64,000 nt of DNA from Scatophagus argus (Eukaryota; Chordata; Actinopteri; Scatophagidae), in assembly GCF_020382885.2 (NCBI RefSeq), contig NC_058503.1, positions 22,081,535 through 22,145,534 of the forward strand, given 5' to 3'. Positions 1 through 64,000 of the stretch are shown one piece after another (the first letter of the stretch is position 1; each line of letters begins with the position of its first letter). A model generated the notes under the pieces. That model made no database searches and was not told the origin of the DNA. It worked only from the letters and a program-made list of their open reading frames with translations. The translations under genes were made by a program, and so were the position numbers.

Positions 1-946
1 TACAGGCTTTGATTCCCTTTCTAATTCAATTCACTACATTGTCATTGGCTGGTAAACTGACTCCAAAGGACATGTTATATTTTTCAACCTCTCATTATTG
101 TACCTCAGAGGTTTTTAAATAGGCTTTCTGTCATGCTTCGTGTTCCCAATAGCAGCAGCTAAGCGTGTTTCTCATGGAATACAGCAGCGCTTCTCAAGCT
201 CTTTCACGTCAAGGGCCCCTAAACTGACACAAATTAGACCACGGAAGCCCATTTGATAAAATTTGTCAAAGGGTAGCCCATCTGAAAAGAATTATGATTT
301 TAGATGTTTTATTACAAAAAAACATGTAAGAAACCCATGACCAAAATAGGCATATAGTCTGTCTTTGTGTGACTTATGGATTGAAGTCTACAACATCTGG
401 GAGAGACAACAAGGAGCGTGTGACAACGCTGGGGTCAATGTTTACTTGCAGATAGATTAACTACTGCTCAGTTCCATTATGTTAAGTGTCTCAGTAAGCT
501 GTTCCAGGACCAGGACCTTCTCAACCATAAATAACATTATCAAATACATGCAAGCTTTTCCTCCTATGGCAAAATGTCTGCTCTGAAAAAAGTCTATTAA
601 CTTGTTTTTACTAACCCCAACAGCAATGAGGGCTATGAACCAATAACAAAGTATCGATGTGTAGGTGTCTATTCACGTGGTTCACTTCTAGCAGAACTTT
701 TTGGCTTTGGTGAGGGAATATTCCCAGTCTAAACCTCACTTACAAAGCTCTGATCTGCTTGGTTTGCTTTCAAGGAACAGTCGATGTTGAGCACAACACG
801 AGACTTATTAGAATAGCTCAGAATAATCACCAACAGTGCCAGGGTCCATGTTGCAGGAAGTTTTGATTTTTCTAATTCGTTATTGTGGAAGTGCTTGCTC
901 ATAGGCGAACGTTGGTTCTCCCTGTATCAAAGGCTAAATTAAAGCG

Positions 947-1036
947 TGTAGTCTAGACCTGCACTGTCTGGAAAGTTTCAAGAGATTGACAACTTTTGCT
1001 GTGATTTGGCGCTACAGAAATAAGTTAAATTGAACT
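947..1036 (+). repeat. SINE-like 3' tail fragment
   Basis: The stretch has the layout 'gtctagacctg ... tgtgatttggcgctacagaaataa', ending in an A-rich tail. A close relative lies near 8.48-8.59 kb. This tail, with 'ggcgctatataaata' and 'aattgaattgaat', is common at the 3' ends of teleost retroposons. No coding potential is seen. The rest of 1-2.7 kb holds nothing I can assign. Confidence 0.5.
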
Positions 1037-2737
1037 ACTGTGAACTGGGTTTTAAGGATTGTCTAACTGATTTATGGATGTAATGTTAAATGCAGACTGT
1101 ACCAACAAGTAAATTTACAATGTTTGTACAACAACTGTGGAGTATAGAGAGGTAACTAGTGCTTCACAGAGGCAATAGCAGAAAGACTGGTATATAGAAA
1201 ACAGAAAGAAATTACACAAAGGCAATTCTGAACAAATGGAGCTGCTTTTTAAAGGTGTCCCCAGATCTCAAGACTTCCAAAGTTTAGAAGTCCCAACCTG
1301 CTCAAGCACGGTCTCTTTTAGTTAGCAGAGTTGGAAGTGTAATGAATTTACTCTGACAGGAGAAACACCCTCTATTTGTACAGAGGCGACTATGCTGTCA
1401 TATTTATTGCTTTTGTTGACAATGTCTTGATTATCTGCCACGCAGTCCGGTTGTGGGCCAGGTGCTCGCCTCTCGTGGTTGTCATGACAAGGACGGACGG
1501 CGGCCACGTCAGCTGTGCATGTGTGTGCGTGTGTGTTTGAACCTGATGCATTACTGACAGGAGCGGGCCCTGGTGCAGCAGTGAGCCATTGTTTTGCTTG
1601 GCAGAGATTAGCGGCCCCCAGGGGCCCGTGCCACAAAGGGAGCTCTGTTACCCACTAGAGTGCTTTATTGTGCCCCAAATTACCCCCGTGGAGAGGGGAA
1701 AAGCAGCATGGCAAATATCGAGCATGCATAATGTCAACGAGCAACATGACAGCTGCTCAGTGCAGAAATTCCGTGCTGCTCGAGTCCTCGTGACAGTCAG
1801 AAGAGATGTGTCGGCTCTCCATGATAAAAACAGTTCCAAGTCATGTCCAAAGCTCATAAATCTAGAAAATGTAGTCCAAATGTGTTCAGAATCTTGTTTT
1901 TAGATCTTCGTCATGCTTGTGAAATGTATATGACATTTGTGTTTCCACTTTGATTCTTGTGTTTAGAGCCCCTCCTTTTATCACATCAGATTAAAGAAAC
2001 CACGTTGTTTTGTGTGGCTTTGCTCCCTCTTAAAAGCGTGTTCGTTTTCATCTGAAACATGGGTAGACCTTTACATCCCCAAATTCCTCTAAGACGGCTC
2101 AAACCTCTCGAAAAGACGAATGGGGTCATGTCTACAAAGAGCAATAATCTTCTTTTCTCCGTGGCCTACAAACAGGCCTGTCAATTGGCTTCATTGTCAA
2201 CATCCTAGGGGACTGGTATTTAAAAGTGTCAAGATCAAAAGGCTTGACTGACAAAGCACGCTTTTTATTATTGCAGTGGCAGCCCATAAGCTTTTAATGT
2301 TGGAAATTACAGTCATTAAGTACAAGCTGTACAAGCCTTGGATCTTGACGGAGACTTTGAGGAGTTAACCACAAATCAGAAAAACAAGCCCATAGCTGAG
2401 ATAAAGAGGCTTGTATGTAAATATGAGCCCTTTGTACTGGTAAGCAGAGCAAAGAGCTCGTCTGCGGTGTCTCTTATTGTTCCAAGTGGCACAGAACTGA
2501 CAAAATTTAAAGAGATGGCGTCCTTGGTTTAGAATGAAGGGGAAAGGAGGAATTTTAGTTTTAATAAACAGTGACAGTGGGAGAATTTAATGTAATACCA
2601 CTGAGGATAAACAGGAGAGGATAAGGAAATCATGGAGATGAGAGTTTGATAGCAATCATGTTAGAACAGCCTGAATGACGTCTGTCTATTGCAAATGTGT
2701 ATAAACAGTTCGAGACTTTCAGAATGTTGATCTGCAG

Positions 2738-3050
2738 CCGGGCAGCACAGTGGTGCAGCGGTTAGCACTGTCGCCTCATAGCAAGAGGGTTCCAGGTTCG
2801 AATCCCGGTCTGGGCCCTTCTGTGTGGAGTTTGTATATTCTCCCTGTGCCTGCGTGGGTTTTCTCCAGCTTCTCCGGCTTCCTCCCACAATACCAAAAAC
2901 ATGCACATTAGGTTAATCGGTGTGAGAGTGTGTGGTTGTCTGTCTTTGTGTGTCGGCCCTGCGATGGACTGGCGACCAGTCCAGGGTGAACCCTGCCTCT
3001 CGCCCATAGTCAGTCAATAGGCTCCAGCTCCCCACGACCCTGATGGATGT
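2738..3050 (+). repeat. tRNA-derived SINE, copy 1
   Basis: The head carries a pol III B-box-like GGTTCGAATCC at about 2795 and a 'gtggtgcagcggttagcactg' segment. The body and a degenerate GATGGAT tail follow. It is flanked by a possible 7-bp duplication 'tctgcag' (2731-2737 and 3051-3057). A longer copy of the same family lies in the opposite orientation at 51881-52244. Compared with that copy, this one lacks about 30 bp in the middle. It is a retroposon, not a functional tRNA gene. Confidence 0.8.
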
Positions 3051-3261
3051 TCTGCAGTCAGTGGTTCAAGAAGTCAGAAATCAGATACTTTACTTGGGTA
3101 AAAGTACATATATGCACCATTACATGTAAAAGTCCTGCAAGAAAGCTTTGTTTGTCAGAAAGCCTTTGCTGTAGGAGTGAGTGACAAAGCCAGGAGAAGC
3201 AGCACAGGACTGGGACTTGACTACCCAGGAGACTGGATACAGCAGTTTTGTTTTTTTTTTG

Positions 3262-3283
3262 TATATATATATATATATATATA
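3262..3283. repeat. (TA)n microsatellite
   Basis: This is an eleven-unit TA run directly after a T tract. The surrounding 3.06-8.2 kb holds no gene I can support: ORFs there are short, lack splice context and show no recognisable domains. Confidence 0.9.
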
Positions 3284-6003
3284 ATTATTTGAACTTTTTA
3301 GTTGTGGTTTGGTTATGTTTTGAGCAACAAAACCACATGTTGAGGTAAAAAAGTTAAAAACGGATCCTTGTACAAAGAACCTTCTGGAAGAAAACCTTGA
3401 AGGCTAAGCTCTCCCAGGTGCCCAACTTGGATTTGGATAATTTCAGAGAATTCAAACTTTTTTGGTTTCCTTGAGGTGGCCATCCATGTGTGACTAGATG
3501 ATTAGCTCCTGTACCTGATACTAAACAACTGATATGTCAAAGTATGTCAGGGTGATAATATTTATAAAATAGAAGTTTAATAGTTAATTAAGATTTTCTC
3601 CTTTTGAACTGCTTGATGGGTAGCATGTGGTTGGTTTATTTGACTTTCGCTGCTGTAAAACGGCTCTGAATCGACTCTACTTTAAGTTTGTGCCGTGAAA
3701 CTGCATCATTAACCTAAATTATGCTGAAACGCCTCACAGTGTTGACACAGTTGCCAATTGTCTGTGTTCTTGGTGCCAGCGGCAGCACTCTAACATCAGA
3801 GTCAAAGATATACATCAGTGCACTTTCTCCTGAATGTCGCACCTTTGGCTGATGAGTGAGAAGGGCAGCTCGGTCCCAGAGAGCTCGCAGTGCAGTGCAG
3901 AGCTGCTAGCTGCCCTTTGAGTGGCCACTGCGGTGAAAGGCTGGTGGGCCGGGGTGACTCGGCCCTCTCCTCATTGTTCCCAGAGCTTGGTATTCCTCTC
4001 ATAGCTTGCCCCGGGCGCTAGAGGATATGCTTTTAAAGATCTCAGGCCCTCCTAATGGCCCCACTCACCTCCCCAGTTCACACGTTTTGACAAACACACC
4101 TCTTGAATTTCTTTCAAGAGAAGATCTTTCAACTCAGAACGGAAGGTGAGTTTATTCACAGAAATAATGCAGCAACCAAAATAACAGAAGTCCTCCCTTA
4201 TTTGTGTTTTAATCACTACCCCACCTCCACCTTCACCATATATCCCCCTCTCTCTTTCATTCTTCCTCTCTCAGGCCTCTCACTCTTTCTCTCCTCCCTT
4301 TTTTTTCTGCTGAGTGTCCCGCTCAGCTGGCCAGCACCTTTTCACTCTTTGCTTAGGGAATTGTCCCCTGCATGTCAAGTGTAGCCATTAGAAGGAAGGG
4401 TTTGGATGAGAGGTGCTTTTCACGTCCCCGTCCCCCCTCACCTTTGAATGGAGACAATAGAGCTGTTCTTTATGTCCAGATGACCACACACAAATACACA
4501 CAGATGCACACACTGCCAGGAAACTTTCTAGTGTCCTGCAACACTACGGACTCGTACTCTAAACTCACATTTCAAGGAACGAGTATATTACATAACAAAG
4601 TCATGTTTGTTGTCTTTTACTGTACGATAATTTCAAGGTCGATGGTACAGAGAGCTTTACAACCTGCAGAGCTGAGGGGAACTGCAGAGCAATCCTCTAT
4701 GAGCAGCATATTTCACTTTGCACAAAGAAATTTGATCCATCGCTTATACAAAAAGATGAACTTGTGTGATATTTTTAAGACTCAAACTACATTTGTCTAA
4801 CTTTCAAGGATGTGGGCAAACTATACAGTGTGCAGTTTACTGCAGGTTTGAGAACAAAGTGGATACAATTAAAAATGACAATAAACTTTAGTCCTTCTTG
4901 TCATCTGGTAGCTGCTAATAAAGAAAACAATACGTGTAGAAGCTAGCAGATTTCTGGAATCTAGTGCACGCCGGTTTTTCCTGGTAGATTTTAGAAAAAA
5001 GAGCCTTCAGCGTCTTAGGTGACATCACTTCTCTCTGTGTTTGTTTATTTGGCGTCATGGCCTGCGGCTGGAGCTGATTTTGTGTCAGCAGGAGCCCTTA
5101 ACACAAGTCCCAGTTCACTGGCTTTCACTGGCTTCTTCTAATGAGACCAGCCACGCCAAAGATTACAGCACACACTTTTAATTGTTCCACTTCCTCTGTG
5201 GCACATGGAGTTGGATTTGACTATCTGAGCTCATTCCAGGACATCCACACTTTCAGCTTTTTCTTTGCTGCAGCAGGGCCAAAAGAATCAATTTTTACTG
5301 ATTGTCAGAGTCCAAAAGTTGCAGTTCAGAAAAGGGGAGCTGAGATAAATGATCCTGCTGAGAGAGATAAGTGCTGGGACAAATCATTTCAAGTTCACTT
5401 GACGGACCACAGTTCAACATAAAAAACAATTAACTAAACTCAGAGGTCCTTCTTCTGCCAGTTGTTTCCCTTCACTATTTGGATATCTTAAACATTGCAG
5501 GTGTAAGCAGCAACACAGAGATCTGAAATACTGTCAAACCTTTGTTCGCACTGACAAGTTTTGAAAAGGAGACAAGCCGACGACAAGGTAACAAAGATGT
5601 TCATTGATTAAAAAACAAAAACCCCCCATCTTTACATCATTAAGTAGGTTTCGAGGAAACTTTATATGTCACAGCCAGCGTGAAAGGGCAACTGGATCAG
5701 GGCCCAGACATCATGCTTGGCGATCTTAAGACCAGAAACTATGAGGAAGCTTGTGGCCAGGAAACGTAAAGCACATTCTCTTTAAGGGCACAACGCAAAC
5801 TTGGCATTCACATTCTCCACTGGCTTCTTTAAAGCCATGGGTGTCAGGGCATGTTACTCTCTCTGCTAACGTTTTACAAGCTGTGGTACTGTGCTTTTCT
5901 GAGGAGCAGACCTTGACAACCTTATCTAAAAGGTTCCTTAAGTGGCTGCCTTACAGGGTGACTTACAGGAAGTTTTAAAACAAGCTGGAGAGGAATCAGA
6001 GAA

Positions 6004-6040
6004 TGTGGTGGTGGTGGTGGTGGTGGTGGTGGTGGGGGGG
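6004..6040. repeat. (GGT)n microsatellite with G run
   Basis: A run of about ten GGT units ends in seven or more G. Two short ORFs read poly-Val or poly-Trp through it and are artefacts of the repeat. Confidence 0.9.
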
Positions 6041-8214
6041 CATTGTAAGCCTTACGACGGCATTCCCATTCCCACCACCACGGGTTTGTATAAGCCCCTT
6101 ACTGACAATGCGCTGTACAATCTGGCCCCCTATGCTTGCCTCCTTGACTGACAAAGTCAATCATACTAGCGGATTAGCAGGCTGCACAGGGGCCCTCCAC
6201 CTCTAAATGGCAGAGGTTGTCTGTAATGTGCCCATGAAGGACGTGCTGTGACATGCACCAGCTAGTTCCAGCGCTCCGCCACTCTCCACCTCTCCGTCCC
6301 TTTTATACCGCCTACCATCCCTCCCTCCATCCTCCCTCTTTCCTGTGCTGCTACATCTGTGTTGAGTAGTAGGAATCAGGTGGGAGGCCTGTCCTCCCCC
6401 TGCAGCAACAAGAATGTCAAGATAATCTTCAGGTGGCTGGTACACACACCGGCTTATTCCCATGCAGGGCTGATTGCTGACCTCTCCTGCTAATGCGTAC
6501 AAGGCTAGGAAAACACAGCACCCGATGAAACATAATGCTGCCCTTCAAAAACTCTCAGGCTTTTTAATGCACCCCACTGAGAAGGCACAAACAAGCCCTG
6601 CTGCTTACATGCATTCCAACTGCATAAAAACACAGAACTTAGGCTTTGCCCAGCTAACCCCTCTCCTTGTTTCAGAGCCAGCTTCACTTTGAGAGGTCCT
6701 CTGAACTAAAGCTAATGTGCGTACAGGCATAATTGTTCCTAAAAACAGAATGTCACGGGTGAACTGCGTGCATACTCTGTCGTGAGAAGTCGTGCGTTAA
6801 GGCAGGCGTTGAGCTTTTTTCATCACATATTGTTTCACTGCAGACCACTTTCACTTTCTTGCATTACCGCTCTGCTTTTTTATCCCTTTTCTGGAGCTGT
6901 TCACAAGGTGTGACGTGCAGCCCTTGTTGCTAAGTTCTGGCAGAGAAGCCTCCCTCCCTCTGGGTTTGGGGGGAAAGAGGCCAGATGGTCATTTTGTGCA
7001 GCAAAGTTTTAAGCTGAGACACAACTAAATATCGCTTGAAAATGCAAGGTAAAGCTGGTCGTCAAAGTTTTTATTTTAGACCATTTTCAAGTTGGTGAAG
7101 GTCTGGTACACTGATCAGCAACAAATGGCAGACACATAAAATTAACAAACGTCAAGTGAGGCACAGGAAGCCTATTATTTCTCATTTGAGTTTGAAGAAA
7201 TCAAATCAGACCTAAAACAAACAAACAAAAAAAACAACTATTTGTCAGGTGGCCAGAAAATAGGCTTGTTTGGTAACACCACAGCCAACTATACCCAAAA
7301 TAACTTCTGCCAACAACATACAACATTGTAAACTTCTTCTGTCTTTCAGAAGTGTTAATAATGAGCACATTTTTATCTAAAATTCTACCTGTTTCATCCA
7401 CCTGAATCTTCGGCATGTGTTGAATCATAGAGGTTTTAGTCCCATTGAAAGAAGCTTGACCCTAATGGCACATACAAATTGCTGGTTACTAACTGAAGAA
7501 TTTAACTGAATTTAACTCCTCTTGGTGACTAATCACACAGGTACGTTGCTGAAGGTGTTGTGTGAATGAGGAGTTATGCCTTGCAGCTGATTTGATCCAA
7601 AGTGAACTTTTTCCCTGATATTTCCCCCACAGATAAAAGCATTTAGACAACTACCTCACCTCTCCTCTGGTGTCCCCCAACTGAGGATTGATGTCTCTCA
7701 CCCCACCCAGTTCTTCATAATTTATCTGTAAGGTAAGGTCAAAATTTTCAGTTTTATTGGAATACAAATTTAAGTACTTTGGCCACAACGGCAAGAGATG
7801 TTCTCATTCTAACCAGCCAAAGTTTCCACCGCTCACGGAAAATTACATCAGTGGGTTATTATACCGAGTGAAATCAGCTCTCATGCCGAGACAACATCCA
7901 GTCACTGCAATGAAAATCCATTGATGAAGCTATTACCAGTACAGGTGTGATTAAGCCACAGCTGTCTGGGTTAAGAAAATCCAGCTCATTTCAAATGGGG
8001 CATACCTGTGTCTTGTGTCAGGCGTGTGTCAGTGCTGTGTGTGGGTCGTAGCATGACCTTATATGGGCTGCTTCCCTTGAGGTCCAGCCAACCTCCCGCG
8101 CGTATGAGTTATGAAATGACTGTCTGCATGGGTTTAATTGCTTCAAACCCCTCCCTTTCCCCTCTGCTTACCTTTTTGCTCAAGTAAGCAAGCAGTTTCC
8201 ACACTGCAACCTCA

Positions 8215-8216
<2 letters not shown>

Positions 8217-8250
<34 letters not shown>
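8217..8250. repeat. (TG)n microsatellite
   Basis: Seventeen TG units in an uninterrupted run. The ORFs through it read alternating Cys/Val or Thr/His and are not genes. Confidence 0.9.
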
Positions 8251-8253
<3 letters not shown>

Positions 8254-8475
8254 CCAGACAAATATCTGGGCCTTGCCCCAGCCAGCTGCTCCCTGAGTCG
8301 AGGTGGAGCACCTGCACACTTACTCACTTACACACACACAAGGACTTACACATTTATAGACACATTCTGCATTGTCTGGCCTCGGGATTACAACTGGCTG
8401 TTTTCCTCCGATCATCTGAGTCACACCGTGTGTTTGAGACATTCCTAATAATCCAAATAATTTAATTACTTTTAG

Positions 8476-8588
8476 GTTCTGTTGGAGACAACCTAAAGAG
8501 TTTGGTCTAGACCTGCTCAAATTGGAAAGTGTCACGAGACAACTGTTGTCGTGATTTCGTGCTATATAAATAAATTGAATTGAATTAA
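8476..8588 (+). repeat. SINE-like 3' tail fragment
   Basis: It shares 'gtctagacctg', the 'gtgatttcgtgctatataaataaattgaattgaat' type tail and the overall order of the fragment at 947-1036. It is probably a 5'-truncated copy of the same retroposon family. Confidence 0.55.
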
Positions 8589-9065
8589 AGTACACTGCAG
8601 AAAAACAAAGCGGCGACAGGCAGGCTTTGATTCTGTAATTATCGGCCTCAGCAGCATTAAATTTACTGTAAAAACAGTCTTGACAGGAATATGTTTAAAT
8701 GTCATGTAATTTTAATTGCTTATGAAGACTCAGGAATTAACTTTGCCCTCAAAGACTTGACCTGGATGGCCTGAAGTTCAAATGACGTTGACTTGACTGG
8801 AACGTCTCTCGTATTACTGAAGACACATTTTGAACGGCTTGCGGAATTACTTGAGGCTTGACTAGAGTGAAACGTGACTCAAGTAACTAAAGATTTTACT
8901 TGCACAACTTGAAACCTGAATGCCTTGCCTTTACAGACTACAGATTTGCTTTGAGATGTAGTCAGACAGGCAAGACTTAACTTGGACTTGCGACAAATGG
9001 CTTGAGACTTGACTTGAGACTTGTGAGGCAGATCACCTGAGAATTAACTTGGCCAGAGTTAGACT

Positions 9066-9830
9066 TATAATAATAATAACTTTATTTATATAGCGCCTTT
9101 AAAATAAAACAGGTTCCCAAAATGTTGAACAATCAGTTGATATAGAAAGTAAACATGGGCAACTGATTGACAAAATGTAGGAAATTTAGAATTTCAAAAC
9201 AGATAGGAAAAAGGACAAAAATATAGATATTTAAATGACAGTAATTGTAGGAAATCGGGAATTTAATACCGATAAAAGGACGGTAAGAGGAAGACATCAA
9301 AGATAAGCCAGTCTATAAAAATGGGATTTAAGAAGTGATTTGAAAGAAGTCACTGACCTTGCAAGCCTCATCTCCTCAGGCAGGTCGTTCCAAAGCCGAG
9401 GAGCCCTGACTGCAAAGCCCGGTCACCTCAAGTCTTTAACCTCGACTTCTGAACGACCAGGACGTCCCCAGCCGAGGACCTCAGGCTGTGGGCTGGCTCA
9501 TATGGGGAGCCAGACCCAGATGTGCTTTGAAAGGGATCAGTAAAATCTTAAAATCAATTCTAAAAGCGACTGGCAGCCAGTGAAGGGAGGCTAGGAAGGG
9601 AGCGATGTGATGTCGTCTGTTAAAACCAGTGAGAAGTCGAGCTGCTGCGTTCTGAACCAGTTGGAGGCGTGACAGGGACTTGTGGGAGATGCCGGACAGC
9701 AGACAGAGTTGCAGCAGTGTAACCTGGAGAAGATTTTTCCAGGTCAGACTGTGAAATAACTGATTTGATTCTGGATATTGTTTACACTTGGAAGAAGCAT
9801 TAGTGGACAATTTTTTTGACATGTGGACAG
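9066..9830 (-). repeat. LINE C-terminal fragment plus associated repeat
   Basis: Read on the minus strand, about 9481-9822 encodes a peptide with the order 'SRLQLVQNAAARLLTG', then 'HIAPFLASLHWLPV', then 'RIDFKILL'. This is the conserved region after the reverse transcriptase of L2-like fish LINEs. The frame ends before a full C-terminus. The rest, to 9066, is non-coding repeat ending in the motif 'actttatttatatagcgcc'. A more decayed relative lies at 29060-29380. It is a dead fragment with no catalytic core. Confidence 0.65.
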
Positions 9831-11508
9831 AGGACCAACACTGATGGGGATCTGGGGACGTGGGGTTCTGAATAGTAAGATTTCTGCTTTTAAATTGTTG
9901 AGTTGTAGAAAGTTTTGAGCCACTTAGCAGTTTGCGCCACGAAGACAGTCAATGGCAGCAGCTAGGCTTCAGGTCTCAAGGGAAGGTAGGTTGCATTTTG
10001 GTGCAAATTACCAATTCCAAATGACTGAAAGCTCAGATCTTTGTCAGGACTGAGATTAGTATATTACAAATATAGGTCTGGTGTGAAATTAATTATCACA
10101 AGCTTCCCTACGCTCTGTTTCGTGACATTAATTTATCAAAATCCCTGTTTAACAAGAATTAACTAACAGAAACGCTAAGTTTCCACCTGTTACATCTGCA
10201 CGCTCCTGTCCAACACTAATATTTCAGCCCTGCCTCATTCCCTGGGCATCAAATACTGGATCCATGGATTAAAGCACAGCATCTCATACAGACACACAAG
10301 GTACACTTAAGTGTCGGTATGAGATGCACCAGGCTTTAAATTAACTCTACTGCATCTGCTCCACCCAACACAGCAGACAGTGGAAAAAAAAGGCCAGGAC
10401 TTAGCTTCACCCAGAAGACCACGGTTTGTGTCCCACATGAAGCCAAGCGTCAACAGCTTTTTTCCAAAACTGAACCAAACAATCTGAATTTAGTGTTTCC
10501 ACTGAATGGACCAGCTTGGCTCTACTCGACACCACTCGCTCGTTTTTGGTTTTAGTTGTGGATTGTACCTCACATTCGGTTCTTACTTTTTTAGGTTTTT
10601 GGTGAAAGTTGCATGTACTGTGGGTGTACAACAGTCTCTTAACTAAGAAATAAAAAGAAGAAATAAAGGAAGAACTTTTACTTTTGGACTCTACTTTAAC
10701 TCAGGTTTTCCTTGCTTCATGGGACCGAGAGTCGACAAGGCTGTGCAGTTCACGAAAGCATCAAAACCAAACAATAACACAAGCAACTATTTAGTGGATT
10801 CTTTCCAGCTCAGTTAGGGCATTAAAATCTGATGCTCACATGTTGATTGGATCACTATAAAAACAAAAAAGGAGGGTTTACAAGTAAACTGGATGGGACG
10901 CTGGGACTTAAAGGAAACCCTCTGTACCAAGCAGGTCCACTGTGTAATTTGCAAGGCAGAGGGTGTTAACTGACTGCTGCCTCTTAATATGTTGATGATA
11001 CCCCTTATGTGGATTTTCTGTTAAATCCCCATGGCTTTACTACCGCTTGGTTAGACTTAAACACTACCCTTCCTTGTTATTGCAAGGGATTCTCAATAAA
11101 GCCAACCCAGATAGAGCTACAGTTACCACTGATCCCGCTGGTGTTGGGAAAGCATGCAAAGCATCTGGGTCTGTCCTGGCGAGAGCCCTATTACTCATGG
11201 TCCATAATCCTGCTGGTCCTATAAGGAACATTCAGATGAAACACACCCAGAAAACAGAAGGGAAGAAACAAGACAAAAAAGGGGGGATAGCACAGGAAAG
11301 GACACTGGAAAATGTCAAGAAGGGATATGGAAGGATGAGGCCAAGAAGGTCAAGAGGTGAGGGAAAATGAGAGGAGATGAAAGACAGAAGGAAGAAAAAG
11401 TATGAAGGGAAGGAGGTGAGCTTCGATTAGATGAAGTACTTGGCCTTCGATGTGTTTTGATTGTGTGATTTATGAGTCAGCACTCAAGGGGAAAGTGTAC
11501 TTTTTATT

Positions 11509-11728
11509 TTAAAGGAACAGTTCATCCCAAAACTGAAAATTCAGTCATTGTCTACTCACTCCCATGGCAAAGAAAACAAAAATATATACTGAAAAAAGTC
11601 CAGTGTAATCCAGAACATTCCAGATTGATTTGAAAAGTTTGTGCTGGGGTTTGCTTGACCAGACGTCACCTGATTTTCCATCAGGGGTCATGACTGAATT
11701 TTCACTTTTGGGTGAACTGTTCCTTTAA
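11509..11728. mobile_element. TTAA-flanked MITE (piggyBac-like)
   Basis: The ends are inverted copies: AGGAACAGTTCA(T/C)CC with Caaaa on the left, and TTTTGGGTGAACTGTTCCT on the right. Each end is bordered by TTAA, the target duplication of piggyBac elements. At 220 bp with no ORF it is non-autonomous. Assignment to piggyBac rests on the TTAA alone. Confidence 0.7.
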
Positions 11729-12339
11729 CACAAAAAAATGACAGGGAGACATACAACATTACACACTTGTCTTAACCTTTCCGATCTCATATAAGGTCTT
11801 CAAGATAAGGACCAAATGAGCATATTCTTATTAAAATAGAATGCTGACTCTGTACATGTGATCCACTTTACCCCCATGTGCCACCTGACTCTACAGGCCC
11901 AATCTAATCAGGTCACTACAGCTAGCTTGCTGCTCCAGGACCAGGCCACTCCATCCTTACCTCAGCTGATATGCATGTGGTCAAGAGAAGGAAGTGGCTG
12001 AGATAACTGAGGCGTTTCTCAGTCAGACAGGCATGAGGTAAGGCATCAGGAATCTCTCACAGGGCATTACCTCAGTCTGCAGGCCTACAAGCAGTGGTAA
12101 TGTACCCAAAAAAAAGGAAAAAGAAAAAACCATCCTGGAGGTGGTACCTATTTTAGGCATCGGGCCCTGATTCACTGCTGTTGTGCTTGTCTGCTGTGGT
12201 AGGAGAAAACCCCATGACTCATAATGTCACATCATGCAGTTGACTAGGTGTGCGTGTAATTAAAGGCTGTGCCTGCTCTTGTTTCGGCACAGACTGTGTC
12301 AATTTGTTAAGTTTCACACATAGTTTGGTGGGTAAAATA

Positions 12340-13005
12340 CAACCTCAATATCAAAAATGTGGGGACGCTGTGTAAAACTACCCCAGTATCACGGCAGTTC
12401 GTGAAGTAGCGGCGAAATTCACTCTACGGGCTTCGTATGCATGGGTACAAATTGTTCATTTTTCTTCTTGATAGTCAGTGCAATTTAAAAATGGAAAATT
12501 TATGTCAATGTACGTGAATCCTAATGATTAAATGTCGTCAGTATTGCACAAACTGATTTTATATAAACATACAACTGAAATCTCCATCTTCTCGTTACCT
12601 TAAGCAAGCGAATCCAATCCATTAGATTTTGGATTCTGGACTCTGGACATCATCAACTTTATTGATTTTTGTAAATCTGTTTATTATTATTATTCTGAAC
12701 TTGCCAACAACACAGCACCCCTTATTTCAAACAAGTTGGGACAGGGCCAACAAAAGACTGGGAGAGTTAGGTCCGAAAAAACACCTGTCGGAAACTTTTC
12801 GCGGGTTTGGGCAACTTCCACGGGCTCAGCTGTTCACAAGAAGGGATGGGCAGAGGTTCACCACTCTGTCAAACACGATTGTATACGGCATGCGTTTGGG
12901 CGGACATTGTGCACAACTATTGTCGGTAACCGCAGTTTGTTTGCTGATGATTGCATTCTGTTTGTGTTTACATGGTGTCCCAACTTTTGTGGAATCAAGA
13001 CTGTA
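12340..13005. mobile_element. TIR DNA element, non-autonomous
   Basis: Imperfect inverted repeats of about 38 bp: the left end reads 'acaacctcaat...gggacgctgtgtaaa', and the right end reads 'gtttacatggtgtcccaac...attcc..gactgt' in complement. TA lies at both borders. The interior contains short ORFs (12629-13188) with no transposase motif, so I do not call them genes. The right half closely resembles a very common fish DNA element. Confidence 0.6.
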
Positions 13006-16000
13006 AACAGCATATTTGTTAGGGGAGTGCTGCAGGCCGAGATACATGTGAAGTACACAGAGTTGCTTTCTTTTGGACTCCCTGTCTCATCTTGTCATAC
13101 CCTGAAAAGCAATAATCTTTTTTCTCCTATAACAGTAACCTGTGCTGCTTCCTGGCATGGCCACAAGGAATGTTCAGAATGCACCTGAAAAAGTCAACAA
13201 TAAAAGTATTTAGGAGACATTAAATTGCACACAATGACTGCCTAGCACAACAGATGCCTTTGTTGTGTGTGCTCTCAGCTCAGTGCAGAGATACAGCACA
13301 GGCAGGGATCCTGTTCCACAGCTGTAATCTGAGATAAAAAAGAAGAAGAAGAAGTGTAGGGGGGGGAGACTTTACAGGGTGGGTAACTTCAGATGTTATC
13401 TGCTCTTCTGCATCATCTGAGCCATCAGAGACAATCAAAGAATGTGTGTGGCACACTCACTCGCCGTGATCCTGAGCCAAGGCGCTGCAAAATTAATTCT
13501 GATCTAAGCGATATCCACAAGCTTGAGCCATGTGTCCACGCCCAGAGAGGACCCCACACCCCACGCCACCCAAGTCCCAAGTCCCCTCTGATGTCTTTGA
13601 CTTTGTGCCCTCTGCATTGGCTCACTCACAAGGCAGCTAAATTTACAGGAATGTCGGAGTGTCTCTCGCTACGCCTGTGAAGCCACGTGAACTTGTCCCA
13701 TCTGATAGCGAGCAAAAGTTTCTCTCTCACTGTTCATCACCTGGAGATATGAAGGATTTGTTGTTTTGTTTCTTCCTCACCTCTCGTTTTTATCTGCCCT
13801 GGCTGCTGGCGCCAGGCGTGTGTTTGGAAGAGTGGAGCATTGTTTTCCTTCACACTGTCAGGGAGGCTGTTTAAACCTGAAGAATTTCAACATTACGTAT
13901 GCAGGTGGTGGTCACACACACATGCAAATGTTTGTTTTGCATACTTTTGGTAGGCTCAGTTACTTTAGATCCAACTTGTTATCTCAACGCTGAATGCAAA
14001 ATATCAAGGCTACTGTTAGCCAAGGAAAACTGAGATTTAGGGAATCAAGTTGAAATATAAATTCACACAAAACAAAATCAGGGAGAGAAACATGCTGCAA
14101 AACAGAAAACACAACCAAGTTTGGAAGCGCATAAAATGACGACTTTCAGCAGGTTTCAGACACTACGACTTTCTTCTCGTACAGTTCTTCTTGATTCCCA
14201 TTCTCCAAACATTCATATATAATATGAATAAAGTGTTGCCATTGTGCGTTCCTGCAAACCATGGAGTGTTGGCTTTGTACGTTTAATATAAATCACATCA
14301 ACACTTCTGCAAGGATATGAGCTGGCTTTCTTATCAGGAGCTGGAGCTAGCAGTTTCAATACAAACCCTAGTTTATAGAAACACAAAGTGCCAACATTTA
14401 TTCTTGTACTAGGGTTGATATTACAACTTTTTTCCTGAAATCTCAGATTTTCACAGTGATCAAAAACCATGTTAGGATCAGCCCAACTGGTATTCCAAAG
14501 TGGACCACACATGCACTTTGGTGTATTTATCTTTAAGATGCTGGCCAGACATAAGAAAGACTCCCAAACATTCATGCATTGCCAGATTAAAACACAAGAG
14601 CATCAGTTGTTCTTCTATTATTGAAACATCTGTCATCAGCTCCTTTGTTGTATTTATTCCAGACCAAAAGGACTTTCCCATGAGGTCATAGAAAGACACG
14701 CACAGTCCCTCGCACAGCAGGGGATGTTAGTGCCCTGACAACACAGTAATTTCTGCAACCGCAACCCTCTGACAATACAAGGTGAAATTCATCAACAGTG
14801 ACCCAGACAGAGAACTAAAAAGCAACGTTAAGGGCAACCGGGGGACACTTCTGCTGCGCAGTTTTTCTCCTTTATAGTGGCCGCGATGACCACATCCCAC
14901 AGCACAAACCACAACATCTAAACGGCTCCTATTCTTCTCTTTCTTCAGATATGCTGTCTCTCTGAACAAAGGTTCTTCTCTTCTTTTGATGCCACACTTT
15001 TTCTGAGTCTTCTTCACTTTGACTCAGGCCACCACCACCACCCCTCCTCCTCGTCCTCCACCACCTCCTCCTCCTCCTCCACCCCCTCCTGCATATTTTG
15101 GTGTTGTGTTTTTGGTATGCTCATGAAAAGGCCCGCAAAGACGGGACAATAGGGCACCTGCCAGAATAATGAGCCCTCAGAGGGAAATGCAGCTGGGGCC
15201 GAGAGTCATACAGGAACACTGATGATGGCCCCGCTTTAAAGTGGTCAGAGATGATCCTCGGCCACACCTTATATCCCCCTGGCTGGAATTTCCCCTCTGA
15301 CACACACACACACGCACAAGGTGCACACACCCGCCCTCCACAAGGAAGCAAGGGTGGAGATACATATTAAGGGATTTTTATTTTTTTCCACTTGCCATTT
15401 TTATCACAAAGGAGTATTAGTTTTTCTTTCCTTCACAGTGTGTGTAGGTTCATTCAGCATCGCTGCCAGTCTATCAGTTAGCCGACTATCACTGCGTCAC
15501 TTGGATTTGGACAGAAACTATGCTCCTCGGAAACAAAAGCCAGACTGTTTACATACTGCTTCTACATTTAACTCCCAAGAGCACATGGGGCATTAGTCAC
15601 CAGGATTCCTTTCCCTTTTACAGGCTGTAAAAAAAAACAAAAAAACAATCCCTCATCAATTGAGAATACCATCAGTGAGCTAAATTTAGCTGGTCAACAG
15701 GTCCAGAGGGACAAAACAACAGCGAGATGTCCAAAGGCTTGAATAATGTGGGCGGGAACTGACAAACTGAGGAGGGGGGGGGGTTTCTGATTATGGAGCC
15801 ACATGTTGTGTTCACACCGTTTGTGTGTTTGGAGCAGATTCTTGGACTGTTTTCTTAAATTCATCCGGACTGATAGAATAAAACAAAGAACCTCACAGTC
15901 AGACTTTCCTTGAATAACCCCAGACAACCGATGTAAAGATATACAGCAGGCTGATACCATTTATGAGGGTCATTTATCGATCAGTCAGTCAGTAGTCATT

Positions 16001-19000
16001 TAAGTCATTAACTGGGGAAAAATAAGAAACATTCAGCCTCTAAAATGTGAGGATGTGGTGCTTTGCTCTGTTTATTTTAAATTCTACATGTTTGTGCTCT
16101 GGACTTACACCGACAGAACCTATGATAAATCAATTTGATTAGTTCTTTTGTGTAAAGTAGGTATATTTACTTAGTAGGCTAGTTTAGTTGAGAATTTCCA
16201 TTGTATGCTACTTTATACTTTAGTACATTTAAAGATATGATATGTAACATGAATGCAGTTAAAAACTCTGAAATTGCTAGACATTTTAACATTTTGCTGA
16301 CTCATGCAGCAACGTATTATGAGTGAAAAGTTACCAGAAATGTTGGAGAAGCTTAGCACTTAGCTTAGCCTGTTGGAGACACTAACAGTGGTATTTGAAA
16401 AAAGGGGAAAATCTAAATAACAGAAGAAGAAACGAGATGAAATGATGATAAAATGCAGTGCATTGTTAAAAATTAAAAACCAACCTTTTAGGCTTGTGAC
16501 TCCAAATAAAAAAGTTGTGTGCATTTGGGGCTCCTTGTCATGTTTTAAATGTGTTGAAACAATAACAGATTTCTAAATTGCACAGATGGTTTAATCTTAA
16601 TTGTTCAGCGTCCAACATGTTGTCCACTGAGTCTGTGTGACTTCATGTACAAACCCTGATTTAAACTGAATACAAAATTGCACGAATGCAATGTTTACTT
16701 TCCAGCTTGGAGAGGAAAAACACGAGCTTGTTGAACGCGAGCTTGCGCTTTTACTCTCCAACCACATGTAAGTAGCCGCCACCTTCACTGTGTCCTTCCA
16801 ACCCCAGGATTACATTGACATCCACTCACTGACTGGAGGTGAGCAGAGACAACACAAATGAGAGCTTTGTGGTCCCTGAGTGTGCTTTCAGTACTCTGGG
16901 AGTCAGGAGGTCAGGACGGTGGAAGGTGGGGTGAGGAGGTGAGAAGGTTTAGGGGCTGACAGGCAGCCTTAGTTTGGGTGGAAAGAGGGTGGAGGGGGAG
17001 GCTGAATTTGGTGACAAGGCTTCAGTTGTTTTGCTAAAATGGTTTGGAACAACCGTGACATTATGACATTGTGGACTCACAAAAATACACGCACACACCG
17101 CGCACAGCGGCGTGTTGACCCCGTCACCTCCTCCACCGACAACATTCAGGAGAGAGAAAACAGAATTACTGATCTGCTAACAGCAGGGAGACACAGTGTT
17201 AACAAGCTTTTCTCAGTGCCGGACGTATGTAAAACCAAACGTCAGTGTTGGTGCTGGTGTTGAACGTCAGCTCCCACTAATCGTTCGTCAAACTGCTTCC
17301 CGGACTTTTGGGTGCTGGTCATCTTAGGGAAACTTCATCTTAGGAAAGTTGTCCTGCAGGTGAAATCCAACCAACCATCTTTTAGTTTTCGTTCTGAATG
17401 ACTGAAATGTTGAAAAACTGCAGCGATACAGAACGCAGCCATGAAGAATGACAGCATTAAAGACGTTTTTTTTATTAGTGCTCACAAATATGCTTTCAAC
17501 TTGCAAAGCCTTTTCACTCCAGTAATCCGCCCGTGAGAGAGAGCTCGCAGAGACCTCGGTCCGTGTTACTCCAAAGGTCAAAATGTCACTTTGGGTTGTA
17601 GGGAGAAGTAAACAGGGGTGGAATAAGCCTCCTGTCTTAAGGGGCCCATGCCATAAATCCTTAAAATAAGACTCCCTCGACATGGTCTAGAAGCTGAAAC
17701 AAAGGGTCAGCCTTTAATCACCAGTAATAGAAATCTTGTTGTTGTAGCTCAGTGAGTTCAGTTATTGGCTCAGAGCTGAGATCACAGGTTGGGCAGAAAC
17801 AAAATGAAACTGGTGGTGAGTGATCAGAAAAATCATCATCAACGTGTGCCACGGAACCAAACGCGAGCGAGGTGAAGTGGAGGAATGCCTGCCCCCAGGT
17901 GATGAATAGTCATAAATTCATTAGTGAAGGTGGACCAGGCTGATTTGGAGGAATGAATGCTATTGCGGTGATAAACCAGCTGACCCCATCAACTTGGCAG
18001 CTGTCATGACCTCAACCTGTTGTGGTATTAGATGAGGGAGGGCAGAGGGACAATATTTGTTTAAGCTGATAACTCGGGGTTGTAGAGTTTGTGTGTGTGT
18101 GCACATTTGTGTTTGCTGTCTTGTTTGTAGTGCATATGTGTGAAAGAGGACGTGTGAGAGAGCAGGATTATGCATACAAGTCTGCACAACAGCGTGCCTG
18201 CCGATGGACTTGCATCTTTAAAAGTGATTATTGATACAAACACTGCAGATGCACGTGCACGTACGTGCGCTCGCAGCAGCGAGTGTGTGGCCCTGAGTGC
18301 AGCCATGATCGGCAGCATGTATGGCCTCCAGCTCTTGCTCGGCGTCATTAACATTCCAGCTGTGGAGATTTTGGCATGCGTCGGGAAGCATGACAAGACA
18401 GCTACACATCGCTGTGCCTGCTCTGCACAGACCATCATGTGTCTGGAGAGCTGCAGGCTCCAACAAGGAGATTAAAAACAGTCGCTTCAGATCATTTCTG
18501 ACAGATCATTTATCTTCTCGTCTGCCTGCTTGTCACTCACATGCACCGTAATGTTGATTTGGTCTTTTTTGTTTTTTATTTTTTTTCTTAGATATGTTCT
18601 GCTGCTGACTCTCCCATCCAGCCACAGGTAAAGAGTTACTTACCCCTCCCTACCCTGACATGCTATTTGCCCCAAGGGCAAACAAATCTCATTGCACTCC
18701 TTGGCAGATCCTAATAGATACATTTAGGGCAATTATCTGAGTGATATTTTACAGGGACACGTGATTTGTTTTGATGGGTGTTGGCACACACATTCAGGCG
18801 GGCAAGCCTTGTGCTGTTGCACACAGTGTTGACACACAGCTCCTGCTATTATGGCAACTGTAAACCTACCTTGAGAAACAGAACCACTGAGAGTTAGAAG
18901 TGTTGCAGGGGGAAACTGCTCTGGAGCAACAGACTGCGTGGCTGCCGGTTTCCTAACACACACACTCACACACCTGCCCAAATACAGATGCTAGTACACA

Positions 19001-19360
19001 ATTACTTCATGCACATGCAAACACGCGACAACAGATGCCAGAGAGCAGGTATGCGAACGCTGGCAGCATTAATCATGGTTGTGAAGCTGTTAATCATAGA
19101 TGTAATTACTGTTCTACAGCTCCAGCGCGTGAGAGACACCCTGTATTCCAACCAGAGTGGACCACGTTTGAAGCCTGCGTGTGTTTGGTCTTGTGGTACC
19201 CAGCTATGTCAGCCCCACCTTTTTTTTTGCTTTTAATGAGGTTTCAGCCCAAAGCACCTTCCATCACGAGAGAATGTCTCAGATGGAGGCCCAACCCTAC
19301 ATCTGTTTCACCAGGAGAAGTCTCAACAGGATGACACTGAAAAGAATTTAAAGTTACAAA
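13006..19360. other. Intergenic stretch without recognisable genes
   Basis: Both strands were checked for exons with matching splice sites. Only short ORFs are found, and many run through CA-rich or GAA-rich simple sequence. A pyrimidine-rich CCT/CCA tract lies near 15030-15090. Because INHBB ends on its right side, distal regulatory DNA is possible but cannot be judged from sequence alone. Confidence 0.5.
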
Positions 19361-20932
19361 ATATTTAAGAAAACATTTTATTTTACATAAACTGTACAGA
19401 TGACATTTATTTGACTAGATGATTCTTAGACAGGAACTAAAAATAACTTTCTTATTAAATAGAAAACTGAAACAAAAATAGAATTAAAGATGAAAAATGA
19501 AGTGTTGCTTATTGTACAAAACAGAGAATGAAAATAGAGCTAAGAAATCAATTCATATATCGTACCCTGATGCAGTGGTAGGCCTATTGCAAATGATCGA
19601 AAACAGTATTGTACACAGTAACTCAATGGCGTTGCCATCTTAGTACAATAGCTAAAATCTCGGCCTCTTTGGTTCCATTAATTAGGTAAAATACATTTGA
19701 AACAAAATTCAATTTACTTCTATAAAAATAACTTTTCAATGGCAGTTTTTTGTTTCGCTAATCCCGCAACTTTTCAGTGCAAATGTCACAACAATCATTC
19801 GCTTTGGAAAGGAGGCGAAAGATTACATTTCAAGTATTGATAAAGAGTCGAGGACTGAAGAGAGAAAGAAGGAGAGAGAAAGACAAAGATGGAAAGAGAA
19901 TTCAGTCTAATAGAGCAGGTTGAGTATGGGTATAGGTTACTATACATTGCATAGCTCATGTGGCACTTATTAAGCGATATGACAGGACACTCAGTACCCC
20001 TTGAAAGGCATTTCTTTATACAAGTGCTATTCAGGATGTGCATTTCAGTTTCTGCAAGTGCTGCACTGCACTGTGGCGACCCACTGGGCCAAAACTAGAG
20101 TCTCCACATCCGCAGGCCCCACTTCAACTGGGCCTTTAGGGGGCAGGAGGAAGCAGTTCTCTCTCTCTGTGTTGCTCCCGGTGCACAAGTGAAGTGCACT
20201 TACGCGATCAATCTTCACCTGGTTGTCATGGCAGCAGGGCCTGCAGCACTCTTAGGCAGGACGTTGAGGCCCGTAGTCAACAGCAAGAACGACAACGACA
20301 GCAGAGGCAGCTCTGTCCCGGGCTTTCTTTTGCCTTTCTGCGGAGGGTTTAATCCTGCAAGGCATTAAGCGCTGCCGGTCTAATTCCACCAGAGAGGACA
20401 GTCAGACTGTGTCTGTCGGCATTGTAGGGAAGTGCTGGTGTTCTGAATTGTATAAGCTGATGAATTGTCAGTGCTTTATAAAAACAAAAGTCTATCATGT
20501 GCTTAAAGTACTTAAGAGGGTTGGAGGAGCGGGGTTGGGAGGCTGAAGCCAATAATGTCATCGGCTGATCCTGTCACTTTACTTAAGCGCTTGTTATCTT
20601 CATTCAAGAGGAGATGATGAGCCATTATTTTTGACTAGAAATGGCAAACTAGAGCAAAGTATCATTTGGTGAGATTCGTTCCCTTCTCGTCCCAACGCTG
20701 GCCAGTCGTCGCCGAACGGACAGCAAGCATGTCACTCTGATAAATACACACATTCGCACACACACATGGACACAGCACTGATACTTGGTAGATTGTACCA
20801 GTGTGCACTGTTGCTTGCACATACAGTAGCTATAGATATATTGTATATGTGTACCGTTCAACAACGTCCTGTTTGTACAAAAGGCCTTTCTGACTGTTCC
20901 AAGTTCAAAGGTAACGAAGGGTCAGCGTGGGC
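19361..20932 (-). other. inhbb: Probable 3' UTR of inhbb
   Basis: This AT-rich DNA follows the inhbb stop on the minus strand. An AATAAA signal (TTTATT on the plus strand, 19377-19382) gives a plausible polyadenylation site about 1.55 kb past the stop. No other gene signal is seen. Long 3' UTRs are usual for inhibin/activin beta genes. The exact end is inferred. Confidence 0.5.
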
Positions 20933-22469
20933 TCAAGCACAGCCACACTCCTCCACGATCATGTTGGGCACGTCCCTCTTAACGATGTTGTATTCATCGT
21001 CAAAGTAGAGCATGGACATAGTACTGAGCTTGGTGGGGATGCAGCAGGAGTTGACCGAGCCTGGGCTCATACCTCTCATGCGGTACTGGTTAACGACTGC
21101 AGTGTGGAAGGACGAGGCCGAGCCCGGCACACCCGCCATGTAGGCCGGGCAGCTGCCCTCACAGTAGTTGCCGTAATAACCAGCAGGTGCAATGATCCAG
21201 TCGTTCCAGCCAATAAGGCGGAAGTCTATGTAAAATTGCTGCCGGCAGCAAAGGCCGCCGCTCGTGCCGTCGCACTCCAGCCCCCGCTTGCGAATGCGGT
21301 GCTTTCCGTCCGCCTGTCGCGCACGCACCACCAGGAAGGGCCGGTGGGACGGGTCTCCTGGGTCCACCAGCACCGGAGCCACGCCGGCTGTCTCACAGCC
21401 CTCGCAGTGCACCTCCAGGTCCTGCCGTCGGCTGCCTTTCCCGAACACAGCCCGCACCGCCTCCGAAAGGGGGAAGGTATGCCAGCCACTGCGCTTCAGA
21501 TCCACCCGCTTCTCCACCAGGGCCCAGCGGCCTGTTCCCCCTCCACCACCACCACCACCTCCTGGGCCTCCCTCTGCACCACTGGCAGCTCCTGCCTCCT
21601 GGTAGTGGATCTTGACAGTCACCTTCCTCCGGAGGCCCTTCTCAGGACCGGCAGGCAGCACTCGGAAGTAGAGCCACAGGTTTGCCTGGGACACATACAG
21701 GTTCTGGTTGCCCTCATTGGAGACGAGGAAGTAGAGACCAGACTTGGTGGATGTGTGCTCATCTGTTGGAGACAAACAGGATTAGGTTTATTGTCTGCCA
21801 TTTCTGCAACGTTAACAGCTCAATATAAATGTAGAAAAACATGACAGGGGTCACTTCAATAGACAGCCTGTTTCAAAATGTAGTTTTTAAACAGGAATGA
21901 GCCGGAGGGTTTATTATTAACACAGCCACGTCTTGTGGTCCTCATCAGCACATGAAGTTCGCTCGGTTGTCATGGAGATGGTTCAGCTGTCATCGCGAGA
22001 CGAAAGTGTGGGATTTCGGTAACATGATAACACATTGTTGCCAGAGCATGTCCTCGCTCACGGTACGACCACCTGCCATCACATGACCAAAATTCCAAAG
22101 CGAGGTCATGTGTTAAATGAACCATCTCCAAGACAACTCAGTCGTCAGTGGCCAAGAGATGTGGCTACAAGCTCTCTGTAAGTGGTCCTTCTTCTAAAAT
22201 GTTTTCGTCAGATATATTTGTTATTTCAAGAGAAGGGCTAAAGAGCGTTTCTCGAACACACACACACACACACACATGCCCACATACAAAGCAGAAAGCC
22301 TCCCAAAAAGGCCACAGCTATGTCTTTTAAGGGCCTTGTTTTCACTGTTGATGCTCAATCACTGTGTCAGGTGACCTCTATGGCTGCTCCTGATAGGCCA
22401 GCTGTGACAAGCCAGTTCTGGGATCAGGCCCAGTTGCTCTCAGGTCCAGCTTTGTAAGTGACAGGGCCA

Positions 22470-22517
<48 letters not shown>

Positions 22518-25500
22518 GAGAGACGGGAGAACAGAGAAGAGGAAGACCAAGGAAAGGAGGAAGGATGCAAGTGGAGAAGGTGGGAGGGTGGCGGACAACG
22601 CCAAGGCCCCCGGGGGGTTCATTGAGTTCGCTGTTGGTGCCCCCCCGAACCCCACCCGCACCCTACCCCACCCCTCCCCCCCTCCTTCCAGTGTGAGCGC
22701 CCTGAGAGTGACAGCACAAAGCCCCCTGTGAGGCACTGGGAGACAGCCGCGCTGCAGTCCGGCATTGAAACGCGTGGCTTTCCAGCAAAAAGCATGATGA
22801 GGCAAAAATAAAAGCCATTTACATGACATTGGCTACTTTCTACAGCAGCACAATGAAGAGATCCCGGGAGTCTAAAGGTGGCGATGGGCTCTCCCTGGCA
22901 GTGTTTTTTTTCTTTTTCTTTTTTTTTCAAGCCTAATGATGTCTTCCAAATTACCCTGAGGTAACTTGAAAGGTTTCCATTTCAGGAGATTTGGTACAAT
23001 GTGCTCAAGCAGAGCAGCTCCTTTGAAAGCGGCTAAATTACTTTGTTTGCCGACTGATTAGTGTGTGTCAGTGTCAGTAGGTGGCCACCAAAGACGGGCC
23101 CCCTCTTTAAGGCACCTCACGCCTCTTCCTCCTGTAAAGCACGGCTTTACATTCACACAGAAACCTGTTCAGACCAGCTTTCCACTCTGTAACATGTCAG
23201 CTGGGTGCTCAAGCACTTCACACACACACATTTGCATCCATTCATGCACAGACACATACACACACAACCTCACGGTCAGCAATACATCAACTATCAGCCT
23301 TCTCCTCACCAAAGCGTGGGTGTAAAGCATCAAGTGCCCAGTGAGCAGGTAGGGAAATCCACCTGAAGGAATCAGCTGAAGAGCAGCTTTTGCCTGCGAC
23401 TGCCCTAAAGGCCCCTCAGGGGCCTATAAGTATCTGCCCTCACCTCATTCAGCACTGTGCGTTCTTACGTGCCTCGACAGCTCCAAGCTTTGGAAATCGG
23501 GGCTCGCACAGCAACGAGCACACAGTGACGGTGTGACAAAGAGACGGGGAGGGAAGCCTGAAAATAAAACCGATCATCAATCTAACAGCTCAGCTGCTGT
23601 TTGTTCAAGGTGACTGGTTCCCATTCAAGATATCCACAGTACCCTGCAGGACAAGGTGTCATAATCATGCACAGCTCAAAGCCTTCCTGTGCAAAGCTGA
23701 GGGATTTTAACTGGTGGCAGTTTCTGAGTTTTGATGTTATTATAGCTGCTCACCGTTTGTAGCAACTTTTCATTTCATTTTCTGTTAATGTGGTGCTTAT
23801 CTTTTCTCACTAATCAAATAATTACTATGGCTGCAACTACATTATTTTCACTGTTGACTAATCTGCTTATTCTCTTCATGATTATGACGTCTTCAAATTG
23901 CTTCTTTTGTCCAACCAGCAGTGCTTTTGCAGTACAATTCATTCTGACATTTAAGAGGCTGAAACCAAAAAATGTTTGTTATTTCTGCTTGAAACATGAC
24001 TGAAATGATTAGTGGTTTATCAAAATAGTTGGCTTCTAACTTTCTTTCAATCGACTGAACAAATAATAGACCAATCGTTGCAGCTTTATTAATTAATCAT
24101 TAAACAGTGGAAAGAGTGACCAAATTACTTGTTCTGTTTGACTGATGCTCCAAAACTTTCAAACCAGAAGACATTTGCTATCAGAGAAGAGCAGCAAATA
24201 CTTACAACTGAGAAGCCGGACTGAGTAAATGTTTCTGTGATTGTTATTTTTTATAGCTTTAATTCACAGCCCAATTTGACAGCTTGTTATGAACCACACA
24301 GGATTGTAGAGGATAACAGAATGCAGTGCTTCTAATTCATAACGGATGTGTGAAAGTATGATAGTAACTTAGGATTTAGACATTTTAAAAACATAAGTGT
24401 AGTGCTGACAACAAAGTACACAACCACCAGGTGACACACCAGTCTCACCTCAGGCTCACTTTAGTAGCTGCTCACATCGCACGACTCATCAGGAGACGTC
24501 TCGTTTGGGCAAACTTCTCTAAGTTTTCTCCAAAACACAGCAGTCAGAAACTACCAACCTCACCTTCAGTTCAAGCTACATTTTGAAGGATTAAATAAAT
24601 GTGAAACAACACTGCAGGCAGCTGCACCGTGAGGATATAAGAAGCACGTTAAGGATCACTCACTACGTTCAGCATCACATGTAAACAAGTTTGATCATAT
24701 GGCTTCCTTTGTACTGAGAGAACATACCAGCCTCATGACTTATTTCTACTCAGGTCCTTCTAAAGGACAAATTGCTCTTTTCATCCAAACAATTTGGAGC
24801 TGGCCCCGACACGCCTCTCCTGACCCCACAGTGGAAAAGCTGCTCGCGAGTATCGGGACACCTGGGTGGGCTTGTGTGGATAAAGAGCTACTTCAGCGTG
24901 TCCCCACCTGCGCCACCAAGTCAGGGAAGAGGCCATGGCAGCAGGCAGGCAGGCAGGCAGGCAATCAGGCAGGCAGCTCCAGAACTCATTACTCAAAGCT
25001 GCTGTCGACAAGACCACACGCCGCGGAAGGACGAGGGCGCGGCGCACAGCATTCGTGGCTCAGACATGAGCAGAGGCCTGCATGCGTACAGCAGCCGTCC
25101 CTCAGGCCCGAGTCAGCACTCCAGGAATTCCACATAGGGTGAGGGAGGGAGGAAGGGAGGGAGGAAGGAGGAGAGGCTGGCTCCGTTCTTGTTAAAGCTT
25201 TACCACAGGGGCATTTTTAATAATGTTGCATAAATCATTTAAAGGATCACAAAGCTATACAGAGGCAGCCATACCCATTGAGGGCTGAAACACACACTTG
25301 TGAGTGAATATGGAAAATGTCTGGGTCGGGTCCAGGGTGGCCATGACTGACAGCTGCTCATGAAAGAGTCGTGTCCTGAAGTAAACCTGCCAACCCGATC
25401 CTGCAGAAGAACCGGGCCGGAGTTAATGACCTCCCATAATGAAGTCTTAATTCCGTGTCTTGGACCACTTGCCGTGAGTTCACTGGGTCCGAACGGCTAT

Positions 25501-27715
25501 AGCGAGCAATCAAGAAGCACCAATCTAAACTTCTCCATCGACCCCTCTCTCCTTCTCCCTCCCCTCCTTCCCTGCTTGTGTTCCCCGCTCCGCTCCGCTC
25601 CCGTGGATACGGGACACCGAATCCCTTATCGAGGACCCACGGGACCATGTCAGGGGAGAAGGGGGATTGGCATCGCCTCCCTCACCTGCCCAGGGCGGCT
25701 TGGCAGACCTTTTACCTCTGAGCTACCGCAACCCAAGATAAGAAGCGGGCTCCCTGGCTGACAAGCATGCAGTTAACCCTGTGCTGGGGGGGGGACTGAC
25801 CTCCACACATAAACATCTACCCACATCCATTTGCTGGCTCGCAGTTGGCCCAACATATGCCAACCTCGCCCCCCCCTCCTCAACCCACCCTGTCCTAAAC
25901 TGTGACAATTCAGGCCCCCTCATGCTCGGGAGGGGGAAGCTCCCCTGGCTTCAGAGCTTTCTGGAGACCTTGCCTCTGAGCCATGCCCTGGCTGGCAGCA
26001 TCCGATCTGAGGGGCGTGAGCCAGCTGGCCAGGAGGCAGACGGGGTCTAGGGATCAGGGACCCAAGCCAGCTCCATGGTACAATGCCACACAAAGGCTCA
26101 AAGGTGTGAGGAAGAATAGAACCAGAAAAAAAATAGAAGTAGAAGAAGAAGAAGAAGCAAAGGAGCCCAGCGAACCTTTAGAACGACAAAAACATTCTTT
26201 ACAACACTGCAATATGGGCACACACAATATCACCCCCCCACGCACACACACACACACACATCACCACCACCACCATCACTACCATCACCAGCACCATACC
26301 CCCCCACCCACACTCCCCCAGTCCAACCCTGCATGAACTCAAATGTCTCATGCATTATTCTGATTTCCTTTGTTTTCTTTGCTTTTTTTGCCTGCTTAAC
26401 GTTGACATGTTGGGTTCAGCAGGAACACACAGTGCTCTTATAATAATTGCCTGGCTTTTGTTCCCTTGTCATGAGGCTGCTCAGATCATTCCCATTGGAA
26501 GGCGGGACCTAGCAGCCCATTCAGGCTAATTGTACCGGCAGGGCCAATGGGAAAATGTGCGTGTGTGTGTGCGTGTGTGTGTGTGTGTGTGTTTAAGTCG
26601 TCCTATTTTGGTTGTCTTTAATTGTATGTTTTCTTTTTGTTAAACTAACAGCTTGTGTCAAAGACGTGGTTCTCACCGTGCTAACTGACAATTATTGGAT
26701 TCTGTCAAGCGCAGATGATTTTAGGTGTGTGTGTGTGTGTGTGAGTAAACTTGGGAAGGGGGTGTGTGAGTGAGTGAGAGAGACAGGCAAAGAGAGGAAA
26801 GGGTGTTCTCTCTAGACTTGTGAGAATTAGTTAGATACACATTGTTAGAGGAAGGGATAAATGGCCAATTGAGGGACTTTGTCCGTATTTAAAAGAGGGC
26901 TTTATACATTGGAGAATTGAGAGTGAGCACAGCTTTGGTGATGAAATTGGATTCAGAGGTTCTTTTTATCCCCTAGACAACACACGAGGGTAATTTAAGG
27001 ACTCGGTCTTTAGTTTCATTTCTTTTTAATTTTCACCTCCTGCTAAAACAGGAGCTTTTATCACGAGCCACTGGCTTCAGGCACGAGCTGTGGTGCAATG
27101 ATGTGGTGAAAACGATGACCGCGCGTGAAAACAACTTTTCTGTCATCTAATCTGTCGTTGGTGCTCAGTCACAGCCACATGACAAGCTCTGCAAATGAAT
27201 GAAATTTCATCTATGAGTGATTTTAAATTATTAACCCACCTGGGCTTGCCTATCAGAAAAAGTCAAAAGGTGAATGGGTTCAGCGAGGGGTCGATTTAGA
27301 TGTGTGTGATGAATTATTGATTATTACCTGATTCGGCGAAGCTGATGATCTCAGAAGTCTCGGCTTGGACCTCGTTGTTGAACGCAGCCTGTCCGTCAAA
27401 GCTGGGGATCTCCACCCGGCCGTCCTCTCGCACCTTCCCGGCGTGCAGCCTCCTCAGCGCCGTCACCATCGCAGCCTTCGGGATGGGATGGGTGATGTTG
27501 GGTCTGTCTCTCATCTGCAGCCGGTTCAGTATGTGTCTCTTCACCGCCTCCAAGAAGTCTATGTTCACCCGCTCCGACTGATCAGGCGCCCTGAAGCCGC
27601 AGGACGCGCACGACTCCTGGGGCGAGCTCTGAGTCTCTGCCCCGGTCACCGAGCCGCAGCGCACGGAGAGAACGCACGCAAATAAACAGGACAAAACCAG
27701 GCCGTATGTGCTCAT
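20933..27715 (-). CDS. inhbb: Inhibin/activin beta-B subunit precursor (two exons)
   Basis: Secreted TGF-beta family subunit. Homodimers form activin B; pairing with alpha gives inhibin B, which controls pituitary FSH. Exon 1 is 27328-27715 and ends ...TCAG|GTAAT. Exon 2 is 20933-21762, after acceptor ...CCAACAG. Phase matches: split codon G|AT. Together they give 405 residues, close to human INHBB (407). Residues 1 to about 22 form a hydrophobic signal peptide. The prodomain carries CASCGF early and a run of glycines encoded near 21541-21570. The furin-type site RIRKR precedes GLECDG. The mature part is 116 residues with nine cysteines in the activin-beta order: CC pairs at mature positions 12-13 and 80-81, and final CGCA. 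Segments such as [13 protein letters not shown] and [20 protein letters not shown] identify beta-B rather than beta-A. The start is the only Met before the signal peptide in this frame. Confidence 0.97.
22473..22513. repeat. (GA)n microsatellite
   Basis: About twenty uninterrupted GA units inside the inhbb intron. Purine-rich sequence continues to about 22570. Confidence 0.9.
26231..26320. repeat. CA / CAC / poly-C compound repeat
   Basis: A CA run passes into CAC/CAT triplets and then C-rich DNA. It lies within the inhbb intron and has no coding meaning. Confidence 0.8.
26557..26592. repeat. (GT)n microsatellite
   Basis: A GT run with one GC interruption, in the inhbb intron. A second shorter GT run lies near 26725-26742. 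Confidence 0.85.
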
Positions 27716-28336
27716 TGTTTCTAAAGATTAAAGTCCAAATACTATGGAAGAGAAGGCTGAATATGTTAAATACACACACTGATGTTAAAGCTAAATTTAA
27801 TTGACAAATTCCGGTAGAACATCCTCTTGTGCTCCAAAAGCGAGACGCCTCAAAGTATCCATGGAAGCGAAATCTTTATATTCCCAGTCAAACAAGAGTG
27901 CAGCCGAGGCTAGTTAACTCCAGTCATTCTGCATTGGGCTTGTTATCCAGCAATACGCCTTCTTTCTGCGCAAAATAAAAGTTCATCTCTGGACTTTTGA
28001 TTGCTGACGCGCTTCTGTCATGCCACGTTCTGTTCTCAGAGTCTACCAACGCAAACGAGGACGAGTCGGTTACCTCGCCCTTTGGTCTCAATCAAAAACT
28101 CCACAAGCGTTCAGTCCGCTCTTTCCCATTCAAACAACACGCAGAAAGTCCACTGCTGCAGCTGCAGTCCCGATGAGAACAACAACTCTCGCCGAGTCCC
28201 GCGTCTTTTGTACGTGCGCTCGGGTACCGTGCGCGGCTGTGGACGGTCGGCTCCGTGCGTCCTGCGAGATGCTGCTCACACTGAGACCCTTTTCTCTCTT
28301 TGCAATCACGACAACAGGGGCTCCGCACACCCAAAG

Positions 28337-28343
28337 TTTTTAT
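28337..28343 (-). promoter_or_regulatory. inhbb: Candidate TATA box for inhbb
   Basis: TATAAAA on the minus strand, about 620 bp upstream of the inhbb start codon. The DNA between them is GC-rich, as expected of a 5' UTR and core promoter. Position and motif are seen. Use as the promoter is inference, since the transcription start is not visible. Confidence 0.3.
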
Positions 28344-29059
28344 ACAGGAGTCGAAACCACGTGGGGATTTCCACCAACTGGGCGCAAGATTAAGATTATT
28401 AGACTACTACGTCCCCAGAGCTGGATCACCGATGGAACAGGGTTTTATTATGGTAACGCGCCGGCCGCGGAAAGGTTGCGTAATTCTTTCCCCTATAGAG
28501 AAAAAGGCTGAAGAGCACAAGTCCTGAAGCGCAGCCTGCGGCAGCTTGTGTCACTGTGATCCACAGCTTCCATACAAATCAAACTTTGAGTGACGTTTAT
28601 TCAAACTAGATCGAGACTAACAGTAAAACCTTCACGGACCCCTTTCGTTCTCTTCAGGTAAATCAGCACTCAGGCTGTGAAAAACCTAAAATTTAAACAC
28701 TTCAAGTATATTATAAGGTACGACGTGAAGGCGGGAATAATATGAGAGCATTAAATTAAATCTGGTTGAACGAATAAATAGATGTTGGAACTTCTTTTTA
28801 CGGTGGCCCGTTATAATGCTGATTAACAAATAAATAGCGCCATCTATCGACACGAACCCCTCATTACACACAATATAGATAAATGAACGGATTGTTTTTT
28901 TGTTCAAAAGCAAAAGGCCCCGTAAACACTTTCCGTACCACCAACATGTAACACAAAGTGCCTGACACAATAAAACCAAAAGTCGTGCCGTCTCCATCCA
29001 CCACACCACAAAGCACTATTGTACAGATAACACATAAATGCATGGACAAATAAATTATT

Positions 29060-29380
29060 AAAGGTCAGTTAAAGCTTAAAAGCCAGATTAAAACGGAAGG
29101 TCTTGCGTTTACTTTAAATACCGACATTCTGTGCTGCTGTCAGGTCTTCTGGACGCCCTGGAGTTGCAGGCCATGGTAATAAAAGGGTTTCTGTTCTGAC
29201 TTCGGGGATGATTAAAAGGCCATTACCAGAAGACCCGGGGGATCTAAAAGCAGATGTGATAAAGGAGGGCCAAGACCATTAAGAGCTTCATGAAACAATA
29301 AAAGAAAAACTTAATTCACTTAAAATCACCTCTGAAGCAGGCAGCCACTGCAGAGATTCAAATTTTGTGCTCGCAGTACG
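29060..29380. repeat. Degenerate copy of the 9.1-9.8 kb repeat
   Basis: It shares the order 'aaaggtca...agccagattaaaac', 'gatgtgataaaggagggccaagaccattaagagcttcatgaaacaataaaa' and 'ggcagccactgcagagat' with the non-coding part of the 9.07-9.6 kb repeat. It is strongly decayed. The rest of 28.5-30.7 kb shows no gene. Confidence 0.35.
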
Positions 29381-30813
29381 AGGACTGAGGACCAGGACCA
29401 AGACTTCACTGAGCTGAAAATCCTCTGCCGTCTATTGCTTCATATCATGTGGTCCAGAGCCATCAGGAGACAGTGGCTGTAGCTGAAATAATGCAGTGTC
29501 CAGGTGACCGCGGTGGCGAGGAGGCCGTGTGGGGCAGCTGCCACCTGCGGCTGCTCAGTCGTCCTGCTGGACTCACATTCTTCACATGTACTTTGCAATG
29601 CACGTCGTCATGATTTGATGATCCATCCTGGGACCCTTCCTCTGTGACTCCTCCTGAGGGTTCCTCCATTTTACTCTGTTCAAAGGGTTTCCTGGGTGGA
29701 GGTTTCCCTCAGGTGAATCAAGACCCAGAGGACAGACAGTGTGGTACACGCTGCCCGGTGTAAAGCCCACTGAGGCCTTGTGATTTTATTTATAAAACTG
29801 ACTTAAACTTAAATTGATGCACTTGAGAATACTTGTATGTAATTCAGACATAATTAAAGAGAGGTTAAGCTGACTCATCTTCAAAGTGAAAACACTGTTA
29901 TTAACAACAGAGTCGGGTTTACGACTTTCATTACATCAAATCATGCTGCATTTTATTCGTGAAATACTGATTTTGTTCCTGATCTCTTCAACCTATTAAA
30001 AGAAGTGAAATCATCTTATGAGCAGGACACATCACCTGGGCTGAACTGCACCTTTAGGAGCAGTAATGTGGGAAACAGGCCGAGCGACGCAGCAGTGACG
30101 CATTAGAGCACATGGATAGAAGCTGATTAGTTTACTTCCATACAGGTAAACCATCAAAGTACACAAACTCTTAGATGACGAGTCATCAAATAGAAAACAA
30201 CATGAAACGCGGATCTGTGAAAGTAAAAATCAAAACGCCCGAGCATCACAGTAATTTTTCTCCATTCACAGAAATCGCGTTTCTTTTCAGAGACACATTT
30301 GAAAACGAGTTATTCTACGAGTTGACTTGTTGGCCTTCGGCAAGCTCACGTTGCACCAAACGTCGAGCTATCCCAGTAACTCCTGCTGTTACACAGAAAA
30401 CAGGAAGACAACTGAGCGTTGTGTTCTGGCGCCATCTTGTGTAATTAAGGCTGTAGTGCAGGCATCTCCTTATTATTGACCAGATCTGATCTGAAACGTG
30501 TCAAACTGTCACAGCAGTGCAGAAGGATGTGTTGTAAAGGAGCAGGTCCTGTGGGAGAACTGAGGTCTGAACTGAGTTTTAATGTCTGTGTGTGTGCTGA
30601 GCCTTTTTCACGATTTACCTTTTCTTTGTGTCATTTTCTGTTAATATATTTCTGCACAAAGTAAACACGTAATAAATGCATAACTTCACAACTTCACAAC
30701 TTCAAAACAAAAGTATCAGTATTATAAAAATATTTCAGGAAACTCTTTAAACAAATACATTTTAACAAAGGTAAATATAGATAGCAAAATATTGATGTTT
30801 TTTTCCATTCTCG

Positions 30814-33800
30814 TTATGAGTCGGTCAGAGTCATTTGCCACACAGAGATTGGATTGTGTCTGGTGCAAGGTCGTCCCCCCAGCACCAGCAGGAGATCAGG
30901 CAGATGCTGGGCTACATCTCCATCCTCCTCGTCCATCGGCTCCTCAACTGAGCACTGTTTACTGAAAGCCTTGTTTTCAAAGGTCAAACAGTTTTCAATC
31001 CGCTGTCCATCCGTCTCCATCAGTTCTGAGGACTGTGGGAGTGTTTTCCTGCCGTAGCGCCTGTCAGGGCCGAACGTCTCCAGCTCTATAGCTCCATCTG
31101 ATCCTAGAAAGGTGAGCGGGGCAGGGAAGCACTTGTTCTTAAAGGGCCTCATTCTCAGATCCGGCAGCCTGGGCTGGAGTCCTGAGCTGGAGTCGGGACT
31201 GCTGGTGTCGGACCTGTAGCTGGGACCCAGCCCAGTGCAGCAGTGGTGAATCCTGTCTGGGGGGGTCGAGCCCAGGAGCGTGGCGACCTGCCCCCATGTC
31301 TGAGTGGTGAAGTTGTACCTCCACAGGCAGTTCTTTGGAGAGTTCTGACTCTCGCCTCCCCCAAAAAGAAGCATACTGTCCTTGTAGACCACAGCTGAAT
31401 GGCCCATCAGTCTGGAGGGACCGGACCTGAGGAAGACACAGGTGGTGTTAGCAGGAAGGAACACGCAGAACAATGTGTGCCTTAACCTCCAGCTGTGACA
31501 GTGAAGGGGTGGAAATCCTCAAATTATACCCAACACATGCAGCAAGTCTGACAGGAGAGAAGTGACGATGGGAGAAGCTGAATTCTGCATACTTTAGAAA
31601 TGACCAAATCATTATGTCAGTTCAGATTTACACTTTGTCCTCACCTGGTGTGAACAGGTTATCATTTTCTGTGACAAAGCAACAGCAACGGTCACATATT
31701 AAAGCCACGTTTCTAGTCCGGCTCAGTTAAGTTCGTTACACATTTTTTGCATCAATAAAAGATGAAGATAAAACACTGCAGAACACTGACTGGTCTCTGG
31801 AGCAACCAGAGTCGTCTGTGCTCTGCTGGAGGATTATTCTTTCCAGCATTATGTTGTCGTACTCGTCTTGTACCACATACTGAGAAGTGAAAACACAAAA
31901 CACTGGATGTCCTTCTGTGGGTGTAGTTGCAGTCATTGCAGCCGTGTTTACTGGACCAATTCCAAAACGTTTGATGAACGAATCCTTCACACAGCAATAT
32001 GTGTACATTTGGGGGTCAGGTTTAAAAATACCAGGATTCTACCAGTCAGATGTGGACTTTTACCCGGCTTACACAATGAAACTCTTTGGCGTTCTGACAC
32101 CTACACAGTGTTGAGGTTAAAGATAAAAATGATGTGTTGTTAACCAACCACTGTTACTGTGAACCAGCTGAAAACTGATCCCCGGCTGTTCAGCAGGCGT
32201 TGGCGCATTCAGTATTCAGCAGTGTCCTAATGGATCAAGTTCCTTCGTGGACACAGACTGATGAAGCGCTTGGACAAGCTGCTTGTGAAGTTTCCTGCTG
32301 TGGACAGCTGCTTCTGACCCCAGTGCAACTTACATTTACTTTATAGGCCGTGCCACATCATTCATGGTAATACCAGCACGTATCTTACAGTGGGAAAGAT
32401 GTCTCCTATCACAATGTTTACACTGTGACAAAACAGAAGTTCTGTGGGAAACATGATCAAGCCAGCATTAAGCAAAGAGCATGTTGCAGCATCATGACTA
32501 TATTTAGTTGTGGACACAAGCCAACACCCAAAGGGACAAAACATCAGATGAGTTCACTACTAACTTGTTTTTGACAGAGCTCCACATGTGGCTGGTGGAA
32601 TTCCACTTCCAGAAGTCCCTCTGCTCCCTCAGGCCTTTCAGGCCCCCGAACAGGTACATGCAGCCCTGGTAGGCCACGGCTGAGTGACTGTGTCTGGGTC
32701 CTGGGCCCAGTGAGGCCTGCTGAGAGGCACTGAGCAGGGACCAGGCTGTGGTGCCTGCCATATAAACACGTGTGTAGTTAATAAACACATTGGTGGAGGT
32801 GTGTCTTCCATTTGATGTTCCTCATAATTTGCAGTCTTTATCTGTATGATACAATGCGCGGAAAAAGTCCCTGCTGTGTTCCAAAATTTAAAAAGAAGAA
32901 GCATTTAGTTGAGACATACACATCACAGAGGAATAAAACTTAAACTCACCAAAATCCAAACTCCAAAACTCCTGTGAGGATCCTTTGATGTCGATGAAAC
33001 CTCCATACAGCAGCATGGCGGAGCCAACAACCACAGCACTGTGTCCCTTCCTGTTGGTTGGCTTTTGGGTCTGCACATACACATAAACACACACACTCAC
33101 GCCTGTAAGAGTTAGCGCACTTTAATCTAACAAAGTCCAACTCAAACCTCTCTGTGTTGTTTTTGCTCACCAAAGAGCTTCATAACAATTATTCACTTGA
33201 AAATGTTGTCTATCATCAACTCAAAAAAGGGAACAACAGCTTTATGGCTGCTGTCAGTAAGAATGCGGACGCAGAAGCGCGGGGAGGCTACAGGGGTTTC
33301 ATGTTAGCTCTTCTCACTTCAGCTTACTCTCTCACCTGAGGGGAGCCCGTCTTCCCCTGCCAGTGTACCCACTTCTGCTTTGCTGAAACACACACAACAA
33401 AGGAGAAAGAAAAGAAAGTACTGGTTAGCTGAAATTACTGGAAAACTGAAGGTAGAGATGAACAAGTTTAGTGAGAATGTTGTGAGGGGTGACTGCTAAG
33501 CCTGCGGCCTTGAAGGAAACGAGTTATGAAGCTCTCCTGCCACGCACCCACAGGTCAACCTTTTGAGCCATTATGTAGTAAGTCTGAAGGCAGTAACTTT
33601 TATTGTATTTCTGTTTCTGGTGATGGCTGAGAAAATGGACAACATGAGCCTTTGTGCAGTCATTCGCTATCGCCCAAAGAGATCCACTTTGTGGAAGTGA
33701 GCGATCTCTCCAAAGAAGGGATCTGTTGGCTCCACAGCTGCTGCACTAAGAGTGTGAACGTAGGAGGGGACGATTATGAAAATTAAATGAGACATATGGA

Positions 33801-34790
33801 CTTCACTCCCTCGTTAAAGCACAAAAGGGCTTTTAAATCATCAAATGGTTTTCATATCTTGTAATTAAAACATCAAAAAGGCCATAACAAAAGGAAACAC
33901 TTTATTTTTACTGCAGACTGGGAGGATTTCATGGCCTTGACCAGATCAGTATCTGTTGATTTATATCTCACATACTTTGGTATATTTTGGCCCACCCGAG
34001 GCACTAATCTGCACCAAAGAATGGATAAAATACTGATAAAATACTGCTGTAGCAGGTGGAGACACGGGAAGGCACGAGTTGTAGTATTTTTCGAGCAGGA
34101 AGCCTGCCCTGTTAGCTCCTTGACTATCTATCACACACACACAGAGCTTCCTCATGGTACTGAATATTTTTCACAGGGGCTTGGAGGCATGCAGACTGGA
34201 ACAGACATGCAGCAACAGGTTTCATCTGTTAAGCCTTACAAACAGAATCCAGTGTGAGCTGTGCCATGCATCCACCTCCACGGTGAAACTCACCGATGTC
34301 AAACACCCAGAGCGGACACCTCCACTTGGTGTATGCAGAATCCAGCATGCCTCCAAACACATACAGGAAGCCCTGAAAAGGTGCGAGCTGTGAGATTCTT
34401 TACACAACGACACACCGGCAGCGAAACATGAGCAATGTAAGATAGTGTAAAGTTTGTACCTCATGAGCCACCATAGAATGTTCCTCTAGTTCTTCTGGTG
34501 CAGTTTCACCGGTGCAATTCAACTTTGTCCACTCGTCACACACTGTAATATTGCACACGCTGAAATGTTTGATAAGAAAAACTGCTTGTTGTTGTCATGC
34601 GGCTGCTTGTCTTGGCCTTACCGACGTTGTACCTCCAGAAGTCCCTCAGACAGCTGCTGTCTCTTCCTCCCAGGACATAGACACTTCCATCGTAGTTGCA
34701 GCAGGCGTGCTTATAACGGTCACATGGCGACTGGCTGCTCTGGGGGAGCCGAGTCCACAGGCAGGGACTATTTTCACTCATCACTGGCAT
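30814..34790 (-). CDS. Six-bladed kelch-repeat protein (seven coding exons)
   Basis: Exons read on the minus strand: 34622-34790 (start; exon continues to 34813), 34460-34542, 34294-34372, 33336-33382, 32950-33070, 32565-32754 and 30814-31426. Every junction has GT-AG and the frame runs through all of them to TAA, giving 433 residues. Five clear kelch blades follow one another with cores CCNYDGSVYVLGG, MVAHEGFLYVFGG, HSAVVVGSAMLLYGG, HSAVAYQGCMYLFGG and HSAVVYKDSMLLFGG, each followed by a W-x-aromatic strand. A sixth is split by an acidic, Ser/Pro-rich insert of about 100 residues and closes with LLLVLGG and VWQMTL. It is almost all propeller: no BTB, BACK, F-box or membrane segment. Kelch propellers bind protein partners, so an adaptor role is likely, but I cannot name the orthologue (LZTR1- or KLHDC-like families were considered). 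Confidence 0.85.
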
Positions 34791-36859
34791 CGTCTGCTCT
34801 CGCTGAACCACTTCTGAAAAGAAGCAACAGCAAAGCGCTGAGAGGAACCAACAAATACTGCATGAAATGGACACATTTCACAGTTTTAACTTATCTGTGC
34901 AGATTACAATTAAAACTTGAGCAAAGTAGTTCCATATTCCACTGCAACACAACAAATAAAATCAGAAAAGCACAAGCAGTGCTGGCAGGCCAGCTGAAGT
35001 TGGTTTGACAATCACCACCTGGACACCTGCTCAGACATTTATTTTAAGTACCACCTCTCTGTCAGCCTGTGGCCGACATCCACCGTGTTTACCACCACCA
35101 CACCTGCAGGGGAAAACCTGCTGTAAACCACAGTCATGCTGAGACCAGGACAGTCAGGTGCTTTGTGACGTTACGAGGAGGAGGAATGAGATCATTTGCC
35201 ATCCTCCTACATCTGATAGCTACCTGCTACCACAGCATGTGTGTGGGCAGGACAGTGTTAGTTAGTTGTTATGGTTGTAGATGGGTGTTCAGCTGGGACT
35301 CACAGAGCACCTGACTGCAGCTAACAGCCCCAGGGTCAGGAGGGAAATGCTCTGCCATAAAAAGCCTGGGAGGCAAGGCTCTGGGGACAAACGCCAACGA
35401 GGCAACCCCTCCAACCGCAACCACCAGCATTCATTACTACTACTTAGGTGAGAAAATCATTCCTACAAAACTCTAGTGCACACTCCACATGAAAAAAGAG
35501 ATAAAAGCCGATTAGCTGTGCATAAAATCATCTGATAGTGCAGCACTGATTATGTCCCCTTCTGGTTCTCCGTTGAGCACACAGTAGCTTTAATTGATGG
35601 TCATGTTGAGAGAGAAAATGCTAAAAATGCAAGCAATTATAAGAAAACTGGATTACACAGACAAAAATAACATTTTGGGTAAAAAGTCTATTTATTGGGA
35701 AAATATTAAAAATCAGAGTGTGGATAGGTTATTTGATCTATGGCACTGACATGGCAGGAATGCACAACTCCACATGGACACCATACGCTCTGGAGGCAAA
35801 TACTCTGGAGCTAAAACTAACAAGTATTTTCTGAATTAGTTATTTGATCTATAAATTGTGAGAATGCAGTGGAAAATGCTGGAGAGATCATCTGATTTCT
35901 TGCTCTGTCCAGGCATCAAAGATATTCAGTTTGCTGTGCTGTTAAGACAAGGACAGGCAGTAAACCCTCACAGAAGCTGGAGTAGGCAGATTTCTGCTTG
36001 ATAGATGACGTCACTGCCATCACTGCTTTACGAGGACTGACTCAGCTGTCAGGGATTGACGTGGAAACATTTATAGAGAAAATGAACGTGTCACATCAAC
36101 AGTGTTTTACAACGACAGTGAGGATACGGTACATGTCAGGTGGGTTTCAACACAGTAATCTTCCACGACTTTGATCTGTGACTGAGGAGGAACTACGAGC
36201 TCTTCCACAGTGACACTGTGAACAGAAGTGTCTTGTTCAACCCCCGTCTCAAGACGCTTTGCCTTTCTGCCAGGTCGCCATTTCCACTTCCTGTTAATGA
36301 GTTGCCAGGTTAAAAAAGGTCAAGCTTTAAGAAAAAATAAACTGCTTAAGCTCTCCCCTCTCCTCACCTCGACAACACTGTGGAAACTCGTATCTCACAC
36401 CTTATCACACGGTCACATGAGCACACGGCTCTGAGGTCACGACACTGCAGGAACACAACACACCCAGTTCAGTCAACACACCTGACTGTGACTCGTATGA
36501 AGGGTGGTCTTGTTTGGTTTGCTACTGGGGGATTAAACTAGAATCTCCGTCTTGTGGTTGTACGCCTCCGTGCACCAGTCAGGTCGCAGCTTCCATCCAT
36601 GTCTGTCCAGACTCCTATAACATCTGTGGTGACTGACAGAGAGCTTCCACACACAGGGCAACAATATTCACCTGAAGCTCAGGATCATTCAAACCATTTT
36701 GGACTACAAAGCTCCAAATATGGATGCTGCAGCAAAGAAGCTACAGACTCTAAAACGTGGAGGCTTCACAATAAAATCAGCAGAGTTTCAAGGCCCAAGA
36801 TTAGAGTGACCAGTTCAATATCTGAACACGTGGACATTTGAGTGACATTTTGGCATAAT

Positions 36860-36990
36860 TAGTCCAGAAATTCTTGAGTTTTGGCTAAAAACATGTTTTG
36901 TGAGTTCTGATCAGTTCGTCTTTGAGTCTTAGTGGACGTTCTGAAGAAATTCCATTGAGGCGTTCCTGAGACATTACGTTCATGAGAATG
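36860..36990 (+). repeat. Dispersed fish repeat fragment
   Basis: The string 'gaagaaattccattgaggcgttcctgagacattacgttcatgagaatg' in pieces resembles a very common teleost dispersed repeat (consensus with 'gaagaaattccctcaaggcgttcctgagatatcgcgttcacgagaa'). The assignment comes from memory of that consensus. Otherwise 35.0-37.6 kb shows no gene. Confidence 0.4.
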
Positions 36991-37674
36991 TGGGAAACAG
37001 ATTAATCCTTAATTCTTTAATAATAAGGAGCTGATTTTACTATGTGGTCATTAAAACAAACAAAACCAAAAAGAAAAAAAAAATCTGTGAACTAATTTAA
37101 ACGTCTCACTTAAAATAGTAAGTGGCAGGACGAGGATTATCACAAAGCATATTCAAACCCATGAGAACAGTCTGATCTTCAGTGTGGGTGGATTCAGTCA
37201 TGTTTAATTTTATTCAATAAATCAACACAAACCCACTTTGTGTTCCAGTATGGAAAAAAAACAAGTTTGTGAAACTTTTCTAATGTTTTAGCTGCTCTGA
37301 ATGAGGTGGATAAACTGTCAACAAAAACTGAACCATTCATCAAAGTCTAAAATTATTACTAAGTTATTAAATGACAAGATGCGTCACTTTTTTGTTCGCT
37401 CGGTGTATTTGTGACCTTTACAGTAAAGGCTTGTGTTTCTGTGTGAAGAAATCAGCTGAATTAAGTAAATGTGACGTGGCAGAAGCTTTTTATGCCCTGA
37501 CATGTCGCTGACAGGTTAACCTTTCCACTCACACTGAGTACCTGGCACAGGCTGGCTAAACCTGGAGCAAAACTTTGAAGGAGAGGCTTGGCTTTTTGGC
37601 CATCACAGCATCCACTCCTGTGTCCCACCTGCACCGAGACCCCCAGCTGCTTTTCATCTGTCTGTGGTACTCAC

Positions 37675-37758
37675 TGAGTCTTCTCTCGCTTCATGGGACT
37701 CCTGTGGTAGAATCTCCAGCAAACGGCTTGTTTCTCCACTGACTTTTATGTTCACCTT
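37675..37758 (-). other. Probable 5' UTR exon of the kelch gene
   Basis: An 84-bp segment with acceptor 'cagcttttcag' and donor 'GACTCA|GTGAGT'. Joined to the exon ending at 34813, it places an in-frame TGA upstream of the ATG at 34790. This fits a non-coding leader exon and supports that start. Expression data would be needed to confirm it. A first exon near 38.3-38.5 kb is possible but not resolved. Confidence 0.4.
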
Positions 37759-39764
37759 CTGAAAAGCTGTACATGATGAAGAGGAAGGTTTTAAGTGTCA
37801 GCGAATGCAACACGATGTGTCATCATCTCAGTGTGAGCTGAAACTGAAAAAATTATGTTGCAATAATACACATGTAATCTAAAAGTCATTTCAAATTAAT
37901 ATCAATTCACCACACGGGTAGTGGAGGAAAAGTATTCCAAGAAATAACGTTAGAAACCGGCGAGTCTGTCTTCTCTCCTAAATTCTCTGATAATAACACC
38001 TGAACGTTTTCGGTTCTGAAATGTTAAGTAAATAATAAATATTTTCGTGTTTGCTGTGATAATAAGATCACGCATACCGACACACTATTTGAGCAAAGAG
38101 TACTTATTATCACTTAAGTCACACCCAGTTGCTCCAAATCCACAGTTAACTTCATAGCTCAACTACTGACGTCGAAGGCTTCCTTTACGTTGTCTTGTAA
38201 CGGTGACAGTGTCCTGCTTAAGCAAACCGACTTACTACTCCTCCTCCTGATAATTTAACGTGAATTTCATTTTGACTGACTAAAGTACCAGCTAAACGCT
38301 AGCTAACCGACGCTAACATCGCTGCTAGCCCGGTGGGGCAGGAGGAATGCGACCCGTTAACTTAAGGTCCAGTTTCCAGGGGAACATCAGCCGCGGACAT
38401 TTAGCTGTTTGCGTGACTTAAGAGAAAAGGAGTGTGACTAGCTATGAGTCGCTTCCACCTTCACACTCACAGCCGTTAATCTCAGTTTGACAAACTGAAG
38501 CGCGAACGGATTCGACGACGGTAATAACGGATAAGTTGGAGAAGAAGAGGAAATAAGAAGAGCAACTTTCTACTGAGCTTCTTTGCCGTTTGTAAGGTTA
38601 TTTGGTGCAAATAAGACAAAGAAAAGCTTATCTTTAAGTGCAGAAGTGTTTGGATACTCGAAAATAATGTGACAGGCGTTTCATGTATGAAAAAAACTGC
38701 AGTATAGTATGATTTGTTACTTACGACACTGCTCCACCTCGTCTCAATGTTGTGTCTCTGTAAACGAGCATTTGCTGGTGCATTCAGGGTCCCCTCGTTC
38801 ATTGCACACGGGGAAATTGATAAAATATCCAAGCCAATATGTGTGTGTGCGCGCGTGTGTGTCCTAACCATACTTATGGCGCTTATTATACTGATAATAA
38901 CTAGTTAGAATGGCGTTTAAATGAGATGACACTACAAAGGGTAGGAATAACTAAAACAAGCCAAGTTTGAAATAAAATGTGACTGAGTGGTAGGCTTGCA
39001 TTATCAGAAATTATGCTAACGTGAACTAAGGAAGTTGTAACTGTAAGTAGTTACAACTGAATAAATTAGTAACTAGCATCTTGGACCCAAGTTTTTATGA
39101 CTTTTTGACTTGATAAATATGAAGAGAGTTCCTGAAAAGGTCAGCATAATTGTTCAAGAAAGTCAATTAAAGTGAGTGTGTTCTGGTTTACGGACTGAAT
39201 AATCAGGGCTGTTTTGGGCAGGATATGTTTCCTGAACACCACCTCAAAATCCTAATCAGTCAGTGTAAAGTAATTGCCTCTGACAGATAAAGATAACTTT
39301 ATTAGCGCTAGAAATGCGGTATTAAGGAGTTGTGTGTTTTTCTAAAGTGTTTTTTTTTGTTTCAGTTTCAACATTAACTTTTTATTACATAAAACAAAAT
39401 CAACCACAAAAACAGGCAAAGATAGAAAATGAACTTGAAAAAAGTGTTTGCAGTGTTAAATAATAACAGATTTAAGGCACTTGTACGCTGAACATTCAGT
39501 GTTGGCAATTATCACTTTTCATATCGTATATTAATAGGAAATCCTTGGTATTAACAATGGCTTTGTTCTGTTTAAGAGCCCCATACGTGTAACAGTGAGC
39601 CAATATGCACAATACCAGGAAGAAAAGCAAATAAAAGCAGTTAAATGAAAGTCAACCATTAATTGTTTGTAACTGTACTTTTCCGACTGTGTCAAGTCTA
39701 AATGTCAGATGTGATTTGTGTTTGGATTGTGTATCAGATCAGAAGTCCTTCTATGCAAACTAAT

Positions 39765-40010
39765 AGTAGGTTCAAGGTTTATTGTCATTAAACTTCAAGC
39801 TTTATTTTGTCAGTTTACTTTTTCATACAATGAAATCCTCTCTCTGCATTTAACCCATCACTGACTGAAACACACACACATGCAACATGCAGTGAAACAC
39901 ACAGGAGCAGTGGGCTGCCATGTCAGGCGCACGGGGAGCAGTTGGGGGGATAAGTGCCTTGCTCAAAGGCACATCAGCCTGATAGTCCAGGGTGAAGTTT
40001 CAGCCTGTTT
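39765..40010. repeat. Dispersed fish repeat ('ctgcatttaaccca' type)
   Basis: The order 'caatgaaatcctctctctgcatttaaccca', then 'gagcagtgggctgcca', then 'ccttgctcaaaggcac' is shared in part with 52283-52513. Both appear to be copies of one teleost repeat family. No ORF is present. Confidence 0.55.
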
Positions 40011-40519
40011 CCCTGAAAAGAGAAATTAGCCTGATAAGTTTGGAAGATGATAATTTCTGACTCGGAGAAGAAAAAAAAGTATGTCCCATTCTCTCATGTG
40101 TTTCAAAATCCATTTAAAAATATGCTGGATTTAAGTTGCTTTTCATATACACAAAAATAAATAAAGAAGTAAATAAAATAGCTCGAGTGCGTGGGAAAAT
40201 GTTTTTTTTTTTTTTTTACCGTGGATACTTTTAGTACATCAGCGACACACGCACTACGTGAAGCTAATGTACTTTACTGTGGAACGGTCGCAATCAAAAC
40301 GTGGGCACATTAGCTGCTCGCTAGCGCCCCCCACCGTGTTATCAGTGGAGGAGGCCCTTAGCTGCAGAGGTGGTGCATTTCTAGAGGGCATTTTTAAAAA
40401 ATATTTGCTATCTGCTATTTGAGGTTTTTGCTGCAGGTATAAGTTTGTGTGTGGTAAGACCAGGGCTCATAATGTACCTATGTGTGTCACAGCACGGACT
40501 GCTGAGCTTCTGTTATTGG

Positions 40520-40910
40520 TAACAATAGGTCTCGAAATTGTGACGTAGCGGAGTGGGGAAACCGCAATGCATTGTGGGCTTTGCGGGAAACAGGAAGGTG
40601 TGTTTACGCCGGCTGCATGCGTAACGCAGCTTTTGTGTTCTGTTGCTTCGTTTTAACAAGTTAAAACATGGTGCAAACGCGCTGTGTCGTTAACTGCCAC
40701 AATCGTTCACATGATCGCTTCGGTAAGAAAAACGATGGGGTGAGATTTTTCTCATTTCCAACGGGAAAACAAAGCTAAGGACCTCGGATCTGTGAGCTAG
40801 CAAGGAGACGCCGAATGGCCGGGAAGCAGCCGTGAGACGACCAAACATCACTTTGAACGCAATGACCCGACACATTTGGCGCGTTCACGGCATTTCAGAC
40901 TGGTAAGTTT
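40520..40910 (+). pseudogene. THAP-domain fragment, copy 1 (broken)
   Basis: ATG at 40668 starts a THAP-type zinc-finger N-terminus: MVQTRCVVNCHNRSHDRFG, then VRFFSFP. THAP domains bind DNA through a C2CH zinc site, and the first Cys-x3-Cys pair is visible. An in-frame stop follows PTGKQS at about 40775, and later codons contain another stop. The upstream 150 bp is also shared with copy 2, so this is a duplicated promoter plus first exon. Probably derived from a THAP gene or THAP-bearing transposon. Confidence 0.6.
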
Positions 40911-40944
40911 GAATTAAAGCATGTGTTTTGCTGTTTCACACGTA

Positions 40945-41298
40945 GCACATGGCTCGAAAGTGTAACGTAGCGTAGTGGGAAAACCGCAATGCACTGGGGG
41001 CTTTGCGGGCAACAGGAAGGTGTTCATTCGTGACGCAGCTTTTGTGTTCTGTTGCTTCGTTTTAACAAGTTAAAACATGGTGCAAACGTGTTGTGTCGTT
41101 AACTGCCACAATCGTTCACATGATCGCTTCGGTAAGAAAAACGACGGAGTGAGATTTTTCTCATTTCCAACGTGGAAACAAGGCCAAGGACCTCGGATCT
41201 GTGAGCTAACATGGGTAGCAGCGGTGAGACGACCAAACGTCACTTTCAACGCCATCACCCGACACATTTGGCGTGTTCACGGCATTTTCATGACGTAG
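40945..41298 (+). pseudogene. THAP-domain fragment, copy 2 (longer frame)
   Basis: The frame from 41077 encodes 73 residues. CxxxC is at residues 6-10, followed by VRFFSFPTWKQGQGPRICEL and then AVRRPNVTFNAITRH near the end. This order (CxxxC, FP, W, AVxR) fits the THAP fold, but the C-x2-H pair at the end is not clean (RVHGIF). The frame stops at 41298 where LINE sequence begins. Offset from copy 1 is 409 bp. It could be a first exon, but no good donor was found. Confidence 0.55.
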
Positions 41299-42850
41299 GT
41301 GTCAGGATGCTCCAGGTGAGTCAGCGCCATGTGCAGTGCTGATGAGACTGCGTCCTCTGTGGATCGGTTCTCCCTGCAGACGAACAGGTGTGTGTCCAGA
41401 GTAGCAGGGATGACGTCCTTGATGTGACTAAAGACGATCCTCTCAAAGCACGTCATGATTACCTGTGTCAGAGCAACAGGGCAGATGACAGCTGATTTTT
41501 TTTGGCACAGTGATGGAGGACTCGAGGCACACAGTGACTGAAGCGAGCTGCAAGGACAGATCGAAAATGTTCAGACTCCAGTCCAAACTCCAGCTAGCTG
41601 ATTCGCACACAGCTTCAGGACCCGACCTGACACCTTGTCTGGTCCTGCGGCTTTGCTGGTGTTGATCCTCCTCAGGGTGCAGCTCACCTGGTGTAGCTGC
41701 AGGACGAGGAGCTGGAGCTGCCCCTCAGGCTGTGGAAGATGAACAGTCGCTCTGCTGCCAGGTGTGTCAAAGTGTGCGAAGAAACTGTTTAAGGTGTCGG
41801 GCAGAGTGGGGTCGTGGTTGATCTGCTGGTTGCTGTTCTGGTAGTCTGTAATGGTTCTGATGCCTCTCCACATTTCCCGTGGGTTGTTGTCAGCAAAGTG
41901 CTCCTCAGTGCACCTCAGTCTGTGGCCTGATGGATGCCCTTCTTCAGATCTGTCCGGGCCCTGCTGTAGGCCAGCCTGTCACCTGACCTGTAGGCTGCAC
42001 TCTGAGCTTTGAGCAGAGACCGCACTGTGCTGTCACACCATGGTTTCTGGTTTGGAAACACCTTGATGGACTTTGTGGGTAGAACAGCATCAGTGCAGAA
42101 CTGCACATAGTCCAGGAAGCTTCCTCAGTCCATACCTGAACTGTTTTGGTGGTTGGTTTTGTCCTGCAGATCAGAGGTTTATATGCTGGAATCAGCTCCA
42201 CAGAGATGTGATCCGACATGCCCAGGTGAGGAGCTGCTGCAGCCTTGTATGCTCCAGGGATGTTGCAGTAAACTTGATCCAGCATGTTACTGTCTCTGGT
42301 GGGAAAGTGTATGAATTAAAGCACTGCTTTGAGCTCCACGTGATTGAAGTCTCCAGTCACAATCACAGCTGCCTCTGGGTTGGAGTTTATTTCCCTGCTA
42401 ATCAGACAGTAGAGCTCCTCTAGCGCTAGCTTAGCATTAGCCTATGGTGGAATGTAAACAGCTATGATCAGTACGGAGCAGAACTCTCTCACTGTCTTGA
42501 ATGGTCTGCACTTCACAGCCAGGTATTCCAGGTCAGGTGTGCAGTACATTCTGATGATGTGTGTGGCTGTACACCAGGAGTTGTGGATGTAAAGCGCGAG
42601 CCCTCCGACTCTGCATTTAGCAGAGGCTGCAGTCCTATCTGCTTGGAACAAAGAGTGTCCCACTGACTCCGCTGCTGCGTTTGGTGTGTTGTTATCCAGT
42701 CAGGTTTCAGTGATGATGGCCACACAGCCGTCCCTCCTCTGCGAGACGATCCTCAGCCGAATCTCGTCCATTTTGTTGGATCTCTGGTGGTATGAAATCT
42801 GGTTCAGTGGTTGCATAAAGTTGGCAGTTTCTTCCTATGTTCATTAATTC
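41293..42850 (-). mobile_element. Non-LTR LINE, broken endonuclease plus partial RT
   Basis: Minus-strand peptides fall in LINE order. From 42.8 to 42.45 kb comes an AP endonuclease N-terminal part (RRDGCVAIITE, GLALYIHNSW, IIAVYIPP). Then follows VTGDFNH and LDQVYCNIPGAYK with an SDH motif (about 42.4-42.2 kb). Next is a linker, then [19 protein letters not shown] at 41.6 kb and CFERIVFSHIKDVIP to RENRSTEDAVSSALH at 41.3-41.45 kb. Stops and frame changes break every domain, and the RT catalytic YxDD segment is absent. The element ends abruptly against THAP copy 2. Pieces from the far 3' end of this family lie at 46.04 and 49.15 kb in the opposite orientation. Confidence 0.8.
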
Positions 42851-43694
42851 AGCCACTGCCGTACTGAATTAATACTTCCAGTGACTGGAGCAGTAGCAAA
42901 AATACGAACAAAACAAACATAAGCCGAGAGCCCTGATCCCCTGCATGCATATGCGCCGCCATTTTTTAGTTTCCCTTCTGCTGTTTGTACTCTGTCTTGT
43001 CTTTCTCCGACTTTCCTTTTGAAAACACAACAGAGGGTAGAGTCCACAAAGGGCAACACCTCTCTGTCCATCTGTCAATCTTTTTCCTTCTCTCTGAGGC
43101 ATTCCCCCTCTACCTGCAGCAGGAAGAGGGGGAGGAGGAGGAGCTAGAACTATTTGATAGGTGTGCAGACTGCGAAACCTCTTGAAAGAGATAACAAGGC
43201 AGGAAGAAGATTTAATCTTTTTATTTGGCTCAGCCATTAAAACACACACACACACACACACATGCATGTAAATCAACACCCTTTGTTTTTTTTTGTTTTT
43301 TTTACCTTCAAAATCATTTCATTGTTTATACTTGTAAACTCTTATGTGACACAATTAGAACATTGCTGATGAGCTAATACATTGGTCACCATTCAAACTA
43401 CAAATTCAGACTTGGTGGTCGCCTTTCACAAATAGGATAGCGACGTTCCACAGGTACATTCGTCATTTCACTTGTTGGACTGGGTTTTGGTACAGATATT
43501 ACACTTCCTTTTACTGCTTTATTTAAAGTAGACAACCACAGTAGGGCTGATTGGGTCTGACATTTGTAATGGTGCATGACATCGGGTTCGGGTACAGCAG
43601 TATCAGTGGGCTTGTCAATGTCAACACAGTTCATTGTTGGTGGAAATAATAATAATAATAACTATTACATTACATAATAACTACTGTTTTACTC

Positions 43695-44190
43695 TTAAGC
43701 TCCGTGACGAACACACTAAAATACACAAACCAGGATTAGCCGCTATCGTAGCATTGAAGCTAGCAGCTTTCCCACAATGAGGCGCACTTGAACACATAAA
43801 AGTAAAATGAAACTTTTAGAGGCTAATCAATATTAATTTTAAAAACATCAAGCCACCACGTGTGAATATTTGGATTTAAAGTGTAAAACAATAAAGTTTT
43901 ATATTTATTTTATATTTATATTAGCAGAGCTTATTACAACACAACTTATTTAGTGGGGTGCCCATTGCTCAATGGCAAGTGGAATAATAATAATGATACT
44001 AAGGGAAGTTAATACCCCGTTACATACGGTTACTCCGTATAGACAAAATACATAACAAGCGTTGATTCAACTTCTCAACAGTATATTAGTTAGTGCACAG
44101 TAGTTGTAGTTAAGTTGCAGAAGAGATGTTTTCTCTACATCGATTAGTTGGAAAGGTTAGTCTCTCAGATGTACGATGCGTTTCTTTGGG
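43695..44190 (+). repeat. Segmental duplication, left copy
   Basis: The run beginning 'ctccgtgacgaacacac' and continuing past 'gccgctatcgtagcattgaagctagcagc' recurs at 51216-51745 in the same orientation, with small indels. Further matching blocks continue to the right (44.65, 45.05 and 45.65-45.95 kb against 52.25, 52.6 and 52.68-52.96 kb). Confidence 0.85.
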
Positions 44191-44346
44191 TGTTGCTTCT
44201 TCTAATGTGAACTGAAAAAGTTGATACTCTTCAGACTTTGAGTTCATGTGTTTGGTAGACACGTCCTGTGATGTTTTCTGTATCTGCGATGAAGGCACGT
44301 TGTTTTTCAGACAGTATTTTGTCATATTTCTCTTTGTTCTGTACAG

Positions 44347-45887
44347 AAAAAACAATAACTGGAGAAAACGAGCCAGCAGAGAAGAAACAGCCCTCCAGCC
44401 CTCAGAGTCGGTAAGATGACCGAGAACAGTTATTTTACTCGTCTAAACTGTTTTTTCATTTCAACTGTTAGATTATAGTCTACCTTTAGTCTTGTAACAT
44501 CTTGGAGCAGAAAAAATAACTTACTGGGTATACGAGTCAAGAAGATTGAAGTAGCCTACCAATGTTGGAGTCACAGATATTTGGTGTGTAAATGTAGGAA
44601 TAATTGTTTTGTGATTATGTGAGTTACAAAACTTGTTGCTGATTTCTTTCTGACTAAAAATGATTCCACTATTGAACAGCCAATTTTCTCTTTACAACAG
44701 GGTGACCTCCTCAGACACAGCTGAGCAGGCTGAGGCTGGACTGGATAGAGACAAAAAGGCAGAGAAAAGGTGGCTTAATCGCCTCTTCTGTGATGTTGTG
44801 GTATGTTTGACAGAAAGTGTCATAGCCTCACTTTTAGCGTTTAAATTGCCTGTAACATTTTTCTTTTAGTGAGCTCAAATAATGTTTGATATAGTTTTTC
44901 CATATTGTTTTGGTTTTTCTAAGACTGCAGAAAAGAGCAACTGAGGAGAAGCTTCCAGCCCCAGAGAAAAGGTGAGACACTCCACTCTGAATACGTTTCA
45001 TGGGTTTCCACTAACTCATTTATTATTGCGATATTTCTGAAAAGTTCACAATAAAATGACCGTGTTTTGCCTTTTAGCACAGCTGATGCCCCAGGCGGTG
45101 CTGCGCCAGCCATGAGGACTCCTCTGCGAAGGTAGTGATGCTGTGTTCACTGTCTGTCAGGAGCATGTAAGGTGTGATCACTTCTTATATTGACTGATCA
45201 ATACATTCACACACAGACTACTTATTCTCACATGGCATCAGATTTTTAATCATAAATAACCTTTATGACGATATTCATTGTCCAGTTCTGCAGTAAAACA
45301 AACAAACAAACAAACAAAAAAACAGATTCATCTGAGTTCCTTTAGTTTTAATCTTCCTGTGATGTCTTTTTTGTTTCTCCAGGAGCACGTTTTAAGTCAA
45401 GTCAAGTCAACTTTATTTGTATAGCCAATTTTTACAAGCAGTTTGTTTTACATTCCCAGACACTTCATGACAGAGGATAACATTGAGGGGTTAATCACAG
45501 ACGCCACCAACATGCCGCAGGATGAGCCCGTCAAAGCTGTGAATGACTTGATGCCTCAGCTGGCTTTGCTGAGGCTGGACTGGATAGACAAAAAGGCTGA
45601 GAAAAGGTGAGACACTCCACTCTGAATACATTTTATGGGTTTCCACTAACTCGGGTGGGGGTGTCAGTTGTTTAAATGTTGTGGGGTACGTTTCACAAAA
45701 AGAGCTCATGTAACCACTGATGTGTCAGTCAGAACTGCATGAGAGCACCTGAAAATTTGTATTGTTCAGTAATCTGACTTTTTGATCCATGACTGTTTGT
45801 CTTTCCACCAACAGAAGTGTGAGGTTGCTCCAATTGTGCCGACTCTGACGAAGAGGAGAGGAAGTCACCAAGGCCTCCTCTGCGAAG
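44347..45887 (+). other. Array of short phase-matched exon-like modules
   Basis: Five segments with AG|...|GT borders keep one continuous phase: 44347-44410, 44701-44769, 44924-44971, 45078-45131 and 45460-45606. Joined, they read charged, Pro/Ala-rich peptides: KTITGENEPAEKK, then AGLDRDKKAEKR, then LQKRATEEKLPAPEKR, then APGGAAPAMRTPLRR. Last comes an acidic module starting RHFMTEDNIEGLITDATN and ending LDWIDKKAEKR. A sixth segment, 45815-45887, has good splice signals but stops in the array phase. I recognise no family. No start codon with leader was found, so this is either the middle of a fast-changing gene or a decayed copy of one. A SINE-like tail (45388-45455) interrupts the 5' side of the fifth module. 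Confidence 0.4.
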
Positions 45888-46039
45888 GTAGTGATGCTGT
45901 GTTCACTGTCTGTCAGGAGCATGTAAGGTGTGATCACTTCTTATATTGACTGATCAGTACATTCACACACAGACTACTTATTCTCACATGGTATCAGATT
46001 TTAACTGTAAATAACCTTTATGACAATATTGTTTTACAG

Positions 46040-46612
46040 CTTTAAGTGTGACACTTCGGCATACCTGAGATCCTTCAACGTGTGCAGCAAGATGTTGGAG
46101 ATCTTCTACCAGTCTGTTGTTGCCATATTCTTTGCCGTGGTGTGTTGGGGCAGCAGCATCAGAGACAGCGACACCAACAGACTTGATAAGACCATCAAGA
46201 AGGCTGGCTCTGTACTCGGTCTCAGGCTGCCGTCTTTTGAGACCGTGGTGGAAAGGAGGACGCTGAACAAACTGTCCTCTCCACCACACAGCTGACAGAC
46301 AGCAGAGCACCACCTCCCACAGGCTGCTACAGCTCCACTGTCAAAGGGACAGATGCCATCACACTGTACAATAACAGCTAAACTCTGGTCATAACATACA
46401 GTCACTATGCACTTTATATGTTTTACACACTTGGTTCACTGCACCTTACTTTCTACTTTATTTTGCACAACATTACACTGCTTATTTGTTGTATATACAA
46501 TTTTTTATATTGCTTTGTATGTTGCTATTTTTAACATATTTTGTATAGCTTATTGTGTGTAATGGTACTGCTGCACTGTAATTTCCCAGCTTGAGATCAA
46601 TAAAGTATATCT
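46040..46612 (+). mobile_element. LINE 3' end fragment, copy A
   Basis: The plus frame reads YLRSFNVCSKMLEIFYQSV, then AVVCWGSSI, RLDKTIKKAGSVLG and VVERRTLNKL. This is the conserved C-terminus of the fish LINE family whose 5' half lies at 41.3-42.8 kb. A non-coding 3' region ends in 'gatcaataaagtatatctatct', a typical tail. It is 5' truncated and has an early stop, so it is dead. Confidence 0.8.
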
Positions 46613-46817
46613 ATCTAACATGAATGTCCATCTGTCTGCACACGGACACATCTGCTGTTTCATCTATTTCTATACCGATCACTTTTGACTGATGAATGTC
46701 CCTTAATATGGGCTGCGGGAATATCCAACATCTCATCAACAATGCGGTGTCATCTGCAGTTTGTAGCCTTGCCAATCTGAAAAATAAAATGTTGGAAAGG
46801 TTTACACAAAGATACAT
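46611..46817 (-). mobile_element. hAT-type transposase remnant
   Basis: The minus frame contains TADDTALLMRCWIFPQPILRD, read in two parts, then KVIGIEIDETADVSVCRQMD. The 'IDETxDVSxxxQ' motif is typical of hAT/ZBED-like transposases and their domesticated relatives. Only this short piece is left. No BED finger or dimerisation domain is seen nearby. Confidence 0.5.
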
Positions 46818-47585
46818 TGAAATTAATATTATGTTATTTCTTCAACTAAATTTATGCTAAATATAATTTATAACAATCACATGAAACATGAATTTTTTTT
46901 AAGCGTACATGAAGCTTGTCGAAATAGCTGCAGCCCAACAGATTGGTCAGGTCCAACAAGGCTGGATAGTTGGTGTGATGTGCTGCTTCATGTTTGATGA
47001 GCCAGTATAAGCACTTGAATGCCCCATCAGGGCTTCATGCTCCAGGACAGTTACTGAAACATAACACATCATCAATATCAAGAAGCATGTTAATCTTAAT
47101 TTTAAAAAATGATTTTAACACTTTACCTGCTTTACAGGCTGTTCTGTGATGATCAGATGCCATGTGTTGGTCAAGTTTGTCCTTTCTGTAGGACTGGCAG
47201 GGTAGTTAAATAAAAATTCTGGCCTGACCTTGCCTTGTAACCTCGTAAAAAAAAAAAAAAACATCCAATAAAATAAATCATCTATTCACATGGATGGACA
47301 ATACAAGATAAGATTAAAAAAACATATGATTAACAACAACCAAATGCTTTCTTTTACTCAGTCTGGCTTAGTCAACACATCTCAGCATATCCCAAACTAA
47401 AGGACTAATCGTTTGGTATGCACACAGAGCACTAACTGTACTTAGCACTAATTGCGAATAGGTGGTCCCAAAGGCTAAACCTGGCCAGCTGGTTAATCAA
47501 TCACTCATTCAAAAAATCAATGAATCCAGCATTCATTCATTCGTTCATTAATCAATTCACTGACCAAGCTCGGTCTTGTACAGCC

Positions 47586-47741
47586 ATGGAGAGTATCTTA
47601 AGTCTGACAGCCACGTCGGATCAAAGCCAGACTGACGGTGCTGACCCGTCTGCAGCTTCTTACTACGTGTCTCGGTGGGAGGGCTGCAACAGTTTAGTAC
47701 TACCGGTAGATGTGGCGACGTTAACCGGGGCAGGTGGTTAG
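47586..47741 (+). other. Short ORF with strong start context, possible first exon
   Basis: GCCATGG at 47583-47589 opens a 51-codon frame (MESILSLTATSDQSQTDGAD...) in GC-richer DNA, ending at TAG. A donor-like GGGGCAG|GTGGTT lies just before the stop. The peptide is Ser/Thr/Asp-rich and matches nothing I know. It could be a lost gene's first exon or chance. Confidence 0.2.
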
Positions 47742-47834
47742 CATTTATGCTAGCATCTGCCGTAGCGCTAACTGTGCTTCCCACCTCGCCACGTACAGTT
47801 CGTTTAAAAAATGCAGATTTTTTCTTTTTTTGGT

Positions 47835-47852
47835 GGGGGGGGGGGGGGGGGG
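47835..47852. repeat. Poly-G tract
   Basis: Eighteen consecutive G after a T-rich run. Four frames crossing it give poly-Gly or poly-Pro ORFs that are artefacts. Such runs are prone to sequencing length error. Confidence 0.9.
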
Positions 47853-48400
47853 CGGCGAACGTTTGGGGAACCTCCGGTCGTACATTAATACTTGGTTTGT
47901 TGTTGACTTTTTTACCGCAACGTCGGCAACACGCTCTGCCCTGCTCTCCGAGTGTAGGTGGGTGTGTCTGCACCGGTGTGAGTGCACGTGTGTATGTTGT
48001 GAGAGAGGAGCGAGGGGGGAGGCCCGCCCCTCGCAGAGGAGAGGAGGATGTGACGAAACCATAGCCACGCATTACACTCTGAAATGGCGCAAATTAGAGT
48101 TAGCTTTTTATTTGATAAAAAGAAGGCCGGTTATAGGCCCTTTCGATTAAAATAAAAATTAAACAATGGATTTTTCTTTTTAAATCTACGACTTGAATTT
48201 CTGGGTGGGGGTCCTGGTGGCAGGGCGGGGGTGTCTGCACTATAGGGGAAACACTGATATTCATTGTCCAGGTTCATCTGAGCTGCTTCAGTTTTAATCT
48301 TGCTGTGATGTTCTGTCATGAAAAGGATTCTTTAACATAAACTCACCTGGCTGGCCTTGCTGTTCTTCTCTTGACGAGGATGATGTCTTCCTTTTTCCAG

Positions 48401-48600
48401 GATCAGATTTCCATTAGACTTATACAGGCACTTCATGGCAGAAGATAACAGTGAGGGTGATGTGATGCCCGACCCTGAGGTCATCGAGGAGATCTGCAGC
48501 ACAGCAGAACAAGTTTTTAATATTTGCTGCATAAAAACTATAAATACAAAAACAATGAAGCAGTGTCTAATTTACATTAATATTTTGTAAAATACTGAAT
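48401..48600 (+). other. Exon-module paralogue (RHFMAEDN type)
   Basis: After 'cctttttccag' the frame G|ATC reads IRFPLDLYRHFMAEDNSEG, then DVMPDPEVIEEICSTAEQ. It matches the acidic module at 45460-45606 (RHFMTEDNIEG). The sequence upstream (48240-48400) also matches 45255-45380. A weak donor GTTTTT follows; otherwise the frame stops at TAA near 48590. It may be a terminal exon or a decayed copy. Confidence 0.35.
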
Positions 48601-49149
48601 CAAATACAGCTGTTGATTTTACAGTAAAGATTTGTTAAAAGAATCTTTTTTTTTTTTTTTATTCTACTTTTTGATTCCGGGACCTGAGTCCTAATTTCAT
48701 ACCATAAACATGTAAATGTGAGCTGGTATGACAATAAAAGTTCTTAAATCCTTCCTCCTGTAGAATTTACAAATTACTGTGGTCTTAACACATACAAGTT
48801 GTAAAGCAAATAGAATGATAACATAATATTGTTAAAATGTTTCCTTTTTTTAATCAGGTAGATGTTTATATGGAGATGGACCATATTACATTTTACAGAT
48901 TCATATGTTATACTTTACAGATAAGAAAATATTACACATATACAGTATATTACATTATATTACAAATCTCTTTGTAAACAAAACAGAAGAAATATCTCGT
49001 GCTTCTTCCTCCACAGCGTGTTTCCTTCTGAAACTTTATGCATAAAGCACAGCCATTTTTCAGAACGTAGAAATTTTCTGTTTATTCTCAAAAGTAGCTG
49101 ATTTTCAGTCTCGCCCTCCTGGGGCTGAAGACAAATCCTTTCCATTTTG

Positions 49150-49790
49150 AATGGCCTTTTGCAGGCTGCTGAAGCAGGTAGAGGTGTGTTCAGCTTAACA
49201 GACGACTGACTCCCACCCTCTGCACCGGACTCTGATCAGTCAGAGGAGTGTGTTCAGCACCGGGCTGCTGTCTCTGACCTGCTCCACAAACAGACTCAGG
49301 AGCTCTTTGTCCTCCTGGCCATTAGACTCTACAACACATCTCTGGGTGTTCAGGGGTCACGATCCCAGCGACAGTCTGAGCCCGAGTCACAGCAGGCGTT
49401 AAATCTGAGGACATTTATTCCACTATGCACCTGATCTATCACCTTACTGTTTTGCACAATTAACCTGCACTTTATAACTCTTTCGTGGGGGGTAGCAATA
49501 TGTTTACAGTTCTGTTCACACTGTAGTTCTTGTCTTAACACACACCGTCAATCTGGTCGACCAGCTTTCTTTGCACTTTACTATACCTTATGTAGCATAT
49601 GTTAGTTATTTAGTATATGTTTAGTTTATTTAGCATATGCTTAGTCTATTTTCCACTAACAGTGAGGCCTTGTTTGTCTGTTTGTTAGTTTACTTTTTGG
49701 CTAACCTACTGCTGTAATGTGTTACTGGATGCTTGGATTTTCCCTGGGATCAATAAAGTATCTAACTATCAATCTATCTGTCAATCTAAG
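49150..49790 (+). mobile_element. LINE 3' end fragment, copy B
   Basis: It contains the non-coding and C-terminal remnant typical of this LINE ('ctcctggccattagactctacaacacatct', then a T-rich 3' region). It ends in 'gggatcaataaagtatcta' followed by a decayed ATCT repeat. No open frame is left. Confidence 0.65.
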
Positions 49791-49902
49791 AAGACCCCAT
49801 GGTGTGGTGGGCTGTTTAATTGTTGTATGGTACGTTAAATATAAATTCACTTGCCAGGCTTTTTGTTCTTCTCGACGAGGATGATGTCTTCCTTTTTCCA
49901 AG

Positions 49903-50160
49903 ATCAGATTTCCAGAAATGATCAATGAGGGGGACGTGATGGAGGAGATGAATGATGAGGTGGTGTCAATCACAGACGCCATCGGCATGCTTCTGGATGA
50001 GCCCCTCCGTATCACAGATGGCCCCACGCTGTCAGGTTTAATGCTCGACACTGAGGTGCAGTGCAGTGTTGAGCAGATGTTCCTCCAGCCAGTGCTCAGC
50101 GCTGTAAACGATGTCTTTGATATTACCTGTGAAATCAAGACACACAAAAAAAAACTGTAA
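49903..50160 (+). other. Exon-module paralogue, acidic, 80-codon frame
   Basis: After 'cctttttccaag' the frame reads IRFPEMINEGDVMEEMNDE, then VVSITDAIGMLLDEPLRITD, then LMLDTEVQCSVEQMF and a C-terminal KKKL before the stop. It matches the 45460 and 48401 modules at IRFP, EGDVM and ITDA..M..DEP. Its upstream intron end matches 48360-48400. The acceptor has lost one base relative to the 48.4 kb copy, which would shift the array phase. The family is unknown. Confidence 0.35.
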
Positions 50161-50338
50161 AGTTAATAGTTTTTAGTTTTCCTGTGCTGCTTCATTTCTT
50201 AATCCACACACCAGTCTGTCTCTTCAGGTGTCATTTAACGCATCTTTAAACTCACAATGCTCAGCTAATTTCCTTAAAGCTGCTAGAAACATGGTGAGAC
50301 TCCCCTTCCTCTTGTTGTTTATCCTATTTTTATATCTT

Positions 50339-50674
50339 TCATTTTTCTTTCTTAGTCGGAAAAGCTGCAAGTGCAATGTGTGTACGACACAGGATTTCCC
50401 TTCGGGGATAAATGCAGGAATTCTGATTCTGAAATCTGAATCTCTCTGCTATGACAAGGGGCTTAGGTGAAAAGTGGTTTGTTAGAGTATCCACAATCTC
50501 TTGGTACGTTTTACTGTCTGGTTTAGCTGGTTGCAGCAAGTTAAATGTCTTTGGGCCTAATACACTCAAACATGTGGGCACTTTTTCCATTAGCTTCCAC
50601 AAACTAGCCAAAACGCTCCGTGTACGAGCTCCAGTTTCATCAAATGGGCCGACTGAGCCGATAACTCCCGCCAT
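50339..50674 (-). mobile_element. gag-like fragment of an LTR retroelement
   Basis: The minus frame starts MAGVIGSVGPF and contains LGPKTFNLLQ, YQEIVDTLTNHFSPKP and ERFRFQNQ. This is the layout of the capsid-like N-terminal part of Gypsy-type gag proteins in fish. A segment of the domain is missing between the two halves. The frame decays after FRFQNQ, and no zinc knuckle, protease or polymerase follows. It is a dead remnant. Confidence 0.6.
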
Positions 50675-51880
50675 CCTGCGTCTGGTTACACAGCTTGTTC
50701 CACTTATTTGTACTGTTTTACTCTTTAGCTTTTACACTGTGTGGCATGAATCCCCTTCACCTTTATTTGTCGCTCCGTTCCCCGCGTACCTGGGCATAGC
50801 TCCCGAGCGTGGGCGCCGCCTATCACCTGGAGCTCCACGGTCCGCAGAAAACTCAAAAATAACACCGTCGGATGTTCGGACCTCCTCGTCGCCACTTTTG
50901 TTGTATTTCCTTCCGTTGTTTCGGGTAGCTAAGTCTAACGCTCAGGCGGTTCCCAGGAACGACACAATTTGTTAAACTTAGTGCACACCGGGTAGAGCTC
51001 ATCGCACGCCGACATATTGGCGCACTAACAACATTACGTGTTTACGTCATGCGTAAGTACGTGTAACGGTTACTGCACCGTTGTGAGGGATGCGTTGTGT
51101 AATTTAAATGAAAAGACGACTTCTACTTCGACTTAATATCGACTTAACTCGATATTTAAGGTCAATCTCCTGGAAAAACGGGAGTAAAATATCTTACAGG
51201 CAGGACTGCAATAAGCTCCGTGACGAACACACACCAAAATACACAAACCAAGATTAGCCGCTATCGTAGCATTGAAGCTAGCAGCTTTCCCACAATGAGG
51301 CGCACTTGAACACATCAAAGTAAAATGAAACTTTTACGGGCTAATCAATATTACTTTTAAAAACATCAAGCCACCACATATGAATATTTGGATTTAAAGT
51401 GTAAAACAGTAAAGTTTCGTCCTTATATTAGCAGAGCTTATTACAACACAACTTACTCAGTGAGGTTCCCCTTCACAAGTCCGCAGGGGCTCCACGGGTG
51501 GGCCAGTTTACACTGTCCGTGGGGAACTGAACAGCTGATACATGCAGTCATAATAATATCTCAGTGGGAAGTGGAATAATAAGTTAATACCCCGTTACAT
51601 ACGGTTACTCCGTACAGACAAAATACATCACAAGTGTCGATTCAACTTCTCAACAGTAGACGAGTTCACACCGAGTTACAGAAGAGATCATGTTTCACTA
51701 CATCGTTTAGTAAAGGTTAGCCTCTCAGATGTACGATGCGATATGTCTCTTCAGAGGCGAGTAGGTCTATATTTAACAGTAAAACAATTTTATAGATCAA
51801 ATCGTGCAGTTCATTTACAGTAACGTATTGGGAGAAAAACACTCCTTCACATACAACTTTAATGGTGTGGAGTTATTCCA

Positions 51881-52244
51881 TCCATCCATCCATTTTCTAT
51901 ACCGCTTATCCGTCAGGGTCGCGGGGAGCTGGAGCCTATCCCAGCTGACTACGGGCGAGAGGCGGGGTTCACCCTGGACTGGTCGCCAGTCAATCGCAGG
52001 GCCAACACACAAAGACAGACAACCACACACTCTCACAGTCACACCTAGGGGGCAATGTAGAGCAGCCAATTAACCTAATGTGCATGTTTTTGGTATTGTG
52101 GGAGGAAGCCGGAGAACCCGGAGAAAACCCACGCAGGCACAGGGAGAACATGCAAACTCCACATAGAAGGGCCCAGACCGGGATTCGAACCTGGAACCCT
52201 CTTGCTATGAGGCGACAGTGCTAACCACTGCACCACCGTGCCGC
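51881..52244 (-). repeat. tRNA-derived SINE, copy 2 (full length)
   Basis: On the minus strand it has a head with GGTTCGAATCC (B-box-like), a body, and a (GGAT)n tail. A perfect 13-bp duplication 'tggagttattcca' flanks it (51868-51880 and 52245-52257). Same family as 2738-3050. Confidence 0.9.
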
Positions 52245-52282
52245 TGGAGTTATTCCACTATTGAAAAACCAATTTTCTCTTT

Positions 52283-52513
52283 AAGATGAAAGATGAAGAT
52301 GAAAGTGACATATTTTGTCATTGGAGGGAACTCACTCCAACGAAATTTGTGCTCTGCATTTAACCCACCCAAGTGACGTGCACACACATACAGCAAACCG
52401 GGGCAGTGGGGGTTAGGTACCTTGCTCAAGGGTACCTCAGCCATGGACACCGGGACGGGGAATCGAACCAGCCATCCACCGGTTACGGGTCCGCTGATCC
52501 ACGACTACCCAAC
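52283..52513. repeat. Dispersed fish repeat inside the duplication
   Basis: It contains 'ctctgcatttaaccca' and 'ccttgctcaagggtacctcag', shared with 39765-40010. It interrupts DNA that is continuous at 44.68-44.70 kb in the left copy, so it entered after or during the duplication. Confidence 0.6.
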
Positions 52514-53643
52514 AGGGTGACCTTCTCAGACACGCCTGCTGTTAGCGCCAGCTTTTCTGAGGCTGACAGAAAGACAAAGAAAAGTGGCTTCTGAAAAGTT
52601 CACAATAAAATGACCAACCGTGTGTCACTTTTCAGTACAAATGACGTGCAGCAGCGCCAGCCATGAGGACTCCGTGGTGGGGGGTCGGTTGATTAAATGT
52701 TGTGGGCTACGTTTCACAGAAAGAGCTCATGTAACCAAGGATGTGTCAGTCAGAACTGCATGAAAATTTGTATTGTTCAGTATTCTGACTTGGCATTTTT
52801 GATCCATGACTGTTTGTCTTTCCACCAACAGAAGTGTGAGGTTGCTCCAATTGTGCCGACTCTGACGAAGAGGAGAGGAAGTCACCAAGGCCTCCTCTGC
52901 GAAGGTAGTGATGCTGTGTTCACTGTCTGTCAGGAGCATGTAAGGTGTGGTCACTTCTTTTTTCATGTTACCTTTCAAAGACACATCAATACAGCACTGA
53001 CCACCATCTGCTTTGTTCATTCAGAACAATTCATCATGATGATTTCAGTTAGAATAATCTGATCTTTCTACCAGCACAACTTAATCTGATTTACATGCAC
53101 GTCTATGCTGAAAATCAGAAGACAGACTTTAAAACAGAAATGTCAGATACACACACACACACACACATATGTATGTATGTATATATATATATGATTTTTT
53201 TTGTTTGTTTGTTTTTTCTCCTAATTTAAAAATGTCTGCTGTGAAAAAGGTCTGACCAATTTTGACTCCTAATATCAGGACACATGTTGAAGCTATGACC
53301 AACATATATCAAAACATACTTTAAGGAGAAGGACATCTCTGTAATGTAGACATACATACATACATACTCTGACATCACCCATGCAGAAGAGGCCTTCATG
53401 AAGCAACACCCTTCACTAACTTCATATACACAGGTGTGTTCCTAGATAGACTGCCATGACATTATGTAGACACATTCTTGGTCCCCACATAATGAATTAT
53501 AATCATGTTGGTAACAAAATACATGCAAAACAAATGACACTCTGATCAGCCTCAGGTATACTTTGTGCTTGGTGCAAATTAGTACACTTTACAGTGCTAA
53601 TATACTCAGCTAAGATGGAAAAGCATATCTGTTAAAGAACATC

Positions 53644-53800
53644 TTAACGCCGCTCTTCTTCTTCTTCTTTGCCCCCGCACGTCACCTTAGCCTTAAAGCG
53701 TCTCATGATCTTCAGCACGTGTTTGACGATCATCTGAAGTCTGTGTGTGGAGGCCTGGGAGGACGACTCGCTTCCCTCGCTGCTGTTGGACAGCTGGGAG
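53644..53800 (-). other. Unassigned coding-like frame, possible last exon
   Basis: After a possible acceptor 'gactcccag', a minus frame of about 50 codons reads LSNSSEGSESSSQAS, then RLQMIVKHVLKIMRRFKAK, and ends in a Glu run plus ERR before TAA. The Ser-rich then basic/amphipathic order looks protein-like. However, the Glu run is a TTC microsatellite, and no upstream exon was found. I do not recognise it. Confidence 0.25.
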
Positions 53801-55803
53801 TCGGTATTTCAAAAAGTAAGTGAAGGCAGCAGCAGAGTCTCACCAGGAGGCGGGGCCAGCGTGTGAAAGGAAGGCTATTGGTGGAGCTCCCAGCACCTGG
53901 GTCAGCACTTCACTTGAGTCCCAGACAGCTGAAGTCCTTCATCATCACAGCACAGCACTTGTGTTCTTCGTGGTTTTGTGACCGCGGATGAGCTTTTTCT
54001 GCTTCGCTTCGGACTTCGAACAACTGCAAGCATTAGCTGACTTTACTTTATGACTGCAGAGCAGCATGTTTCTGACCTTGAACTGGGACTTTGTGTTCTG
54101 TAAATGTTGCATTTTACTGGATTATTATAGAACATGAAATTCTGTGTGTGCTAGCTGTTCATAAAGGTCATGCTCTCCTTCATGATCACGTCTGCATCAA
54201 AGAAGCACATATGACATGAAGGTGTAGCTTACAAATGTTCATGTGTTTATTGACTTGAACACCACTCATATTCATATCAAAACACAGATCATTATGACAA
54301 AATACAACAAAAGACAAAAACAAACATTTTTTGAGAAAAATACATTATTTCAGAAGGTACATTTCTAAAACAGAAAAGTGCAGAGGTTCTGTAAAAAAAT
54401 GTTTCTTTACATTCAAGAAAAGCCATGAAAAATAAAGTTTGACTGAAACTTAATTTATTATTTAACTTATTATTTATTATGACACAACCAATTTGCTTTT
54501 CTTTTGTCACATTTGCACAATACAGAGGACTAAAACCACTGCGATTATATCCTCAGTATGTCCTCGCCTCTTCAGTTTGGACAGATATGCAAAACCAGCT
54601 TCATGTCTTTCAAAATGCCAAGAAACATTCTCCTTTTTAAGAACCTTAATTCTATTTAACCACGAGTGTAAATGAGGTCTAGAAGAACTGAAAGAGCAGA
54701 GAAGTCACAACAGACGTTTGCATCAGGGGTCCGAGAGCCAAAGCTGGTCTGCAATAACCACTGATTTCATCTGCTACATCACAATAGAGAATAACAGAAC
54801 ACGCAGCCTGTTTATTAAGGTGAAGTATTACAGTCTGTCAAACAATTATGAATGTCAGATATTAGTATGTAGCTGTGTTCCACCATTTAGTGCAAAGTGC
54901 AGTAAATACACTGTGTGAATGTGATCATGTGGTCAGTCCACACAAAGAGCAGTTTGAATCATAAGAGGATGTGAGTAAATGCACTGAAAAGCATTTCAGA
55001 CAGAACGTACAGGCTAACGTTGTTTTAAATAACTTCGTATGAATAAATTAAGGACGGGAGGGCCTAATGTCTCACCTCTGAACAGTTTAACATGTTTCAT
55101 GGAAGTCACTGCCCTCTGAAGTTAACCTCGGGCCAAATGGGGGAAAAGTGTGGGTGCACACGTCCAAAGTGCAGTCAGCTGAGACCACATGTGATTACAA
55201 CAGCCTGAGTGAATAAATTGTTTTTAAAATCCAACTGAATATGTGTTAACTGAATATGTATGCTATTGCCAAATAACTGCCAGAAGATTGCAGTTACTGT
55301 AAATCATCTTGTTCTGATGTTCAACAGTTTTGCATTCAGCTTTCTTTCCCCATTTGGACTCCTCAGCCAACCAGGTTTTATATCTGGGAATGTCGAGCTT
55401 TTCTCCCTACATCCATATTCTTCTCCCTTAACATACTGAATAAATAATATTACTAATATTATTAATAATATTACCCCCCCTCCCCATTTACAACCTCTTT
55501 CATAAATAAGAGCTGAATATTGACTGACTGAATATAATAGTTTTAAATATTTTATAGATTGAAATATTTTTCCTTATGCAGGAACGATAGTCCATTAACT
55601 ACTTCACCGCAAGACTCATAAATGTTCACGCGAGCTTAACATTGGGTTATTTATGATGCTCTGAATACAGTTCTGAGATATTGTTGCATGTTCTTCAAAC
55701 TGATCTGCTTGCAGGTGTCTGGAGGTGGTGCAGTTTGAAGGCACGTGGGGCAGAGCCGTGAAATGATTCAAATCTGATTCCATACTTTCCCACCCTGCTA
55801 ATC

Positions 55804-58800
55804 TCATAGCTGGGTGTTCTTATCCTTCTCTTCACTGTTCCCGTTCTCTTCAGACTCGAAGGCGTTATTTTCAAAGTAGCCCTTCACTTTTTGTTGTACA
55901 CCATCGCCAGCTTCCAGAGATGCATTCTCACTGTCTGCATGAGCTCCACCGCAATGTTTTTTATACAGCTGGTAGCCTGCAGAGGAAGAAACATGGATTC
56001 AGAAACTCACTCATCTGGACCTTTTTGTCTGTCATTTGACTTGATTTTTGTCCCGCCACTTGACTATTATTTTTAGAGAAAACGAGAAACTAGAAAGGGG
56101 GATGATGAGCAGTGTGACAAATCAAGGCACTTGTCCATGCAAAAAAGGGGTGTATTTTTATTAAACTTATACTGCAACCCTCTCATTTTTACTGCATCGA
56201 AGTCAAGCCTTATTTCCTTGTGTGACATGGCACAGGAAAGGGCAGGCTAAGCTAGCAGCAAGCTAGCTTCTTATCACATATTATCACATATAACTTTGAT
56301 CATTGTCCTTGAACTCACTGCAGCCAGGTTACGTAACACACATCCAATCAGATATAAACAGGTGGCAGGTGAAAATCAGTGACTTTTACTCAAATCCTGT
56401 ACTCATGCATAATTTTGAGGTATTTGTACCTGAGTATTTCCATTTTCTGCTACTTTATAATTCCAACCTGCTTAATTTGGGGGGGTATTGTGCTTTTTAC
56501 TCTCCTACATTTATTATAGTATATGTATTTTTTTTATACATATACTGAATAATGGATCCCAGAGGAGTTCAACACAATAGCTGACCAATCTCTAGTGTAG
56601 AACATATACATAGATTTAAATATATTTATACCATTGTGGGTGAATACTTGATTTTGATTGGCTGCAGGGTGTTCATTAAGTCCCAACAGTGGACACCTAC
56701 TCAGGAGTTCCAGTCAAACTGTCTCTTACCTGTTCTAAATTAATACACCTCAACATTAGAAATAAATGCCATGAAAAACAATCTGAATTGAATTATACGC
56801 AATCTGAGTGTTGTCCTGCAGTGCCTCATCCTCACCACAGGATGGCGACAGTAACACACTAAGCTGCCTCCCTGTACTGCCGATAGATAAGAGATAATCT
56901 CTGCTCACTGTCCGCTTCAGGCTGCGGCTGACGGCGCACATGGACTATCGATTGCTTTGTGAAAATCAACGCTCACCTCCCACACATGAGACGGCCACCA
57001 CCAGCTGGAAGATGCTGTAGATGAGGGGGAATGCAAACATGACCTCCAGCTCAGCAGGGCTGAAGGACAGCTGGACAATGGTGCTGCACAGCTGGGAGTT
57101 CTGGAAACCCGTCTCCAATGCAATGGTTCGACATCTGAACAAAGCAGGGAATCATAAACAATCTCCTCAGTGAGTGCATTTATTAGCAGGGATGTTTGCT
57201 GATGAAGCAGTGGTTTTACGCATTATGAAACTGAATTAAATTCTAATTTGGCAAAAGAAATTTAAACAAGTTAGGGAAATGTACAGCAATCAAGATACAG
57301 GCTTTTGTTTTTCAACAAAATTATGCTGTACAAACATCACCACAATGCTTTCACCCTACCTGTACCAGGGCTGGCCTGCAATGCGGGCCAGGAGGAACCC
57401 CAGGCCGAAACCCACAAAGGGGTAAATAGTTCCAATAATCCAAAGGGAGGGAGCAATGGTCCAGGAGGACTGGTAGAGAATCCCTCCAACCACAGCTATG
57501 ATGATAATGAGAGCAAAGCCTCCAATGGATCCGACCTGTACAGGGCAGACACACAGGAGGCTTGTTGTTGGAACAAATCCCTTATAAAAGGTGAAAGGTT
57601 CACAAAAAATCAGCAGAGCGATATTGTTGTAGTTTTCCTACCTTGAGGATTTTTTTTGCCACGAGGGGCCATTTGCGCTTCACACAAATTCCCAGAGCAA
57701 TCGGGATAAGAAGAGACACCAGAGTGATGCCTGGGGATACACACATTTCATATCATCTCATGCAGTGGGACAACAACATGTGTGGTGCTTTAAAATAAAC
57801 CATCCTCATATTCATCCACATTATATTTTTTATTTATTTACTTCTAGTTTAAAAGGCCACTGGTGCTCTGCTTACCGATGCTGTCATATGGGATCTGGAT
57901 GGTGCCAGTGGAAGTCCAGAGGGTGGTGTAAATGAGCAGACAAAGAGGCATCATCCCCAAGGCCATAATAGATGAACAAGCTGTCATGCTGATGCTGAGG
58001 ATGGTCAATATGGACAGAGTTGATCAAATAAGCTTCTTTAATGACATTTCATTTAGCAAGCAGCTCTAAAAGTAAGTGGATGGTCTGTGATAGCTGATAC
58101 CCCACTCAGGGATTAGCTCAGTGGGGCCCATTTTCACCCTGCCATGAGCCCTGCTGTGCACAGTACGACACACAAAGGGGCCCGTGAGGACCTCGAGGAT
58201 GAGTCCTCACTTGCACTGCATAATAGCTTCATTAGCAACAATAACAATATCGCCTGACAGATACATTAGCAACCCAAATGGGCACACGTGTTTGGGTTCC
58301 ATAAGGATCAATTTATCAAAATTTTTGCTCAGACACCCGGACACTGTTACGAGCATGTAGAACCAGGTTTTTCCATAGGAACTCCATATTTTGAACATAA
58401 TCCCAAACAGGACAGTTTTCAGTCATCTAACCAACACGTCAACATCAGATTATCCGAGCTGGCCCAGCCGGTTTCTTACCTCAGGTCCATGTCTCCGTCC
58501 AGCCAGTAGCAGATAATGTTCGAGCCAGTGCCTCCAGGACAGCAGCCCATGATGACGATGACAATAGCCTGCACAGGCATGACATTGAAGGCCAGTGCCA
58601 AGGCAAAGGCTGTGAAAGGCATGATGCCAAACTGGCAGAGGAAGCCGATAAAGATGCCCCAGGGCCTCCTGATGTGGCCCCACAGCTTCATGGCATCCAC
58701 AGTGCAACCCATGGCGAACATGACAAAAGCAAGCATTACAGTGAGCACTGTGCTCAACACCACGCTGAGCACTGCATTGAAGTTACTGGGAGGAACAAGG

Positions 58801-58856
58801 CAGCTTGTGCCCGAGCACACTGTGGCGAGAGAGTTGCAGTCAGCTGTTGTTGCCAT
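55804..58856 (-). CDS. slc10a2: Apical/ileal sodium-bile acid cotransporter (six exons)
   Basis: Takes up bile salts with Na+ across the apical membrane of gut and kidney epithelium. Exons on the minus strand: 58480-58856, 57876-57994, 57642-57730, 57360-57535, 56977-57134 and 55804-55976. All have GT-AG borders and matching phase, giving 363 residues (human 348). The N-terminus has the SLC10A2-type [17 protein letters not shown]. Hydrophobic segments then follow through [32 protein letters not shown], the signature [22 protein letters not shown], and [40 protein letters not shown] places the acidic residue at 261, the same number as the Na+-linked Glu261 of human ASBT. The C-terminal tail is polar and acidic, ending NTQL. 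Six exons match the vertebrate gene. The start is the first ATG of the frame. Nothing looks broken. Confidence 0.97.
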
Positions 58857-59330
58857 TGTGGACCGTGTGATGGGAGAAGAAGAGAAAAAACCAGAGGCTC
58901 CTAATTTGACAGAAGGAGAGGAGAGATTCCTCAGAGCTTGTACTTTTTAGATTCCACAAGGGTCCAGTTCCTCCTTCTCTGATATCCTAGAAGATGACGG
59001 CGAGAGTGCAAAGAACCGCCCAGTTCACTGCTCTTTATGCCTAATGTGTTGAAGTCCCCCCCCCGAAAAAAAAACAGGGAGGGAAAATAGCTTGGCAAAA
59101 AAAAATCAAAAATTAACCAATACTTAATGTTTTATGGGGTCAGTGTTCAGAAGCACATGCATATAAAAGAGAATCATTCTGAAATGTAAAGTGTGATTTG
59201 ACCATAACTCCAGCTTTTATTGCCCTTTGGCCTCTTTAAAACTTTATTGGACAACTACGCTATGCAGCATCATCACCCTTCAGTGCCAGTAAGGAGGGAA
59301 GTTGCTTGCAGTTTCCAAAGACGGGCACAC

Positions 59331-59338
59331 CTTATATA
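59331..59338 (-). promoter_or_regulatory. slc10a2: Candidate TATA box for slc10a2
   Basis: TATATAAG on the minus strand, 475 bp upstream of the start codon. A weaker CATAAAG lies nearer, at about 59.02 kb. Which one is used cannot be told from sequence. Confidence 0.3.
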
Positions 59339-59399
59339 CACTGGCTATTCTTTACACAGAGCCATTAAAAATAACCCCACATGAACTCTTTTTATTATT

Positions 59400-62300
59400 A
59401 TCATTATTATTTTAAACACAAAATCACAGGGTGGATGTAATAAGGATTCTCTGAATAGAAAAAGTCTCAACAATTGATTTAAAGTTGAATATGAAGCACA
59501 AAATAAATGACTGCTTAAGTTTTAGTTGGTTTTCCTGGTCCAGAGGCGCCAGAGGAGTACTACTCAGAGTACAGAAAGGTCAAACAGGGAACAGTTGTAA
59601 ATATGCAAAAATGTGTGAGAGGACGCTGAGTGAGTTATAGGTTTAAATAGCTGAGACGGGAGAAGGCAGAAGGCCCAAATGTGCAGAAGGTCCTGAAGAG
59701 GCTGGACAGATCCACAAAACCTCACAGCTGTGATTTCTGCTAAAGGTTAAATACTGACGTGAAATTGCAGTTATTTTGTGTTCTGTATCTGGATTTAATT
59801 TAGTTAGTAGCTTAGTTTAGTTAGCTGGTAAAGATTTATTTTTTTAATTTGACTTGAAAGGTTGCCATGGTTTCCTGTCAAAGAATCTTACATATGCGTC
59901 TTAATTCAGTGCTGTAAAACAATAAAAAGGGTCCAAGTTGGAGGGACTGTTTTTATAGGCACTTTAAGTCAACATCTTGCAAAGGCTGAGTAACGAAACA
60001 ATAAAAAAGTTAAAGAGTGATAAAATGTCTTTATGCATCATAATGTTCTCAGTAGCTTCGATGTACCTAGACAAGTCTGCTGGACTGGAAAAAATTCTTC
60101 TGTTTTAATTTCATTTAAATTTCTACAAAATTTGGTTGTTCTCACCTTCCCAGGATCCTATTGAAAAGTCTGCCTCTGTATGAAGGGGCAAATGCTTAAT
60201 CCTTAAGTTAAAGGACAACCAGTCGACACCATCCAGAATGCATAATAACTATGTTTTTTGTTTTAACAAACAGGAGCTGCTCGAGTCACTCTGTAGCTGC
60301 ATGTATGAAATAACGGTGTGGAGAACAACGAAGAGCTTTAAGAAGCTCTCCGGCCATCGCTCACATTTTGTTAAGGCTTAATCGTATGTAATAAAATGGA
60401 GTGAACACACTGTCCTCTGTACAGTTTAATGCAGTCTTTATAACCTTAAGTATATGCTGACTGTGGCACAAAAGTTGGCTTCAGTGAAGACTTTTAAACC
60501 GTGCAGTTTGTGGTGCTGTTACATTGGATGTAACTTGGCTGTTATTGGGTGGGCTACGATGGGGGTGGCTGCACTTCTCAGTGTACACATTTACATTAGA
60601 CTGATGCTGAAACTGATATTCAATCATTTCAAAAATTATTTCTGGGCTATGACCTTTTTTTTCATAATGAACTGAAAGCTGTCAGTCATGATGTTTCTGC
60701 CCCTTTTATAGCATAACACAAACATAAAACCAAACTTATCAGAAAAATGCGCACATGAACAAACATCAGCGTGAACTACCTAAAACAACAGAAACCATCT
60801 TTGTTTACGTTTTTTAATTCAATGGATGGCCCAATGTCTGGCATTAAGTACTCTTAAAGATCTTCTCCAGATATGTTTTAAGAGATATATAAAACTACTC
60901 TGTCTAATGTGTTTTTTCCTATTAAAAAAGTTGAATTACCCAGTTAAAATTTTTATTGTGCTACAATAAGGTGGTTGATTTGGTCGATGTCACAAAATCA
61001 TATCTTGCACACGTGTTAAATTGAACATTGAGGAAACAGACAAGGTCAAATATCCAAAGGAAGAAACAATAAGCAGAGCTTTAAGTCACCTCCATATATT
61101 TTTAATGTGATCAGGACAAGGCAATAAAGATGTCCTTGATATTTACAGTTATGCCCTGCAAAGGCAGCAAGTCTTATTAGCTTCTAGTAATTATACCACA
61201 GTAATGTCTCCAAATTTTAAAATGACACACGAGGTGCTCTTTGAAAAGCTTCATGTGGTGACTCACGTTCCCATAAAGGTGTGTATCATTCTTTCTGTTT
61301 GTAAAACAGTACTGTGGTATGACAAAGGGGACAGTGGAGGACTTAAAGTAGCTCTTCAGAGGGAGTCTTATCATTCTTTATCTGTCCAACCAGCTTTTAT
61401 CTCTAACTGTCTATCTGACTTGTCCTTCATTCAGGCCATAGTAAATCTTAAGTGTCTTTCTGCTCTTGACGTGTCAATGAGTGTGTGAGAGTTTGTGTCA
61501 TGTCATAGCCTTTATCTCATTTGATCTGATAGCAGATAACAATCAGATCTGATAGGTCCGTGTTTTATGTCACTGTGCTCATGCTCCAGTGTAAAATAAA
61601 GAAATGAAGATAAGACACTTTTGACAAACTGTCCCACTGGTGAACAAGAGGACTGAGAGGAAAAAAAATGAAAGAGGATACAATGAGGTTTTGACTGACC
61701 TTGACACCCTCGCTGACTGGCCTCTATAAAAAAAAGTTTACAACCAAGCATCTGTTGATCTTTTTAGTCTCACTGTTTTGTGCAGACCAGAGTTGACTTC
61801 CGCTCAAAATAGTTCAAAATTAGCTCCACAATGAGTCATAATAATCTACTGATACCAGCTATTGGGACTAAACTACAACAGCAAATGAAATACAGAGAAG
61901 TTTTTACTAAATTACAGCACTTTTGATAAAACAAAAAAGAAAAAGAAACTTTAGCCATTTTATGTCATGTTTGCTCTCCAGTCAGAGGTGGTTACAATAC
62001 ATGACAATATTGCTTGTGTAATTACAGGATTGCAACAAATGACTGTGTAATAAAGGGATCTTTCTGTCAATAAAATAAAAAAGAAAAAATGCACATATTT
62101 TATATTTTCCCACAGCCAAAGGAAATGTATTCAAATTGCTGCTCTGATTAAGCTTTGCCGAAATTCAGTCAGGAAAACTACATTTTTACAGTCTTTTCCC
62201 ATGATCTTTAACAGTGTCCTCTCTCTGTTGTCACTCAGCTGTCATTTCAGCTTTACATCAGTCCACAAACCACCTACACCCCTCCGCCACCGTCTCCAGG

Positions 62301-62500
62301 ACGTCCACAGTCCACCTTCATGAGCAGCACCAGTCTTCACCACATCACCACTGTCTTGGCTCCAGGACGAACACTTCTCCATTATTTCTCTGGGCTCAAA
62401 AAATTCTCTATACTCTATGTGGCAATTTGAGAAACAAAGACTACTCATATATTATATTATTGCAAGTAGTTACACATTGCTGAAGTGAACAGCTGCTTAT
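59400..62500. other. Intergenic stretch without recognisable genes
   Basis: AT-rich DNA between slc10a2 and the protamine locus. ORFs are short and show no known motif or splice continuity. Confidence 0.5.
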
Positions 62501-62860
62501 GCACTGTGAGCAGGTAGGCCTGCTAGCAGTTTCAAGCCATTAGTTTTATGTGGGTCTTAAAAACCAATCGCAAGTTCCTCTCAAACAGAGGATGGTTTTC
62601 AAGCAGTCCAACATAACAATCTAATCCCAACAACCAATCACAGGAAGCTCACAGACAGCCAAACACAACATAACTGTTGTCATGACACAGAACCAAAAAG
62701 GGTTCTCCTATGAGACAAGCTGACAAACCCTACATGGTTCTAGACAGCACCTTTATGTCCCAACGTTTACTTTGACATTATACAATATGAATGGTATGTA
62801 AGGCTTAACCAAATTGCTTCAATCATTTTAACGGCTAAGCTACATGGTTTATGCCGCTGC

Positions 62861-62968
62861 TTAGCGTCTGCGTCGGACAACTCTCCTACGTCTGCGAGAC
62901 GGGAGGGACCTGCGGCCCCCCCTGCGCCTGCGAACGGGTCGAACAGCCAGACTGCGTCTGCGTGGCAT
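62861..62968 (-). CDS. Protamine (teleost type, intronless)
   Basis: A small basic protein that replaces histones in sperm nuclei and condenses DNA. The frame codes 35 residues, 19 of them Arg, with no Lys, His, Cys or acidic residue. It starts MPRRRSLAVRPVRRRR, has a GG and SLPS break, and ends RRRRRVVRRRR before TAA. The RPVRRRR and RRRRRVVRRRR blocks match, in my memory, percomorph protamines such as sea bass. No intron, as in other fish protamines. ATG at 62968 is chosen because MPRRR is the family start; an in-frame ATG two codons upstream (62974) would add MT. TATA, CRE and CCAAT sites lie just upstream. It is too short for a usual ORF list and easily missed. Confidence 0.9.
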   Translation of the reverse strand: MPRRRSLAVRPVRRRRGGRRSLPSRRRRRVVRRRR

Positions 62969-63002
62969 CGTCATGAAACAATAACTCTTTGTGTCGGGGT
63001 TC

Positions 63003-63010
63003 TATTTATA
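63003..63010 (-). promoter_or_regulatory. Protamine TATA box
   Basis: TATAAATA on the minus strand, 35 bp before the ATG. A start about 25-30 bp downstream leaves a 5' UTR of only about 10 nt, in line with the very short leaders of fish protamine mRNAs. Confidence 0.8.
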
Positions 63011-63030
63011 AACTTTCTCGCAAGGATATA

Positions 63031-63038
63031 TGACGTCA
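63031..63038. promoter_or_regulatory. Palindromic CRE (TGACGTCA) of the protamine promoter
   Basis: A perfect full-site CRE about 20 bp upstream of the TATA box. CRE sites bound by CREB/CREM factors are known drivers of protamine transcription in spermatids. Binding here is inference. Confidence 0.75.
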
Positions 63039-63089
63039 CAATTCAGATTCGTGACCAGTTTTAGTGGCACTGCCTTCTAACTAAAACAG

Positions 63090-63096
63090 CCAATCA
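63090..63096 (-). promoter_or_regulatory. Inverted CCAAT / Y-box-like site
   Basis: CCAATCA on the plus strand reads TGATTGG on the protamine strand, about 80 bp upstream of the TATA box. It matches the core of Y-box elements known from germ-cell promoters. Confidence 0.5.
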
Positions 63097-63317
63097 CAGC
63101 CTGGGTGGTTTTCAAGCAGTCGACGAAACAAAACACAAGCGGTTTTACAACAACCAATCACAGGAAGCTCTCAGACAGCCAATCAAAACATAATTGTTTT
63201 CTGACACAGCACCAAAAAGGGTTCTCCTATTAGACAAGCTGGTGAACCCTATAAGGCTCTAGGTAGAACCTTTATGTCTCAAAGTTTACTTTGACATTAT
63301 ACAATATGAATGGTGTA

Positions 63318-63848
63318 CAGTGAACCCTCGCTATATCGCGCTTCACTTATCGCGGCTTCGCGTTTTTTTTTTTACAGTGCTTATATTTTCCGCGCTTTTT
63401 TTTTTTTACAGTGCATTGTGCTCTGAATCCTAATTGGCTTCGGGGCTTTACTGTATAGAAGTGAAAAAGTTGATATTGTTGATATTGACAACTACCCATA
63501 ACAATGTTCTTCTCTCGGGGAAAGACTCCTGCGCAGCCTTCCGTGGAAAAAGACGCTACAGCGCAGCGGAGTCAGGACGAAGAGGCACAGCTGGACGGAC
63601 TGTGAAATACGCGTGTGCGAGAATAAATCCTGTTTTATATCATAGTTTTTGTTAAAAAAAAAAACGTTAATATTTGTATTTCTTAAACACATTTTAGGCC
63701 TGAAAACAAGTTTTGATGTTTTGTTTCATTCTATAGTACAATATTGCATTGTAAAATAATAGTAAAAATAAAGATATCTACTTCGCGGATTTCACTTATC
63801 GCGGGTTATTTTTGGAACGCAACCCCCGCGATAAACGAGGGTTCACTG
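63318..63848. mobile_element. Tigger/pogo-like TIR element (MITE)
   Basis: The ends are inverted: CAGTGAACCCTCGctatatcgcg on the left and cgcgataaaCGAGGGTTCACTG on the right, with TA on both sides (63316-63317 and 63849-63850). It is 531 bp. A second inner pair, 'cttcacttatcgcgg' on the left and 'tttcacttatcgcggg' on the right, also occurs. No transposase frame is present. CAGTGNNCCCTCG termini with a TA target duplication are typical of Tigger-type Tc1/mariner elements. Confidence 0.85.
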
Positions 63849-63865
63849 TATAAGGCTCAACCAAA

Positions 63866-64000
63866 CTGCTTCAGTCATTTTTAACGCCTGAGCTACATGT
63901 TTAATGTTTAATGCTTAGCGTCTGCGTCGGCCAGCGTCTCCTACGTCTGCGAGACGCGAGGGACCTGCGGACCCTCCTGTGCCTGCGAAAGGGGCGGCGG
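63866..64000 (-). pseudogene. Second protamine copy, C-terminal part, cut by window end
   Basis: From the window edge the minus frame reads RRPFRRHRRVRRSLASRR with a further run of Arg, aligned block by block with copy 1. After the last RRRRR the DNA has one extra base relative to copy 1, so the frame leaves Arg codons. It reads WPTQTLSIKH before TAA at about 63898, instead of VVRRRR-stop at 63913. It may be a diverged functional copy or a pseudogene. The start and promoter lie outside the window. Confidence 0.65.

Follow-up and report, generated by a model that had tools for sequence, protein, structure and literature searches.

The window analysed here is a 64 kb stretch of DNA, teleost in appearance, in which the segment in question spans positions 44347–50160 and two related copies, A and B, lie between about 43 and 53 kb, with all features below on the forward strand. 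The neighbouring genes are TGF-beta, Kelch and bile-acid-symporter-like. Copy A begins with a 5′ block (43696–44180, repeated at 51212–51740) that may act as a promoter and carries a putative first exon; a possible first coding exon within it (44126–44155, MFSLHRLVGK, left in phase 0) was recognized from its sequence and from the A/B alignment. A start-containing exon, of which the segment 44347–44410 is the 3′ part, is open from its ATG at 44289 to a donor at 44410 and is left in phase 2. Beyond it lie four open segments with AG/GT borders, E3 (44701–44769, 69 bp), E4 (44924–44971, 48 bp), E5 (45078–45131, 54 bp) and E6 (45460–45606, 147 bp), each entered and left in phase 2, and the terminal exon T1 (48401–48590, IRFPLDLYRHFMAEDN...), whose acceptor is the strongest among those scored, is entered in phase 2, so keeping the phase of the chain, and closes it at a stop codon (48588–48590). 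An open, phase-consistent chain from start codon to stop (ATG, E3, E4, E5, E6, T1) is thus directly observed in copy A; it reads 209 residues without interruption when begun at ATG 44289 and followed to the stop at 48590, or 229 residues when begun at ATG 44126 within the repeated 5′ block, and splicing of copy A could give a charged protein some 160–229 residues long.

The preliminary description had at least five GT-AG segments sharing one splice phase. The four symmetric exons and the phase-2 entry of T1 bear this out; the segment 44347–44410 (entered in phase 1, left in phase 2) does not, nor does the exon-like segment E7 (45815–45887), which is open only if entered in phase 0 and left in phase 1 and so does not keep the phase of the chain, nor the terminal exon T2 at 49.90 kb (49902–50160, 85 open codons), which has AA where an acceptor AG is expected and a weak in-phase AG six bases on (before 49908). 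The asymmetry of 44347–44410 disappears if reading starts at ATG 44289 or another acceptor is used.

E6 is chimaeric: its 5′ part reads HFMTEDN..ITDA..DEP and is of the terminal-exon type, and its 3′ part is of the E3 type followed by the E4 donor, with about six codons (LRLDWI) in another frame than the matching E3 sequence. Acidic RHFM/IRFP modules were earlier described as occurring three times, at 45.46 (E6), 48.40 (T1) and 49.90 kb (T2); the resemblances exist pairwise only, RHFM being common to E6 and T1, IRFP to T1 and T2, and ITDA..DEP to E6 and T2, and a short (N/S/I)EG stretch is the only part present in all three. When matching blocks of these exons were chained from DNA alone, the frame was common in 4 of 4 cases at a score of at least 9 and in 6 of 7 at a score of at least 8. 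Hand-chosen anchors (8 comparisons) gave seven non-zero length differences, all multiples of three, of which one follows from the others, and choosing anchors by eye is biased towards an in-frame outcome. Because the matching blocks of the three exons are mostly in one frame, the family must at one time have been coding. AlphaFold2, run on the single T2 sequence, gave a poor model (mean pLDDT 48.3, pTM 0.29). The AG before E6 was considered as an old acceptor and rejected, since the alignment suggests that the site was formerly T-type exon sequence (T1 has ATACAGGCACTTC there); the fragment preceding this AG resembles what we take to be a fish repeat.

Similarity between the units of the locus runs through introns at 87–98% identity. 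The intron after E5 matches that after E7 at 137/143 positions (the 3′ end of E5 is also common to E7), the intron after E4 that after E6 at 44/46, the sequence before E7 in copy A its copy B counterpart at 143/150, and the sequence before T1 that before T2 at 58/67. The 5′ block of copy A matches the repeat at 51.2 kb over 273 nt at 88.6% and over 177 nt at 80.2% (blastn), with inner parts identical at 188/202 and 79/86 positions. An insert of ~2.2 kb (46031–48256) divides the intron between E7 and T1; beyond it the unit 2 intron picks up where the unit 1 intron continues, homology returning at about 48257–48269. These paralogous blocks, whose order and identities are direct observations, are in direct orientation, near each other and include non-coding sequence. 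Copy B (51212–52959) consists of the 5′ block, an E3-like exon, the 5′ part of E5 and E7, with small gaps, absent exons and an inserted repeat. The exon sets of the units and of copy B differ and the junction in E6 is intra-exonic, which places breakpoints within the gene.

We think it probable that the locus is a small multi-exon gene of an unrecognized family that has undergone several partial head-to-tail duplications, and our best reading is a small, possibly fast-evolving gene within a decaying tandem cluster. The second 5′ block and the exon remnants at 51.2–53.0 kb argue for plain tandem gene duplication with decay. The ancestral unit would have comprised approximately the 5′ block, an exon with the start codon, short exons of charged composition (E3, E4, E5 and one like E7) and an acidic T exon. 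Unit 1 (44.1–45.5 kb) would have retained most of it. Unit 2 (45.57–48.59 kb) would have kept E7, T1 and a tail fused from E3 and E4, unit 3 (49.8–50.16 kb) T2, and copy B (51.2–53.0 kb) the 5′ block together with E3, E7 and a portion of E5. The fused exons may have arisen when sequence was deleted between short matches, GAGAAAAGGTG where E3 and E4 end and CTCCTCTGCGAAG where E5 and E7 end, and a break within T would have made a terminal exon internal, as E6. The frameshift in copy B, the loss of the T2 acceptor and the phase of E7 count against this explanation, as do the absence of a homologue from every library tried and the in-frame bias of anchors picked by eye.

The family is called unrecognized because no significant match was found in the libraries tried, in agreement with what had been said of the locus before. 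Pfam gave no significant match, the best NCBIfam match scored 14.3 bits where the cut-off is 163, and the PDB returned a single match at E 0.45, with none for the joined model up to E 1. A scan of viral contigs with the T2 peptide gave three pattern stretches and no relative, and scans of the 64 kb window for Rfam families (at the gathering threshold) and for tRNAs gave 0 matches. Among the papers listed by the literature searches, judged by titles and the openings of abstracts, we recognized no description of the locus, and we do not claim that none is in print.

The most serious alternative, which we consider a real possibility although we lean against it, is that all copies are dead, the open segments being leftovers in a cluster of decayed partial pseudogenes whose parent gene is elsewhere or lost. 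The A/B alignment shows copy B to be frameshifted and to lack exons: its counterpart of the 44126–44155 exon meets a stop ahead of the donor, and its E5, starting at 52636, is in an altered frame relative to copy A. The AA at the T2 acceptor, the partly shifted frame of the E6 tail, the repeat-like inserts at 46.0–48.3, 49.2–49.8 and 51.9–52.2 kb and the failure to find a significant family match are all as expected of such a cluster. Copy A, however, stays open across six or seven exons, whose splice sites are fair, and the T exons are mostly in a common frame. Substitutions weigh against the main explanation: between A and B, E3 is identical at 50/57 positions with gaps of 5, 3, 4 and 12 (net zero), conserved no better than introns (35/39; 143/150), and pS/pN for five short blocks, E3 being used in three of them, is 0.58/0.07, 0.10/0.22, 0.20/0.08, 0.00/0.20 and 0.37/0.00, a mixed outcome from tiny samples.

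It is improbable that the units come from a dispersed repeat, or from a gene fragment carried by a transposon, instead of belonging to a host gene. The surroundings are rich in repeats, and the block at 51908–52244 in copy B is 86% identical to 2742–3048 on the opposite strand; that block, however, lies outside the exons, at E 1e-5 the rest of the 64 kb contains no further copy of any exon, and profile searches matched the exons to neither a transposase nor a reverse transcriptase. The start of the 2.2 kb insert (46040–46620) is presumably a LINE-like 3′ end, open in phase 2 for 84 codons; as an exonized piece it was excluded from the model, its likeness to fish LINEs being presumed and no Pfam match found. 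A second repeat-like 3′ end, which we assume to be of that nature (49180–49795, AATAAAG and a short-repeat tail), lies outside the gene and aligns weakly with the first.

Slightly less probable again is an array of modules that is enlarged as exons are duplicated from intron to intron and that is retained for its length or composition. Symmetric phase-2 exons with similar edges are a layout tolerant of such duplication, and the shared edges reported before are present, KKAEK(R) at the 3′ ends of E3 (44769) and E6 (45606) and PEK(R/S) at that of E4 (44971); they are not independent, however, because 45599–45652 is 96% identical to 44964–45017, intron included. E3, E4 and E6 resemble one another only at the 3′ edges and into the intron beyond, and the same holds for E5 and E7. 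E6, T1 and T2 are alike in parts, and likeness over a full exon is confined to the two E7 copies, which are identical between A and B (73/73); no run of at least three whole like exons was found among the exons of the locus. The module gain by intron-to-intron duplication first proposed is not supported, since the blocks consist of exon ends plus introns and at least one junction, that in E6, is intra-exonic; the repetition is more like ordinary, patchy duplication of a gene than like a modular gene of a new kind. In titin PEVK, triadin and junctin, similar exons follow one another in long runs. The present locus shares with them short symmetric exons and lysine/glutamate-rich peptides, but has at most three edge-sharing exons (E3, E4 and E6) and no significant Pfam or PDB match.

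That these are chance open segments between chance splice-like sites is scarcely credible, since, although segments of 48–69 bp are often open anyway and the thresholds of the main control were set after the exons had been seen, a chain of four phase-2 segments in ~1,320 nt arose in 0 of 200 dinucleotide shuffles (best 2) and in 0 of 173 other windows (best 3), and the homologous T exons are mostly in a common frame. The splice matrices were vertebrate values. Under 16 threshold settings the observed chain was matched by 0 of 200 shuffles in every one, and by other windows in two settings (2 and 3 of 170) and in none of the other 14. The observed count was five segments in 12 of the 16 settings, in which 44315–44410 also qualifies; at the strictest donor setting 45095–45166 probably replaces the third exon. 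The phase-2 chain exceeds chance expectation. Because of this, of the 209- or 229-residue frame and of the mostly shared frame of the T exons, a multi-exon gene that codes now or at least formerly coded is supported. Whether copy A is transcribed and translated today we put at just short of an even chance, and it seems unlikely that it is a living, fast-evolving fish gene of an undescribed family whose terminal exon became an internal phase-2 exon through partial duplication in tandem.

In a review of partial and chimaeric tandem duplicates (PMC3449122), as at this locus, breakpoints ignore gene borders, introns are copied along with exons, and fused partial copies yield new exon–intron structures; what differs here is a terminal-type exon in the role of an internal, phase-matched one. 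The locus may belong either to the class of partial duplicates with recruitment or to the chimaeric class. Among lineage-specific new fish genes, DNA-level duplication is the usual source (1317 of 1541) and 70.8% are reported as expressed, according to PMC8618825; the present locus would share that mode of origin.

If the locus is dead, gene finders may misjoin into one modular gene what is then an ordinary tandem cluster in decay. If copy A lives, its protein would carry two successive RHFM(A/T)EDN modules, and a well-kept 5′ block beside coding exons whose rate of change equals or exceeds that of introns would be in keeping with an arms-race role, immune or reproductive. If expressed, copy A would offer a readable example of a terminal exon becoming internal without a frame break, and a way into a fish protein family so far undescribed.

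The same-phase exon series that the preliminary description placed at 44347–50160 is real. On the forward strand, the segments E3 (44701–44769), E4 (44924–44971), E5 (45078–45131) and E6 (45460–45606) are each preceded by AG and followed by GT. Each is a multiple of three bases long and stays open if phase 2 is used at both entry and exit; terminal exon T1 (48401–48590), with phase 2 at its entry, continues for 62 codons up to its stop. A script that chained segments of 48–147 bp, scored with vertebrate splice matrices, gave a phase-2 chain of four here (segments not fully independent, since one duplicated sequence forms the ends of both E4 and E6), against at most two in 200 shuffles and at most three in 173 other windows of equal length. 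Across 16 threshold settings with slightly wider limits the observed value was 5 in 12 (the fifth segment being an alternative acceptor, 44315–44410), 3 in another three and 2 in the last; it was reached by 0/200 shuffles in every setting, and by other windows in two settings only (2 and 3 of 170). The E5 donor (score 0.6) fails at a donor threshold of 2, where 45095–45166 probably stands in for E5.

In copy A, the gene copy that holds these exons, the frame from the ATG at 44289 is open to a donor at 44410 and on through E3, E4, E5, E6 and T1, giving 209 residues, or 160 if E6 is omitted; a start at a second ATG, 44126, spliced from a donor after 44155 to a weak acceptor (score 0.4) ahead of 44259, lengthens this to 229. 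The exon-like E7 (45815–45887), read from phase 2, meets a stop after ten residues. The other terminal exon, T2 (49902–50160), has 85 open codons and is preceded by AA in place of its lost acceptor AG; six bases into the exon there is an in-phase AG, though a weak one (score 0.8).

Intron-to-intron duplication of modules, the origin first proposed for the series, is on this evidence not supported: blastn within the window and pairwise alignments show blocks that span exon ends plus introns, with fusion inside exons. The end of E5 plus 144 nt of intron resembles the end of E7 plus its intron (introns 137/143 identical), the end of E4 plus intron resembles that of E6 (44/46), and the 3′ parts of E3 and E6 are 93% alike over 44 columns. 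The 5′ part of E6 resembles both T1 (HFM(A/T)EDN) and T2 (ITDA..DEP, 80% over 46 nt). In E6, then, a terminal-type exon is fused to an E3/E4-type end, which links unit 1 (44.1–45.5 kb) to unit 2 (45.57–48.59 kb). About six of its codons (LRLDWI) are E3 sequence in another frame, after which a two-base difference restores the KKAEKR frame. The introns upstream of T1 and T2 are identical at 58/67 positions, and that before T1 (48269–48311) carries on the E5-type intron (45323–45365) past the end of the E7 copy at 46030, so about 2.2 kb has been inserted there.

Repeat-like inserts lie at 46.0–48.3, 49.2–49.8 and 51.9–52.2 kb. The stretch at 46040–46620 (84 open codons and an AATAAAG tail) presumably resembles a fish LINE 3′ end, and the end of a 171-aa minus-strand ORF at 47557–48072 resembles what we take to be the start of ZNF862-like/hAT-derived proteins; neither reading frame had a Pfam match.

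The 5′ block at 43696–44180 has a second copy at 51212–51740, the beginning of a broken gene copy, B (51212–52959), that has a stop inside its putative first coding exon. Its E5 carries gaps of +2 and −9 (net −7) in the stretch from the acceptor to the shared part, and its E3 is one base shorter at the donor; E4 and T exons were not found in it by blastn within the window or by the A/B alignment. A dispersed repeat lies inside it at 51908–52244 (86% over 337 nt to 2742–3048, minus strand). Copies A and B agree at 73/73 positions of E7, 54/55 of the following intron, and 143/150, with three gaps, of the preceding one. The 164 nt around E7 (45779–45942 and 52796–52959) are 99% identical, and the likeness ends shortly downstream; this tract could be a product of gene conversion.

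Synonymous and non-synonymous proportions of change are mixed in five short in-frame blocks. E3 matches between the copies at 50/57 positions, its gaps (5, 3, 4 and 12) cancelling to a net zero, and is thus no better kept than nearby introns (35/39 and 143/150). On the other hand, when ungapped matches among E6, T1 and T2 were found from DNA alone, 4/4 chained blocks at a score of at least 9 and 6/7 at a score of 8 lay in the same frame, as did 13/16 matches at score 8, chained and unchained. Of eight comparisons from hand-set anchors, seven showed length differences, all divisible by three (one of the seven follows from the others), and one showed none; anchors set by eye lean towards in-frame results. 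Taken together, these comparisons indicate that the exons were formerly coding, with present constraint putative.

Neither the joined exons nor single T exons matched Pfam, NCBIfam gave one match (14.3 bits, where the cut-off is 163), PDB gave one for T2 at E 0.45 and none for the joined model up to E 1, and a viral collection searched with the T2 peptide returned no relative. Eight proteins from the window were submitted to Pfam; four of these (three ORFs plus the joined model) had no match, and minus-strand ORFs matched TGF-beta (20936–21775, E 7.5e-31), Kelch_3 (a Kelch repeat ORF, 30817–31473, E 1.6e-09) and the sodium bile acid symporter family (58479–58856, E 2.2e-25). Such a gene set fits vertebrate, and probably teleost, DNA. 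The remaining ORF (27317–27715) had below-cut-off matches only, including TGF-beta propeptide (E 0.047); it lies upstream of the TGF-beta domain ORF, and we take 20936–27715 (minus strand) to be an inhibin/activin beta-like gene.

The best account of the locus is a small gene that would have been multiplied by partial tandem duplication, fused within exons and later decayed. The point of interest is copy A, which may still make its predicted protein.
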